Of a stretch of DNA of 48,580 nucleotides, positions 1 through 48,580 are shown in pieces. Position 1 is the first letter of the stretch; every line of letters begins with the position of its first letter. A program made the translations under genes and the position numbers. Source of the stretch: Chitinophagales bacterium. GTDB lineage: Bacteria > Bacteroidota > Bacteroidia > Chitinophagales > JADJOU01. The stretch is taken from assembly GCA_030832185.1 (NCBI GenBank), contig JAURJQ010000006.1, positions 1 to 48,580 of the forward strand. Reading direction: 5' to 3'. Below the pieces are notes generated by a model. The model was not told where the DNA came from and ran no database searches. It saw only the letters and a list, made by a program, of their open reading frames with translations.

Positions 1-651
1 TCCTTCACCCTTGCTAACATCCCCCATTTTGCCCAGGCATTTTTTTTGAAACTCAGCATCGCCTACGGCCAAGACTTCATCTACTATGAGGATTTCACTC
101 TCTAGATGCGCTGCTACTGCGAAGGCGAGGCGCACGTACATGCCCGAGCTGTAGCGTTTGACTGGTGTATCGATATAAGCTTCACAGCCGCTGAAGTCTA
201 CGATCTCATCGAACTTACGCGTGATTTCGTGGCGCGTCATGCCGAGGATAGCGCCGTTTTGATAGATATTTTCTCTCCCTGTCATCTCTGGGTGAAAGCC
301 TGTGCCTACCTCGAGGAGGGAAGCAATTCTACCTTTCATCTTGACACTGCCCGTCGTAGGTAAGGTCGTTCTACTTAGTATTTTCAGTAGTGTAGATTTA
401 CCAGCACCATTTCTCCCTATTATACCGACAGCATCTCCCTGTTCTATCTCGAAGTTGATGTCTTTGAGTGCCCATACATAGTCGCTACTCGCTTTCTGCG
501 AGCGGTCATTGGCTGCACCTATCTGAGAATATGGATCTTCTTTGCCTCTGATACTTGCCCAGAATCTATTTAGGTCATGGCTCAGTGTTCCAGTACCTAT
601 CTGACCGAGGCGGTATTGTTTAGAGAGGTTTTCTACTTTTATGGCGAGCAT
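1..651 (-). CDS. Polysaccharide (O-antigen/capsule) ABC exporter ATPase, 3' part cut by window edge
   Basis: Nucleotide-binding subunit of an ABC-2 polysaccharide exporter (Wzt/TagH/RfbB type), which powers flipping of a lipid-linked glycan across the inner membrane. The frame is open from ATG at 651 to base 1 (217 codons seen), so the C-terminus is missing. Walker A GRNGAGKST lies at residues 79-87, the signature loop is YSSGM (about 167-171, the variant usual for Wzt/TagH rather than LSGGQ), and Walker B ILIVDE is at 187-192, followed by the GD of the D-loop. The partner permease is the gene at 3611-4492, but three accessory genes and G-rich repeat arrays lie between them. The start codon abuts the first repeat array directly. 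The family call is secure; the sugar exported cannot be told. Confidence 0.9.
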   Translation of the reverse strand, partial: MLAIKVENLSKQYRLGQIGTGTLSHDLNRFWASIRGKEDPYSQIGAANDRSQKASSDYVWALKDINFEIEQGDAVGIIGRNGAGKSTLLKILSRTTLPTTGSVKMKGRIASLLEVGTGFHPEMTGRENIYQNGAILGMTRHEITRKFDEIVDFSGCEAYIDTPVKRYSSGMYVRLAFAVAAHLESEILIVDEVLAVGDAEFQKKCLGKMGDVSKGEG

Positions 652-768
652 GGGAGGGTGAGGGTTGAGACTGAGGGTTGAGGTTGAGGGTTGAGGGTTG
701 AGGTTGAGAGTGAGGGTTGAGGTTAAGGGTTGAGGGTGAGGGTTGAGGTTGAGATTGAGGGTTGAGGG
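652..768. repeat. G-rich heptamer array 1 (GGGTTGA-like)
   Basis: An imperfect tandem array of GAGGGTT/GGGTTGA units with variants (GAGGTT, GAGACT, GAGAGT, TTAAGGG) fills the whole gap between the ATPase start and the stop of the four-helix-bundle gene. Runs of GGG occur every 4-14 bases on the plus strand, a spacing compatible with G-quadruplexes; plus is the template strand for the flanking minus-strand genes. Confidence 0.85.
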
Positions 769-1134
769 TTAAGTATTTGGATTCAGGGTTTTGTTGATTT
801 TATTAATCTCTAAAATGATTTCGTCTAATAGTTTAATTGCGTTTGTCACTTCAGTTTCATTAAAATAGTTCACTTTTAGTCCGTAAAGCAACTGACTTTT
901 TGTTTCGAAAGCTGATCCACGTGCATAAATGTAAAATTTCATCTTGTCTCGCCCTCCGTTTCTCCCAAATCCTTCTGCAATATTCGAAGATATACTTACT
1001 GAGGCTCTTCTTAGTTGTGAGGTTAGTCCGTAATCTTCTTTTCTTGGCAAATTTTCTGTGATTTGAAAGACCTTGTCCGCAGCGTCAATGGCTTTGTTCC
1101 AAATTGGCATCTCGGTGAAGTCTTTGTATTTCAT
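769..1134 (-). CDS. Four-helix-bundle protein, 23S rRNA-intervening-sequence (S23/TIGR02436) family
   Basis: A 121-residue, nearly all-helical protein. The landmarks of the family are visible: an N-terminal W-x-K-A-I/D-x-A stretch (residues 11-20), the central block LRRASVSISSNIAEG (about 42-56), and the G-x-x-K-F-Y-I-YARGSAFE block that follows. This family was first noticed inside 23S rRNA intervening sequences and is structurally related to the Avd accessory protein of diversity-generating retroelements; its function in isolated form is not known. No reverse transcriptase or template repeat is seen here. Both ends of the gene touch G-rich heptamer arrays: the start codon is one base or so from array 2 and the stop TAA lies at the edge of array 1. 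Confidence 0.85.
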   Translation of the reverse strand: MKYKDFTEMPIWNKAIDAADKVFQITENLPRKEDYGLTSQLRRASVSISSNIAEGFGRNGGRDKMKFYIYARGSAFETKSQLLYGLKVNYFNETEVTNAIKLLDEIILEINKINKTLNPNT

Positions 1135-1231
1135 TTTGAGGGGTGAGGGTTGAGGGTTGAGAGTGAGGGTTGAGGGTTGAGAGTGAGGGTTGAGGGTTGA
1201 GGTTGAGGGTTCAGAGTGAGGGTTGAGGGTT
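1135..1231. repeat. G-rich heptamer array 2 (GGGTTGA-like)
   Basis: The array fills the gap between the four-helix-bundle gene and the RhuM-like gene. Units are GAGGGTT with GAGAGT and GAGGTT variants. The left-hand edges of arrays 1 and 2 are alike: each ends GAGGGTTGAGGGTTAAGTATT, in which the complement of TTA supplies the stop codon of the gene to the right. Confidence 0.85.
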
Positions 1232-2063
1232 AAGTATTCAGTTTATTTACTATCAGTTGTGGCTCGATAGATAGTTTTGAAAAGGCAAACCATTTTTTTC
1301 CTAAGTCTTTCAACGATGCCCCAATGTGATAAATATCCAAATCATCAATTATTAGGAATCGATCGTGAGCTTTACCGAAAGAGATCACTTCAATGGGTTC
1401 ATATTGCTGATTAAATTTCTGAAGATCCAATTCTAATTGCTTGCTTATTTTTTGTGTGTATATCTGAGCCTTTACACCTCTTTTTCTTTTTGATAAGATT
1501 AGTAATACATCTTCGTTCACGTAATTATCAATCAAGACAAGTGAATGATTTGCTTTGCGAACAATACCCGAAACAAAATGAAATGCATCAAATATTTGTC
1601 CATCAAAGAAAATACCTTCCTTGGGAGGAAGCGTTGTTTGAATTAGCGTTTCCAGTAATTGACCTTGTTTTACTACTTGCTTTTCGATTTTTTCCACTCT
1701 TTGCTGAATGGCATAGCCTTTAAGCAGGTAATCGCGGAGTACCTTTGTTGCCCAAATTCTAAATTGAGTGCCACGCTTAGATTTTATTCTGTATCCCACG
1801 GAAATAATAACATCGAGATTGTAGTAGGCAGTATTGTATTTTTTTCCATCTACAGCAGTTGTCAAGGAATACTTGACTGCTGAAGTTTTTTCTAATTCCT
1901 TCTCTTTGAAAATATTATTGATGTGCAAACTGATATTTTGCTTAGTCGAGTTGAATAGTTCCAGCATCTGCGCTTGCGTCAGCCATACAGACTCATCTTC
2001 CACTCTTACTTCAATAAAAAAGTCTGATTGGCTATCTGGCAGGTAAGGAATAAGCTCGTGCAT
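1230..2063 (-). CDS. RhuM-family (virulence RhuM-like) protein with degenerate PLD-like C-terminus
   Basis: The protein has 277 residues. The N-terminal two fifths carry the RhuM-type pattern: VWLTQAQMLELF near residue 27, a predicted helix-turn-helix with QNISLHINNIF, then YNLDVIISVGYRIKSKRGTQFR and an RIWATKVLRDYL helix. A coiled-coil-like segment (about 120-140) follows. The C-terminus (about 150-277) resembles a phospholipase-D fold: AHDRFLIIDD then YHIGASLKDLGKKWFAF, with HDR in place of the catalytic HxK, so activity is doubtful. RhuM genes occur in pathogenicity islands and mobile regions and their biochemical role is not settled. The gene is bracketed by heptamer arrays 2 and 3, as expected for a transferred cassette. 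Confidence 0.8.
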   Translation of the reverse strand: MHELIPYLPDSQSDFFIEVRVEDESVWLTQAQMLELFNSTKQNISLHINNIFKEKELEKTSAVKYSLTTAVDGKKYNTAYYNLDVIISVGYRIKSKRGTQFRIWATKVLRDYLLKGYAIQQRVEKIEKQVVKQGQLLETLIQTTLPPKEGIFFDGQIFDAFHFVSGIVRKANHSLVLIDNYVNEDVLLILSKRKRGVKAQIYTQKISKQLELDLQKFNQQYEPIEVISFGKAHDRFLIIDDLDIYHIGASLKDLGKKWFAFSKLSIEPQLIVNKLNT

Positions 2064-2187
2064 AGGTGGGGTGAGACTGAGAGGTGAGGGTTGAGGTTGA
2101 GGTTGAGACTGAGGGTTGAGGGTTGAGACTGAGGGTTGAGGGTTGAGACTGAGGGTTGAGAGTGAGGGTTGAGGGTTGAGACCTTCT
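2064..2187. repeat. G-rich heptamer array 3 (GGGTTGA-like)
   Basis: This array separates the RhuM-like gene from the AlbA_2 gene. Units are mostly GAGGGTT alternating with GAGACT. It starts within a few bases of the RhuM-like ATG and leaves no space for an ordinary leader. Confidence 0.85.
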
Positions 2188-2213
2188 TAGACCTAAAGCT
2201 TAAGCCTTCATTC

Positions 2214-3572
2214 TTAATTTTTTACAACTTTCCAATAACCGTTTCTTGTGTTACCTATCCTTACCAAAAGCCCCATTTCTTTGATTTTTTTGATGTTATT
2301 TCTAATGTTTTTTTCGTTTATACCAATTGTTTCAGCTAATTCATGTTGGGTAATCTTATTGTTTTTTTGAATTTCCTTCAAAATGGAGATTTGATTAGTC
2401 GACAAAAAGTCTTTATTTAGGTCTTTATTTAGGTCTTTATTTAGGTCTCTATCTAGGTCTTTAAGCAAAGTGACTTGTACGCCGCCAGCATAATTTTCAA
2501 ATATGGGTTCAGGCAGTTTTGCATTCCTGAATTCTGTTACTATTTTATGGATTCCTCTGCCCCATGATTCTATGTATCCTGCCTTGAAGAAAATATCAGC
2601 GATTAATCTATTCTTGGGAATAGAAGGATGCTTTTCCTTGAGTCTATCTATATTGATTTTACTAGGTAGGCTACCCGGATTCCAAAGTATAATTTTATTT
2701 TCATAAACACTTAATTGAATATGGACGCCAGTATAGTCTCTGTGAATAATAGCATTAAGTATGGCTTCTCTCAGCGCCTCTTCAGGATACTCCAATTCCT
2801 CTATGCGCTTTATGCCTTCATAGCGGATAGGCATAGTCAGATATTTTGATTTCAATATTTCCATCACCTTTTCAGGCATTTCAAAAATATTTCCCTCGAT
2901 GACATCGTGAAATTTCAAGTCATGATGATTGTTTCCAAATTTACCTATTCTAAAGCTCACTGAACTAAAATAATGTGGAGTGTTTTTTCCGAAAAGAAGT
3001 AAAGCTGCGTTTTTTAAATTACTATTCTCACCTATTAATTTCAAATTGAACAAAACAGTCTGTAATTCATCTTCTTCTACATCCACAGACAATCTATTAA
3101 TTTTGATTGCCATCTTGATGAATTTTCTAACTGACAAAGCATCTATGTCATTAATTGTAGCTGATTCTATAGGGAGTTCGTCATAACTTTTACCCAATTT
3201 TTTGAGTATAAAATGTTGTAAATCGTTGCCGCTTAATTCCTGAACCGTACTGCCACTTCTAATGTAATAGCGACCTTTGAATGCGATAGGGCTGGGACTT
3301 GGATTTACGAAAATGGCCAGATAATATTTATTGCCTTCTTTATTGACATCTATAGCTATAGTGACACCTAAAAATTGAATAGCTTTATTCAGTATATCTT
3401 CTAAGAGTTTTTTGGAATTTTCTATCCCTACAATAGTACCTTTATCATCAACCCCTACAAACAATGTGCCTCCTTTGGAGTTTGAAAATGCGCATATATG
3501 TTTGAGAAAATCATCTTTCCAGATAGATTTAAACTCTACATTTTGATTTTCCAAAGTTTGTGATAATTTCAC
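2214..3572 (-). CDS. AlbA_2 (Schlafen-like) / HATPase_c_4 / winged-helix protein
   Basis: A 452-residue protein of the group often annotated as a putative DNA-binding or RecG-like transcriptional regulator. The N-terminal AlbA_2 domain (about 10-125) shows NVEFKSIWKDD and FSNSKGGTLFVGVDDKG. A GHKL-type ATPase-like domain (about 240-370) shows EALREAILNAIIHRDY and a GRGIHKI loop. A winged helix (about 395-450) ends GYWKVVKN. Between the last two lies an Asp-Leu-Asn-Lys tetrapeptide repeat encoded by a 12-bp tandem repeat. It resembles the gene at 4587-5942 in layout but is clearly diverged. It sits between the exporter permease and the RhuM-like gene. Proposed roles of the family (regulation or defence) are not proven. 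Confidence 0.82.
   Translation of the reverse strand: MKLSQTLENQNVEFKSIWKDDFLKHICAFSNSKGGTLFVGVDDKGTIVGIENSKKLLEDILNKAIQFLGVTIAIDVNKEGNKYYLAIFVNPSPSPIAFKGRYYIRSGSTVQELSGNDLQHFILKKLGKSYDELPIESATINDIDALSVRKFIKMAIKINRLSVDVEEDELQTVLFNLKLIGENSNLKNAALLLFGKNTPHYFSSVSFRIGKFGNNHHDLKFHDVIEGNIFEMPEKVMEILKSKYLTMPIRYEGIKRIEELEYPEEALREAILNAIIHRDYTGVHIQLSVYENKIILWNPGSLPSKINIDRLKEKHPSIPKNRLIADIFFKAGYIESWGRGIHKIVTEFRNAKLPEPIFENYAGGVQVTLLKDLDRDLNKDLNKDLNKDFLSTNQISILKEIQKNNKITQHELAETIGINEKNIRNNIKKIKEMGLLVRIGNTRNGYWKVVKN
2409..2463. repeat. 12-bp intragenic tandem repeat (DLNK linker)
   Basis: Three identical copies of GTCTTTATTTAG, one variant copy (GTCTCTATCTAG) and a 7-base partial copy lie in tandem. They encode the DLNK-type linker between the ATPase-like domain and the winged helix. 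Gain or loss of a unit would keep the frame and change only linker length. Confidence 0.9.
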
Positions 3573-3610
3573 TGCGCTCTATTAGTCTATCTGATTCATA
3601 AATCTCCCCC

Positions 3611-4492
3611 CTACACCGTATCTATAAATGTTTTTTCTGTTTTATTAAATATCAATAATCCAAGTGTGAATACAACCAATGATGAAATGAGCGAATATCC
3701 AAGCATGGCAAAATCTATATTTCCACCCAACAAACTATTTCTAAAAATTTCTATGACTGGGGATAAAGGATTATAGGCTATCCAAGTGTAGAACTTCGTA
3801 TCTCTAATCGTCTCCAGTGAATAAATCACAGGCGTGGCGTACATCAGTAGCTGCACGCCGAAGGTGATGAGGAAAATTAAATCTTTGTACTTTGCCGTCA
3901 TCGACGTGACGATCATACCGAGCCCCATGCCCAGATTGAATAATATTAAAATCAAAAATGGCAATAAGAATATAGTCCACGAAATAGAGAATTCAAACTG
4001 CCCTGTGACCACCATATAAATATAAATAGCGAAAAATAATCCGAGTTGTATTAGGAGTTTGAGCAGGTTGGATATAGCTTTAGCAGCAGGGGCTATAATT
4101 CGCGGGAAATAAACCTTGCCGAAGAGTTGTGCATTTTCTCTAAATGTAGCAGCGGTATTGTTCAAGACATCGGCGAAATAATTCCACAATACCACCCCTG
4201 ATAGATAAAATAATATTTGCGGTTTGCCATCCGTCGAAAGTTTGGCTATCTGTCCAAATACAATCATATAGACTATCGTAGTGAGTAAAGGCTGAATAAA
4301 AAACCAAAGCGGACCGAGAATCGTCTGCTTATAGAATTGTACAATTTCTCGCTTGACAAACATGCGCAGGAGGTCGCGAAATTTCCATATCTCCTTTAAA
4401 TCTATCTGAAACAAGGAAGACCGGGGTTCTATGACAAGATCCCAATAGTCATCGCTGTATTCTTTTTTTACTTCTACCTCTTCACTTCCCAT
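3611..4492 (-). CDS. Polysaccharide ABC exporter permease (Wzm/TagG type, ABC2_membrane)
   Basis: Inner-membrane subunit of the ABC-2 exporter. It has 293 residues with six hydrophobic spans and the family motif YKQTILGPLWFFIQPL (about 55-70) ahead of the first span. The C-terminal ETIRDTKFYTWIAYNPLSPVIEIFRNSLLGG is the usual amphipathic/NP-x-P block. Its ATPase partner is the gene at 1-651. The ATG used here lies inside a fragment of the antiterminator's 3' end, read in another frame, so the first few residues (MGSEEVEV) are encoded by that fragment. This suggests that the permease once followed the antiterminator directly with a short overlap. Confidence 0.92.
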   Translation of the reverse strand: MGSEEVEVKKEYSDDYWDLVIEPRSSLFQIDLKEIWKFRDLLRMFVKREIVQFYKQTILGPLWFFIQPLLTTIVYMIVFGQIAKLSTDGKPQILFYLSGVVLWNYFADVLNNTAATFRENAQLFGKVYFPRIIAPAAKAISNLLKLLIQLGLFFAIYIYMVVTGQFEFSISWTIFLLPFLILILFNLGMGLGMIVTSMTAKYKDLIFLITFGVQLLMYATPVIYSLETIRDTKFYTWIAYNPLSPVIEIFRNSLLGGNIDFAMLGYSLISSLVVFTLGLLIFNKTEKTFIDTV

Positions 4493-4563
4493 ATAAATCC
4501 TAATTCTTCTTTTATCAGCTTAATTGTGTCTTTATTGATTTTTGCTACTGCCACTAGAAGTAC
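4474..4563 (-). pseudogene. 3'-end fragment of the NusG/UpxY-like gene (copy B)
   Basis: Read on the minus strand this gives V-A-K-I-N-K-D-T-I-K-L-I-K then EELGFIWEVKR and a TAG stop. The intact antiterminator gene at 9266 ends with VELNKNTIKLV then IEDLGFVWEVKR and a stop. Only the last 30 or so codons (KOW-like part) are present. The fragment overlaps the first codons of the permease in another frame. Confidence 0.8.
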
Positions 4564-4586
4564 TTCTACAGTGTTTAGAGTTTGTC

Positions 4587-5942
4587 TTATCTGACAACTT
4601 CCCAATGACCGCCTTTGGAGGGACCGACTCGTTTAATAAATCCCATTATTTTTAAATTTTCTAAATCTCGTTGCGCTGTTCTCTCTGTGATTTCTAACAA
4701 TTCTGAAATTTGTTTTGCGGATATTTTTTTATCTCTTAATATTAGCTTGAGTATCTCTTGCGACCTTTTTTCTACGACATTTTCTACGACATTTTCTACG
4801 ACATTTTCTACGACATATGTATTCACCGCAGCATAGACTGTCACTAGAAATCCTTCTCCTTGCAGCTTAAACTCTGGCAAAGGCAAGTTTTCTTCTTTGA
4901 AATAGTTGATGATACGACCGATTCCTGAGCCATATTTTTCTATCCAGCCTAAGTTTTTAAAAAACTCAGCAATCGCTTTGTTTCGAGGGGTAGATTTATA
5001 GTTATTCTCCTTGAGATCTTGAATGCTTATGTTTTCTGGCAACCTTCCCGGATTGTAAAATTCAATTTTGTCATTAAATACTTTGACCACAGAGTCTGAA
5101 CTTGAACGATAGTCTCTATGAATAATCATATTCAATACGATTTCGCGAATCGCTTCCAATGGATACTGCCACTTCTGCACATTTTCAGCATCTCCAGTGA
5201 TGATGAGAGCCAGGTTAATATGCTTTTTGACAAAATCCAGGACTTGATCTACCTGCGTAATCAAATCCGACTGTGTACGAGCTGTATCTTTGATTGTAAT
5301 ATTATCTTGAAACCTTCCCAGCTCTATAGTTGTAGCTATAGAATGTCTTTTTTTGAACATTAAAAATGCCGCATTCGTTGGCCTTTCTTCCCGTATTAAA
5401 TCATTTTTTACTAAAAAGGATATCGGCGGCTCCGCTATCGTTTTGCCTCGACTCTTCATACTCTCCATACAATGCTGCACCAACTCTAGAGATAAATCCT
5501 CTACACTATGAATAGGGTCAGGGTAGCTATCCCAGCTGGAATTAAGAGATTGTAAATGTAGATTGGCTACCTCAGAAGCTGTTAAAACATGGTTTGAATT
5601 AGCCACTCGCTTAAAATACCTCCCTTTAAAACTGACTGGCTTTATAGGGTATTCATGAATTTTCATAACCACGATTGTCTTGTCATCTTTTTCTACAATG
5701 TCCACATCGGGAATAAGTACAGGTGTCGTTTTATTCTTGATTTCATTAATCCATTCAGAAACCGTTTCCCTTCCCATACGCAATCCCAGAATATCTCCAT
5801 TGTCCGCGACACCTATATAAACTGAGCCTCCATGAGCATTGGCAAAGGCTACTAAAGTTTCTATAGTTTCATTGCCAAAGCTAGCCTTGAACTCTACTAT
5901 CTGACTCTCGCCTAATTCTATAATAGATTGATGACTCATCAT
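4587..5942 (-). CDS. AlbA_2 (Schlafen-like) / HATPase_c_4 / winged-helix protein, second copy
   Basis: A 451-residue protein with the same architecture as the gene at 2214-3572. AlbA_2 (about 8-125) shows QIVEFKASFGN and FANAHGGSVYIGVADNGDILG. The GHKL-like part (about 235-355) shows EAIREIVLNMIIHRDYRS and YGSGIGRI. The C-terminal winged helix (about 392-450) ends GGHWEVVR. The linker before the winged helix is a Val-Val-Glu-Asn repeat from a perfect 12-bp tandem repeat. The start codon falls inside a repeat that also follows the intact antiterminator gene, so the gene seems to have been joined precisely behind an antiterminator 3' end. Function unknown; regulation or defence are guesses from the family. 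Confidence 0.82.
   Translation of the reverse strand: MMSHQSIIELGESQIVEFKASFGNETIETLVAFANAHGGSVYIGVADNGDILGLRMGRETVSEWINEIKNKTTPVLIPDVDIVEKDDKTIVVMKIHEYPIKPVSFKGRYFKRVANSNHVLTASEVANLHLQSLNSSWDSYPDPIHSVEDLSLELVQHCMESMKSRGKTIAEPPISFLVKNDLIREERPTNAAFLMFKKRHSIATTIELGRFQDNITIKDTARTQSDLITQVDQVLDFVKKHINLALIITGDAENVQKWQYPLEAIREIVLNMIIHRDYRSSSDSVVKVFNDKIEFYNPGRLPENISIQDLKENNYKSTPRNKAIAEFFKNLGWIEKYGSGIGRIINYFKEENLPLPEFKLQGEGFLVTVYAAVNTYVVENVVENVVENVVEKRSQEILKLILRDKKISAKQISELLEITERTAQRDLENLKIMGFIKRVGPSKGGHWEVVR
4769..4816. repeat. 12-bp intragenic tandem repeat (VVEN linker)
   Basis: Four perfect copies of TTTCTACGACAT encode VVEN four times, at the same place in the protein (between ATPase-like domain and winged helix) where the paralogue at 2214 carries an unrelated DLNK repeat. 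Confidence 0.95.
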
Positions 5943-5966
5943 CCTAAATGCTCGTTAAATCTAATC

Positions 5967-6043
5967 TCACCTTTTCATTTCCTATAAAAATCCTAAATCC
6001 TCTATGACCAGTTTTATCGTTTTTTTATTGAGTTTTACTACTC
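5967..6043 (-). pseudogene. 3'-end fragment of the NusG/UpxY-like gene (copy C)
   Basis: The minus strand reads V-V-K-L-N-K-K-T-I-K-L-V-I-E-D-L-G-F-L, then a TAG where the intact gene has Trp, then E-M-K-R and TGA. The similarity continues downstream past the stop to about 5930, so the whole duplicated block is about 110 bp and matches 9230-9340 at roughly 88% by hand count, without gaps. The internal stop shows that it is not functional as a gene end. Confidence 0.85.
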
Positions 6044-6096
6044 TTTACTGAATCCAATCCCAAACATTTATTTATTTTATTCACTATGCTCTTTTC

Positions 6097-7239
6097 TTAA
6101 TCCTCCCTATTCAAAAAATCTTGCAAAGAATAAACCATTATATTGTTTTTAAGAGGGTAGGCCATAGCTACCTGGGCTATGATATATACATTCGTAGGTT
6201 TTACATCCTCTATTGCGTTCCAGAACCCTATACTTAGTTTTGGAACAGAAGTTGCTTTTATCTCTATGGCTATAATATGTTGACCTTTTACAAGTATTAG
6301 ATCCAATTCATTTCCATTAGATGTGCGATAAAAATATGGACTGTAATCTTTATATTTATTTGTTATATTTTCTATGACCATGGTCTCCCATGAAAAACCA
6401 TAGGCAGGATGACTATATAAATTGTTGAAATCAACTATCCCCAATAGATTATGTAATATTCCAATATCACGAATATAGAGTTTGGGCGATTTTTGTACCC
6501 GTTTCTTTGCATTGCTATGATATGGTGCCAATCTTCGTATCATAAATGTATGCTCTAAAATATCGATATAGCTTTTAACTGTAGGGGCGCTTACTCCTAG
6601 TGATTGAGCTAATTGTTCATAATTTAATAGCTGACCATTGAGATGAGCAAGCATAGTCCACAGTCTTTTTAGATTTTCTGGAGGTATATTATAACCAAAT
6701 TGTCGGACATCCCGCTCTAAAAATGTTTTTATATAGTTCCTGAGCCATTCAGTCGAAAAATCATTATCATTTAAAAGACTTCTAGGATATCCCCCTCTGA
6801 ACCAATAATCATTGAACTCTATTTTGTCCTGAATTTCTGTCCATAAAAAAGGGGTTAGTTCATAATAAAATATTCGACCCGCCAGCGATTCGGCACTTTG
6901 TCTCAATAATTCTGGAGAGGAAGACCCTAGAATTAAAAACTTAGTACTGGGATATTGATCTACAAATCCTCTTATTTCTTTAAAAATATTGGGAGAAAAC
7001 TGAACTTCATCAAGACATATAAGCTTATTTTTATTTAATTCAAAAAAGGTATTGGCATCACTAAGAACATTCCTATCTTTTTCTAATTCTAGGTCTAGAT
7101 AGACGCTTTGAGGGTAGTTAGATATAATGTGCTTCGATAAAGTAGATTTCCCTACTTGCCTTGGACCTAATATAGCTGTCACTGGCAGTCTATCAAATTG
7201 CAAAGCAATATTATCCGCTAATTTTCTTTTTATAATCAC
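6097..7239 (-). CDS. AAA+ ATPase with DUF4143 domain (AAA_14 family)
   Basis: A 380-residue P-loop ATPase. Walker A GPRQVGKST lies near residues 25-33, Walker B LICLDEVQ near 72-79, and a sensor-like FLILGSSSPELL follows. The C-terminal DUF4143 part has a winged-helix-like segment (SLGVSAPTVKSYIDIL) and then a PD-(D/E)xK-like core: NELDLILVKG, then AIEIKAT. Members are widespread in bacteria and archaea, often in accessory regions. Their substrate is unknown; a nuclease-like end suggests a DNA-related or defence role, which is inference. It lies between antiterminator fragments C and D, forming one cassette. Confidence 0.85.
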   Translation of the reverse strand: MIIKRKLADNIALQFDRLPVTAILGPRQVGKSTLSKHIISNYPQSVYLDLELEKDRNVLSDANTFFELNKNKLICLDEVQFSPNIFKEIRGFVDQYPSTKFLILGSSSPELLRQSAESLAGRIFYYELTPFLWTEIQDKIEFNDYWFRGGYPRSLLNDNDFSTEWLRNYIKTFLERDVRQFGYNIPPENLKRLWTMLAHLNGQLLNYEQLAQSLGVSAPTVKSYIDILEHTFMIRRLAPYHSNAKKRVQKSPKLYIRDIGILHNLLGIVDFNNLYSHPAYGFSWETMVIENITNKYKDYSPYFYRTSNGNELDLILVKGQHIIAIEIKATSVPKLSIGFWNAIEDVKPTNVYIIAQVAMAYPLKNNIMVYSLQDFLNRED

Positions 7240-7344
7240 TATGCAAATAAAGCTATTTTTATGTAAATATAAATTCTTATTTTAGTTTTACATAATTAAT
7301 TCTTTTTTCTATTGCTCTTTTCACACTTTCTATTAGCAAACTTC

Positions 7345-7380
7345 CTATCTCTTCACTTCCAATATAAATTCTAAATATTT
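7345..7380 (-). pseudogene. Short 3'-end fragment of the NusG/UpxY-like gene (copy D)
   Basis: The minus strand reads K-Y-L-E-F-I-L-E-V-K-R then TAG, matching the E-D-L-G-F-V-W-E-V-K-R end of the intact gene. Weaker DNA similarity goes on to about 7395. This is the most decayed of the three broken copies. Confidence 0.65.
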
Positions 7381-7401
7381 TATAATTAGATTAAAGCTAA
7401 A

Positions 7402-7566
7402 TTAATTTTCTACTACGATCCAGTAACCCCATTTGGCAGAACCAATGCGCTGCACTATACCTAAATGTTTCAACTTACTGATATTTTCTAGAATTTTTCT
7501 CTTGGAGATTTCAATTTTTTCAGCCAACTGGTAAACAAATTATCGATCGACCAATTCATTTTTCAT
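7402..7566 (-). pseudogene. Remnant of an AlbA_2-type gene: C-terminal winged helix only
   Basis: The minus-strand frame reads KNELVDR, an in-frame TAA at 7540-7542, then QLAEKIEISKRKILENISK, a LKHLGIVQRIGSAKWGYW segment and VVEN before TAA at 7402-7404. This matches the winged-helix ends of the two AlbA_2 genes (for example RNNIKKIKEMGLLVRIG and GYWKVVKN). The rest of the gene is missing, so a third AlbA_2 gene stood here and was lost. A 34-codon open frame just upstream (7572-7676) is not recognised. Confidence 0.75.
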
Positions 7567-7695
7567 TCCACTTATCTAAAAAAAGTCCTAGTCAGGGCAT
7601 TGGGTACTCCATGTGCGTCGATATCTACGAAAAAGGGGTGCGCTAGATGGCTAGGAATGATGTGGAAGATGTTCATTATTTTATTTGTTGTTTTT

Positions 7696-8910
7696 TTAAA
7701 ACGATTCAGCTAAAAGGAAATCTTTTATGTGCATATGCTTTACTCCATATAGGTTTTCATTCCAGAAATCATCCATGGTTACAACATATTTAGGGTATTG
7801 ATCTTTGATAGTTGATAGTGTATAAAACTCTCTATTTTCAGTTTCTTTACTTTCTATTTTATAAGCAACTTGTAGGTATATTTTTTCATCATTTCTTTCT
7901 GCGATAAAGTCAATTTCTTTTTGATCTATTTTGCCTACATATACGCGATACTCTCTCCTTTTAAGCTCTAAAAACACTATATTTTCCAGTAGCTGAGCTA
8001 TCATACTAGTCTTAAAGCCCATAGTAGCATATAATAGCGATACATCACTCAAGTAATGTTTTTCTTGTGTTTTCAATACTTCCTTTCCTCTGATATCATA
8101 GCGAGGTACTTTATAAAGGATAAATGCGCCTTCCAAAGCGTTCAAATAATTATATACTGTATTAATATCTATTTTACGTTGTTGACTTTTAAAATAATCC
8201 GCTACATTTTTACCTGAAAAGGTATTGCCTATATTGTCAAATGCATATTTTATGATGCGCTCTAGCAATTCTGTGTCTCTAATTTTATATCGCTGCAAGG
8301 TATCGCGCAGTATTACCGAAGAATAAATATCATAAACAATTTTATATGCAGATTCTAAAGTATAATCTGAAATATGAACAACAGGAAATCCGCCCATTTT
8401 TAGATATTCTTGAAATTGCTTTGTCGTATTTTTTTCTTCGTTAAAGTAGTACTTTCTAAAATTGATAAATTCTGCAAATGAAAGTGTAAATACCGGAATT
8501 TCTATATATCTACCTGCTATATGAGTGGCTAATTCGGAAGACAGCAGGTGAGAATTAGAACCAGTAATGTATATATCTACATTAAAATCAACGAACAATG
8601 CATTAACTGCTTTTTCCCATTCCTTTACTTCTTGAATTTCATCTAATAAAAGATAGTGTTTTTTGGTATTCTTAATGTTGCTTTTTATGAAATCGTATAG
8701 TTCTTTTGCATTTGTAAGATGTGCATAATTGAAACTCTCTAAGTTGACATCAATTATTTGAGAAATTTCTATGTCCTTATTTAAAATTTCTTTTTTAAAT
8801 AATTTTAACATAGTTGATTTGCCAGACCTTCTGATACCAGTGAGCACTTTTATCAATGGCTTATCAATAAAGGCTTTTAATTCGTTTATGTATCTTTCCC
8901 TAATTATCAT
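7696..8910 (-). CDS. AAA+ ATPase with DUF4143 domain, second copy
   Basis: A 404-residue P-loop ATPase of the same broad family as 6097-7239 but not a recent duplicate. Walker A GIRRSGKST lies at about residues 25-33 and Walker B YLLLDEIQEVKEW near 90. YITGSNSHLLSSELATHIAGR forms the sensor region. The C-terminal part keeps a PD-(D/E)xK-like pattern, KEIDFIAERN and then YLQVAYK, with Val-Ala in place of the usual E-x-K, so nuclease chemistry may be lost. It is the first gene after the intact antiterminator and forms the outermost cassette together with the AlbA_2 remnant. Confidence 0.85.
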   Translation of the reverse strand: MIIRERYINELKAFIDKPLIKVLTGIRRSGKSTMLKLFKKEILNKDIEISQIIDVNLESFNYAHLTNAKELYDFIKSNIKNTKKHYLLLDEIQEVKEWEKAVNALFVDFNVDIYITGSNSHLLSSELATHIAGRYIEIPVFTLSFAEFINFRKYYFNEEKNTTKQFQEYLKMGGFPVVHISDYTLESAYKIVYDIYSSVILRDTLQRYKIRDTELLERIIKYAFDNIGNTFSGKNVADYFKSQQRKIDINTVYNYLNALEGAFILYKVPRYDIRGKEVLKTQEKHYLSDVSLLYATMGFKTSMIAQLLENIVFLELKRREYRVYVGKIDQKEIDFIAERNDEKIYLQVAYKIESKETENREFYTLSTIKDQYPKYVVTMDDFWNENLYGVKHMHIKDFLLAESF

Positions 8911-9265
8911 TTTTTCTGCTTATAACCACAAATATAATAATTTATTGTCATAAAATATGCTTAAAACCATAAAAAATAAAATAACTTTTCATATTCTAAT
9001 GTGTATAGGCGGAAATACTTGAATTTTAAATACCGTTATACTCATTGATTAATTCATGAAATGAAGATAGATGAAGCTTCGATTTCCATCATTCGCGTTG
9101 GTAATTACGCCATCTCTATAATGCCACTCATAGGCTGCTGACTATTTGCTCTTCTATCTGGCCAAGGGTCTGCTATGAATGGAGCTATATATTGTTCTAC
9201 TAAATATAGCCGTCTAATTTTCCAATTTTATGACTCATAATCCTTAACGCTTGTTAAATCTAATC
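8911..9265. other. Non-coding stretch downstream of the antiterminator
   Basis: No intact gene. Bases 9230-9265 are the non-coding part of the duplicated block shared with 5931-5966. A minus-strand frame around 9090-9200 (with YIAPFIADPWPDRRAN) is closed by stops and has no start, so it looks like a decayed coding fragment of unknown origin. Confidence 0.5.
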
Positions 9266-9739
9266 TCACCTTTTCACTTCCCATACAAATCCTAAATCTT
9301 CTATGACCAGTTTAATTGTATTTTTATTGAGTTCGACTACTGTAGCTTGTTTGCCTTGAAATACATAGTTGGTCAAATGCAGAGTATCGCCTAACTTCAA
9401 ATTATCCCATTCACTTTCTTCGAACACTTTTTGACTGAGATAATCCTGAATCTGATCGAGTTCGGCCTTTTTTATGACGGCTAGTTTACCCGTCGTGGAG
9501 CTATGGACATAGTTCAAAACGCCATCTGTACGGAGTATATCTGGATTCTTGGAGCCTTCGGCAGCTACGAAGATATAAGATTTCAAGAGTGGTTCTTCTA
9601 CTTTTTTCCATCGGTCGCTGTATTGTTTTTTGACAACACATAGCGGCAGATAAACTTCGTATCCCTTCTGTGAAAGGCGTTCTGCCACTTTTTTCTCCGT
9701 TCGCGGTTTGAGGTAGAGAGCATTCCAGTTTTCTGTCAT
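9266..9739 (-). CDS. UpxY-type NusG-like transcription antiterminator
   Basis: A NusG paralogue of the kind that heads capsule and O-antigen loci in Bacteroidota, where it lets RNA polymerase read through the long operon. The NGN domain is clear: NWNALYLKPRTEKKVAERL, then YEVYLPL, KPLLKSYIF-like EEPLLKSYIFVAA and VLNYVHSS. A KOW-like C-terminus follows (LGDTLHLTNYVFQGKQATVVEL). I chose the ATG at 9739 (157 residues), because it follows an A-rich leader and begins MTENWNALY; the upstream ATG at 9778 would add 13 residues. It is transcribed toward the exporter genes. Its own 3' end is repeated three times downstream. Confidence 0.88.
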   Translation of the reverse strand: MTENWNALYLKPRTEKKVAERLSQKGYEVYLPLCVVKKQYSDRWKKVEEPLLKSYIFVAAEGSKNPDILRTDGVLNYVHSSTTGKLAVIKKAELDQIQDYLSQKVFEESEWDNLKLGDTLHLTNYVFQGKQATVVELNKNTIKLVIEDLGFVWEVKR

Positions 9740-9818
9740 TCTTGTTTTAATTTCTATATATGCAGAGCTCCGCCACATGAGTCCCAGATCTAGACATGCA
9801 CCACATAAGAATTACACG

Positions 9819-9826
9819 CAAATGTA
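9819..9826 (-). promoter_or_regulatory. Candidate -7 box (TACATTTG) for the antiterminator
   Basis: The minus strand carries TACATTTG, matching the Bacteroidota -7 consensus TAnnTTTG, about 80 bases before the chosen ATG. No convincing -33 TTG is seen, so support is modest. Confidence 0.3.
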
Positions 9827-9888
9827 TTTATAAAAAACTAAGTGGAAACTAAATCTATGTTAAGACGAAAATAGAAACTAGGTATATA

Positions 9889-10332
9889 CTACTTTCTAAT
9901 TTTGAAAACTAATTTAGACATACTGCCCTCTCCTAGCATAGCCATATGAGCTACAGTGGGGTCTATAATGGCGAAATAGCCTTTGGCCAGAGTCAGTTGT
10001 GATATATCCTCCTCATCATAGAGCGCATAATCATTTTCCGAATCATATTCTTTGGTTAAGTTTTTACATTCAGAGATTTCTTTGAAGGCGATTATCTCAT
10101 CATCCGTGAGGGGAATATGTATATCAATCCACTCTTTGTGTACTTCTAAAACACCTTCGAAGTTAGATTTTTTTTCGCCTTGATTTTTCATGATGTATAC
10201 ATTATCAGAAACATTGTTTTTCCCACTGACTAAATTATCAAATCCTGTGTTTTGAATAAAATCTACAGCTTCCTTCAAATGAGGATAGACTGAAGTGTAA
10301 ATAGAAATATTTTTTAGGGAATTGATTATCAT
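9889..10332 (-). CDS. YhcH/YjgK/YiaL family protein (DUF386)
   Basis: A 147-residue cupin-fold protein of the YhcH family, linked in enterics to sialic-acid or other sugar catabolism and often called a beta-galactosidase-subunit-like protein. Seen here are the LEVHKEWIDIHIPL block (about 62-75) with metal-ligand-type His residues, YFAIIDPTVAHMAM (about 118-131) and a final KLVFKIRK. A DUF4286 gene follows on the minus strand after 10 bases' distance (upstream in transcription). The substrate in this organism is not inferable. Confidence 0.85.
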   Translation of the reverse strand: MIINSLKNISIYTSVYPHLKEAVDFIQNTGFDNLVSGKNNVSDNVYIMKNQGEKKSNFEGVLEVHKEWIDIHIPLTDDEIIAFKEISECKNLTKEYDSENDYALYDEEDISQLTLAKGYFAIIDPTVAHMAMLGEGSMSKLVFKIRK

Positions 10333-10342
10333 GATAAAAGAA

Positions 10343-10648
10343 TTAAAGCTGCTTTAGAACCGTGCGAAATGCATGGAATTTCTCTCCAAATTTTTCCTTG
10401 CCTTTGCTCCGCATAAGTGGCGCATGGATATTGATATAATCGAAATAGCGAGACATATCGGTCGTCACATATTGAATATTATAAGATGAACCATCTCGTT
10501 CATCTTCTGCCAATACTTTAAAAAATCGAAAGGAGTCAAAACAGCCTGTAGTTACTACTTCTTGAATATGCTCTTCTTGGAGCCATTTCACATAATCCTG
10601 CTCTATATCTTGATCTGGCTTTACGGTGACACTATATACTATGGACAT
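10343..10648 (-). CDS. DUF4286 family protein
   Basis: A 101-residue protein typical of Bacteroidota. It begins with a beta strand MSIVYSVTVKPD, then WLQEEHIQEVVTTGCFDSFRFFKV and SYNIQYVTTDMSRYFDYI, ending in the conserved FGEKFHAFRTVL. The fold is expected to be ferredoxin-like (dimeric alpha-beta barrel-like); no function is established. It is 10 bases upstream of the YhcH gene and probably shares its transcript. Confidence 0.85.
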   Translation of the reverse strand: MSIVYSVTVKPDQDIEQDYVKWLQEEHIQEVVTTGCFDSFRFFKVLAEDERDGSSYNIQYVTTDMSRYFDYINIHAPLMRSKGKEKFGEKFHAFRTVLKQL

Positions 10649-10704
10649 AAATCAGTGGAGAGTGGATAGTTTAAAGTAGAAAATCGCTTCTCTTGACATC
10701 TATA

Positions 10705-11091
10705 TTAAGGGACGAGTTCTATGTTATCTACAATATACTGCCCTGTTTCTTTATTTTTTTCTAAATAGCTATCTCCTCTCCATGGCAGTGAAGAATTGTA
10801 CTGAACATAATGCACCTTTATCTTCTTGCCAATGGCCGCATTGAGTTTAGCTGTGACTTTGGTATCTGTAGTAGAGAAATAAAAGAAATTGTTTGAAAGC
10901 TGATTCATTGTCGGCACGACTCCTGGCATGAGAAGCTCCCCTTCATGTGTTTTAAAGATAGTACCCTTTGTCGAAAATTTATTTAAGACGCCCTCTCTAT
11001 ATCCGTCGCTATATACAAAGAAATAATTCCAGTAAACAAAACCAGCACCAATAATGAACACGGATAAAAAACCTAAGCCTAAATACTTCAT
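10705..11091 (-). CDS. Small membrane-anchored protein of unknown function
   Basis: The protein is 128 residues from ATG at 11091. An N-terminal hydrophobic segment (about 3-22) anchors it; the rest carries FSTKGTIFKTHEGELLMPG, FYFSTTD, KIKVHYVQYNSSLPWRGDSYL. Homologues in Bacteroidota genomes are often labelled 6-phosphogluconate dehydrogenase, but nothing here resembles that enzyme (no Rossmann motif, far too short). An upstream ATG at 11130 would overlap queA by 19 bases and only adds residues ahead of the hydrophobic segment, so I prefer the later start. It directly follows queA. Confidence 0.75.
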   Translation of the reverse strand: MKYLGLGFLSVFIIGAGFVYWNYFFVYSDGYREGVLNKFSTKGTIFKTHEGELLMPGVVPTMNQLSNNFFYFSTTDTKVTAKLNAAIGKKIKVHYVQYNSSLPWRGDSYLEKNKETGQYIVDNIELVP

Positions 11092-11111
11092 AATTGAATA
11101 TTTTAGTAAAT

Positions 11112-12179
11112 CTACAAAATTAACATGCAATCTCCATAAGTAAAAAACTTATAATTTTTTTCCATGGCTTCCTCATAGGCCTTCATGACTAGATCAAAGC
11201 CCGCGTATGAACATGCCATGATCTGTAGGCTAGATTTAGGCACATGCAGATTTGTCAATAAACAATTCGCTACCTTAAAATCAAACGGTGGATAGATAAA
11301 AAGATTGGTCCAGCCATCGTATGGTTTTACGTCGCCAGTGCTCGTTACAGAACTTTCTAATCCACGCATGATAGAAGTACCTACAGCCAGGACTCGCTTT
11401 CCTTCTTTTTTCGTTTTATTGATATTATCTGCCAATTTTTCTGGTATATGTACATATTCTGCATCCACTCTATGCTTAGATAAATCTTCTACATCAATAG
11501 TTCTAAAAGAACCTAAACCTGTATGCACGGTCATTTCTCCAAACTCTGCACCCTTTATTTCAAGGCGTTTCATAATTTCTTTGGTGAAATGAAGACCGGA
11601 TGTAGGGGCCGCTACAGCACCTATCTCCTTAGCAAAAATAGTCTGATAACGCTCTTTATCCGAGGAATCAAGTCCTCTTTTCTGCTGAATCCATTTCGGT
11701 AAGGGCGTCTCACCAAAGCTAAACAAATAGTCTGTGAATCCAGATGGATCCCCATCATATAAGAATCGAATGGTTCTCCCTCTCGATGTCGTATTATCTA
11801 TCACCTCTGCTACCAATATCTCATCTTCACCGAAATACAATTTATTGCCTACCCGTATTTTACGCGCCGGATCTACCAATACATCCCAAACAAGCTGTTC
11901 AGAGTTGAGCTCTCTAAGCAGGAATACCTCTATTTTAGCGCCTGTTTTCTCCTTGGTGGCCCACATTCTGGCAGGAATCACTTTAGTATTGTTTATTAGC
12001 ATCAAATCTCCATCTGTGAAATAATCGAGAATATCTCTAAATTTTTTATGTTCTATTTTTCCAGTGTCTCTATGGATCACCATCATTCGTGAATCGCTTC
12101 TTTCTTTGGGTGGAAAAAGGGCTATATGCTCTTCTGTAAGGGGAAAATCGAATTTACTTAACTTGTATACCTCAGACAT
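11112..12179 (-). CDS. queA: tRNA preQ1(34) S-adenosylmethionine ribosyltransferase-isomerase
   Basis: QueA transfers the ribosyl part of SAM to preQ1 at the wobble base of tRNA, making epoxyqueuosine in queuosine synthesis in the cytosol. At 355 residues it has the usual length. Recognisable blocks are LPxxxIA-like [27 protein letters not shown], the insertion-domain start [20 protein letters not shown], the signature [12 protein letters not shown] and [13 protein letters not shown] near the C-terminus. A small membrane-anchored gene follows immediately. No other queuosine genes are in the window. Confidence 0.96.
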
Positions 12180-12326
12180 AATTTTTTGAATTACAGATTA
12201 TTAGAATTTGCCATCTTGTAGAAGGCGAGCAAATATAAGGGTTCAAAGAGACTTTTGTCAAGACCCGGAGGCAATTTAACTTTTATATATCTATAAATTT
12301 CAATAAATTAACTAAAACTAGACCTT

Positions 12327-13043
12327 TTAGTAATATGTAAATGCCTTTCGAATAAATCTTTGCAACTTCTTCGTATCTTCATAGATTAGTTTTACTTGAG
12401 TATAATTCCCTATTTCATCCAGTTCATCATATTCGTATAAGATGGTATAATCTCCTTTTTCCGAGTTCGTATAGTTTGTTTTAACAAGATTCCAGTTACC
12501 ATCAAATTCATTTTTATAAGATTCCTTTAAAAGCAATTCACCTTTTTTAGTTTCTTGAATGTACTCTCCCCTGCTTTCTCTATGATTATAGCTTAGTATT
12601 CTATACCCTCGAGTAAAAGAAGTGATGCCCTTGCCTTTAAACGAGCATTTAGTATTCGACTCTGTCCATGTATATTTAGTCTCGTCTATAACTTCGTTTA
12701 AATAATATCGATACTTTATGGTAGACCTTAATTTATTACTTATATGACTGTGATACGTGATGTATTTTTCGTAAAACCTACCTTCAGAGAGCACTTCTAT
12801 GGTAGAGTCTATATTGCCTTTTTTATCAAAATACATAGCTCTTTCTATAAATGGTTGCACCTTGGCATCTATAATCTTAGCATCTATCAAGTTACCATTT
12901 TTATCAAGATTGACATCCTGATAGATATAATATATGACTGATTTCACACGACCCTTGAATCCATAAGAGGCATGCTCTGTCTGCCCATAACCAGGCAGAA
13001 TAGAAACTAAAATGTATATGTAGAAAAGGGATCTAGCTTTCAT
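12327..13043 (-). CDS. Secreted protein of unknown function
   Basis: A 238-residue protein with a plausible signal peptide (about residues 1-20, ending GYGQ). The mature part is rich in Tyr, Lys and short strands, with units such as YEYDELDEIGNYTQVKLIYE and WNLVKTNY that recall YD-/MORN-like beta repeats found in many Bacteroidota secreted proteins. No catalytic motif is seen. A strong terminator lies just upstream, separating it from the T9SS gene, so it has its own promoter. Not recognised beyond this. Confidence 0.7.
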   Translation of the reverse strand: MKARSLFYIYILVSILPGYGQTEHASYGFKGRVKSVIYYIYQDVNLDKNGNLIDAKIIDAKVQPFIERAMYFDKKGNIDSTIEVLSEGRFYEKYITYHSHISNKLRSTIKYRYYLNEVIDETKYTWTESNTKCSFKGKGITSFTRGYRILSYNHRESRGEYIQETKKGELLLKESYKNEFDGNWNLVKTNYTNSEKGDYTILYEYDELDEIGNYTQVKLIYEDTKKLQRFIRKAFTYY

Positions 13044-13062
13044 AGGCTTATAGAATAAAAAA

Positions 13063-13088
13063 AAGGGAGAATATTGACATTCTCCCTT
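13063..13088 (-). terminator. Rho-independent terminator
   Basis: Perfect 10-bp inverted repeat AAGGGAGAAT / ATTCTCCCTT with a 6-base loop. On the minus strand it is followed by a run of T (complement of the A-run at 13056-13064). It ends the transcript of the large T9SS gene 13097-16555. Confidence 0.85.
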
Positions 13089-13096
13089 ATTCTATT

Positions 13097-16000
13097 TTAT
13101 CGCAATTCTATTTTTTTCATGATATTATGATTATCCGTTTGAAGCTTCAGATAGTAATTGCCTTTTGGCATATCTTTTAATTTCACTTCTTGCTGATAAT
13201 CCTTGACTTCCATCTGATACACCAGCTTACCCACTGCATCATAAATGAGTATCTCATTTATTTTAGTGTCTGGAGAGGAAATATGAAACGTACCGTTTGA
13301 TGGATTCGGATATATAGTGATATTATCCCTCTGTGCTATAGCTATAGAGGAACCTGCAGGATTGATTTCGTCTGAAAATGCAACACAGCCAGCCATATTC
13401 GTTACCTTCACTCTATACATTCCCGCTACGATAGGCTTGTAACTTATGTTATTCGCTCCTACGATATCCTGCTTAGCTAACTGCCACTGGTATCTATCAG
13501 CGACTACAGAAAAGAGGCTTCCTGTATCCATATATACTCTTGGCTTAAATGGTAGTGGATTGGATATAGTGGTCAAAGGCCCGTAAAAACGAGGACAAGC
13601 ATTGCCTGACTCTGTTACAGTCAAGGTATACGAATTAGATACTTTAGAGTAGAACGATTCGCTGGTAGAACCATTGCTCCATTTATAGGCATAAGTAGGT
13701 TGACCGTTTAATATTTTGACTTCCGCAGAGTCTCCCTCGCAAAAAGCAATATAATTGGAAGGAGATACAGACACAGATGGTCCGAAAGAAACGGTATCTA
13801 CAGACATAAATAAAGTAGGATATGGAGGACTAGGGCATGGAAGGCTTGACTTTACAGTAAGTTCTACCACATCCGTATTGCTTTTAATAGGTACTGTGAT
13901 GAATTTTTTATTGGTATTCATTTGTTCGCCGTTTAGTTTCCAATTCACTACTGGATTCAAACCTCCTCCTGTAAAGGTAGCGTTAAAGGTTACGTATTCA
14001 TCTGAGCATATTTTATTTGTGCTTTTGGTTAGACTTAGTGAAGCAGGCGTAGGGTTAAACACTTTTATTTTCTTTGCGGTGGATAGCACAGACTTAGGGT
14101 TTGCACAGCCAGAGCTCGAAGTCAATTCGCACGTATACTCATCATTCATAGCGAACGTGCTAGTGAAGTATAAATCAGAGGTAGCTCCAGATATTAGATT
14201 CCCATTTAAATACCACTGATAACTAGGGGATGCGCCGCCGTTGGTTATCGAGGTATTAATAATCAAGACTGAACCAGCGCAAACAGTATCGCTCACCATT
14301 GACAATGCTATGGTCGGGATTAAATTTGCGATAGTCACAATGGTATATTGATTTGACGTAGCACTGGCGGTGGTAACACATGGTGAACTTGAAGTCATCT
14401 TGCAAGCTATCAAATCATTATTTTGCAGATTAGTTATAGTAACAGTGTCTTTAGTGGCACCTGAGATAACGGTACCGTTTATTGTCCATTCGAACACGGG
14501 ACTGGTGCCTCCATTACTATAGGTAGCTGTAAAGAAAGCTGATCCGCCGCTACATATATTCGTAGCACTGGTGCTAATAGAGACTGTAGGCGCCGCAATC
14601 TTATCTACTGTGATATTAAAAGTTTTATTAGCCCCGGTACATGTCTTATATATAGGGCTCACGGTGATAGTACCTGTAATAGAACTAGGTGAAGCATTGG
14701 TGGCATTGAAAGATGGTATATTTCCAGTGCCACTAGCACCAAGACCTATAGCCGTGTTAGAGTTAATCCATGTAAATGTGGTGCCTGGCAGTGTAGATGT
14801 AAAAGCAGCCACAGTAACAGTATTTCCTTGACAAGGTGCTAGATTTGGCAGGTTCACTACATTTGGTCGCGGATATACCACTATGCGGAAGGAGGTGTCC
14901 TTCGTACACCCAGAAATAGGATTAAATGCAGATGCCGTTACATTGGAGATAATAGAATCTGTGGTAGGATTCGTAGCTGTAAAATTAATAAATCCATTCG
15001 AACCAGAAGCAGCAAGGCCTGTGGCCGGGTTGTCATTGACCCAGCTAATAGTTCCAGGTGCTGTTGTTCCTACCGTAATACTACCAACAGAACCTTCGCA
15101 GTAAAATCTAGATACTCCCGTAAGAGTAATAGGAGGCTTTCTTCTCACAAATACGGTATAGGTCACAGGCGAACCTGAACAACCGCCCCCAAAAGAGCGA
15201 ATGGTTATCGTTCCGGTAATCTGCGCCATAGCTATGTTGTCTGGCGTTTTAAATTTTGGCACTGGTCCTGTACCACTAGCTGGCAACCCTATTGCAGGAT
15301 TACTATTGGTCCAAGTATAGGTGGTTCCCGGTATCGTACTCATCCAATTGGTAGCTTTAGAGCTATCTCCAGTGCATATGGTATCATTAATATGTCCTGT
15401 GATGACAGGAGAAGCGGTCACTGTTATTTTTACAAAATTCGAAGTGTCAATGGCCGGTGTAGCACAAGCATTGGAGACTTGAAGTCTACATGAGAATGAA
15501 TCTCCAGCTGTTAGACCTATGACCTGACATGTAGCAGAGTTCATAGGCACCGGAGAACCAGGACCTTGTATCTGAGTCATATTTCTATACCATCGATATT
15601 GAGGAAAAGTAGCGCCAACAGGAGGCGTAGCAGTAAATAAAACGGTATCACCTGCACAGGCTGTCGCTTTATTCGCCACAATAGTCACCACATTATTATA
15701 TGGAGGATTGACGGTGACTCTAATCTTAGCTGAATTAGCTGGATTACCATTAATTCCAGAAATACTCGATGTCATCCGAACCCAGACACTATCATTATTG
15801 GCCAAAGTAGAAGTAGTGTATGATGTGCCACCTGTTCCAACGGGTGTGCTATTGACAAACCATTGATAAACTGGCGTTACGCCCGGGTTGACACCTGTGG
15901 CTATAAAAGACTTCGATGTCCCTACACAGAATGGAGCAGTACCACCAACCATAGTTATTGTTACACCCGCTGTATTGTTAAATTCATTGAGTGTTTTTGG

Positions 16001-16555
16001 TATTGTTAAATTTCCCGAAAAATCGCCTGTAGCATTGGTGTTATTATTGACTGCATTCAATCTGCCATTGAAGGTTACGGGGCCTGAACCTGCTGCGGGT
16101 GCAGTCCAGTTGCATGAATCAAAATAAAAAATAGTGCGAATAGCTGAAATACTCAATAAACTGTCTTTTGGCGAGCTGTGTCCCCAGTATCGACCAGCAG
16201 AAGCGGTAGTAGATCCTGAAGAAGCACCACTAAAGGTTCCCTTGCCACCGTTATCCACTACAAAGCCAAATTTAGGAAGATTAGGCATCGTCATAAAATT
16301 TGTCACTTTTCCGAACATAGATACTCGGTAGGACTGTCCTGGCATATATTGAACAATAGGTAAATTGGTGACTCTATCCGTGATAATGATACTATCCATA
16401 GTAGCAGTCGTTCCAAAACCAGTGGAAGAATGACAGCCCCCACCAGCGCAGGTTTGCATAGGAGTTCCCGTTGTGGCTCTTCCGGTAGAATTACTTTTTA
16501 GTAAAACCCAGAGAGAAATCACTAGAAAAAATAAATAAGTATATCTCAACTTCAT
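13097..16555 (-). CDS. T9SS-exported Ig-repeat surface protein with N-terminal choice-of-anchor V/Reeler-like domain
   Basis: A 1152-residue secreted protein. A signal-type segment (about 5-22) is followed by a choice-of-anchor V/Reeler-like domain (about 25-190) that opens with CAGGGCH, a CX4CH pattern. Then come six or more Ig-like/PKD-like repeats of 80-100 residues, each with pairs such as TPGTTFTWINSN, SPVFEWTINGTVISGAT and SPSYQWYLNGNLISGAT; several begin with a Cys-containing strand (ICSGGSAFF, VCAGSVLII). The last 75 residues are a T9SS type-A sorting domain (ITIYPNPSNGTFHI ... GNYYLKLQT ... KKIELR), so the protein is sent across the outer membrane and anchored or released there. It is a single-gene unit with its own terminator. 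The ligand is unknown. Confidence 0.88.
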   Translation of the reverse strand: MKLRYTYLFFLVISLWVLLKSNSTGRATTGTPMQTCAGGGCHSSTGFGTTATMDSIIITDRVTNLPIVQYMPGQSYRVSMFGKVTNFMTMPNLPKFGFVVDNGGKGTFSGASSGSTTASAGRYWGHSSPKDSLLSISAIRTIFYFDSCNWTAPAAGSGPVTFNGRLNAVNNNTNATGDFSGNLTIPKTLNEFNNTAGVTITMVGGTAPFCVGTSKSFIATGVNPGVTPVYQWFVNSTPVGTGGTSYTTSTLANNDSVWVRMTSSISGINGNPANSAKIRVTVNPPYNNVVTIVANKATACAGDTVLFTATPPVGATFPQYRWYRNMTQIQGPGSPVPMNSATCQVIGLTAGDSFSCRLQVSNACATPAIDTSNFVKITVTASPVITGHINDTICTGDSSKATNWMSTIPGTTYTWTNSNPAIGLPASGTGPVPKFKTPDNIAMAQITGTITIRSFGGGCSGSPVTYTVFVRRKPPITLTGVSRFYCEGSVGSITVGTTAPGTISWVNDNPATGLAASGSNGFINFTATNPTTDSIISNVTASAFNPISGCTKDTSFRIVVYPRPNVVNLPNLAPCQGNTVTVAAFTSTLPGTTFTWINSNTAIGLGASGTGNIPSFNATNASPSSITGTITVSPIYKTCTGANKTFNITVDKIAAPTVSISTSATNICSGGSAFFTATYSNGGTSPVFEWTINGTVISGATKDTVTITNLQNNDLIACKMTSSSPCVTTASATSNQYTIVTIANLIPTIALSMVSDTVCAGSVLIINTSITNGGASPSYQWYLNGNLISGATSDLYFTSTFAMNDEYTCELTSSSGCANPKSVLSTAKKIKVFNPTPASLSLTKSTNKICSDEYVTFNATFTGGGLNPVVNWKLNGEQMNTNKKFITVPIKSNTDVVELTVKSSLPCPSPPYPTLFMSVDTVSFGPSVSVSPSNYIAFCEGDSAEVKILNGQPTYAYKWSNGSTSESFYSKVSNSYTLTVTESGNACPRFYGPLTTISNPLPFKPRVYMDTGSLFSVVADRYQWQLAKQDIVGANNISYKPIVAGMYRVKVTNMAGCVAFSDEINPAGSSIAIAQRDNITIYPNPSNGTFHISSPDTKINEILIYDAVGKLVYQMEVKDYQQEVKLKDMPKGNYYLKLQTDNHNIMKKIELR

Positions 16556-16734
16556 AAGTATAAGGTTAAAATTGTTTTAAACTTCAAAGATATATAATCT
16601 CTAATAAAAAAACTAAGTTTCTTGATGGAACCTTTGGTTTGGTTTATTTTGCAAATAATTTTAATTAATTTAACAAACATTTCCACTCTTTTATAATCCG
16701 CAAAATCTCCCCTAATTATTTAAATTTACTCAAT

Positions 16735-16742
16735 TATATTTG
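16735..16742 (+). promoter_or_regulatory. Candidate -7 box (TATATTTG) for the desaturase operon
   Basis: TATATTTG fits the Bacteroidota TAnnTTTG box about 103 bases before the desaturase ATG, inside the intergenic region between two divergent genes. No clear -33 TTG element at the usual distance. Confidence 0.3.
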
Positions 16743-16844
16743 CAGGTAATACCGAGGTTTTTTTAATTTTATAGAATCCATAAAAATCTTTCAAAGCATC
16801 AACGCAATTGCTATTTTTCAACAATATTAATCCAATATACTATT

Positions 16845-17879
16845 ATGTCAGGTCCTAAAACAAATTTTTTCTATTCCGATGCAAATCAGCCACACCCTGA
16901 GCGAGCTAAGACTATGTTGCAAAAATATCCTCAAATAAAGCAACTATTTGGTGCCGAACCTAAGACCATGTTTATTATCTTTCAGTTAGTTATCCTCCAG
17001 AGCATTATTGCTATCTTTTTAGGCATGGCGGGCACAGAATATTGGTGGGTATCATTGATAGTAGCCTATTGCTTTGGCGCGTTTTTCAACCATGCCACTT
17101 TTGTCATCATTCATGAAACATCTCATAATGCGGTTTTCAATAGGAAAATATTCAATCGCTTGGCTGCTTGCCTCGTCGACATAGTAAATGTTTTTCCATC
17201 TGCAGAAGGATTCAGAGTCTATCATGTGCGGCATCATGCCCATCAGGGGGATTATGAGTTCGATGCAGATCTTCCATACAAACATGAGGCAAAAACCATA
17301 GGAAACAATTCTTTTCTCAAGGCGATTTGGCTATTATTTTTCCCTGTGGTACAGGGGTTAAGACCTTTTAGGATGAAAAATATCAAAATGTGGAATCCAT
17401 GGGTGGTGCTCAATGTCATCACCACATTTGGCTTTGCTATATGGTTAGGGACTACCTTTGGCTGGAATGGAGTCCTTTATATGTTCTTAAGCTTTGGATT
17501 CTCTATAGGTCTTCACCCACTTGGTGCTCGCTGGATTCAGGAACACTACACTCCAGAAGGCAATCCTCAAGAGTCCTTTAATTATGAAGGTAGATTGAAC
17601 ATACCTGGCCTGAATGTAGGTCTGCACAATGAACACCATGATTTCCCAAATATTGCATGGAATAAATTGCCAGAATTGAGAAAAATAGCGCCGGAATTTT
17701 ACTCGACCCTTGCTCATCATACATCTTGGGTCAATCTCTTCTTTAATTTTATATTCAATCCCAAATATGATTTATATTCTAGAATAGTAAGAAATAAGGA
17801 AGGCAAAGCAGGCGTTGACCCGGATTTTTTAGATAGAAATGAACTTGTTCTATCTAAGGAAGCACTTAAAATTGGATAA
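16845..17879 (+). CDS. Fatty-acid/sphingolipid desaturase, DEGS (dihydroceramide delta-4 desaturase)-like
   Basis: A 344-residue multi-span membrane di-iron desaturase. The three histidine boxes are complete: HETSH (residues 90-94), HVRHH (127-131) and HNEHH (261-265, in HNEHHDFPNIAW). The N-terminus FFYSDANQPHPERAKTMLQKYP is like the sphingolipid-desaturase leader of eukaryotic DEGS proteins (Q-P-H-x-x-R ... K-Y-P-x-I-K), and GLHPLGARWIQEHY matches the DEGS C-terminal region. Known members put a trans C4 double bond into dihydroceramide; Bacteroidota do make sphingolipids, so this is a reasonable role, though the substrate is inferred. Three bases separate it from the next gene, so an operon with two Fe-S proteins is likely. 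Confidence 0.88.
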   Translation: MSGPKTNFFYSDANQPHPERAKTMLQKYPQIKQLFGAEPKTMFIIFQLVILQSIIAIFLGMAGTEYWWVSLIVAYCFGAFFNHATFVIIHETSHNAVFNRKIFNRLAACLVDIVNVFPSAEGFRVYHVRHHAHQGDYEFDADLPYKHEAKTIGNNSFLKAIWLLFFPVVQGLRPFRMKNIKMWNPWVVLNVITTFGFAIWLGTTFGWNGVLYMFLSFGFSIGLHPLGARWIQEHYTPEGNPQESFNYEGRLNIPGLNVGLHNEHHDFPNIAWNKLPELRKIAPEFYSTLAHHTSWVNLFFNFIFNPKYDLYSRIVRNKEGKAGVDPDFLDRNELVLSKEALKIG

Positions 17880-17882
17880 GCA

Positions 17883-19190
17883 ATGATGACCATCATCTTA
17901 TTTTCTCTTTTATTTTTTGGGGTTAGTTTCTTTTCCTATAAAAAATACCGCAGAATTTACCTTAATATTAAGTTGGGTAAAGACTATAGCAACACCAATC
18001 CCACATTAGAAAAATTTAAGAACATGGCTCTCATAGCCCTAGGTCAGAAGAAAATGTTTTCGAGGCCTATCCCCGCTATTTTCCATTTTTTTATCTATGC
18101 GGCTTTTGTTTTTACGCAACTAGAGTTACTAGAAATCCTATTAGATGGCTTTACCGGTTCGCACAGGATGATAGGTCACGCTATGCTAGATTGTTGCCCA
18201 GCGATATATTCTACCTTGATCAATCTCATCGAAATCTTATCTCTTCTGGCGCTCATTGCCACCTTTATATTTCTCAGTCGTAGAAATTTACTAAAATTAC
18301 CACGCCTCCATATGGACGAGCTCAAAGGCTGGCCCATGAAAGATGCTAATATCATTCTAATAGGCGAAATTTTACTGGTTTTCGGGATATTCTTAATGAA
18401 TAGCGCTGAATCAGCCTGGCTTGTTAATTCTAATGGTACTGGCTATCATTTTATCCTCAGTAGTGTTTTTGCTCTTTTTTTTACCTCCTTTTCAGCAGAT
18501 ACATTGCAGATGCTTTCACAGCTAGGCTGGTGGCTGCACCTTATCGGAATTTTTGGATTTATTCTTTACTTACCTTATTCTAAACATTTGCATATCCTAT
18601 TGGCATTTCCTAATGCCTATCTGACGAACCCCAATGCCAAAGGTCAGATAAACTATATGCCAGAAATTTATAATGAGATAAAATCCATGATGGGGGAGGC
18701 TGTAGAAGCAAGTGACCCCAATGCAATTCCCAAATTCGGAGCAAGAGATATCTTCGATCTATCACAGAAAAACTTATTGGACGCCTATGCCTGCACAGAG
18801 TGTGGAAGGTGTACTTCTGCCTGTCCTGCCAATCAAACTGGCAAAAAACTATCTCCACGAAAAATCATGATGGATACACGTGATAGAATGGAGGAAGTGG
18901 GCAGACTAATGGAAGTAAATAATAATGAATGGAAAGATGACGGAAAATCCCTTCTTCATAATTATATCTCCGTAGAAGAATTGAGAGGCTGCACTACCTG
19001 TAATGCCTGTGTAGAAGAATGCCCTGTAAATATTTCGCCACTAGATATTATAATGCAACTTCGGAGAAATCTCATCATGGAAGAGTCTAATTCGCCACAA
19101 GAATGGAATGGAATGTTTGGCAATATAGAGAACAATGGTGCGCCATGGAAATTTGCTCAAAGCGAGCGAGCAAACTGGATTAATAGCTAA
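17883..19190 (+). CDS. Membrane Fe-S oxidoreductase (HdrE/NarI-like N-terminus, two 4Fe-4S clusters)
   Basis: A 435-residue redox protein. The first 240 or so residues hold five hydrophobic spans with HMDEL/His residues of a nitrate-reductase-gamma/HdrE-like cytochrome membrane part. A ferredoxin-like domain follows, with two cluster motifs: CTECGRCTSACP (about 304-315) and CTTCNACVEECP (about 369-380). It starts three bases after the desaturase gene and its partner (CCG-domain protein) starts 12 bases later. Such pairs move electrons between quinones or an acceptor and a soluble partner. That it feeds the desaturase is an inference from gene order only. Confidence 0.82.
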   Translation: MMTIILFSLLFFGVSFFSYKKYRRIYLNIKLGKDYSNTNPTLEKFKNMALIALGQKKMFSRPIPAIFHFFIYAAFVFTQLELLEILLDGFTGSHRMIGHAMLDCCPAIYSTLINLIEILSLLALIATFIFLSRRNLLKLPRLHMDELKGWPMKDANIILIGEILLVFGIFLMNSAESAWLVNSNGTGYHFILSSVFALFFTSFSADTLQMLSQLGWWLHLIGIFGFILYLPYSKHLHILLAFPNAYLTNPNAKGQINYMPEIYNEIKSMMGEAVEASDPNAIPKFGARDIFDLSQKNLLDAYACTECGRCTSACPANQTGKKLSPRKIMMDTRDRMEEVGRLMEVNNNEWKDDGKSLLHNYISVEELRGCTTCNACVEECPVNISPLDIIMQLRRNLIMEESNSPQEWNGMFGNIENNGAPWKFAQSERANWINS

Positions 19191-19202
19191 TTTTAATAAG
19201 TT

Positions 19203-19982
19203 ATGACAGAAATAAAAACAATGGCAGACTATTTAGCTGCAGGAGAGCAACCTGATATTCTTTTCTGGGTGGGCTGTGCTGGGAGCTTTGACGATAGAGC
19301 GAAGCGCATTTCGAAAGCCTTTTCAGATATACTAGCTAAATGCGGAATCAAATTCGCCATTCTAGGTCAGGAAGAATCCTGTACGGGAGATCCTGCGCGC
19401 AGAGCGGGCAATGAATTTCTTTTTCAAATGATGGCCTATCAAAATATTCAGGTATTGAATGGGTACGAGGTCAAAAAAATAGTTACCGCCTGTCCACATT
19501 GCTTCAATACACTTAAGAATGAATATCCAGAGCTAGGCGGCAATTATGAGGTAATACATCACACACAGCTACTTCAAGAACTGATAGATCAAGGGAAAAT
19601 TAAACTATCGGATGCCACTGAATTTAAAGGTAAGCGAGTGACCTACCATGATTCCTGCTATCTAGGAAGAGCGAATGATGTATACGAAGCTCCGAGATCT
19701 CTGCTAGCATCACTTGATGTAGATCTAGCCGAAATGGGACGAAGCAAGAAAACAGGAATGTGCTGCGGCGCTGGTGGTGGTCAAATGTTTAAAGAAGAAG
19801 AAAACGGCAAAGAGCGTATCAATACCAATAGAACGAAAGAAGCGCTTGAAACAGGCGCAGAAATCATAGTGGCCAATTGCCCATTCTGCACTACAATGCT
19901 AGAAGACGGAGTGAAGTCTTATGAGAAACAGAATGAAGTCAAAGTACTCGATATAGTAGAGCTATTGAATTCTTCTATTTAG
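19203..19982 (+). CDS. CCG-domain Fe-S protein (HdrB/LutA-like)
   Basis: A 259-residue cytosolic protein with two CCG-type domains, as in heterodisulfide reductase subunit B, GlpC and LutA. Cluster motifs: FWVGCAGSFDDR near 22-33 with ACPHCFNTLKNEYP near 98-111, and GMCCGAGGGQMF near 186-197 with ANCPFCTTMLEDG near 223-235. Members bind a noncubane [4Fe-4S] cluster and often handle thiols or short-chain hydroxyacids. It works in all likelihood with the preceding membrane Fe-S protein, 12 bases upstream. The substrate is unknown. Confidence 0.85.
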   Translation: MTEIKTMADYLAAGEQPDILFWVGCAGSFDDRAKRISKAFSDILAKCGIKFAILGQEESCTGDPARRAGNEFLFQMMAYQNIQVLNGYEVKKIVTACPHCFNTLKNEYPELGGNYEVIHHTQLLQELIDQGKIKLSDATEFKGKRVTYHDSCYLGRANDVYEAPRSLLASLDVDLAEMGRSKKTGMCCGAGGGQMFKEEENGKERINTNRTKEALETGAEIIVANCPFCTTMLEDGVKSYEKQNEVKVLDIVELLNSSI

Positions 19983-20138
19983 CATTAAATTCTTTTATAC
20001 AGTTATGTATTAAGTTTTATAAAAGAAGAATCTTGCGTTATAAAATGTATTTAGCCTCTGAAACTCACAATAAAAAACGATGAGGACAAGAACATACAAG
20101 AAAAGTAAGCCCAAAAAATAAAAATTCAATCTACTCTA

Positions 20139-20744
20139 CTAAGACTCCTTATACTTTCGCATAAAAATTAGTAGTAATACTAATCCAACAGAAATGCAGG
20201 CATCCGCTACATTAAATATGGCGTTGAAAAAAGAGAATGGCTGACCATTAGGAAGTATCCCATCATAGAGTGGAAAATAAAACATATCGACTACCTTCCC
20301 CTGCAACAGTGGTGCATAACCTGTGCCAAATGGGACAAATTGAGCGACGTTTCGTATGTGAAAATCGCTTGCTGAAAAAATAGCTCCATAGCATATACCG
20401 TCTATCACATTGCCTATAGCGCCAGCTAATATAAGAACTCCAGCGATGAGCAGCCCTTTATGCTCCTTTTTTTGAATATTTTTATATAAGAAGAAAGCAA
20501 TAACAATAGAAAATATAATACGGAATACAGATAAACAATACTTACCAATAGTTCCACCCCATTCCATACCAAAGGCTACTCCGGGATTCTCCGTAAATAC
20601 AAGGCGAAACCAAGTAGGAATAACCATGACTTCTTCGCCAAACTGGAAGTGGGTTTTCACATAGATTTTAGATGCTTGATCAATAAATATTAGTAGGATA
20701 ACTACAAACCAATAAATCCATGTATTTGATTTTTTATATTCCAT
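20139..20744 (-). CDS. lspA: Lipoprotein signal peptidase (signal peptidase II)
   Basis: Inner-membrane aspartic protease that removes the signal peptide from prolipoproteins after lipid attachment. The protein has 201 residues and four membrane spans, with the family blocks DQASKIYVK (about 22-30), TENPGVAFG (about 51-59), AGAIGNVIDGICYG (first catalytic Asp; the usual Arg after it is Gly) and FNVADACISVG (second catalytic Asp). It follows the DksA-like gene and ileS on the same strand, the common ileS-traR/dksA-lspA order of Bacteroidota, with a 100-base gap. Confidence 0.95.
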   Translation of the reverse strand: MEYKKSNTWIYWFVVILLIFIDQASKIYVKTHFQFGEEVMVIPTWFRLVFTENPGVAFGMEWGGTIGKYCLSVFRIIFSIVIAFFLYKNIQKKEHKGLLIAGVLILAGAIGNVIDGICYGAIFSASDFHIRNVAQFVPFGTGYAPLLQGKVVDMFYFPLYDGILPNGQPFSFFNAIFNVADACISVGLVLLLIFMRKYKES

Positions 20745-20845
20745 TTTACCGTTTATAAATAATAATTAGGTCCTGAATCACTGCAAAAAATACCTCCACA
20801 ATTTATGTTTCCTATAAATGCGGGATCACATAAATATTTGCAACA

Positions 20846-22315
20846 TCATCTCTTCTTCACACCTATTTTCGCCTCCATACTCAGGGTAGCATGCGGTACC
20901 GCCGCCAATCGTTTCTTATCGATAAGATTACCTGTCATTCGACAGATACCATAGGTTTTATTCTCTATTCTAATGAGGGCACCTTCTAGATTCTGTATAA
21001 ACTTGACTTGACGATTAGCCATAGCGCTCAAATGTTCTTTATCATTTGTGTGCCCACCATCTTCCATACCAGAAAACTTAATATCATCATCATTCATTTC
21101 GCTCTCTTTCATCTGATCTTGATAGAAGTTTAGTTCCTCTCTAGCCTCTGCTAACTTTCTATTGATGATTGTTCTAAATTCATTGAGCTCAGCATCAGAA
21201 AACCTGGTTCGTCCTATAATAGGCAATTTATAATTATCATAGTTTTCTTCTTGACTTTCTGTTGGAGTCTCATAATTATTTTTGATTTCCTGGATTTTCT
21301 TTCGACGCAAAACCATCTTTGCGACCTTATCTTCTTGAGTAGGTTTAATCACTGGTTTTTTACTAGATGGTTTGGCATTCACTATTGGAGCTGCAATTTT
21401 AACCACCTTGCCAGGAGTGGGCTTAGCCGCAGGTTTTTTAGCTATTCGCTTCACTGGCTTGGCAGGAGCTACCTTGGATGACACTACTTTTTTTACAGCA
21501 GACTTTGGAGCTAACTTTTTAGGAGCTGCTTTAACTACTGCCTTCTTCGCTGCAGGCTTTAGTATTGGCTTTTTTGCGGCAGGTTTTGGAGTTGCTTTTT
21601 TAGATACTGGTTTAGCTGATACTTTTTTAGACACAACCTTAGCTACTAATTTCTTAGATACTGCTTTTGCCACTGGCTTCTTTAAAGCAGGTTTAGACGC
21701 TGCCTTTTTAACTACAGCTTTAGATGCCAGTTTTTTTGCAGGTGCCTTAGCTACTAATTTCTTAGATACTGCTTTTGCCACTAGCTTCTTTGCAACAGGT
21801 TTAGACGCTACCTTTTTCGATACAGCTTTAGATGCCAGTTTTTTTACAGTTGCCTTAGCTACTAATTTCTTAGATACTGCTTTTGCCACTAGCTTCTTTG
21901 CAGCAGGTTTAGACGCTACCTTTTTAACTACAGCTTTAGATGCCAGTTTTTTTGCAGGTGCCTTAGCTACTAATTTCTTAGATACTGCTTTTGCCACTAG
22001 CTTCTTTGTAGCAGGTTTAGACGCTACCTTTTTCGCTACTGGCTTAGATACTACCTTTTTAGAAGCTGGTTTAGATGCCGGTTTTTTTACAGGTGCCTTA
22101 GCTACTAATTTCTTAGATACTGCTTTTGCCACTGGCTTCTTTGCAACAGGTTTCGACGCTACCTTTTTCGCTACTGGTTTAGATACTGCCTTTTTAGAAG
22201 TTGATTTAGCCAACGCTTTTTTTACTGAAGGCTTAGTTGCCGATTTTTTCGCTTCTGGTTTCGCACTTACTTTTTTAGGTGCTGGCTTAGTTGATTTTTT
22301 TGTCTTTTTTGCCAT
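20846..22315 (-). CDS. DksA/TraR-like protein with a long Lys/Ala/Pro-rich histone-H1-like N-terminal tail
   Basis: A 489-residue protein in two parts. Residues 1 to about 335 are almost only K, A, P, S, V and L in units such as KKLVAKAVSKK and KKVASKPVAKK, like histone H1 or AlgP tails, and should bind nucleic acid or be disordered. Residues about 365-489 are a DksA/TraR domain: IIGRTRFSDAELNEFRTII, a coiled-coil hairpin, then YGICRMTGNLIDKKRLAAVP. Only one Cys of the zinc-binding set is left (CxxT), as in many Bacteroidota members, so the zinc finger is probably not metal-bound. Five bases separate it from ileS, so they should share a transcript. In Bacteroidota the short DksA-like domain alone is usual; the tail here is very long. 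Confidence 0.85.
   Translation of the reverse strand: MAKKTKKSTKPAPKKVSAKPEAKKSATKPSVKKALAKSTSKKAVSKPVAKKVASKPVAKKPVAKAVSKKLVAKAPVKKPASKPASKKVVSKPVAKKVASKPATKKLVAKAVSKKLVAKAPAKKLASKAVVKKVASKPAAKKLVAKAVSKKLVAKATVKKLASKAVSKKVASKPVAKKLVAKAVSKKLVAKAPAKKLASKAVVKKAASKPALKKPVAKAVSKKLVAKVVSKKVSAKPVSKKATPKPAAKKPILKPAAKKAVVKAAPKKLAPKSAVKKVVSSKVAPAKPVKRIAKKPAAKPTPGKVVKIAAPIVNAKPSSKKPVIKPTQEDKVAKMVLRRKKIQEIKNNYETPTESQEENYDNYKLPIIGRTRFSDAELNEFRTIINRKLAEAREELNFYQDQMKESEMNDDDIKFSGMEDGGHTNDKEHLSAMANRQVKFIQNLEGALIRIENKTYGICRMTGNLIDKKRLAAVPHATLSMEAKIGVKKR
21641..22134. repeat. 108-bp tandem repeats in the DksA-like tail
   Basis: The stretch AGCTACTAATTTCTTAGATA starts at 21641, 21749, 21857, 21965 and 22100: three steps of exactly 108 bp (36 codons) and one of 135 bp. 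Shorter KKxxAK-type units make up each period. High identity between units suggests recent slippage or recombination. Confidence 0.9.
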
Positions 22316-22320
22316 GTTTA

Positions 22321-25300
22321 TTACAATTTATAAATTTCAATTTTGGTGTTTAATTCATTTAACTCTAGCTCTAATGGCGCAGCCATCGTTGCAGAAGGTT
22401 TGATTTCATTTGCTAGAACTTCAGTAGAAATAAAGTTCGAAAACTTTTTTATCACTCTATCTAGATTCATCTCAGAAGCATAAGAAATACTTATTCTATC
22501 CGTCACATTAAAGTTTTGGTCTTTTCTATAATTTTGTACTTTATTGATTAATTCGCGCGCAATACCTTCATCTAGTAAATCTTCACTGAGACTGATATCA
22601 AGCGCTAAGGTCATTCCATTCTCAGAAGCTACTAAATAACCTGGCATATCTGATGTGGCTATTTCTATTTCTTCTAGAAGGAGTTCATAACTTCGTCCTT
22701 CGCTAATGATATCTATTTTCCCTTGTTTTTCTACTAGACCTATCTGCTCTTGATTCCAATTGGCTATTATCTTAGCTATGTCTGCCATATCCTTGCCAAG
22801 TTTCTTTCCTAGCAGTTTGAAATTGGCTTTAGCACTTTTCACAAATAAACCAGAGTTTTCATCTACATATTCAAAGTCTTTCACATTAACCTCAGCCATG
22901 ACTATATCTTCGATAGATTGATATAAGTCTTTTTCCTTATCATTCAGTATAGGGATAATCACTTTCTGCAATGGCTGACGCACTTTGATCTGCTCTTTTT
23001 TTCTCAAGGATAGAATCATAGAAGATAAATCCTGAGCTCGCTCTATTCTATGCTCTAAATTTTCATCTATCCAAGACTCATCTATAGATCCCCAGCTAGT
23101 AAGATGAATAGAAGAATGTCTCCATCTAGAATTCTCAGCGATAGCCTTATCACGGATAGAAAGCGTCAATGACTGATAGAGCCACTCACTGAAAAATGGA
23201 GCAATAGGACTCATAAGCTGCGCTATAGTAGTAAGACATTCATAGAGGGTCTCATAGGCTGCTTTCTTATCTGCGCTGACATCATTTTTCCAGAATCTGC
23301 GACGACTCAGTCTCACATACCAGTTAGATAAATTTCTATCGACAAAGGTATCTATAGATCTTGCCGCATCAGTCGGCTCATAGCTTTCCAGCGCCTCCTG
23401 CACATCTTTTTTTAGCGTATTCAGTTTAGATATTATCCATCGATCTAGCTCCGGCTTTTCTGTATGGGGAATAGTATTTTTATCATCCCATTGGAAAGCA
23501 TCTATATTGGCATAAAGCGAGAAAAAGGAATAGGTGTTATAGAGTGTTCCAAACAATTTTCGCTTAACCTCTTCGACACCATTCATATCAAATTTCAGAT
23601 TTTCCCAAGGTGCTGAATTGGAGATGATATACCAACGAATGGCATCTGCACCGTGCTTTGGAATCGCTTCCATAGGATTAATGACATTTCCTTTTCGTTT
23701 AGACATTTTCTCCCCATTTTTATCTAAGACTAAGCCATTGGAAACTACATTTTTAAATGCCGGCTGATCGAATAAAATAGTAGAGATGGTGTGCAATGTA
23801 TAGAACCATCCTCTGGTCTGATCTACCCCCTCTGCTATAAAGTCAGCTGGATAGGCGTGCTTGAATTTTTCCTGATTAGAAAACGGATAATTCCACTGTG
23901 CATATGGCATAGAGCCACTATCGAACCATACATCTATGACATCCGTTTCTCTCTTGAGCTTTATTCCATTCGCTACCAGTGTCACACGGTCTATATATGG
24001 TTTATGCAAATCTCCTTGACTAGCCCCAAAGGCCTGAATGAATTTTTCATTCTCTGCCTTCTCTTCAGCACTCAAAAGATTAGAAGCAAGTGCAAGAGCT
24101 ATATGATTCAATAAGTCCTGCTGCCCGCTGACGCAGATCTGCTCGTCGCCCTCTTCGGCTACCCATATAGGCAGAGGAATACCCCAAAAACGTGAGCGCG
24201 ATAAGTTCCAATCTTGAATATTTTCCAACCAATGACCGAATCGTCCTGTACCTGTGCTTTCTGGCTTCCAATTGATTTTTTTATTATTGGTTATCAGCTG
24301 CTCTTTCACTGCCGTGGTGCGAATAAACCAACTATCCATAGGGTAATAAATCACAGGTTTATCTGTGCGCCAGCAATGTGGGTAACTATGCACATACTTC
24401 TGGACATTAAAGGCTAGTCCCTTCGTTTTGAGTTCAATGGCTATATCTACATCCGGACTTTTATAATCAGCTTCATTTCTATAATCTTTAACAAATCTTC
24501 CCGACAGGAAGCCCAAGCCGTCTATAAATTTTCCCTCGCTATCCACCATGGTTAAACTTCCGACTCCATTTTCTTTGGCCACTTTACTATCATCAGCTCC
24601 AAAAGAAGGCGCTGTGTGCACTATACCAGTGCCATCAGTCGTCGTAACGAAATCTCCTGTGATCACTTGAAATGATTTCCCTTCGATAGCATTTGCTCCA
24701 TTAACTTCAAAAGGCAAAAGCTGATTATACTCAACACCTTTTAGTTCTGAACCTACAGCTAATCCTGCTATGCAATAGGTCATTGTCTTTTCATCGATTA
24801 CTAGTTCGTCGATAGAAGAAACTTCTTGTTCAGGTTTAAACCACTTGGCTAGAAGCTCTTTGGCTAGAATGAAATTTTGAGGCGACTTAGTGTAAGGATT
24901 GAAGGAAGTGACTAATACATATTCTATTTTGGGCCCTAATGTAAGTGCTGTATTGGAAGGCAGTGTCCATGGCGTGGTAGTCCATGCTAAGAAATGTGCA
25001 GTTTCTATATTGGACTTAAACGCTGCATTTACCTTATTTATACAACAGGATTTCACTTCAAAACATGCTACAATCGAAGTATCCGTTACATCCCGATAGG
25101 AACCTGGTTGATTCAATTCATGCGTACTCAAGCCAGTACCCGCTGCAGGTGAATATGGCTGAATAGTATAACCCTTATACATGAGATTCTTTTTATAAAT
25201 CTCTGAAATAATATACCAAACTGATTCTATATACCCATTCTCAAACGTCATATAGGGGTGATCTAAATCTAACCAAAAACCCATTATTCTTGTCAGATCG

Positions 25301-25695
25301 TCCCACTCTGACTTAAACTGCATGACCGTTTCACGGCATTTATTATTATATTCTTCAACGGTAATTTTTTTTCCTATATCCTCTTTGGTTATTCCTAACT
25401 CCTGCTCTACTTTCAGCTCTACTGGCAGACCATGAGTATCCCAGCCTCCCTTGCGCTCTACTCTATATCCCTGGAGTGTTTTGTATCTACAGAAAATATC
25501 TTTGATAGCACGACCTACTACATGATGAATGCCAGGTAGGCCATTGGCAGAGGGCGGTCCTTCATAGAAAACATAAGCATTATCTTCAGGTCTTGAATCG
25601 ATCGATTTCTGGAATATAGCTTCCCTCTCCCAAAACTGAAGAACCTCGCTTTCTATCTCTGGCAAGTTTAAGCCTTTAAATTCCTTGTAAATCAT
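22321..25695 (-). CDS. ileS: Isoleucine--tRNA ligase
   Basis: Class I synthetase that charges tRNA-Ile, 1124 residues (the long, eukaryote-like IleRS2 class). The N-terminal signature reads PPSANGLPGIHH, giving GIHH at residues 55-58 where HIGH/HxGH is usual. WDTHGLPVE and WTTTPWTLPSNT (editing domain) are present, and KMSKR follows at about residues 663-667, with DVWFDSGSMPYAQW before it. The C-terminal anticodon-binding domain is complete. The DksA-like gene follows after five bases, then lspA. The GxHH swap is reported for a group of IleRS2 enzymes with extreme mupirocin tolerance; whether this enzyme shares it is inference. Confidence 0.97.
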   Translation of the reverse strand: MIYKEFKGLNLPEIESEVLQFWEREAIFQKSIDSRPEDNAYVFYEGPPSANGLPGIHHVVGRAIKDIFCRYKTLQGYRVERKGGWDTHGLPVELKVEQELGITKEDIGKKITVEEYNNKCRETVMQFKSEWDDLTRIMGFWLDLDHPYMTFENGYIESVWYIISEIYKKNLMYKGYTIQPYSPAAGTGLSTHELNQPGSYRDVTDTSIVACFEVKSCCINKVNAAFKSNIETAHFLAWTTTPWTLPSNTALTLGPKIEYVLVTSFNPYTKSPQNFILAKELLAKWFKPEQEVSSIDELVIDEKTMTYCIAGLAVGSELKGVEYNQLLPFEVNGANAIEGKSFQVITGDFVTTTDGTGIVHTAPSFGADDSKVAKENGVGSLTMVDSEGKFIDGLGFLSGRFVKDYRNEADYKSPDVDIAIELKTKGLAFNVQKYVHSYPHCWRTDKPVIYYPMDSWFIRTTAVKEQLITNNKKINWKPESTGTGRFGHWLENIQDWNLSRSRFWGIPLPIWVAEEGDEQICVSGQQDLLNHIALALASNLLSAEEKAENEKFIQAFGASQGDLHKPYIDRVTLVANGIKLKRETDVIDVWFDSGSMPYAQWNYPFSNQEKFKHAYPADFIAEGVDQTRGWFYTLHTISTILFDQPAFKNVVSNGLVLDKNGEKMSKRKGNVINPMEAIPKHGADAIRWYIISNSAPWENLKFDMNGVEEVKRKLFGTLYNTYSFFSLYANIDAFQWDDKNTIPHTEKPELDRWIISKLNTLKKDVQEALESYEPTDAARSIDTFVDRNLSNWYVRLSRRRFWKNDVSADKKAAYETLYECLTTIAQLMSPIAPFFSEWLYQSLTLSIRDKAIAENSRWRHSSIHLTSWGSIDESWIDENLEHRIERAQDLSSMILSLRKKEQIKVRQPLQKVIIPILNDKEKDLYQSIEDIVMAEVNVKDFEYVDENSGLFVKSAKANFKLLGKKLGKDMADIAKIIANWNQEQIGLVEKQGKIDIISEGRSYELLLEEIEIATSDMPGYLVASENGMTLALDISLSEDLLDEGIARELINKVQNYRKDQNFNVTDRISISYASEMNLDRVIKKFSNFISTEVLANEIKPSATMAAPLELELNELNTKIEIYKL

Positions 25696-25732
25696 TTATT
25701 CTCAGTTAGAATAGCTATCCTTTAAAAAGGTG

Positions 25733-25740
25733 CAAAAGTA
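25733..25740 (-). promoter_or_regulatory. Candidate -7 box (TACTTTTG) for the ileS operon
   Basis: The minus strand carries TACTTTTG, fitting TAnnTTTG, about 38 bases before the ileS ATG, giving a short leader. No -33 TTG at the usual distance. Confidence 0.3.
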
Positions 25741-25948
25741 CTGATTTTCAAATAAAATATGAGAATATTTTTTGGTTAAATGTTTGAATAAGAATATGCT
25801 GTTATGAAAGGATTAGTTATGACGAGAAGGATTTACTGCACATACGGAAATTTCAAAAAGAAGGCTTAGGAGTTGAATATCCTCACCAGGTCCCTATCGA
25901 CATCCTATTTCTATTTTCTCGACAGAAGGGGGAAAGAGGGCAAGCATT

Positions 25949-26665
25949 CTATAACTCCCCACTCGTGTGAGAAGAGTAGATAAAATAAGTCAATATACTA
26001 AAAAACGGCAAGGCCAGTACGAAAAGAAACCCACAAGACAAAAAGCTGCCAACGGAGAACACAATAATCTGAATCACCATTAGAAATAGAAAAGTGAAAT
26101 AATTCCGCTTAGCGAGATCAAATGATTTTTTAAACGCTGTCTTGACATCTACTTTTTCTAGCAAATAAAAATACTCTGGAAAAATAACAAATGGATAGCA
26201 AAGCATAGTCAAAGTGACACTAAAAAATGTACAAAGATATAGGTAGGGAGAGGGTAAATAGCTTCCCGTCTTCTCTGCTAAATAAAACAAATTGAGATCA
26301 AAACCAAAAGCGGCTGTCTCTATCTGCAAGGCAATAATCATAGGCAATAAAGCCAAGAGAAACATGAAAGATTTAATACCTTGAACTTTATAAAATCGGG
26401 CAATATCGGCATAGATATTTATAAAATTTTTCCATGTATTTTCTCCGAAATATTCTATACGATGCACATAAATAGAAAAAGAAAACGATAGAGGACTCAC
26501 CATAGCTAGAATCAGAATAGAGAGCTTGTTAGATGTAACGGATACAAAGCCAACCAAGAGCAATAAGACAAATAAAATAAATGAAAACGGTATCAGATGC
26601 AAATAGTGTAGCCGCATAAAATGAATTGTTCGCATCAAGACATCCTTATATATTTTTAGTTCCAT
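25949..26665 (-). CDS. Multi-pass membrane protein of unknown function
   Basis: The 238-residue protein has about five or six hydrophobic spans (about 20-45, 47-65, 95-115, 145-165, 190-230). Residues around DVKTAFKKSFDLAKRNYFTFL between spans resemble the amphipathic motif of DUF975/GlpQ-membrane-type proteins, in which such a helix precedes a span, but I cannot assign a family with confidence. It follows lpd in transcription order with a 44-base gap. Its 3' end overlaps an unassigned plus-strand open frame (25788-25970) without a start. Confidence 0.7.
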   Translation of the reverse strand: MELKIYKDVLMRTIHFMRLHYLHLIPFSFILFVLLLLVGFVSVTSNKLSILILAMVSPLSFSFSIYVHRIEYFGENTWKNFINIYADIARFYKVQGIKSFMFLLALLPMIIALQIETAAFGFDLNLFYLAEKTGSYLPSPYLYLCTFFSVTLTMLCYPFVIFPEYFYLLEKVDVKTAFKKSFDLAKRNYFTFLFLMVIQIIVFSVGSFLSCGFLFVLALPFFSILTYFIYSSHTSGEL

Positions 26666-26709
26666 ATTAAATTAATATCTTGAAAAAAGAGCGACCTGAC
26701 TAATGACCA

Positions 26710-28098
26710 CTAAAGATGTATCACTTCTCCATAAGCTGCTGCGGTGGCTTCCATCACTGCTTCACTCATAGTAGGGTGCGGGTGAATGGCTTTCAGGATT
26801 TCGTGGCCTGTGGTCTCTAGCTTTTTAGCTACTACGATTTCAGCTATCATTTCTGTCACATTCATACCTATCATATGAGCTCCAAGTAGTTCTCCGTATT
26901 TCGCATCATAGATCACTTTTACAAAACCATCTTTAGCTCCTGCGGCACTCGCCTTGCCACTGGCAGAAAATGGAAACTTGCCCACTTTCAATTCGTAGCC
27001 TTTCTCCTTAGCTTCTTTCTCCGTCATGCCCACGGAGGCTATTTCTGGAGAGCAGTAAGTACAACCTGGGATATTGGAATAATCGATAGTCGCTACATGC
27101 ATACCCGCTATCTTCTCTACACAGGTGATGCCCTCTGCACTCGCGACATGCGCTAGCGCTGGCGTATCGATCACATCGCCTATGGCATAGATACCCGGCA
27201 CAGAGGTCTGATAATATCCATCCACTACTATTTTTCCCTTCTCGGTTTTCACTCCTAGGTCTTCTAATCCTATATTTTCAATATTCGCTTGAATACCTAC
27301 GGCCGATAAGACGATATCGGCTGACTTCTTCTCGATTCCCGCAGCCGTTTTGATTTCTACATCACAACCATTCGTACCCAGAGTCACTTTCTCTACCGAA
27401 GCATTGGTCATAATACCCAGACCTTTTTTCTTGTATATTTTTTCCAACTCCTTACACACATCAAGATCTTCTCGTGGCATGATATTCGGCAGAAATTCTA
27501 CCAAAGTCACTTCACAACCCATGCTATGATAAAAATAAGCGAACTCTACCCCTATAGCTCCCGTCCCAACAATGATCATAGATTTGGGCATTTTCTCCAA
27601 GGTCATAGCCTCTCTGTAACCTATGATATTCTTACCATCTTGCTTCAGATTAGGGAGCTCTCTACTGCGAGAACCTGTAGCTAAGATGATGTTTTTTGCT
27701 AAATAATCTTTTTTCACGCCATCCGCGGAGGTCACTTCTAAGACTTTTCCTCTTTTTAATTTTCCTGTACCATTAATAACCTCTATTTTATTCTTTTTCA
27801 TGAGGAACTGAATCCCTTTGCTCATACCATCGGCTACTCCGCGACTGCGAGCTATGACCCTGGCAAAATCTGGACTAGATTTGCCCACCGTTATACCATA
27901 ATCAGCCGCATGGTTTATATATTCGAAAACCTGTGCACTTTTTAGGAGGGCCTTAGTGGGGATGCAACCCCAGTTGAGGCAAACGCCACCCAAACTTTCC
28001 TTCTCTACGATAGCTACCTTCATGCCTAGCTGCGCTGCTCGAATAGCTGCCACATAGCCCCCTGGGCCAGATCCTAATACGATTAAATCAAAATTCAT
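26710..28098 (-). CDS. lpdA: Dihydrolipoyl dehydrogenase
   Basis: Flavoprotein E3 that re-oxidises dihydrolipoamide with NAD in the pyruvate and 2-oxoglutarate dehydrogenase and glycine cleavage complexes. The 462 residues hold the N-terminal FAD motif GSGPGGYVAAIRAAQLG (about 9-25), the redox disulfide GGVCLNWGCIPTKAL (about 38-52), the NAD motif VGTGAIGVEFAYFYHSMG (about 177-194), YAIGDV in the second FAD block, and the dimerisation-domain catalytic HPHPTMSE near the end. Length and motifs are normal. The other complex subunits are not in this window. Confidence 0.96.
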   Translation of the reverse strand: MNFDLIVLGSGPGGYVAAIRAAQLGMKVAIVEKESLGGVCLNWGCIPTKALLKSAQVFEYINHAADYGITVGKSSPDFARVIARSRGVADGMSKGIQFLMKKNKIEVINGTGKLKRGKVLEVTSADGVKKDYLAKNIILATGSRSRELPNLKQDGKNIIGYREAMTLEKMPKSMIIVGTGAIGVEFAYFYHSMGCEVTLVEFLPNIMPREDLDVCKELEKIYKKKGLGIMTNASVEKVTLGTNGCDVEIKTAAGIEKKSADIVLSAVGIQANIENIGLEDLGVKTEKGKIVVDGYYQTSVPGIYAIGDVIDTPALAHVASAEGITCVEKIAGMHVATIDYSNIPGCTYCSPEIASVGMTEKEAKEKGYELKVGKFPFSASGKASAAGAKDGFVKVIYDAKYGELLGAHMIGMNVTEMIAEIVVAKKLETTGHEILKAIHPHPTMSEAVMEATAAAYGEVIHL

Positions 28099-28200
28099 AT
28101 ATCTAAAAAATTATAAAAACTAATAGACTACAAAAATATACTTATTCCTTTAGTCCTTTTAGAATAATTATTGCCAGTAATAGAAAGATATACATCTAAG

Positions 28201-28780
28201 CCAAATGGTACTAACAGGGTGGGATGGCAATGCAGATGGCTCTTTCAATCTGGATAATACAACTCTAGGTGGATTAATAAATAGTAATGAATCAAGAATT
28301 GTTTGCCTGACTTCTAGATCTGTTAACAAATTTTACTATACTTTTAGGCAACTGACCTGACGGTAACACATAGAATACCTTTGGCACAAGACATTGTGTA
28401 TACAATAGAAATAATTGACATTAAAAAGACTTCCACTATTTCCAATTCTCATGGCTCGATGGCGGCCAATACTTTTGACTTGTATATTTATGACACTATT
28501 GCAGGAGATGTCTAGCAAAAGATCGATTAAGTCACCATGTAATTATTGAATCTTGGATGTTTTAAGGTGAAAGTAGTATCGGTAATACAACGAATATATT
28601 CCTAGATAAAATAGAGCATGCAAACTACAGCTGGGGCTATAACATTAAATACAATTTCAGAATCTGAAACCACCGGATAATATATCGCTGGAGATTGAAC
28701 ACGCTATGAAAAAAACACGAATACGCATTTCGCCATCAACAAAAATGGAAATACCTTCACACATAGGTTAGCTATTACCT
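28201..28780 (+). pseudogene. Decayed surface/secreted-protein gene
   Basis: Plus-strand peptides in shifting frames read WDGNADGSFNLDN, SVNKFYYTFRQLT (stop), then in the next frame HRIPLAQDIVYTIEIIDIKK and FDLYIYDTIAGDV (stop), FLDKIEHANYSWGYNIKYN (stop) and FAINKNGNTFTHRLAIT (stop). Composition and strand pattern are those of a Bacteroidota surface protein, but stops and frameshifts interrupt it every 40-55 codons. No start or sorting domain can be seen. It fills nearly the whole gap between lpd and parC. Confidence 0.55.
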
Positions 28781-28792
28781 AATAATTAAAAT

Positions 28793-31366
28793 CTAAAAAA
28801 GTGTTCCCTGCACTCCATCTTTAAAATTGGGCTTAGGAAGTTCATCAAAGTTTAATTTTTTCTCTGTTTCCGGTTCTTCTATTTCTATTTCAATAGGAGC
28901 TTCATAGGTGCTGAGGTCTTTGACCTTACCTTTAAATTCGTATTGAGTCAATCTATTACCCAAGGCTTTCCAGCCTTTGACATCAATAAATTCTACCAGA
29001 TCCAGGTCATAAATGAGTTTTTCTTTAGATTTGCCTTTAAGAACCTCGACCTGTATCATAGGATTGTTAGAGGTAGAGACAAAAATCAGTTTGCTATCCT
29101 TATGGTCAGAGATAAAACTATGCTGCTTGCCGTCTTCTCTGGTCTCTATCTGGAAACGTTTGACGTAGTAGTTTTTACTATTCCCATCATAGTAGACTGC
29201 TGAGATGGGTTTTTCGGGTTCAAATTTTTCTATACTATGCAGTAAATCCATATCCACTCGCACTATATTCTCATAGCTCTGTAGCGCGTAGGTTCCATTT
29301 TTCAGAATGGTCAGAATTAAATCTTCAGCGAAAAATTCACCTAAAAACTGACCATATCTATTTTTATTGACTCGTCCTACATCTCTGTCTAGCCATATTT
29401 TAACACCTCCTAGCGTAGAGGCTCCCGCTTTTTTCAAATCTATTTTATGAATGGGATAGGTCGATAGAGTATTGCCTAGACTGCTTCTCCCTTTTACTAT
29501 CACACTCGAAAAATCAAAGTCGAATATCTTGATCCTTGCTTTGCTGCTTGAGGTTAATTTGACGGTCACTGTTTCCGCTTCTCCATTGGGGTTTACCGTG
29601 AGATAGAGTACTTTACAATTGTCACCTTTAGCTACTTCATATTCCTTATCACGGGTGATGGCTGTGACATTAAATCGCTTGACGAAATTCTTATTAGATT
29701 TCACATCAGAATAAATCAGATTATAAATTGTGCGCTCGTCTTCTTTTTTCCATACACCTACGTGCAGAATATCTTTACCTACAAATTTCTTATCTGCTAT
29801 TTTGGAAATAATCATTTTCCCGTCTCGCCGAATGACAAGTATATCATCTATATCCGTGCAATCACAGATGTATTCTTCTTTTTTCAGACCATACCCTATA
29901 AACCCTTCTTTAAAATTAGCATATAATTTTTGATTATTGACTGCTACATTCTTGACCTCAATTTGCTCGAACTTTCTAATCTCTGACTTTCGTTCTTTTC
30001 CTTTGCCGAATTTGGTCATTAAATTTTTGAAATAATCTACTGCATAATCATCTATGTTGGCTATATGTTGTTTAATTTCTTTGATATCTCCCTCTAACTT
30101 GAGTATTTTTTGCTGAATATCATCTAGGTCTAATTTATAGATTCGACGAACTGGCTTTTCCGTCAGTTTTTCATAATCTTCGAGTGTAACCTGCCGTTTG
30201 AGCTTTTTGATAAATGGCTGAAATGCCTTTTCTATAGAGGTCAATACCTTTTCCCAGGTCTCATGCTTTTTCTCTAGCTCTTTATATATTTTCTCTTCAA
30301 AAAATATTTTTTCTAAAGATAGATAATGCCATTTATTCTCAAGATCACGCTGCTGAATATTCAACTCTTCTAGTAGCAACGCTACGGTATTTTGAGTAGA
30401 AATTTTTAGCATTTCATCTACACCCAGAAAGGTGGGCTTATCTCCGATAATACAGCAACCTATAGGACTGAGAGATACTTCACACCTAGTAAAGGCATAG
30501 AGGGCATCCATAGTGATATCAGGGGATACCCCAGGGTGGAGTTCTACAAAAATCTCAACTTCACTTGATGTATTGTCGATGACTTTTTTCACCTTCAGTC
30601 TCCCCTTTTCTATTTCCGACAGAATACTATCTATGATACTACCCGTAGTTTCTGAGAAAGGCACCGAGGTGATTTTTAGATTCTTCCCGTCCTTCTCTAT
30701 CTTGGCGCGACACTTCACTTTACCCCCTTGTAACCCCTGCTGATAATTACTCACATCAATATAACCGCCCGTCTGAAAATCTGGGTAGAGCTCAAATTTC
30801 TTGCCTTTTATTGCAGCTATGGATGCCTGGCAAAGCTCTATAAAATTGTGTGGCAATATATAGGCTCTAAGTCCTACTCCTATACCTTCTGCCCCGTGGG
30901 CTAGAAGGAGAGGAAATTTTACTGGTAGTTTTACGGGCTCTCGTTTTCGACCATCGTAGCTCAGCTGCCATTCGGTGTTGGCATCGTGGAAAGCTGTATG
31001 CAGCGCAAATGGAGTCAATCTAGCCTCTATATATCTTGGAGCAGCAGCTACATCACCTGTGCGGACATCCCCCCAGTTTCCCTGGGTATCTATCATGAGT
31101 TCCTTCTGGCCTATTTTCACGAGCGCATCACCTATACTAGCATCGCCATGCGGGTGGTACTGCATGGTCTGACCTATAAGATTGGCCACCTTGGTATATC
31201 TACCATCGTCCTGCTCCTTCATAGCATGGAGGATACGGCGCTGCACAGGCTTTAGCCCATCCTGAATATGAGGTATAGCGCGATCTAGATTGACATAAGA
31301 GGCATACTCTAGAAACCATTTTTCATAAAGGTCGTCGACATGGAGCGTCTTTTTCGGTTCTGGCAT
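28793..31366 (-). CDS. parC: DNA topoisomerase IV subunit A
   Basis: Type IIA topoisomerase A subunit, 857 residues. N-terminal DGLKPVQRRILHAMKEQ is followed by YHPHGDASIGDALVKIGQ and the catalytic tyrosine in AAPRYIEARLT (about residue 110). The coiled-coil tail and a beta-pinwheel C-terminal domain follow, ending with an acidic tail. The GyrA box (QRRGGKG) is absent, which favours ParC over GyrA. At the quinolone-contact positions this sequence has Ala and Asp (E. coli ParC has Ser80 and Glu84), the usual state in this phylum as far as I know. parE is not adjacent in this window. Confidence 0.9.
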   Translation of the reverse strand: MPEPKKTLHVDDLYEKWFLEYASYVNLDRAIPHIQDGLKPVQRRILHAMKEQDDGRYTKVANLIGQTMQYHPHGDASIGDALVKIGQKELMIDTQGNWGDVRTGDVAAAPRYIEARLTPFALHTAFHDANTEWQLSYDGRKREPVKLPVKFPLLLAHGAEGIGVGLRAYILPHNFIELCQASIAAIKGKKFELYPDFQTGGYIDVSNYQQGLQGGKVKCRAKIEKDGKNLKITSVPFSETTGSIIDSILSEIEKGRLKVKKVIDNTSSEVEIFVELHPGVSPDITMDALYAFTRCEVSLSPIGCCIIGDKPTFLGVDEMLKISTQNTVALLLEELNIQQRDLENKWHYLSLEKIFFEEKIYKELEKKHETWEKVLTSIEKAFQPFIKKLKRQVTLEDYEKLTEKPVRRIYKLDLDDIQQKILKLEGDIKEIKQHIANIDDYAVDYFKNLMTKFGKGKERKSEIRKFEQIEVKNVAVNNQKLYANFKEGFIGYGLKKEEYICDCTDIDDILVIRRDGKMIISKIADKKFVGKDILHVGVWKKEDERTIYNLIYSDVKSNKNFVKRFNVTAITRDKEYEVAKGDNCKVLYLTVNPNGEAETVTVKLTSSSKARIKIFDFDFSSVIVKGRSSLGNTLSTYPIHKIDLKKAGASTLGGVKIWLDRDVGRVNKNRYGQFLGEFFAEDLILTILKNGTYALQSYENIVRVDMDLLHSIEKFEPEKPISAVYYDGNSKNYYVKRFQIETREDGKQHSFISDHKDSKLIFVSTSNNPMIQVEVLKGKSKEKLIYDLDLVEFIDVKGWKALGNRLTQYEFKGKVKDLSTYEAPIEIEIEEPETEKKLNFDELPKPNFKDGVQGTLF

Positions 31367-31447
31367 AATTTTGGAAATGACGGACTAGTATACTAAGCTT
31401 TTTAATTTAAAAAGACAAATTAACTCAATTTCGCTCAAAAAATCTGA

Positions 31448-33163
31448 TTAGGATATAAACATAGACCTAAAAAAATGATAAAGGTCGTTGGTCAATCGAT
31501 AATTTCGCTGATAATTTTCTTCTAACTGGTTAGATATAGGGAAAATAGCTTTCCCTTTGATATGGACCCATGAGCAACTGCCACTTATGACTAATCCTAT
31601 AGATTTCAAAATAAAGTTCAACCTATGTTTTGAAAAAGGGAATAAAACTAGGGCGATTAGACATAAAATAAAATCGGCTATTCGTTTACGCAATAGATTT
31701 GTCCATTCATAGATGGCGTAATTTTCATCTGCAGCTATGACGTATCCATCTGCATCTTTTCCGTGGCATTGCATTAAATAGTTTCCCATATTACTATAAA
31801 TCCAAATTGGGATAGCCTGCTCCGATCCTGCAATAGCTGAAATCAAGTCTTGATTAGAAATTTCCTCCACATCTATAATTCGAATCTCTGGCCTATCCTG
31901 TGATACTAGTAACTGAAAATTAGAATAAGTGGACACGAGATCTCGAAGGTTATTTTCGTTAGCATTATGAGGATATATGGAGGCGATGAGGTGACGTGTA
32001 TCGGAGAAAACTATTTTAGTCATAGTCCAGCGGGCATATAGCCAACGTATAAAAAAAGGTATAAAAAAAGAGATGATACCCATATAAATAATAATGGCTC
32101 TGGAGTATTTATAATCAACTGGTAGCGCAAAATAAACGACTAAAAATAAAATTACATTAACTATAGAGGCCTTGACCAGTCTTGAAAGATCTATTTCTCG
32201 AAGATAAAACTTGGAAAAAAGCATAGAGCCGATGGCAGCTAGGGTATATATGGGTATGATCTGAAAGTAAAAGCTTAGAGGCACGAAACTAACATCCTGC
32301 TTCACATGCACTGACCATAGATAAGTAAAAATAGACGACGCCACGCCTATACCGATGAAGTCCGCCAGAGGAAAGTATAAGAGACCGATTCCGTGACGGA
32401 GCGCTGACGATATCTTGAGCCCAAAAAGGATAAACGCTAATAGCCAGTTCATAACTACCTGCTGTCCCCAATGAAAGTTTTTCTGCCAATAGAGCTTCAT
32501 CGCATTATAAAATGCAGTCTGATATCGCCAATTAGACTTGACAGAGCTTCTTCCTTTAAAATGAATCATCTCCTGATCTTTCAGCAGTTTAATATTATAC
32601 CCCGCTCGATGTAATTGATAAGATATATCGATATCTTCTCCATACATAAAATACCGTTCGTCCAAGCCACCTATTTCACAAAATACATCCTTTTTAAAAA
32701 ACATACATGCTCCAGACATCACTTCGATAGTCTGGTCTTGATTAGCCGTCATATAATAATTTGAATGCTTTTTGAGTCCTAATATTTTGAGAAAACTAGA
32801 CTTAATATTTGGAAATCGTCTAGCAGTCTCTGGGAGATAATCTCCACGACCATCAAGCATTTTTACTACCACGGCTCCTGTCTTCTGATCCAAGTGAAGA
32901 TAGTTTATAGCTTCTCGGATCATTTCTTCCGACACTATAGTATCAGGATTTAGAATGAGTATAGTGGCGGACTTCGCTAACTGAACACCCAAATTGTTGG
33001 CTTTAGAAAAACCAATATTATCTTTATTTTTTATATAATAAACATCGGGGAAATCTGAGACAATATAATCTAATACACCATCTTTAGAGGCATTATCGAC
33101 AAGGATCACCTCTATGTTTAAATTCTGAGCCACCTTCGACAGACAGGTCAAGGTCAAATGCAA
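31448..33163 (-). CDS. Family-2 glycosyltransferase (WbbL-like) with C-terminal membrane part
   Basis: Glycosyltransferase of the GT2 rhamnosyltransferase type: VILVDNASKDG (about 19-29), NIGFSKANNLG, the DxD-like LNPDT (about 75), and YGEDIDISYQLHRAGYNIK (about 169-187). Residues about 225-375 hold several membrane spans; a further pair near 485-505 (RKRIADFILCLIALVLFPF) resembles the start of an initiating sugar transferase, but the rest of that domain is not seen. The given start is TTG at 33163, yet the frame stays open to 33232 and encodes the conserved family start PELSVIIVSYNAKYYL; no ATG, GTG or TTG lies there. An ATT at 33212-33217, near the recR stop, is the likely real start region. 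Translation coupled to recR is possible. Confidence 0.82.
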   Translation of the reverse strand: MHLTLTCLSKVAQNLNIEVILVDNASKDGVLDYIVSDFPDVYYIKNKDNIGFSKANNLGVQLAKSATILILNPDTIVSEEMIREAINYLHLDQKTGAVVVKMLDGRGDYLPETARRFPNIKSSFLKILGLKKHSNYYMTANQDQTIEVMSGACMFFKKDVFCEIGGLDERYFMYGEDIDISYQLHRAGYNIKLLKDQEMIHFKGRSSVKSNWRYQTAFYNAMKLYWQKNFHWGQQVVMNWLLAFILFGLKISSALRHGIGLLYFPLADFIGIGVASSIFTYLWSVHVKQDVSFVPLSFYFQIIPIYTLAAIGSMLFSKFYLREIDLSRLVKASIVNVILFLVVYFALPVDYKYSRAIIIYMGIISFFIPFFIRWLYARWTMTKIVFSDTRHLIASIYPHNANENNLRDLVSTYSNFQLLVSQDRPEIRIIDVEEISNQDLISAIAGSEQAIPIWIYSNMGNYLMQCHGKDADGYVIAADENYAIYEWTNLLRKRIADFILCLIALVLFPFSKHRLNFILKSIGLVISGSCSWVHIKGKAIFPISNQLEENYQRNYRLTNDLYHFFRSMFIS

Positions 33164-33221
33164 ATAATATTTCGCATTATAACTGACAATAATGACACTT
33201 AGTTCTGGCTGAATAATGCGC

Positions 33222-33836
33222 TTATTTATTAATTAATAATTCGTAGGGTTGCCGAGCTTGAATGCTTCTCCCAAGGGTTAGGTCATCTGTATATTCGAGT
33301 TCTCCTCCAAAAGATATGCCTCTAGAAATAGTTGTAATCTTTACATCTTGATCCTTTAATAAGTTGGTTAGGTAATAGATGGTCGTATCTCCCTCTATCG
33401 TGGGGTTTAATGCCATAATAAGCTCCATAGTGCCCTTAGAATTTGCTCGATCAATAAGTGATTGAATATTAAGCTTATCTGGACCTATGCCGTCCATAGG
33501 GCTTATAACTCCCCCTAAGATATGGTATTGACCAAAAAACTGATTGGTATTTTCTATCGCAACTAAATCCTTGTAGGACTCAATGACGCAGATCGTATTT
33601 TTACTTCTCACTGGATTAGAGCAAATAGAGCAAACTTCATCATCATTGGGAGCATGACATACTTTGCAGAATTTTATATTTTCTTTTAACTCGATTAATG
33701 CTTTAGAAAACCGGGCATTTTCATCCTTAGAGCTATTTAAAAAGTGCAAGGTAAATCTAAATGCGGTCTTTTTTCCAACTCCAGGAAATTTTGAAAACTC
33801 ATTGACTAAATCTTCGATTGATTTTGACAGATACAT
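33222..33836 (-). CDS. recR: Recombination mediator protein RecR
   Basis: RecR helps load RecA at gaps in the RecFOR repair path. The 204 residues contain the helix-hairpin-helix FSKFPGVGKKTAFRFTLHFL (about 14-33), the zinc finger CKVCHAPNDDEVCSIC (about 57-72), then the Toprim domain: ICVIESYKDLVAIE, FGQYHILGGVISPMDGIGPD and LTLGRSIQARQ. The length is standard. The downstream glycosyltransferase frame overlaps its end. Confidence 0.96.
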   Translation of the reverse strand: MYLSKSIEDLVNEFSKFPGVGKKTAFRFTLHFLNSSKDENARFSKALIELKENIKFCKVCHAPNDDEVCSICSNPVRSKNTICVIESYKDLVAIENTNQFFGQYHILGGVISPMDGIGPDKLNIQSLIDRANSKGTMELIMALNPTIEGDTTIYYLTNLLKDQDVKITTISRGISFGGELEYTDDLTLGRSIQARQPYELLINK

Positions 33837-34246
33837 AGGTCAAAAATAAATTAATTATCATGACTATGATAACAAAAAAAAAGTCTAGATTAAATCCTGA
33901 CTTTTTTCTATTTAAAAATGACTCATCTTGAACTTAATAATTTTCGACTCTGTACGTCTATTTTTCTGATGATCTGCCTCTGATCAAGTTGATTTTATGT
34001 TACCCTCACAGGCACAACCATTTTTCAACTGCGACTCGCCATACCCACTAGAAGAAAGTCTACATTAATAGATGCAATTTCTAAATATTTTGTAAGTATA
34101 GTAGGCTTTAACTATTCACCACTTTTATTCCAAATATGCAGCCTATGCCAATAATATGCTGATTGCATATTTTACACAAGTCTAATCTAGTTGGGCAGAA
34201 TTTTCATAAATTATCAAATTCATTTTTCTAAATTTAGTACCTGTAC
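33837..34246. other. Intergenic stretch between recR and the oxidoreductase
   Basis: No gene seen on either strand. It holds one possible terminator (33877-33907). A minus-strand peptide near 34020 (YGESQLKNGCACEGNIK) is closed by stops on both sides and may be a gene scrap. Confidence 0.5.
33877..33907. terminator. Possible bidirectional terminator
   Basis: Inverted repeat AAAAAAGTC / GACTTTTTT with a 13-base loop. The stem is mostly A:T with only two G:C pairs, so strength is doubtful. Confidence 0.3.
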
Positions 34247-35209
34247 TCAAATTAATTGCTGTATTTTTAATGCTAAAGCCATTGTTCTTGAGGCGCTTAC
34301 TAAATCTACTTGGGTATAATTTAACTTAGTCGTGACCTTAGTATAAAAATCTGTTAATTCTTGAAAAATGGCGTTGTTATCCAATTTTTCGTATGATTTA
34401 ACAACAAGTTTTTTATCTAGTCCATCATTGGGCGTAAATAACAAACCTTCTATATCTGGAATATCCATAGGGTCCATTATTTCAAAAGACTCCGCATTTT
34501 TATCAAGAAAGTCTATGGAGATATATCCATTATCTGAAAAAATACGCATTTTTCGCATTTTTTTCATAGAAATACGACTTGCCGTGAGATTCGCTACACA
34601 ACCGTTCGCAAATTCTAGTCGTGCATTAGCTATATCAGGTGTTTTGCTGATAATAGAGACCCCTTTGGCCTTGATGTCTATGACCTCCGAACGAACCAAA
34701 TGCGCTATAATATCTAAATCATGTATCATTAAATCCATAATAACAGAAACTTCAGTGCCGCGAGCCACAAATGGCGCTAATCTATGGACTTCAAAAAACT
34801 TTGGGTGAAGAATCTTGGACTCTACCGCTTTAAAGGCAGGATTATATCGCTCTACGTGCCCTATCTGAACCAAAGTCCCAGATTTTTTTTGTAAATTTAT
34901 CAACTCATCTATCTCCTCCATAGATTGGCACACGGGCTTCTCTATAAAAACATGCTTTTCCGCTTTAAGAGCTTCTGCTGCATAATAATGGTGAAATTGG
35001 GTAGGAGTGACTACATCTATTATAGTTGCAAAATCAAGTAATCTGGCATAATCCTCTATTTTGGAAACTTGGTATTGATCGGTTAGTTTTTCTAATCGTT
35101 CAATATCCGTATCAAAACACATAATGCTCTCTTTGGGAACTATTTCTAACCATTGTTTCAGATGGATCTCGCCAAGGTGACCCAATCCTACTATACCAAT
35201 TCGGTGCAT
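34247..35209 (-). CDS. Gfo/Idh/MocA-family NAD(P)-dependent oxidoreductase
   Basis: A 320-residue sugar- or polyol-type dehydrogenase. The N-terminal Rossmann motif GIVGLGHLGEIHLKQW (about 4-19) leads to FIEKPVCQSMEEIDEL (about 91-106), the EKP motif whose Lys is catalytic, and GHVERYNPAFKAVE. LMIHDLDIIAHLV supplies the D-x-x-x-H type residues. It lies four bases after the OmpA-type gene on the same strand. In Bacteroidota such a gene next to surface-protein genes is common but the substrate is unknown. Confidence 0.88.
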   Translation of the reverse strand: MHRIGIVGLGHLGEIHLKQWLEIVPKESIMCFDTDIERLEKLTDQYQVSKIEDYARLLDFATIIDVVTPTQFHHYYAAEALKAEKHVFIEKPVCQSMEEIDELINLQKKSGTLVQIGHVERYNPAFKAVESKILHPKFFEVHRLAPFVARGTEVSVIMDLMIHDLDIIAHLVRSEVIDIKAKGVSIISKTPDIANARLEFANGCVANLTASRISMKKMRKMRIFSDNGYISIDFLDKNAESFEIMDPMDIPDIEGLLFTPNDGLDKKLVVKSYEKLDNNAIFQELTDFYTKVTTKLNYTQVDLVSASRTMALALKIQQLI

Positions 35210-35212
35210 GAG

Positions 35213-37516
35213 TTACTTAATTTCTATATCTACACGCCTATTTGCGGCTCTTCCCGCAGGTGTATTATTATCTGTTATAGGATATTGCATACCATATCCC
35301 TGAGCATCGATGCGGATAGCGTCTACACCATTTTCTATAAAGAAGATCTTAACGGCATTTGCACGATCTATAGATAACTTCAGATTTTTCTGTTCATCAC
35401 CTACATTATCTGTATGACCTTTTAAACTCACCTTGAAATCCGGATTTTTCACTAAGTAATAAGCCAATGTATTTAAGGATTGATGCGATTCCTTTTTAAT
35501 TACTGAACTTCCAGTTTCAAACTCTAACTTTTCCTGAGCCACCTTGACGATAGAAATCGCTTCTGCAGTAATTGGACATCCTTTATTTGCTTTCGGTCCA
35601 ATAACGAAAGGACAACTATCAAGCGAATCTATAATGCCATCGCTATCTGTATCCCTAGGCGGAATAACAGGTGGGCACCCCTTATTATCATATTCACCAG
35701 GAACAGTAGGGCATTCATCTGCATTATCAGGAACTCCATCTAAGTCAGTATCTGGACAGCCATCAAATTTTTTCGGACCTTTTTCATTAGGACATTTATC
35801 CTCATGATCCGGAAGACCGTCTCCGTCTTTATCTGGACAGCCTCCTAGATCTTTCAATCCTTTTTTCTTAGGGCAACGATCTAAATGGTCAGGAACCTCA
35901 TCCTGATCGGTATCTGGACAACCATCGAAGGCTTTTACTCCTTTTTGATTTGGGCATTTGTCTGTGGAATTTCCGATACCATCGCCATCATCGTCCGGCT
36001 CAGGACATCCATCGCCATTACAATCCCCTGCATCATTAGGACACTTATCCTTCTTATTAGACATAAGATCCCCATCATTATCTTTAGGCATAGACTTCTG
36101 ATGAAAAGGTATGTTAAAACTCATATTAAATGCAGCATTTCTAGTCTGCGATTTTAGTCCAGCTATACCAGTCCAATCATATAGTGCAAAATTGAAGAAT
36201 AAAAGTCGAAATCCTATTCCAGCATTAACTTCCTGAGCCAGCATATTATAATTTATAGGAAGATAGAGTCCAAACGATTTATTCTCAACTCTAGGGGTTA
36301 AGGCAAACTGCATATTCTGAGTCTTAGATGCCGCGAAATTATTAATCACAAAGCCATAGGTAGCATTTGCAGCGAGATAAATGCCTTTGTATACATTGAC
36401 ATCAATAAAGGCATTCAACTTAGTAGGCGTCCACATGAAATAATCAGCACGAGAGGTATCTAACGTTACTCCATTAAAACTTAATGCAAATAAACTATCT
36501 GAATGTCTTTGCACATCTGGGAACTTACTAAATTTGCTATTGGCAATATCTGTTGTCAATGCATTCTCATCAACTGCTATTCGTCTAAAAGGGGCTTTCC
36601 CCTTCCACTGGATATAACCATAATCAATGAGACTCAGACCGATTCGATAACTATATTTATTAAGGTCTCTGCGCACGTTATCTGTGCGGCAGTCCATTTC
36701 ATAAGTATGAACTTTTTTATTCTTTTTTTCAAATATAAAACCGATATCAGCACCAAAACCCATGTTCTCAAAAAATTTGATACTATCTGCTTGTACCTTT
36801 GAATTAGTATAAAATGGAGCAGAAATCTGATTGTCTAGTATCCCGTTTGCATTTCTCATTGAATTTTGACTGGCAAATTCGAGCTTTAAATTAGGTGAAT
36901 ACGCATAGGTATTAACCAATCCTATATTCACCTTAGGGGTAATAGCACCTTTTAAGGAAAAGCCGGGTTTGTCGAGGATTACCGTACCCAGGGTAAGGCC
37001 TATATTGGCCCACACAGAACCATTAAACATCAAATCTTTGCTTGTAGATTCCTTCCAGTTATTACTATCCTTGTTGTCATACATATAGTTCGCTAATCCG
37101 TTACTCACGTTATTTGCAGTCATTAACGTTTTTAGATTCGAACTAAGAGCAAAGCTAAATTTATTTTTACGCCCCATAGAGAACATAAAGCTAGGTCCCA
37201 TGATATCAGCTTGGAGATAGGCATGTTTGGCTGAAGTGCTTAGAACTCTTGGTAGATAGGTATTTTTTGTACTATCATTTAGTTTTGGAGGAGACAATGA
37301 CATCAAATCCGAACTAACACCCACAAAATTATTAGAACCCCTAGCCCCGACTCCAATTAGATTCATGTGAAATCGATATCTACTATCTACTATTTCGGCA
37401 GGATTGAAGCTAAGTCCATGCACCCCAGCATATGGTGTGTTGAATTCGCCAAAATCAAGCTGAGAAACTAGTCTTGAACCTAAGGTGAGAATAACTAGTA
37501 TTAAAGCGTATCGCAT
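35213..37516 (-). CDS. Outer-membrane protein: DUF5723-like N-terminus, thrombospondin-3 Ca repeats, OmpA domain
   Basis: A 767-residue envelope protein. A signal peptide (about 1-18) precedes an N-terminal barrel-like region of about 470 residues (FGEFNTPYAGVHGLSFNPAEI, a DUF5723-type start). From about 490 to 625 come seven or so calcium-binding TSP3 repeats (DGDGIGNSTDKCPNQKG, DQDEVPDHLDRCPKKKG, DKDGDGLPDHEDKCP and others). The last 115 residues form an OmpA peptidoglycan-binding domain with LKGHTDNVGDEQKNLKLSIDRA and RAANRRVDIEIK. It should tie the outer membrane to peptidoglycan with a Ca-stabilised spacer. The Gfo/Idh gene follows four bases later. Confidence 0.88.
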   Translation of the reverse strand: MRYALILVILTLGSRLVSQLDFGEFNTPYAGVHGLSFNPAEIVDSRYRFHMNLIGVGARGSNNFVGVSSDLMSLSPPKLNDSTKNTYLPRVLSTSAKHAYLQADIMGPSFMFSMGRKNKFSFALSSNLKTLMTANNVSNGLANYMYDNKDSNNWKESTSKDLMFNGSVWANIGLTLGTVILDKPGFSLKGAITPKVNIGLVNTYAYSPNLKLEFASQNSMRNANGILDNQISAPFYTNSKVQADSIKFFENMGFGADIGFIFEKKNKKVHTYEMDCRTDNVRRDLNKYSYRIGLSLIDYGYIQWKGKAPFRRIAVDENALTTDIANSKFSKFPDVQRHSDSLFALSFNGVTLDTSRADYFMWTPTKLNAFIDVNVYKGIYLAANATYGFVINNFAASKTQNMQFALTPRVENKSFGLYLPINYNMLAQEVNAGIGFRLLFFNFALYDWTGIAGLKSQTRNAAFNMSFNIPFHQKSMPKDNDGDLMSNKKDKCPNDAGDCNGDGCPEPDDDGDGIGNSTDKCPNQKGVKAFDGCPDTDQDEVPDHLDRCPKKKGLKDLGGCPDKDGDGLPDHEDKCPNEKGPKKFDGCPDTDLDGVPDNADECPTVPGEYDNKGCPPVIPPRDTDSDGIIDSLDSCPFVIGPKANKGCPITAEAISIVKVAQEKLEFETGSSVIKKESHQSLNTLAYYLVKNPDFKVSLKGHTDNVGDEQKNLKLSIDRANAVKIFFIENGVDAIRIDAQGYGMQYPITDNNTPAGRAANRRVDIEIK

Positions 37517-37598
37517 TCTATCTTATCTAATTCTTAAAGAATTACAAATTTATACAAAAGATATATTTGACTAGCTTTTTTTTAGCATATCCGCTCAA

Positions 37599-40019
37599 CT
37601 AAGACCTAATTTCCGCATTTAGTTCTTTCTGATAGACTCCAATGAGTTTTTGAATCATACTATCTATTTCCTTATCAGATAGCGTTTTCTCCTTATTGGA
37701 CAACTGTAAGCGAATAGCATAAGACTTCTTGCTTTCACCTAATGACTTATCTTTAAATATATCAAAAAGTGTGACTTGATCCAGAGATTTGGCTAAGGTC
37801 TTTTTGGCAATGCTTTCTAACTGCTCAAAAGGTACTGACTGATTTATAACCATAGCTAGGTCTCTTTTTACAGCAGGAAATTTAGTTATCTCTTGAAAGA
37901 GAATCTTTTCATTCAACTTAGACTTATATATAATATCAAAATCTAACTCTGCTGCAAAGACCTTCTGTTTTATATCAAACATCTTCTTATCTATAATAAA
38001 TTCTCCTAGGATGCCTATTTTCTTTTGACCTAGAGAAATTTGGAGTGCATAATTATAATTCGGATCTTGCACTTCTGCGTAGAGGACATCTAATTTTAAA
38101 TCTTTTATAAGCTTTTCTATGACAGATTTTAGTTGAAAGTAATCATTAGGTTGGCCTTTTGGTATCTGCCAATTAGGACTCATGTGCATCCCCGTGACTG
38201 CTAAAACTAGTTTTTTACGCTGCCTATATACTCCTGATTTATCTTGAAAATACTCATTTCCTATCTCGAACATTGCGAGATCTTTTTGATCTCTATTGAG
38301 ATTATGTTCTATCACTTCTAGAAAACCTGGCAACATAGAACTACGCATGCAGTCTAATTCACTTGTCATAGAATTGAGCAATTTTATTGGCTCGGATAGC
38401 TTATAATATCGGGACTGTGAAATGGAATTAGTTATAATCTCTTGGTATCCATTTCCATTTAAAAGGTTTGAAATATGATTTTCTAACTGGGTAGTGGTTA
38501 ACCCTTTACTGAAACTCAAGTTAGATCTTAAAAACTTAGGATAGGGCAGTAGATTGTATCCATAAATACGCAACACCTCCTCTATGACATCCTCTTCACG
38601 ACGAACATCCTCTTTAAACCTCGGCACACTTAATGACCATGTCTCCTGATTGCTTTGACTGATTACTATACCAAGTGCAATTAGAATAAAATCCACCTTT
38701 TCTTTTTCGATGCTCATATTGGCATATAGGTCTAGCTTGGCTCTAGTTAATGTAACCTGCCAAGGGGCAAATTCTTTATTAACTGGCATGATTAGCTCAC
38801 CTGCTATGGCAGATTTATCGATAGAAAGAATGATACTTTGAGCCTTTCTAATGGCATACTCTGTTCCATTAGGGTCTATTCCTTTTTCAAACTTCACTGC
38901 TGCCTCGGTTCGCAGCGAAAGTCTTTGACTGGTTTGCCGTATGGCTATGGATTTAAAGTAGGCTGCTTCTATGAAAATAGATTGACTATAAGCATCAATA
39001 CAAGAGTCTAATGAGCCCATGATACCCGCTAAACCAATAAGCTTTGAACGATCTCTGATGACAATATCTCCCTCTTTTAGTTTCAGTTCTTGTCCATTGA
39101 GCGCTGACATTGTTGTATCCCGGGTCAATTCGTCGACTATAATTTCTTCGCCATCTAGCTTAGCTAAATCATAGGCATGAAGAGGCTGACCTAGGTCATG
39201 AAGAATATAATTGGTTAGGTCTATCAGTAAATGTTTTGGAGATTCACCTATAGCAGACAACCTATCTCTCATCCATTGAGGCGTCTTATTGATAGAAATA
39301 TTTTCAATGGTTATTCCTCCAAATTTAGAAGCCAAGGCAGTATTGGAGTGGATAGTGAGTTTGCGCCCTGTGAGTCTTTGCTCAAATTGAAATACTGTTT
39401 TTCCATCTTCATGAAATATACATTCACCACCTCTAGCGTTGATAGCTGCTGCTAAATCACGCGCTACACCTTTATGATACATAGCATCCGTTCGATTTGG
39501 CGTCAAACCGATTTCGAATATCGTATCGGTATATATCTTAAAATAATCTGCGGCCGGCATTCCTGCTTCAGCATCCTTATCAAGCACTAGAATACCGTCA
39601 TGACCCTCACCTATTCCTAATTCGTCTTCAGCACATATCATTCCCTGACTTTCTTCTCCTCTTATCTTCGAATTTTTAATACTAAATGATTCTCCATTAG
39701 GAGTATAGATAATAGCCCCCTCTACTGCCACAGCTACCTTCTGACCTATCGCCACGTTCGGCGCACCACATACTATTTTTTTTACCCCTAAGTTCTCTCC
39801 AAGATTTACCTGCGTCAAACTCAGTTTATCTGCATTGGGGTGCTTTTCACAGCGGATCACCTCGCCTATATAAAAGTGCTCTAGACCGCCTTTAATAGAT
39901 TGAAATGTTTCTATTGCTTCTACCTCGAGACCTATAGATGTAAGCACTTTAGAGGCCTCCTCGATAGTTAAATTCTCACAGGTCAAATATTCATTCAGCC
40001 AATTCCAGGAAATTTTCAT
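37599..40019 (-). CDS. pheT: Phenylalanine--tRNA ligase beta subunit
   Basis: The 806-residue beta subunit of the alpha2-beta2 synthetase charging tRNA-Phe. The N-terminal MKISWNWLNEYL is typical. A tRNA-binding (EMAP/OB) domain follows (GEVIRCEKHPNADKLSLTQV and IVCGAPNVAIGQKVAVA), then the B3/B4 editing domain and B5. FPAVKRDLAMVINQSVPFEQLE and the C-terminal anticodon-binding (FDX-ACB) fold with KSYAIRLQLSN complete it. pheS is not adjacent here. murA is upstream on the same strand, 75 bases away. Confidence 0.97.
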   Translation of the reverse strand: MKISWNWLNEYLTCENLTIEEASKVLTSIGLEVEAIETFQSIKGGLEHFYIGEVIRCEKHPNADKLSLTQVNLGENLGVKKIVCGAPNVAIGQKVAVAVEGAIIYTPNGESFSIKNSKIRGEESQGMICAEDELGIGEGHDGILVLDKDAEAGMPAADYFKIYTDTIFEIGLTPNRTDAMYHKGVARDLAAAINARGGECIFHEDGKTVFQFEQRLTGRKLTIHSNTALASKFGGITIENISINKTPQWMRDRLSAIGESPKHLLIDLTNYILHDLGQPLHAYDLAKLDGEEIIVDELTRDTTMSALNGQELKLKEGDIVIRDRSKLIGLAGIMGSLDSCIDAYSQSIFIEAAYFKSIAIRQTSQRLSLRTEAAVKFEKGIDPNGTEYAIRKAQSIILSIDKSAIAGELIMPVNKEFAPWQVTLTRAKLDLYANMSIEKEKVDFILIALGIVISQSNQETWSLSVPRFKEDVRREEDVIEEVLRIYGYNLLPYPKFLRSNLSFSKGLTTTQLENHISNLLNGNGYQEIITNSISQSRYYKLSEPIKLLNSMTSELDCMRSSMLPGFLEVIEHNLNRDQKDLAMFEIGNEYFQDKSGVYRQRKKLVLAVTGMHMSPNWQIPKGQPNDYFQLKSVIEKLIKDLKLDVLYAEVQDPNYNYALQISLGQKKIGILGEFIIDKKMFDIKQKVFAAELDFDIIYKSKLNEKILFQEITKFPAVKRDLAMVINQSVPFEQLESIAKKTLAKSLDQVTLFDIFKDKSLGESKKSYAIRLQLSNKEKTLSDKEIDSMIQKLIGVYQKELNAEIRS

Positions 40020-40093
40020 TATTGTTTATTTGATTCTTAGAGCCATGTGTATTGCAGAAATGACTATATCTGATTTGTTTAATTTATTAGGGA

Positions 40094-41398
40094 TTACCTT
40101 CTCACGATATCTGCTCCGATTGCGTTTAACCTTTGATCTATATATTGATAACCTCTATCTATCTGTTCTATATTCTGTATAGTAGATTTACCTTTGGCAC
40201 TGAGCGCAGCTATCAATAGGGATACACCAGCCCTAATATCGGGGCTACTCATAGTAATTCCTCTCAATTGTCGTTCCTTATTCATACCTATCACTACGGC
40301 TCTGTGTGGATCACATAGTGTGATTTGAGCTCCCATATCTTTCAATTTATCTACAAAGAAAAGTCTAGACTCAAACATTTTTTGATGAATCAATACAGAA
40401 CCCTTAGCCTGAATTGCAACTACAAGGACTATACTGAGCAAATCGGGTGTAAAGCCTGGCCATGGATGATCATAAATAGTCAGTATCGATCCGTCAATGT
40501 ATTTGGTGATTTCATAACTTTTCTGAGCTGGTATATAAATGTCATCTCCTCTTATCTCGAGTTTTATCCCCAGCTTTTTAAATACGTCTGGAATTAATCC
40601 CAGCATATCGACACGACAATTCTTAATAGTAATTTCAGATTCTGTCATTGCTGCTAGACCAATAAAACTACCTATTTCTATCATATCGGGCAGAATAGTA
40701 TGCTCACATCCTTTTAGACTAGTCACCCCTTTTATATGTATCAAGTTTGATCCAACACCAGTGATTTTAGCACCCATACTATTGAGCATTGTGCACAGCT
40801 GCTGCAAATATGGTTCACATGCTGCATTGTATATGGTAGTGTCTCCAGAAGCCATGACAGCAGCCATGATTATATTGGCAGTACCTGTCACTGAAGGCTC
40901 ATCTAGCAGCATATAACCTCCTGTTAGCTTTTCTGCGTTGATAGTAAAGAAATCCGAGTTATCATCAAACTCAAATTTTGCTCCTAATTTTTCAAATCCT
41001 AGTAGATGAGTATCTATCGGCCTGCGACCTATTCGGTCACCTCCTGGCTTGGGAAGATAAGCTTTTCTATAGCGAGATAGCAAGGGGCCGAGAACCATAA
41101 CAGAACCTCGGAGCGCAGCACCTTTGATTTTGTACTCATCTGATGTTAGATAATTTAAATCTATATTATGTGCCTTAAACTGACATATACTTCTAGAAAT
41201 ACGGTTTACTTCTACACCCATACATTCCAATAAATCAATTAAATTATTGACATCCCGGATATCAGGTATATTATAAATAGTGACTAAATCATCCGTCAAA
41301 AGAACTGCACAAATAATCTGCAGGGCTTCATTCTTAGCTCCTTGAGGAGTCAAATCTCCTCTTAATTTTTTACCTCCATTTATCTCGAATACAGACAC
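40094..41398 (-). CDS. murA: UDP-N-acetylglucosamine 1-carboxyvinyltransferase
   Basis: MurA transfers enolpyruvyl from PEP to UDP-GlcNAc in the first committed step of peptidoglycan synthesis, in the cytosol. The 434 residues have the start FEINGGKKLRGDLTPQGAKNEAL (catalytic Lys22-type KNEAL) and inner repeats typical of the EPSP-synthase fold. The fosfomycin-binding loop reads KPGGDRIGRRPIDTH (about 117-131): Asp121 stands where E. coli has Cys115 (GGCTIGARP). Asp at this site, as in mycobacterial MurA, gives fosfomycin insensitivity. Downstream of it on the same strand is pheT. Length and motifs are otherwise normal. Confidence 0.96.
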   Translation of the reverse strand: MSVFEINGGKKLRGDLTPQGAKNEALQIICAVLLTDDLVTIYNIPDIRDVNNLIDLLECMGVEVNRISRSICQFKAHNIDLNYLTSDEYKIKGAALRGSVMVLGPLLSRYRKAYLPKPGGDRIGRRPIDTHLLGFEKLGAKFEFDDNSDFFTINAEKLTGGYMLLDEPSVTGTANIIMAAVMASGDTTIYNAACEPYLQQLCTMLNSMGAKITGVGSNLIHIKGVTSLKGCEHTILPDMIEIGSFIGLAAMTESEITIKNCRVDMLGLIPDVFKKLGIKLEIRGDDIYIPAQKSYEITKYIDGSILTIYDHPWPGFTPDLLSIVLVVAIQAKGSVLIHQKMFESRLFFVDKLKDMGAQITLCDPHRAVVIGMNKERQLRGITMSSPDIRAGVSLLIAALSAKGKSTIQNIEQIDRGYQYIDQRLNAIGADIVRR

Positions 41399-41452
41399 AA
41401 TATATTAATTAGACGTTCATGTTTTTTCGTTTACTCTACAAAAGCAAATTCC

Positions 41453-42121
41453 TTACTTTTTATTTTGATAATTGTTATTTGGTCGATTTCCCTGGTTATG
41501 ATGTCCATTACCTTTTTTCTTTTTCTTCTTCTTGTTATTGCTATTCTTATTTGGATTATGATTCATAGTCATCTTACCCTTTGGCAATAGGTGTCTGATA
41601 GACTCATCATCTGCCATTTCTAACATACCAGTAGAAATATTATAAAGATCATTCTTGACAATTGCATCATTAACTACTTCATTATTCCAGGTTTTATGAA
41701 CCAATTTCATGTAGCTAGCTATAGGCCCAGCTATCACTCTTCTTTGCTCCTCTGATTTGTATTTAGCTTGTTCGATAAACTCTACTATATATCTTCCATA
41801 GTGCCTGAATTTATTTTGACCAGAAGGATAAGGCAATGGTTCAGGCACTGGCACAATAAAATCTCGCTGAGCTATATCATAAGGGGCATCTACATCAAGC
41901 TGGTAGTCCGTGATAAAAAATAGATGATCCCATAATTTTTTTCTATAATCTTCCGTAGATTTCACTGCTGGAGCTAGCTGCGCCATATATTCTACAATGG
42001 CATAAGCCACCTCAGTGCGTTTTTCTCTATCGCCTTCCTGCATAGCATGCATGATAAATTTTTGAATAATTTTGCCGTACTCTTTCAGTATAATCGGCTC
42101 TTCTTTTACATAATAATGCAT
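41453..42121 (-). CDS. DUF4290 family protein
   Basis: A 222-residue protein of a Bacteroidota-specific family. The core (about 1-175) shows KEYGKIIQKFIMHAMQEGDR, VAYAIVEYMAQLAP, YRKKLWDHLFFITDY and MKLVHKTWNNEVVNDAIVKNDL. The last 40 residues are an Asn/Lys-rich low-complexity tail (NKNSNNKKKKKKKG and so on). No biochemical role is known. It is upstream of murA by 54 bases on the same strand, a common neighbour pair in this phylum. Confidence 0.88.
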   Translation of the reverse strand: MHYYVKEEPIILKEYGKIIQKFIMHAMQEGDREKRTEVAYAIVEYMAQLAPAVKSTEDYRKKLWDHLFFITDYQLDVDAPYDIAQRDFIVPVPEPLPYPSGQNKFRHYGRYIVEFIEQAKYKSEEQRRVIAGPIASYMKLVHKTWNNEVVNDAIVKNDLYNISTGMLEMADDESIRHLLPKGKMTMNHNPNKNSNNKKKKKKKGNGHHNQGNRPNNNYQNKK

Positions 42122-42152
42122 AATAATTTCTAAGTTGTCTTTTATGTATGAA

Positions 42153-42881
42153 TCAATCTATCCGCTGATTCTGTTTAGAGCTATCTATTGTCTTCATCTG
42201 AGGACTAGCCGCTATTTTTCCTAGGTCAAATCCCAACCTCTTTGAAGTAGTTCGAGGCGAATTTCCATTTTTTTCTATCATAGCATATAGCGGAATATAT
42301 CGGACATCGTTGAAGGAAGGAGCCCATAAATCATAGTTCACACTAGTAGTAATACAATTTTCAATTACCATATGAACCATATCGCCTTCAAAAATTTGAT
42401 TGACTAAATCTGTAAATAGTGACCCAATAGCACCCATACCCTCAATAAAAAATTTATTGTCCTTATTGATAAAAATTCTACAGACTAGCTCTCCTATATC
42501 CTGCATTCGATTGTATTTTACAGAATCATTAAGAAAATTGAACACCTCTATCATACAGAAATAGGCTCTCGAATGGTCCTCTGCTATATAATTGGTATTA
42601 AATAAAGAGTGCGATCTATCAAACGAGAAAATATTCGAATGCAAAGAAAATATGAGCAAATCACCTCCGAATTGTAACCAAAATTCATGCTTGTTTACGT
42701 CCTTGTAAGCGACCTGAACTCTTTTATCTACAGCCGCCATTTCGCTAGCTAAAATATCAGATGAATGAATAGCAGCAGACCGCAAGGTCTCAAAAGCGAT
42801 GTAGGAATGATCGAATATATCCTGCTTGACTACAGCTATGGAGCTCAGACTTTCTTTGGCCCTGCTGAAATCATATCCCAT
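42153..42881 (-). CDS. Conserved protein of unknown function
   Basis: The 242 residues show no signal peptide or membrane span and look mixed alpha/beta. Features are FWLQFGGDLLIFSLHSNIFSFDRSH (about 66-90), YIAEDHSRAYFCMIEVFNFLND (about 98-119) and FNDVRYIPLYAMIEKNGNSPRTTSKRLGFDLG near the end. It sits 31 bases upstream of the DUF4290 gene on the same strand and probably shares its transcript. I do not recognise a family. Confidence 0.7.
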   Translation of the reverse strand: MGYDFSRAKESLSSIAVVKQDIFDHSYIAFETLRSAAIHSSDILASEMAAVDKRVQVAYKDVNKHEFWLQFGGDLLIFSLHSNIFSFDRSHSLFNTNYIAEDHSRAYFCMIEVFNFLNDSVKYNRMQDIGELVCRIFINKDNKFFIEGMGAIGSLFTDLVNQIFEGDMVHMVIENCITTSVNYDLWAPSFNDVRYIPLYAMIEKNGNSPRTTSKRLGFDLGKIAASPQMKTIDSSKQNQRID

Positions 42882-42903
42882 TTCTATATAAAAATCTTAG
42901 TGA

Positions 42904-43125
42904 TTATACATACCTCGGCACTCTGCTGACTCTAAGTAGAACAACTCCAGTAATAAGCATAATTAAAGAAATTACAAAAGATAAAGATACACCAGAATCG
43001 AGCATAGAATATTTTATTTGATCATTATACTCAATGTTTCCTGGGCTATTGAGAAAGACGAAAAATGTAATCAAAAACATTATTAATCCCCAAATTGTTA
43101 ATAAAGTAGCTAAAGGCTTAATCAT
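42904..43125 (-). CDS. Small two-span membrane protein
   Basis: The 73 residues from the ATG at 43125 include two hydrophobic spans (about 5-25 and 45-65) and a basic C-terminus (RVSRVPRYV). The ORF can be extended upstream to 43221, but this would run into the divergent metallopeptidase gene and add a poorly hydrophobic leader, so I prefer MIKPLATLL as the start. No family recognised. It is 22 bases upstream of the next minus-strand gene. Confidence 0.65.
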   Translation of the reverse strand: MIKPLATLLTIWGLIMFLITFFVFLNSPGNIEYNDQIKYSMLDSGVSLSFVISLIMLITGVVLLRVSRVPRYV

Positions 43126-43188
43126 TGGATTTCTATTTTTACAGGCAAATATAAAGGTAAATCTATAAAAATATTTGAATAATTCTAA

Positions 43189-43896
43189 ATGCTCTATTCC
43201 AAGGAGGTAATTTCTATACATAATACTGAAAAAGAGGTGTTTTTGTATCTAAAGAAGACTCGAAATCACAGCTATCGAATTACGGCGAATAAAATATCTA
43301 TGACCTTACCTAGTGTATATAAGAATCCCGAGACCATAGATAAACATAAAAATGAGTTACTAGAAAAAATCAAAACCCTCCTTGTAGCCCAGCCCAAATG
43401 GGTGAATACAGAACACATATTAGATTTCCCTAGGTTAACTATAGTGAATGATGAATATGCGCTCATTAGAAAAGAAGAAGGCATATATAAAGTCGAACTA
43501 CTTGTAAATCAAAAAAAAATCTATCTTCCCTTTTTATTGACAGATAATGATAAGTCCAGGCTTTCTAAACTCATAATTCAGGCCTATCACAAAAAAATAG
43601 ATGCTAGAGTGCGATATATCAATGCTATAACTACAGCCAAGACCATAACCCATGTAACCATCAAAAACAATCAATCTACCTGGGGGCTTTGCTCCTCGCG
43701 GGGTGAAATTACATTATCACTTCATACTCTCTTCGCTCCTTTATGGGTTATAGACTACATCATAGTGCATGAACTATGCCATTTAGAGCACCATGACCAT
43801 TCCCCTCGATTTTGGAGTTTAGTAGAACGCTTTTACCCCAAATATAAACTTGCTAAAAAATTTTTAAAGGAAAGGGGGATGGAGCTAGCTTATTGA
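43189..43896 (+). CDS. YgjP-like (DUF45/M48-related) metallopeptidase domain protein
   Basis: The protein has 235 residues. The zinc-site motif is HELCHLEHHDHSPRFW (about 198-213): H-E-x-x-H plus the family's H-x-x-x-F-W extension. The stretch WGLCSSRGEITLSLHTLF precedes it, as in YgjP and SprT-like proteins. The N-terminus is basic and has no signal peptide, so it should act in the cytosol. It is a lone plus-strand gene between two minus-strand groups. Its substrate is unknown. A chance AAGGAGG lies inside the coding frame and does not decide the start. Confidence 0.85.
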   Translation: MLYSKEVISIHNTEKEVFLYLKKTRNHSYRITANKISMTLPSVYKNPETIDKHKNELLEKIKTLLVAQPKWVNTEHILDFPRLTIVNDEYALIRKEEGIYKVELLVNQKKIYLPFLLTDNDKSRLSKLIIQAYHKKIDARVRYINAITTAKTITHVTIKNNQSTWGLCSSRGEITLSLHTLFAPLWVIDYIIVHELCHLEHHDHSPRFWSLVERFYPKYKLAKKFLKERGMELAY

Positions 43897-44245
43897 GATA
43901 AATTCGTAAAACGGGGCTATTTACTTCTGAAGAGTCAAAGGATTCGATGTATTTAAATGTGCTCTAGAGGATTTTATATCATTGATATAAATTGATGTCT
44001 AAAAAGCACCTAAGCCTTTGATAAGCTGATCATTTTCTTTATTCTAAGAGTCGATTCGGCAAAAAAGTACGAGTTGTTGTTTTTATTTATGATCCGATAG
44101 AAATAATTAGTCTACTCCATGAAACCCTAAAAACTTAAAGTAAAATTTAGCTGGATATATTAGAGCATAATACCTGCAGGCACAGATCCGAGTGCCTTTT
44201 TGACTCGCAATGCAGGCAAACAAATGCTGAGAAAAATACGAATCC
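43897..44245. other. Intergenic stretch after the metallopeptidase gene
   Basis: No gene seen on either strand. It contains a possible terminator near 44178, itself nested within a longer CCTGCA/TGCAGG inverted repeat (44173-44216). Confidence 0.5.
44178..44202 (+). terminator. Possible plus-strand terminator
   Basis: AGGCAC / GTGCCT stem with 8-base loop followed by TTTTT, about 280 bases after the metallopeptidase stop. Short stem, so moderate support only. Confidence 0.35.
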
Positions 44246-44578
44246 TTATTTTTTTCTATTTTTCAGGAGATTGGAAATCTCTTCAAACTGCTCCTCGGAA
44301 GGATGAATGATCAAAATCGGATTCGTGCCATTGCTCACGAAATTACCCGAATTATTATTATGGATCACGACACCTGCATTCGTGATCTCACTGAAATCTG
44401 AATTCATCACCTTTGCCACCTCATCTATTTCATTGAGGGTAAGCTCCACCTCTCCCGATTCTTTGCGCGCCCATGCAGATTTAGACTTATGGAGGGTAGT
44501 GGCCAGCTCTTGAAGAGATAAATTTTTCTCCTTGCGCAATCTTTTGATCGCATCTATCGCTATTGAATTTCTGTCCAT
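44246..44578 (-). CDS. XRE-family helix-turn-helix regulator
   Basis: The protein has 110 residues from the ATG at 44578. The helix-turn-helix is at about 9-60: IDAIKRLRKEKNLSLQELATTLHKSKSAWARKE, followed by LTLNEIDEVAKVM. The C-terminal third has no known domain. A longer frame back to 44668 would include a signal-like segment not expected in a regulator and would read through the palindromic site, so the later ATG is preferred. It diverges from the LamG gene. A palindrome in its promoter region suggests autoregulation. Confidence 0.82.
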   Translation of the reverse strand: MDRNSIAIDAIKRLRKEKNLSLQELATTLHKSKSAWARKESGEVELTLNEIDEVAKVMNSDFSEITNAGVVIHNNNSGNFVSNGTNPILIIHPSEEQFEEISNLLKNRKK

Positions 44579-44595
44579 AAATGTGGTATTTGCAA

Positions 44596-44603
44596 CAAAT
44601 ATA
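44596..44603 (-). promoter_or_regulatory. Candidate -7 box (TATATTTG) for the XRE gene
   Basis: The minus strand reads TATATTTG (TAnnTTTG) about 18 bases before the ATG, next to the palindrome at 44608-44630. Confidence 0.35.
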
Positions 44604-44607
44604 CGAC

Positions 44608-44630
44608 TTTTTCCCAAAATATGGGAAAAA
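44608..44630. promoter_or_regulatory. Palindromic operator-like site
   Basis: Perfect inverted repeat TTTTTCCCA / TGGGAAAAA with a 5-base spacer, in the gap between the XRE gene and the LamG gene. It overlaps the region where the XRE promoter should lie. Size and symmetry suit a dimeric XRE repressor. It can also fold as a hairpin with a T-run on both strands. Confidence 0.5.
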
Positions 44631-44688
44631 ACCAATAATAGAGACAAAAATTGAGCATAAAAATCCAATTCTTATAAAAATTATTTAA

Positions 44689-46119
44689 ATGAAAAAAATT
44701 ACAACAATTATGCTCGCAGCAATATACACTGCAAACATCATGGCACAAGTACCCAACTATGTACCTACCAATGGACTAATAGGCTGGTGGCCTTTTACGG
44801 GCAATGCTATAGACAGTAGTGGGAATGGCAATCATGGAACGGTTATTGGAGCGACATTAACTTCCGATAGGTTCAATAAGACTTCACACTCCTATGATTT
44901 TGATTTTACTGGAGTTGTTTTTGGCCAAAGGAATGATGAAATTTATATACCATATGATTCAATTTTAAATGTCAATAATATTTCAGTGTCTGTTTGGGTT
45001 TATCCAAGATCTTATTATTGGTCAGGGAATCCTAATTTATCAACAATTATTAACAGATATGAATATGGTTATAGTAACCCTAACGGGCAAACCTGGGGTA
45101 TAGGTTTCACTCAAAACGCTCTTATAGCTTCTATTTTTCAAGGTGCTTCAAACAATTCTCAAAATTCGGCTAACGTTACTCATAATAATCCTCTATCATT
45201 GAATACATGGCATCATATTGTCTTTACCTATAATGGAGCATCATTAAATTTGTACTTGGATGGAGCACTTGTAGATTCCGTGAGTACAACATTACCTTTA
45301 AATACTGCAGGTAATTCTGGTATATCTATAGGTGAATCTAACCAAGCAAACGGTTATTGGCATCATACAGATGGTAAGATTGATGACGTCGGTATCTGGA
45401 ATCGTGCATTAACTCAACAAGAAATTACTGCATTATATGGCTGTGTTAAAAATTTAGCTATAACGCCATCTATCAATGCTAAAACCATAGGATCAAATGC
45501 AACCTTCACCGCAACAACAACCGCCTCAAATCCTTCCTATATCTGGCAAAGTGATTTTGGACAAGGTTTTCAAACGTTGAATAACGTGGGGCAATATTCA
45601 GGCACTTCTACCAATGCCATGAGTACCTCAAATGTGCAGTTGTCAAATCATATGGTTCCGATTCGTGCTATTTCCACTTCAGGTACTTGCAAAGACATCT
45701 CCAATATTGCGTATGTAAAAATTACAGATACTTGTATCACAAAAATCAATGATACTGTCAAAATCACAAAATACGACACTATCAAGGTAACTAAATACGA
45801 CACCATCAAGGTCACTGACACCTTAGTCATCAACGCTACACTTTCAGGAGTGAGTGCACCTAATAATACGAATAGACTTATTATCTATCCAAACCCAGCA
45901 AAAGATCATATCACGATTGATTATGGTACATTTAGTCGTATGAATGGTTATACGCTCAAAATAGTGAATACCCTCGGACAGATAGTATTCTCAACACCTA
46001 TTAATCAGCAGACGTCCTACATCAATCTCTCGACCTGGACAGGTAAAGGAATGTATTATGTTCAGATTTACGACGCCTCAAATACCCTGACAGAAAATAG
46101 AAAGATAGTGTTACAGTAA
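44689..46119 (+). CDS. LamG-domain surface protein with T9SS type-A sorting domain
   Basis: A 476-residue secreted protein. A signal peptide (about 1-19) precedes a LamG/Laminin_G_3-type concanavalin fold (about 25-250): LIGWWPFTGNAIDSSGNGNHG, VSVWVYPRS, NTWHHIVFTYNGASLNLYLDG and KIDDVGIWNRALTQQEITALYG. An Ig-like part follows. A short linker repeats T-K-Y-D-T-I-K-V (about 355-375) before the T9SS domain RLIIYPNPAKDHITI ... GMYYVQIYD ... RKIVLQ. It probably binds glycans at the cell surface. A decayed copy of its 5' end lies directly downstream. Confidence 0.88.
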   Translation: MKKITTIMLAAIYTANIMAQVPNYVPTNGLIGWWPFTGNAIDSSGNGNHGTVIGATLTSDRFNKTSHSYDFDFTGVVFGQRNDEIYIPYDSILNVNNISVSVWVYPRSYYWSGNPNLSTIINRYEYGYSNPNGQTWGIGFTQNALIASIFQGASNNSQNSANVTHNNPLSLNTWHHIVFTYNGASLNLYLDGALVDSVSTTLPLNTAGNSGISIGESNQANGYWHHTDGKIDDVGIWNRALTQQEITALYGCVKNLAITPSINAKTIGSNATFTATTTASNPSYIWQSDFGQGFQTLNNVGQYSGTSTNAMSTSNVQLSNHMVPIRAISTSGTCKDISNIAYVKITDTCITKINDTVKITKYDTIKVTKYDTIKVTDTLVINATLSGVSAPNNTNRLIIYPNPAKDHITIDYGTFSRMNGYTLKIVNTLGQIVFSTPINQQTSYINLSTWTGKGMYYVQIYDASNTLTENRKIVLQ

Positions 46120-46273
46120 AAAAATTAATTTAACTTTAATTATAATATTTATCTTCGCAGTAATTTATACTGCAAAACTAATGGTACAGATGCCCAATTA
46201 TATTCCAACCAACTATCTAGTAGGCTGTTGGTCGCATGCTGATAAAGCTAATGGTGAAAGTGTTAATAATTAA
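46118..46273 (+). pseudogene. Decayed duplicate of the LamG gene's 5' end
   Basis: The plus-strand frame reads AVIYTAKLMVQMPNYIPTN then YLVGCWSHADKANGESVNN and TAA, matching LAAIYTANIMAQVPNYVPTN then GLIGWWPFTGNAIDS of the upstream gene. The start codon is gone and only 51 codons remain. Confidence 0.75.
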
Positions 46274-46392
46274 AAATTCAATTCATAACATATAGAACTT
46301 CCTGAACTTATACGGCAATATTGTCTGAAAGACATGTTTTTCGTCCTTCTAATCCCCACACCGCAAAAAAACCTATGATATTGTATTTTTCT

Positions 46393-48580
46393 ATGAAAAA
46401 GCAATTTGCTAGAGTAAACAAGTTGTTAGCATGCTTTTCATTACTAATTATTTTTTTTAATGTCCGTGAGACTGCAGCGCAGTCAATATCAAATACTAAA
46501 TATAAAGGTATAAATTCCGGAATTCATTTTTGTATAGGTTCTTCAGATACGGTTACTTTTGACACCACAGGTGTGTTTACTGGCACGGTTTTTAGAGTGG
46601 AGTTGTCAGATAGTGCTGGCGCATTTGGTACGCCGATAAATCTTGGCTCAGGGAGTAGTACTAAAATTGCCATAATCCTGCCGGCTTTACCATTATCAAA
46701 TAATTATTCTATCCGTGTTGTACGAAATTCAACACCAGCCGTTATAGGCGATACTATAAAGTTCATCACTCTTACAAAACCTACACCCAGCTTTACATTC
46801 ACCAATAACAATTCCTGCCCTCGCACTCCCATAAGTTTTACGAGTACGTCTTCGCCTTTTGCTGGATCAGGTCCTTTGACTTATGCTTGGAACTTAAATG
46901 CAGCTGCTACTCCATCTAGCAGTACTTTAGCAAATCCAGGTGGAGTCATTTATCCTCCTACTATTGGAAATGGATCAACAAACTATTCGGTTAAATTATT
47001 AGTGACAGATATATACGGATGTAAGGATAGTATATCTCAAAATATAACTGTGAGACATAAACCTAAAGCTAATTTGGTTATTGACCTGACTACAACTCCA
47101 AATTTTTCATCTGTAGGTCCGGACACGTTTACAAAATGTGGCGCTACTAGTCCATTTATCTTAACTGTTAACAATGATAGTTTAACATATACGAATTATT
47201 TGATTAAATGGGGAGATACCACCAGTAATTATGATACTTCAGTATCTCCGGCTAGTGTATCACATTCCTATAGTTTTATTGGGAAGCGAAATTTGACTCA
47301 TGTCGTTACAAATAGCAATGGCTGCAAGGATACTCAAAATATTACTGTCTATATCGGATCTAATCCTTCCATATCTATGCCCGCTCCGGGGAATACGACA
47401 CAAATATGTGCTCCTCAATCTTTTTCATTTAGTTTATCAGGATTTTCAGGCAATACTCCTGGAACTTCATATAGAATACAAAGCCAAGATAAAGGTACCG
47501 ATACGATTTTTCAACATCCTCCCCCAAATGTTTTTAATAAAACATACTCTAATAATTCTTGCGGATTTACGGCCCCTTCTTACTCAAATTCATATTACCT
47601 TAGAATTACAGCATTCAATGCATGTGGTTCTTCTACTCAGACATTAGAACCCATTCAGATTTCTACAAAACCGAAAGCAAATTTTAGCATATCCCCTGAC
47701 ACAGCAGTTTGCGTAAACAATAATTTGACTTTTACCAATACCTCTATTCGAGGACGTAGCGTTCCTAATACCAATGCATGTGATACTTCTGGTATCATAC
47801 GATGGGCAATAACGCCTTCTACTGGCCATACTGTAACTACAGGTGGTGTAGGAACCAACGTTATTACTGTTAGATTTAATACTCCGGGTACCTACCAAAT
47901 AAGATTAATTCAATACTTTCCTTCATCAATATGTAGTAATGATACAATTATAAAAACCATTATAGTAAAGGATACAAGTCGTAAAGACAGTTTCCGAACG
48001 ATTTGCCGTAACAAGCCAATCGTGTTTAATGGCCAGACTTTAAGTACTTCTGGTATCTATCGAGATACCTTCGTTAATTCGAGGGGTTGTGATAGCTTCC
48101 TTGTTCTTAACTTAACGGTCATAGATACAACTCGCAAAGATAGTTTCTTGACAATTTGCCGCTATCAGCCGATTGTCTTCAATGGTATAATCCGAAATAC
48201 TTCGGGAGTCTATCGAGATACCTTTGTCAATGCCAGAGGTTGCGATAGCCTTCTCGTGCTTACCTTAACGGTGAATGATAGTTCTCGCAAAGACAGCTTC
48301 CGAACGATATGCCGCAATAGGCCGGTTGTCTTCAATGGTCTTACCCTCAATACAACGGGAGTCTATCGAGACACCTTCGTCAATGCCAGGGGTTGCGATA
48401 GCTTCTTGGTACTTACCTTAACGGTGATTGATACGACTCGCAAAGACAGTTTCCGAACGATATGCCGCAATAGGCCGGTTGTCTTCAATGGACAGACATT
48501 AAATACTTCTGGGATCTATAGAGATACCTTCGTTAATTCGAGAGGTTGCGACAGCTTCTTATATTTAATTTTGACAGTCA
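46393..48580 (+). CDS. Large secreted PKD/repeat protein, 3' end outside window
   Basis: The frame is open from ATG 46393 to the last base (729 codons seen) with no stop, so the protein is larger than the window shows. A signal peptide is plausible (MKKQFARVNKLLACFSLL ... AAQS). PKD-like units follow, each with a conserved Cys: HFCIGSSDTVTFDT, NNSCPRTPISFTSTS, TKCGATSPFILTV, QICAPQSFSF and AVCVNNNLTFTN; NITV-R-HKPKA and STKPKANFSI join them. From 47971 the sequence changes to 51-residue repeats. T9SS export is likely from the neighbours, but the sorting domain would lie outside the window. No strong promoter seen. Confidence 0.85.
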   Translation, partial: MKKQFARVNKLLACFSLLIIFFNVRETAAQSISNTKYKGINSGIHFCIGSSDTVTFDTTGVFTGTVFRVELSDSAGAFGTPINLGSGSSTKIAIILPALPLSNNYSIRVVRNSTPAVIGDTIKFITLTKPTPSFTFTNNNSCPRTPISFTSTSSPFAGSGPLTYAWNLNAAATPSSSTLANPGGVIYPPTIGNGSTNYSVKLLVTDIYGCKDSISQNITVRHKPKANLVIDLTTTPNFSSVGPDTFTKCGATSPFILTVNNDSLTYTNYLIKWGDTTSNYDTSVSPASVSHSYSFIGKRNLTHVVTNSNGCKDTQNITVYIGSNPSISMPAPGNTTQICAPQSFSFSLSGFSGNTPGTSYRIQSQDKGTDTIFQHPPPNVFNKTYSNNSCGFTAPSYSNSYYLRITAFNACGSSTQTLEPIQISTKPKANFSISPDTAVCVNNNLTFTNTSIRGRSVPNTNACDTSGIIRWAITPSTGHTVTTGGVGTNVITVRFNTPGTYQIRLIQYFPSSICSNDTIIKTIIVKDTSRKDSFRTICRNKPIVFNGQTLSTSGIYRDTFVNSRGCDSFLVLNLTVIDTTRKDSFLTICRYQPIVFNGIIRNTSGVYRDTFVNARGCDSLLVLTLTVNDSSRKDSFRTICRNRPVVFNGLTLNTTGVYRDTFVNARGCDSFLVLTLTVIDTTRKDSFRTICRNRPVVFNGQTLNTSGIYRDTFVNSRGCDSFLYLILTV
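47971..48580. repeat. 153-bp tandem repeats in the large secreted protein
   Basis: Four units start at 47971, 48124, 48277 and 48430, exactly 153 bp (51 codons) apart; the last is cut two bases short by the window edge. Each encodes the pattern D-x-x-RKDSF, TICR, VFNG, a YRDTFVN block, RGCDS and LTV, with conserved Cys 12 and Cys 40. The array continues past the window. Confidence 0.95.

What the first reader, a model, noticed from the sequence alone, without database searches (positions are those of the whole stretch)
4474..9345. The 3' end of a NusG/UpxY antiterminator gene repeated at four cassette joints
Minus-strand order is: intact antiterminator, AAA/DUF4143 gene plus AlbA_2 remnant, fragment D, AAA/DUF4143 gene, fragment C, AlbA_2 gene, fragment B, exporter permease. 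Fragments B, C and D each end with a version of the antiterminator's last residues (GFIWEVKR, GFL-stop-EMKR, EFILEVKR). Fragment C matches 9230-9340 at about 88% over about 110 bp by hand count. This is what repeated insertion at a gene's 3' end would leave, with each cargo bringing or duplicating the end of the target. Integrative elements are known to target gene 3' ends, mostly tRNA genes, but no integrase is visible here. It may be an undescribed insertion hotspot that loads accessory or defence cargo behind a capsule antiterminator, so that cargo is also exposed to antitermination.
Basis: partly seen in the sequence, partly recalled or inferred. Interest (0 to 1): 0.8.

Follow-up and report, generated by a model that had tools for sequence, protein, structure and literature searches.

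The report
Single-gene inserts duplicating their target's end
In this Bacteroidota genome, lone genes (two of them candidate phage-defence genes) have been inserted one after another at the seam between two capsule-operon genes, each flanked by a copy of the end of the upstream gene, and the same defence-gene family shows duplicated flanks in many relatives, which suggests that these single genes move in this way.

Summary
The last 46-75 bp of the UpxY-type antiterminator (9266-9778, minus strand) recur at 5928-6042, 7340-7394 and 4476-4550. A second (G003) has one AlbA_2 gene between two tail copies.

There is repeated insertion with duplication of the target's end, and no integrase. But it is not a hotspot behind antiterminators: none of 59 similar loci in the order repeats the tail. 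The generality lies in the cargo. Both AAA/DUF4143 genes match PDC-S01, a candidate single-gene defence family (ATPase plus PD-(D/E)XK nuclease). Across the order, 26 of 71 such genes are flanked by direct repeats, against 2 of 367 control ORFs and 0 of 209 swapped flanks. Several repeats are the duplicated end of a neighbouring gene (mnmE, smc, a T9SS protein, asnB); others are palindromes. The first AAA gene here is flanked by a circularly permuted glycosyltransferase fragment, as a circular intermediate would leave.

Best explanation: single-gene insertion with long target duplication, known for restriction-modification genes, here for PDC-S01 and probably AlbA_2. How the movement happens is inferred.

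The parts
9266..9778 (-). UpxY-type NusG-like antiterminator, intact (target gene)
   Evidence: NCBIfam NF033644 antiterm_UpxY 100.7 bits against cut-off 100; Pfam NusG E=8e-14
9227..9342 (-). copy A: 3' end of the intact antiterminator plus left junction (37-bp spacer, ATGAGTCAT start)
9053..9211 (-). fragment of a capsule glycosyltransferase gene, nt 638-797 (downstream half), lying upstream of AAA gene 1
   Evidence: tblastn 60-76% identity, E=3e-14; blastn E=5e-7
7696..8910 (-). AAA_14/DUF4143 gene 1 (cargo), PDC-S01 candidate defence ATPase-nuclease
   Evidence: Pfam; PADLOC PDC-S01 E=6e-156
7509..7648 (-). fragment of the same glycosyltransferase, nt 491-630 (upstream half), lying downstream of AAA gene 1: permuted order, contiguous break at 630|638
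   Evidence: blastn 76%, E=1e-21; tblastn E=2e-13
7402..7525 (-). remnant of the C-terminal winged-helix end of an AlbA_2 gene
   Evidence: translation ...LAEKIEISKRKILENISKLKHLGIVQRIGSAKWGYWIVVEN*; upstream limit approximate
7340..7394 (-). copy D of the antiterminator tail (46-55 bp); its junction with the AlbA_2 stop resembles the right junction in G003
   Evidence: E about 1e-7 to B, 4e-9 over 68 bp to G003 L027:11398-11465
6097..7239 (-). AAA_14/DUF4143 gene 2 (cargo), PDC-S01
   Evidence: Pfam; PADLOC PDC-S01 E=7e-81; AlphaFold2 mean pLDDT 95.7
5928..6042 (-). copy C of tail plus spacer plus AlbA_2 start; contains an in-frame stop (GFL*EMKR)
4587..5942 (-). AlbA_2/HATPase_c_4/wHTH gene (cargo), 62% identical to the single cargo gene of G003
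   Evidence: Pfam
4476..4550 (-). copy B: complete open antiterminator 3' end that overlaps the permease start
   Evidence: reads VAKINKDTIKLIKEELGFIWEVKR*
3611..4492 (-). polysaccharide-export ABC permease (Wzm-like); start codon inside copy B
   Evidence: Pfam ABC2_membrane; 88% identical to the empty-site genome G001

Best explanation
The locus is a stack of single-gene insertions at one seam. In the ancestral state the antiterminator's last codons overlapped the permease start (as in G001, shown). An AlbA_2 gene entered at that seam and left a copy of the antiterminator's 3' end on each side (as in G003, shown). Further cargo then entered: another AlbA_2 copy, AAA/DUF4143 gene 2 between two tail copies, and AAA/DUF4143 gene 1, which destroyed the first AlbA_2 gene. 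So three joints now carry tail copies D, C and B (layout shown; order of events inferred). The process is best described as insertion with long target duplication, tens to a few hundred bp, without transposase or integrase. It seems a property of AAA/DUF4143 (PDC-S01) genes in general, since many are flanked by direct repeats, some of them a duplicated gene end (shown statistically). A likely route, inferred from the permuted glycosyltransferase fragment around AAA gene 1, is a circle of gene plus one copy of its duplicated target, formed by recombination between the flanking copies and reinserted elsewhere. Whether the encoded ATPase-nuclease drives this by cutting DNA is untested.
For: Tail copies are far above chance and occur nowhere else in the genome. 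Empty site in G001 with a 19-bp overlap; single AlbA_2 cargo between two tail copies in G003. AAA gene 1 is flanked by glycosyltransferase nt 638-797 on one side and nt 491-630 on the other, with a contiguous break. AAA/DUF4143 genes of the order: 26 of 71 (one of them the window's AAA gene 1) have direct repeats between their 700-bp flanks; 0 of 209 with flanks swapped between loci; 2 of 367 control ORFs, Fisher p about 1e-20. Repeats that are the duplicated end of a neighbour: mnmE 3' 53 bp (L242), smc 3' 66 bp (L061), T9SS protein 3' about 100 bp (L236), a 281-aa ORF's 3' about 317 bp (L199), asnB 5' 38 bp (L072, this genome). For smc and the T9SS protein the gene is convergent with the insert and the far copy serves neither gene, so there the duplication is not explained by a need to keep two overlapping genes intact. 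No recombinase family among the window proteins scanned.
Against: For AlbA_2 the case rests on one locus family: AlbA_2 genes elsewhere (L139-L141, L143-L145) show no long flanking repeats. Copies A and B differ at 13 of 72 positions, so either the duplication is old or one end came from another allele by recombination. The order of events in the window cannot be fixed: B and D-type right junctions differ. Some repeats in the 26 are palindromes borne by the insert (about 8) or dispersed repeats (L171, L175), not target duplications. AAA genes on viral contigs rarely show repeats (2 of 27). All genomes of the genus are draft assemblies.
Confidence: 0.6

Rival explanations
1. Cassette acquisition by homologous recombination. 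Capsule loci of other strains already carried 'gene plus antiterminator end' blocks, and general recombination between conserved antiterminator ends brought them in; the repeats are recombination anchors, not products of insertion.
For: Gene relationships are mosaic: the window is closest to G001/G002 at the DUF386 gene but to G003 at the antiterminator and permease. A and B differ like two alleles. C copies a whole left junction, not just the tail.
Against: Does not explain how the first block with two tail copies arose, nor the same pattern at smc, mnmE, asnB and T9SS genes outside capsule antiterminators.
Confidence: 0.22
2. An integrative element whose tyrosine recombinase targets gene 3' ends inserted here and at mnmE/smc; the integrase genes were lost and only att-like duplications and cargo remain.
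For: Gene 3' ends, mnmE among them, are classical integration sites (established knowledge, not tested here); in L242 both copies read as a complete MnmE end.
Against: No integrase at the window locus; inserts are single genes of 1.1-1.4 kb; targets also include a gene 5' end (asnB) and gene interiors (glycosyltransferase, L228).
Confidence: 0.08
3. Selection filter. Insertions of all kinds happen, but at an overlapping gene pair only those that duplicate the overlap keep both genes alive, so the duplication is an ascertainment effect of the seam.
For: The antiterminator and permease overlap in the empty state. At the neighbouring permease/ATPase seam, which does not overlap in G003, the cargo genes IVP, RhuM and AlbA_2 have no tail duplication.
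Against: Copies are longer (46-75 bp) than the 19-bp overlap needs; non-overlapping or convergent targets show duplications too.
Confidence: 0.1

Closest known systems
Insertion of restriction-modification genes with long and variable target duplication (Nobusato et al. 2000, as cited in PMC3031569)
   Same: Single gene or small complex inserted; long direct duplication of the target; no transposase or integrase; seen by comparing related genomes
   Different: Here the cargo is PDC-S01 (AAA_14/DUF4143) and AlbA_2, not restriction-modification; targets are often gene ends; a permuted flank points to a circular intermediate; some PDC-S01 genes carry palindromes at both sides
PDC-S01 candidate defence genes (PADLOC; discussed in PMC12988326)
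   Same: AAA genes 1 and 2 match PDC-S01 models strongly; ATPase fused to a PD-(D/E)XK-like domain
   Different: Treated in the paper read as a widespread single-gene candidate; I found no description of flanking duplications, but only one held paper contains the word DUF4143
Genomic islands integrated at gene 3' ends by tyrosine recombinases
   Same: 3' end of the target gene duplicated, reading frame restored
   Different: No recombinase; one gene per insert; also 5' ends and gene interiors
UpxY-controlled capsule operons of Bacteroidota
   Same: Antiterminator gene directly upstream of polysaccharide-export genes
   Different: Single-gene cargo between antiterminator and permease with tail copies; not seen in 59 other antiterminator loci of the order

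Membership tests
Insertion with long target duplication (Nobusato/Kobayashi) | long direct duplication of target sequence flanking the inserted gene | tested here: met
   46-75 bp tail copies; G003 single insert
Insertion with long target duplication (Nobusato/Kobayashi) | empty site in a related genome | tested here: met
   G001, antiterminator overlaps permease
Insertion with long target duplication (Nobusato/Kobayashi) | no transposase, integrase or IS at the insert | tested here: met
   Pfam scans of window proteins
Insertion with long target duplication (Nobusato/Kobayashi) | cargo is a restriction-modification gene complex | tested here: not met
   cargo is AAA_14/DUF4143 and AlbA_2; so it works like that process but is not the described kind of cargo
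PDC-S01 | match to the PADLOC PDC-S01 models | tested here: met
   E=6e-156 and 7e-81
PDC-S01 | ATPase domain fused to a PD-(D/E)XK domain | tested here: inconclusive
   AAA part matches archaeal AAA ATPases 2qen and 2fna; invariant E311 and nearly invariant D313, E326, K328 fit the motif, but the C-terminal domain was not searched alone; the fusion is stated in PMC12988326
PDC-S01 | anti-phage activity | not testable with these tools
   needs experiment
UpxY antiterminator | NCBIfam NF033644 score over cut-off | tested here: met
   100.7 against 100
UpxY antiterminator | antitermination of the downstream operon | not testable with these tools
   no expression data
Integrase-driven genomic island at gene 3' ends | site-specific recombinase gene in the element | tested here: not met
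   none among the window proteins scanned
Tandem duplication of the antiterminator with decay | full-length antiterminator copies or their 5' remnants at the joints | tested here: not met
   copies start about 72 nt before the stop; middle and 5' parts find no strong downstream match

The most novel reading that the evidence does not exclude
PDC-S01 (AAA_14/DUF4143) genes are self-moving single-gene elements: the encoded ATPase-nuclease promotes its own insertion at gene ends with long target duplication, through a circular intermediate, and a subset carries a specific palindrome at both ends as its recognition site. A candidate defence family reported as the fourth most common in prokaryotes would then be a class of minimal mobile element.
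Probability: 0.2. Interest if true: 0.85.

Novelty: new variant of a known kind. Interest (0 to 1): 0.6.

Why it matters
How solitary defence genes move without transposases or integrases is an open question. If AAA/DUF4143 genes insert with long target duplications, that gives a route for their scatter, a signature for finding insertion sites, and a prediction (excised circles of gene plus one repeat) that PCR can test. It also shows how accessory genes can enter a tightly overlapping operon without breaking it: the duplicated end keeps both neighbours intact.

Tried and rejected
General hotspot behind UpxY antiterminators: a tail search downstream of 59 antiterminators in the order found none beyond background (the L120 match is short and weak). 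Simple tandem duplication of the antiterminator: no upstream parts at the joints. Antiterminator relatives in genome contigs: the first scan found none; a permease scan returned the G001 and G005 records and four distant loci. Duplication as a general trait of AlbA_2 genes: distant AlbA_2 loci show no long flanking repeats apart from short tandem arrays in L142. Repeats in L171 and L175 were inspected and set aside as dispersed non-coding repeats; L063 is the tail of a second DUF4143 gene. A palindrome search (GGACAAAT..ATTTGTCC) found none in the three genomes of this genus that were searched (G000, G001, G003), so the palindromic class is not the one in the window. My first script on AAA1 relatives returned nothing because its motif filter was too strict; redone. 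No fold match was reported for the C-terminal part, which that search barely tests.

Full report
Observation. The antiterminator (9266-9778, minus strand) is a UpxY-family NusG paralogue. Its last 75 bp or so recur three more times in the next 5 kb of the same strand: D at 7340-7394, C at 5928-6042 and B at 4476-4550. Identities are 78-88% and E-values 1e-5 to 1e-37; the genome holds no other significant copy. C is the most extended: besides the tail it shares with A the 37-bp spacer and the first bases of the AlbA_2 gene. B is a complete, open antiterminator end that runs into the permease start codon. C has an in-frame stop.

Comparison with relatives. In G001 (same genus) the antiterminator stop lies 19 bp inside the permease gene, with nothing between them. 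In G003 one AlbA_2 gene sits between the two, with a complete tail on its left and a roughly 46-bp tail copy on its right that leads into the permease. The right junction in G003 resembles copy D in spacing and sequence, including the AlbA_2 stop, so the first AlbA_2 insertion of the window is probably the same event as that in G003. G002 has only a decayed antiterminator.

A fragment that tells about transport. Between the antiterminator and AAA gene 1 lies the downstream half of a capsule glycosyltransferase segment (nt 638-797 of the G003 gene), and between AAA gene 1 and the AlbA_2 remnant lies the upstream half (nt 491-630). The break is contiguous. That order, downstream half, gene, upstream half, is what a circle of gene plus one glycosyltransferase segment leaves when it opens inside that segment. 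Such a circle is what recombination between two flanking target copies would release. This is inference from anatomy; no circle was seen. The alternative, two full flanking copies each trimmed back to the same point, needs a coincidence.

Is it the antiterminator or the cargo? I fetched 60 antiterminator loci from the same order (59 with downstream sequence) and searched up to 13 kb downstream for the antiterminator's last 110 bp. None repeats it, apart from weak, short matches at the level of the control segments; the window and G003 are the exceptions. I then asked the same of the cargo. Flanks of AAA/DUF4143 genes in the five nearest genomes showed several direct repeats, and a wider sample gave 14 of 35 against 1 of 55 control ORFs. 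With duplicates removed, 26 of 71 AAA/DUF4143 genes have direct repeats at E<1e-4 between their 700-bp flanks; swapping flanks between loci gives 0 of 209, and 367 control ORFs of similar size give 2. One of those two, L258, looks from its N-terminus like a Fic-type gene, which was not checked further.

What the repeats are. In one class the repeat is the end of a neighbouring gene: the mnmE 3' end in L242, with both copies reading to FCIGK-stop; the smc 3' end in L061; a T9SS-sorting protein 3' end in L236; a 281-aa ORF in L199; the asnB 5' end in L072, which lies in this same genome. The gene names mnmE, smc, asnB and T9SS are my reading of the translated ends and were not run through a family search. 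In a second class (L204, L205, L208, L211, L213, L214, L215, L227) the repeat is a 33-46 bp palindrome on each side of the gene. In G122 the exact pattern GGACAAAT..ATTTGTCC occurs only at the two sides of the AAA gene; in G105 there is one further site, between two metabolic genes. Exact-match searching misses sites with a changed base, so uniqueness is not established. L171 and L175 are dispersed repeats and should be discounted; removing them leaves 24 of 71.

The cargo. Both AAA genes match PADLOC's PDC-S01. PMC12988326 describes PDC-S01 as the fourth most common defence candidate in prokaryotes, an ATPase fused to a PD-(D/E)XK domain, with validation pending for most such candidates. An AlphaFold2 model of AAA gene 2 has mean pLDDT 95.7, and its N-terminal part matches archaeal AAA ATPases and STAND/AVAST proteins. 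Columns E311, D313, E326 and K328 are invariant or nearly so, as a nuclease motif would be; the C-terminal domain alone was not tested against known folds. The closest AlbA_2 relatives outside the genus (L139-L142) also lie in polysaccharide-export regions, but they lack long flanking repeats apart from the tandem arrays in L142.

Mechanism. I favour single-gene insertion with long target duplication, the process proposed for restriction-modification genes (Nobusato 2000, as cited in PMC3031569). Shown: the copies, the empty and single-cargo states, the association with AAA/DUF4143 genes. Inferred: the order of events, the circular intermediate, any role of the nuclease. Homologous recombination among capsule loci has probably also shaped the region, because the closest relative changes from gene to gene.

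Limits. The genomes of this genus are drafts, the window ends at a contig edge, and only one genus carries this seam with cargo. AlbA_2 insertion with duplication rests on one locus family. No expression data bear on the idea that cargo is exposed to antitermination. The literature search covered open-licence papers only, so an earlier description of these flanks may exist elsewhere.

Noticed in passing
657-775, 1137-1238, 2068-2181: Arrays of GAGGGTT-type heptamers flank the IVP and RhuM genes between permease and ATPase; L142 in another family has IVP-RhuM-AlbA_2 before the ATPase, with short arrays at either end of the set.
   Followed up: partly
769-3572: IVP, RhuM (PADLOC PDC-S05) and a further AlbA_2 gene sit at the permease/ATPase seam, all in operon direction; G001 has an IVP gene just after the permease.
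   Followed up: partly
L204, L205, L208, L211, L213, L214, L215, L227: 33-46 bp palindromes immediately on both sides of AAA/DUF4143 genes, several sharing the arms GGACAAAT..ATTTGTCC; in some the upstream copy lies close to a possible promoter.
   Followed up: partly
L063, L066: Repeated motif around AATTCGGCGTAAA upstream of AAA/DUF4143 genes, possibly an operator.
   Followed up: no
G000:C24:3268-8091 (L063, L072, L076): A second cluster of AAA/DUF4143 genes and a DUF4143 fragment beside asnB in the same genome.
   Followed up: partly
L028:8256-8855: In G001 a Uma2-like gene lies between the DUF4286 and DUF386 genes, which are 10 bp apart in the window.
   Followed up: no
L258:16847-17918: One of the two control genes flanked by a direct repeat (87 bp, 100%) looks like a Fic-type gene from its N-terminus.
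   Followed up: no
L030:1934-2161: G002 has a decayed antiterminator and no permease after it, so the capsule cluster may be lost or moved there.
   Followed up: no

Follow-up and report, generated by a model that had tools for sequence, protein, structure and literature searches.

The window, a stretch of 48,580 nucleotides from a Chitinophagales bacterium, encodes a 489-residue protein in which a core predicted to have the DksA fold is preceded by a very long lysine-rich tail. This architecture suggests an RNA polymerase regulator that is tethered to DNA or to another polyanion. The reading that we favor, with a probability of about one half, is that the protein would be a zinc-independent DksA-type secondary-channel factor of the Bacteroidota, with the disordered tail serving as a non-specific tether to DNA and hence to the nucleoid; it draws on a structural model and on analogy with known proteins. 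The features are listed in Table 1. They bear out an earlier note on this DNA, which had described a DksA-like domain with a long Lys/Ala/Pro tail in this reading frame and had placed the gene five bases after ileS. Among the literature matches listed, which were openly licensed PMC papers, no description of a tailed DksA was found.

Table 1. Features of the tailed dksA-like gene and its neighbors, in window coordinates
Feature	Position	Strand	Basis
Whole gene: 489-aa DksA-like protein with basic N-terminal tail	20846..22315	-	ATG start; Pfam zf-dskA_traR match
Lysine-rich tail of net charge +110, residues 1-345	21281..22315	-	Composition; low pLDDT
30 consecutive nonapeptides K-x3-KK-x3, residues 10-279	21479..22288	-	90/90 Lys in phase
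108-bp higher-order repeat (four nonapeptides), 3.7 copies, 94% match	21637..22033	-	TRF
Basic helical linker, residues 327-349	21269..21337	-	Helix in full-length model
DksA-like core, residues 370-489	20849..21208	-	TIGR02420 E 4e-13; AlphaFold + Foldseek/VIA
Predicted acidic coiled-coil tip, E418-D419-G420	21056..21064	-	Model: residues 413-420 between two helices
Former C4 zinc site: C458 kept; T461, S479, A482	20870..20944	-	81-sequence alignment
ileS	22321..25695	-	Pfam tRNA-synt_1 (PF00133); ends 5 bases upstream of the tailed-DksA ORF
lspA	20139..20744	-	Pfam Peptidase_A8 (PF01252); 101 bp downstream of the tailed-DksA ORF

Results

The core

The resemblance of the core to DksA is weak by sequence and, in the model, clear by fold. 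The Pfam zf-dskA_traR profile is passed marginally (25.1 bits against a gathering cut-off of 24.9) and the TIGR02420 equivalog cut-off is missed (49.6 against 115.5 bits). An AlphaFold model of the core, built from an alignment of 81 sequences, has a pLDDT of 84 and matches DksA2 of P. aeruginosa (4ijj) with a Z score of 13.7, E. coli DksA (1tjl) with 13.4 and polymerase-bound DksA (5vsw) with 11.8, the last at 1.6 A over 114 residues. Alignments to DksA structures span 114-118 residues, and the best match outside DksA has a Z score of 8.9. The predicted fold is thus shared with DksA and DksA2 at about 24% identity over the structural alignment. The matched chains, however, have 129-145 residues and no such tail, and they differ in the DxxDxA motif and in residues of the ppGpp site.

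At the tip of the coiled coil the DxxDxA motif of DksA/TraR is literally absent, and [ED][DE]G is found instead; in the 81-sequence alignment the two acidic positions are acidic in 81 and 80 sequences and the glycine is present in 78. We take the acidic pair to correspond to D71/D74 of E. coli, an equivalence that depends on the alignment. From the modeled fold and the acidic tip we infer binding in the secondary channel. According to the excerpt of PMC9239242, DxxDxA is critical for TraR, and DksA2 and some other zinc-free homologues act like DksA; DksA2, which also lacks zinc, can replace functions of DksA1 in the portion of PMC9213440 that we cite.

The earlier note had remarked that the zinc ligands are mostly lost. 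Three of the four are, but the loss is not special to this protein: the positions read C, T, S and A in 80, 79, 79 and 80 of the 81 sequences, and because they read so across the class, zinc loss is an old class trait. The ppGpp site-2 residues of E. coli DksA are L95, K98, R129 and K139. The lysine at the last position is kept in all 81 aligned sequences and R129 is replaced by valine in all 81, whereas K98 is mostly His (43) or Asn (26) and is Lys in 2, and L95 is Phe in 65 and Leu in 5. Loss of R129 and K98 with retention of K139 suggests, from the alignment, that ppGpp dependence through this site is reduced or absent. Given these changes, the effect on polymerase may differ from that of E. 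coli DksA. The genome that contains the window, 98.95% complete, has one RelA_SpoT match and a single zf-dskA match, so that no separate canonical copy of DksA was found there.

The tail

Lysine makes up 32% of residues 1-345, followed by Ala (21%), Val (15%), Pro (10%) and Ser (9%), with 3 Glu and 1 Asp. Over residues 1-320 the means of 10-residue blocks give a pLDDT of 37-66 in a full-length AlphaFold model made from the single sequence; this model is poor over residues 451-489, where the core ends (blocks of 36-44), and was used for the disorder of the tail and the linker helix only. By composition and low pLDDT the tail is a lysine-rich, arginine-poor, low-complexity disordered segment of the histone H1 type. 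The gathering score of the Pfam HC2 profile (PF07382) is not reached (16.3 against 40 bits), and a search of the same genome for a second tail-like protein gave none at E<=0.01, although composition correction may hide matches.

The tail had been described as 335 residues made from 108-bp repeats. TRF does find this period, together with periods of 27, 54 and 135 bp, but the basic unit is 27 bp, or nine residues, and the 108-bp array accounts for about 132 of the 345 residues; residues 327-349 are not repeated. This linker is identical in one other locus (L003) and similar in two more (L004, L005). KK dipeptides recur at a spacing of exactly nine residues from residue 14 to residue 275, through 29 intervals without a slip, and the persistence of the lysine phase is far beyond chance. 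The array contains 90 lysine codons, which are not independent observations as the units share ancestry; their first and second positions are A in 180 of 180 cases and the third is A in 54 and G in 36. The six other codons of each unit show changes at first, second and third positions alike. As judged from the codons, this agrees with selection that keeps lysine at fixed places.

A comparison of 164 distinct tails, in a set enriched for tailed loci like the tree and synteny sets (tailed loci were fetched preferentially, and a few genomes are represented twice), gave medians of 28% Lys, 20% Ala, 13% Pro, 4% Asp plus Glu, a net charge of +48.5 and three F/W/Y/H/C residues per tail; arginine is 4.6% of Lys plus Arg. 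With 369 residues before the core and a net charge of +107, the tail in the window ranks second on both counts; charges are low at L024 (+13), L194 (+6), L196 (+11) and L239 (+15). The median fraction of lysine falls from 0.31 where the G+C content of the flanks is below 35% to 0.25 where it exceeds 50% (15 tails); over the same range the share of AAG rises from 0.16 to 0.57 and that of arginine stays below 6%. The rank correlations with flank G+C are -0.40 for lysine, 0.53 for AAG share and 0.15 for arginine share (p 0.06). Lysine is retained over arginine at flank G+C values from 30% to 65%, and this trend rules out AT-driven lysine as the sole cause.

We also looked for a nine-residue geometry conserved across lineages and did not find it. 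When lags of 4-15 were compared, the best lysine lag was 4 in 54 tails, 5 in 35, 8 in 21 and 9 in 7; since most other tails lack the strict nine-residue period, no particular geometry is conserved and the repeat period is lineage-specific. Relative to the closest species, omega is 0.054 for the core and 0.57 for the tail, so that the non-lysine positions of the tail are weakly constrained. There are 27 non-synonymous changes in 150 aligned tail codons of this pair, and lysine is present in both species at 39 of 41 aligned lysine positions. Taken with the composition, these sequence comparisons make it look as though charge and composition are kept while the sequence and length of the tail drift. 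Compensation between a stand-alone Hc1 and the tail is not claimed, the negative association being weak: tailed genomes are 11 of 42 Hc1-positive and 48 of 105 Hc1-negative genomes, with p 0.04 by genome and 0.17 by family, before any phylogenetic correction.

Distribution among relatives

Lysine-rich tails are common and long-lived in related bacteria and extend far beyond this one gene. At E<=0.001 the core was matched in 56 of 60 relatives, 144 of 148 genomes of the order, 152 of 158 of the class and 118 of 118 of the phylum. The class counts rest on 147 genomes, as 5 of the 152 that matched were not listed with an open frame. A genome of this sample was called tailed if the frame at its best match was open for at least 200 aa and untailed if it was shorter, and by this definition 59 of 147 are tailed and 88 are untailed, among the latter one (G164) with 51 residues before the core. 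Closer inspection verified 58 of the 59, with at least 80 residues before the core, at least 17% lysine and a net positive charge; the remaining one (L177) is cut by a contig end.

The presence of a tail is stable within families. Where at least two genomes were listed in the class sample, 11 families are wholly tailed, 19 wholly untailed and 1 mixed, so that 30 of 31 are uniform; the order sample contains three mixed families (f1, f18 and f21). On trees of 215 cores the minimum number of changes in tail state is 13 (FastTree) or 14 (IQ-TREE quick), and shuffling the states 100 times on the latter tree gave 55-70. Cores shorter than 100 residues, below 44% identity or identical to another were left out of the tree, and five short tails and one truncated tail were uncounted.

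A scan of named genomes found at least 80 residues before the core at 37 of 80 loci, one of which is truncated at a contig end. Tails are present in the cultured Segetibacter koreensis DSM 18137, Niastella yeongjuensis DSM 17621 and Terrimonas pollutisoli, with modest net charges of +15, +25 and +32, and also at a locus of an uncultured member of the Sphingobacteriaceae (L291). The loci of Pedobacter, Mucilaginibacter, Sphingobacterium, Bacteroides, Parabacteroides and Phaeodactylibacter are untailed. Beyond the class, several of 10 loci from the phylum, read by eye, have lysine-rich N-terminal stretches. Since the tail recurs across the class and occurs in named isolates, both a freak unique to this genome and an artefact of metagenome assembly are ruled out.

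Within the genus the core is preceded by 369, 300, 261, at least 150 (at a contig end) and 60 residues, and in one other sampled genus of the same family by 42. The shortest of the congeners (L006, from a genome that is 62% complete) has a net charge of +2 and an intact ileS beside the gene. The earlier note had held that relatives with neither a tail nor a difference in phenotype would tell against its proposal. Untailed taxa do exist, namely this congener and 88 of the 147 class genomes. These relatives show that the family can do without the tail; they do not show that the tail lacks a function.

Acid-tailed relatives

In family f17 the DksA-like protein is extended at its C-terminus by 72-125 residues, the last 60 of which are 28-55% Asp/Glu, at 13 of 21 loci; the loci were chosen partly for long frames, so that the fraction is no prevalence. 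The 13 are L087, L103, L107, L108 and L111-L119, and L119 combines the acidic C-terminal tail with a basic N-terminal tail of 268 residues. A further copy, without a tail and close to lspA, is present in at least two genomes (G021 and G133). The occurrence of basic and acidic tails on one core argues, at the level of sequence, for charged tails as a theme of this protein family.

Neighboring genes

The genes ileS, tailed dksA-like and lspA lie on one strand. In the synteny set, where some loci have short flanks and some are repeated, ileS adjoins the gene at 104 of the 136 tailed loci and at 64 of the 94 others. The suggestion that expression is tied to the supply of translation finds this adjacency common, but gene order is its sole basis and the order is not universal: at no f7 locus fetched is either ileS or lspA near the gene. 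At one of these (L097:1418-2521) the tailed DksA, which has a short, mildly acidic C-terminal tail, lies beside clpC-like and fumarase-like ORFs, as named by eye. In the window an antisense open frame (21372-22403, plus strand, 343 aa) overlaps the tail; in our judgement it is probably an artefact of repeat composition.

Discussion

With a lysine-rich, arginine-poor polycation of the H1 type on a core of predicted DksA fold, the natural reading is a coupling of polymerase to a polyanion. The coiled coil would enter the secondary channel with its acidic tip first. In the core model a helix (11-49) leads from the N-terminal end up to the tip, so that the tail would exit at the opposite, globular end and thus outside the channel. 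With a contour length of up to about 120 nm and charge enough for about 50 bp of DNA, the tail would then clamp promoter-flanking or nearby DNA, and might either raise the local concentration of the factor on DNA-bound polymerase or link polymerase to the nucleoid. Expansion and contraction of the repeats would alter reach and charge with lysine content kept. The proposal that a polymerase regulator is coupled here to chromosome packing is plausible on the modeled fold, the acidic tip and the H1-type polycation; the polymerase binding, the DNA binding and any regulatory outcome of the tailed protein are what we would expect from these features. A bolder generalization is possible but rather doubtful: that a large part of the Bacteroidia would use a DksA that is free of zinc and does not depend on ppGpp at the DksA-polymerase site. 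Its H1-like tail, of tunable length, would tie RNA polymerase to the nucleoid and so fuse the function of a linker histone to the machinery of transcription; in another lineage the same core would have been rewired with an acidic tail at the C-terminus, L119 having both.

The closest parallel is CarD of Myxococcus xanthus, in which, according to the part of PMC4374960 that we cite, a polymerase-interacting regulator is joined to a disordered, basic, HMGA-like DNA-binding segment. The same excerpt states that the polymerase-binding part is weakly active alone and that the disordered domain raises its activity, that tail-less relatives (CdnL) are widespread and that the tail can be exchanged for other disordered basic domains. 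CarD differs in having an unrelated polymerase-binding domain, which is Tudor-like and contacts beta, and a C-terminal tail, where the present protein has a DksA-fold core and an N-terminal Lys/Ala/Pro tail, and a Pfam scan at E<=1 lists zf-dskA_traR and HC2 and no CarD_CdnL_TRCF domain. The tail itself resembles chlamydial Hc2, a lysine-rich low-complexity segment in which, in the excerpt of PMC2848022, repeat number varies in frame by 36-aa elements, the length of the 108-bp unit here; those elements, however, are five pentamers and a hexamer and not four nonapeptides, and there is no fusion to a DksA fold. The KPAA tails of Pseudomonas AlgP and PhaF are likewise lysine-rich and of low complexity with in-frame variation in repeat number (for AlgP, in the section of PMC9239181 cited), but they too are unfused to a DksA fold.

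The main rival to a DNA tether is binding to polyphosphate, in which the tail would hold this polymer non-covalently, by lysine polyphosphate modification, and tie a polymerase factor to starvation or to granules. We consider this analogy unlikely to be the answer. DksA reportedly regulates polyphosphate accumulation in E. coli, to go by the title of a 2019 paper, and the genome has a PPK1 match of its own. Yet PPK1 and the tail are unassociated (matches in 49 of 59 tailed and 69 of 88 untailed genomes, p 0.53), with 10 tailed genomes lacking a match. Lysine-rich stretches bind polyphosphate (PMC12077175), and AlgP associates with granules whose spacing is perturbed by loss of its H1-like C-terminus (PMC9239181). 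The two proteins demonstrated to bind in the excerpt of PMC12077175 have nine lysines per 20 residues and four lysines in a row. A density of at least nine is reached by 104 of the 164 sampled tails, but the tail in the window has at most 8 in 20 residues and is without KKK.

About as unlikely is a tether to RNA or the ribosome, or a condensate former, in which the tail would bind rRNA or nascent RNA or drive clusters of RNA polymerase. Such a role would suit a low-complexity polycation of low pLDDT with ileS as a neighbor in many relatives. However, typical RNA-binding or phase-separating segments are arginine-rich and contain aromatic residues, and these tails are arginine-poor and nearly free of aromatics. 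The rapid turnover of length within the genus (369, 300, 261 and 60 residues), the tail omega of 0.57 and the many relatives without a tail would all be expected if repeat slippage had produced a harmless tail without function; we nevertheless think this improbable in view of the invariant first and second positions of the lysine codons (180/180), the preference for Lys over Arg across the range of G+C, the stability at family level and the few state changes on the tree. It is equally improbable that an internal start gives a tail-less regulator in vivo as a second isoform. There is an in-frame ATG at codon 334, along with several GTG/TTG codons. In the 60-codon stretch that closes roughly six codons inside the core, an ATG occurs in 105 of the 164 tailed orthologues; but 48 of the 164 have no ATG after codon 20, and the methionine of codon 334 is leucine in L004 and L005. 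A tether to DNA is the reading that we prefer to all of these.

DksA-type control in the Bacteroidota looks little studied; in the part of a Flavobacterium study that we cite (PMC5787105), dksA comes up solely among the differentially expressed genes. Should the tail indeed hold polymerase on DNA, a single polypeptide would unite a basic regulator with the packing of the chromosome in many bacteria, and the untailed, basic-tailed and acid-tailed forms already present in nature would lend themselves to comparison.

Other repeats occur in the window. Three GAGGGTTGAGAC-type minisatellites of 13, 20 and 33 bp (654-770, 1136-1231 and 2081-2182) flank a 23S_rRNA_IVP ORF (769-1134) and a RhuM ORF (1230-2063). 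Tandem repeats of 12 bp at 2409-2463 and 4768-4816 code for the four-residue repeats DLNK and VVEN in two different SLFN_AlbA_2/HATPase_c_4 regulators, just before the C-terminal HTH, in the same place with a different sequence. At 47971-48560, 153-bp tandem repeats lie in a large open frame continuing beyond the edge of the window.
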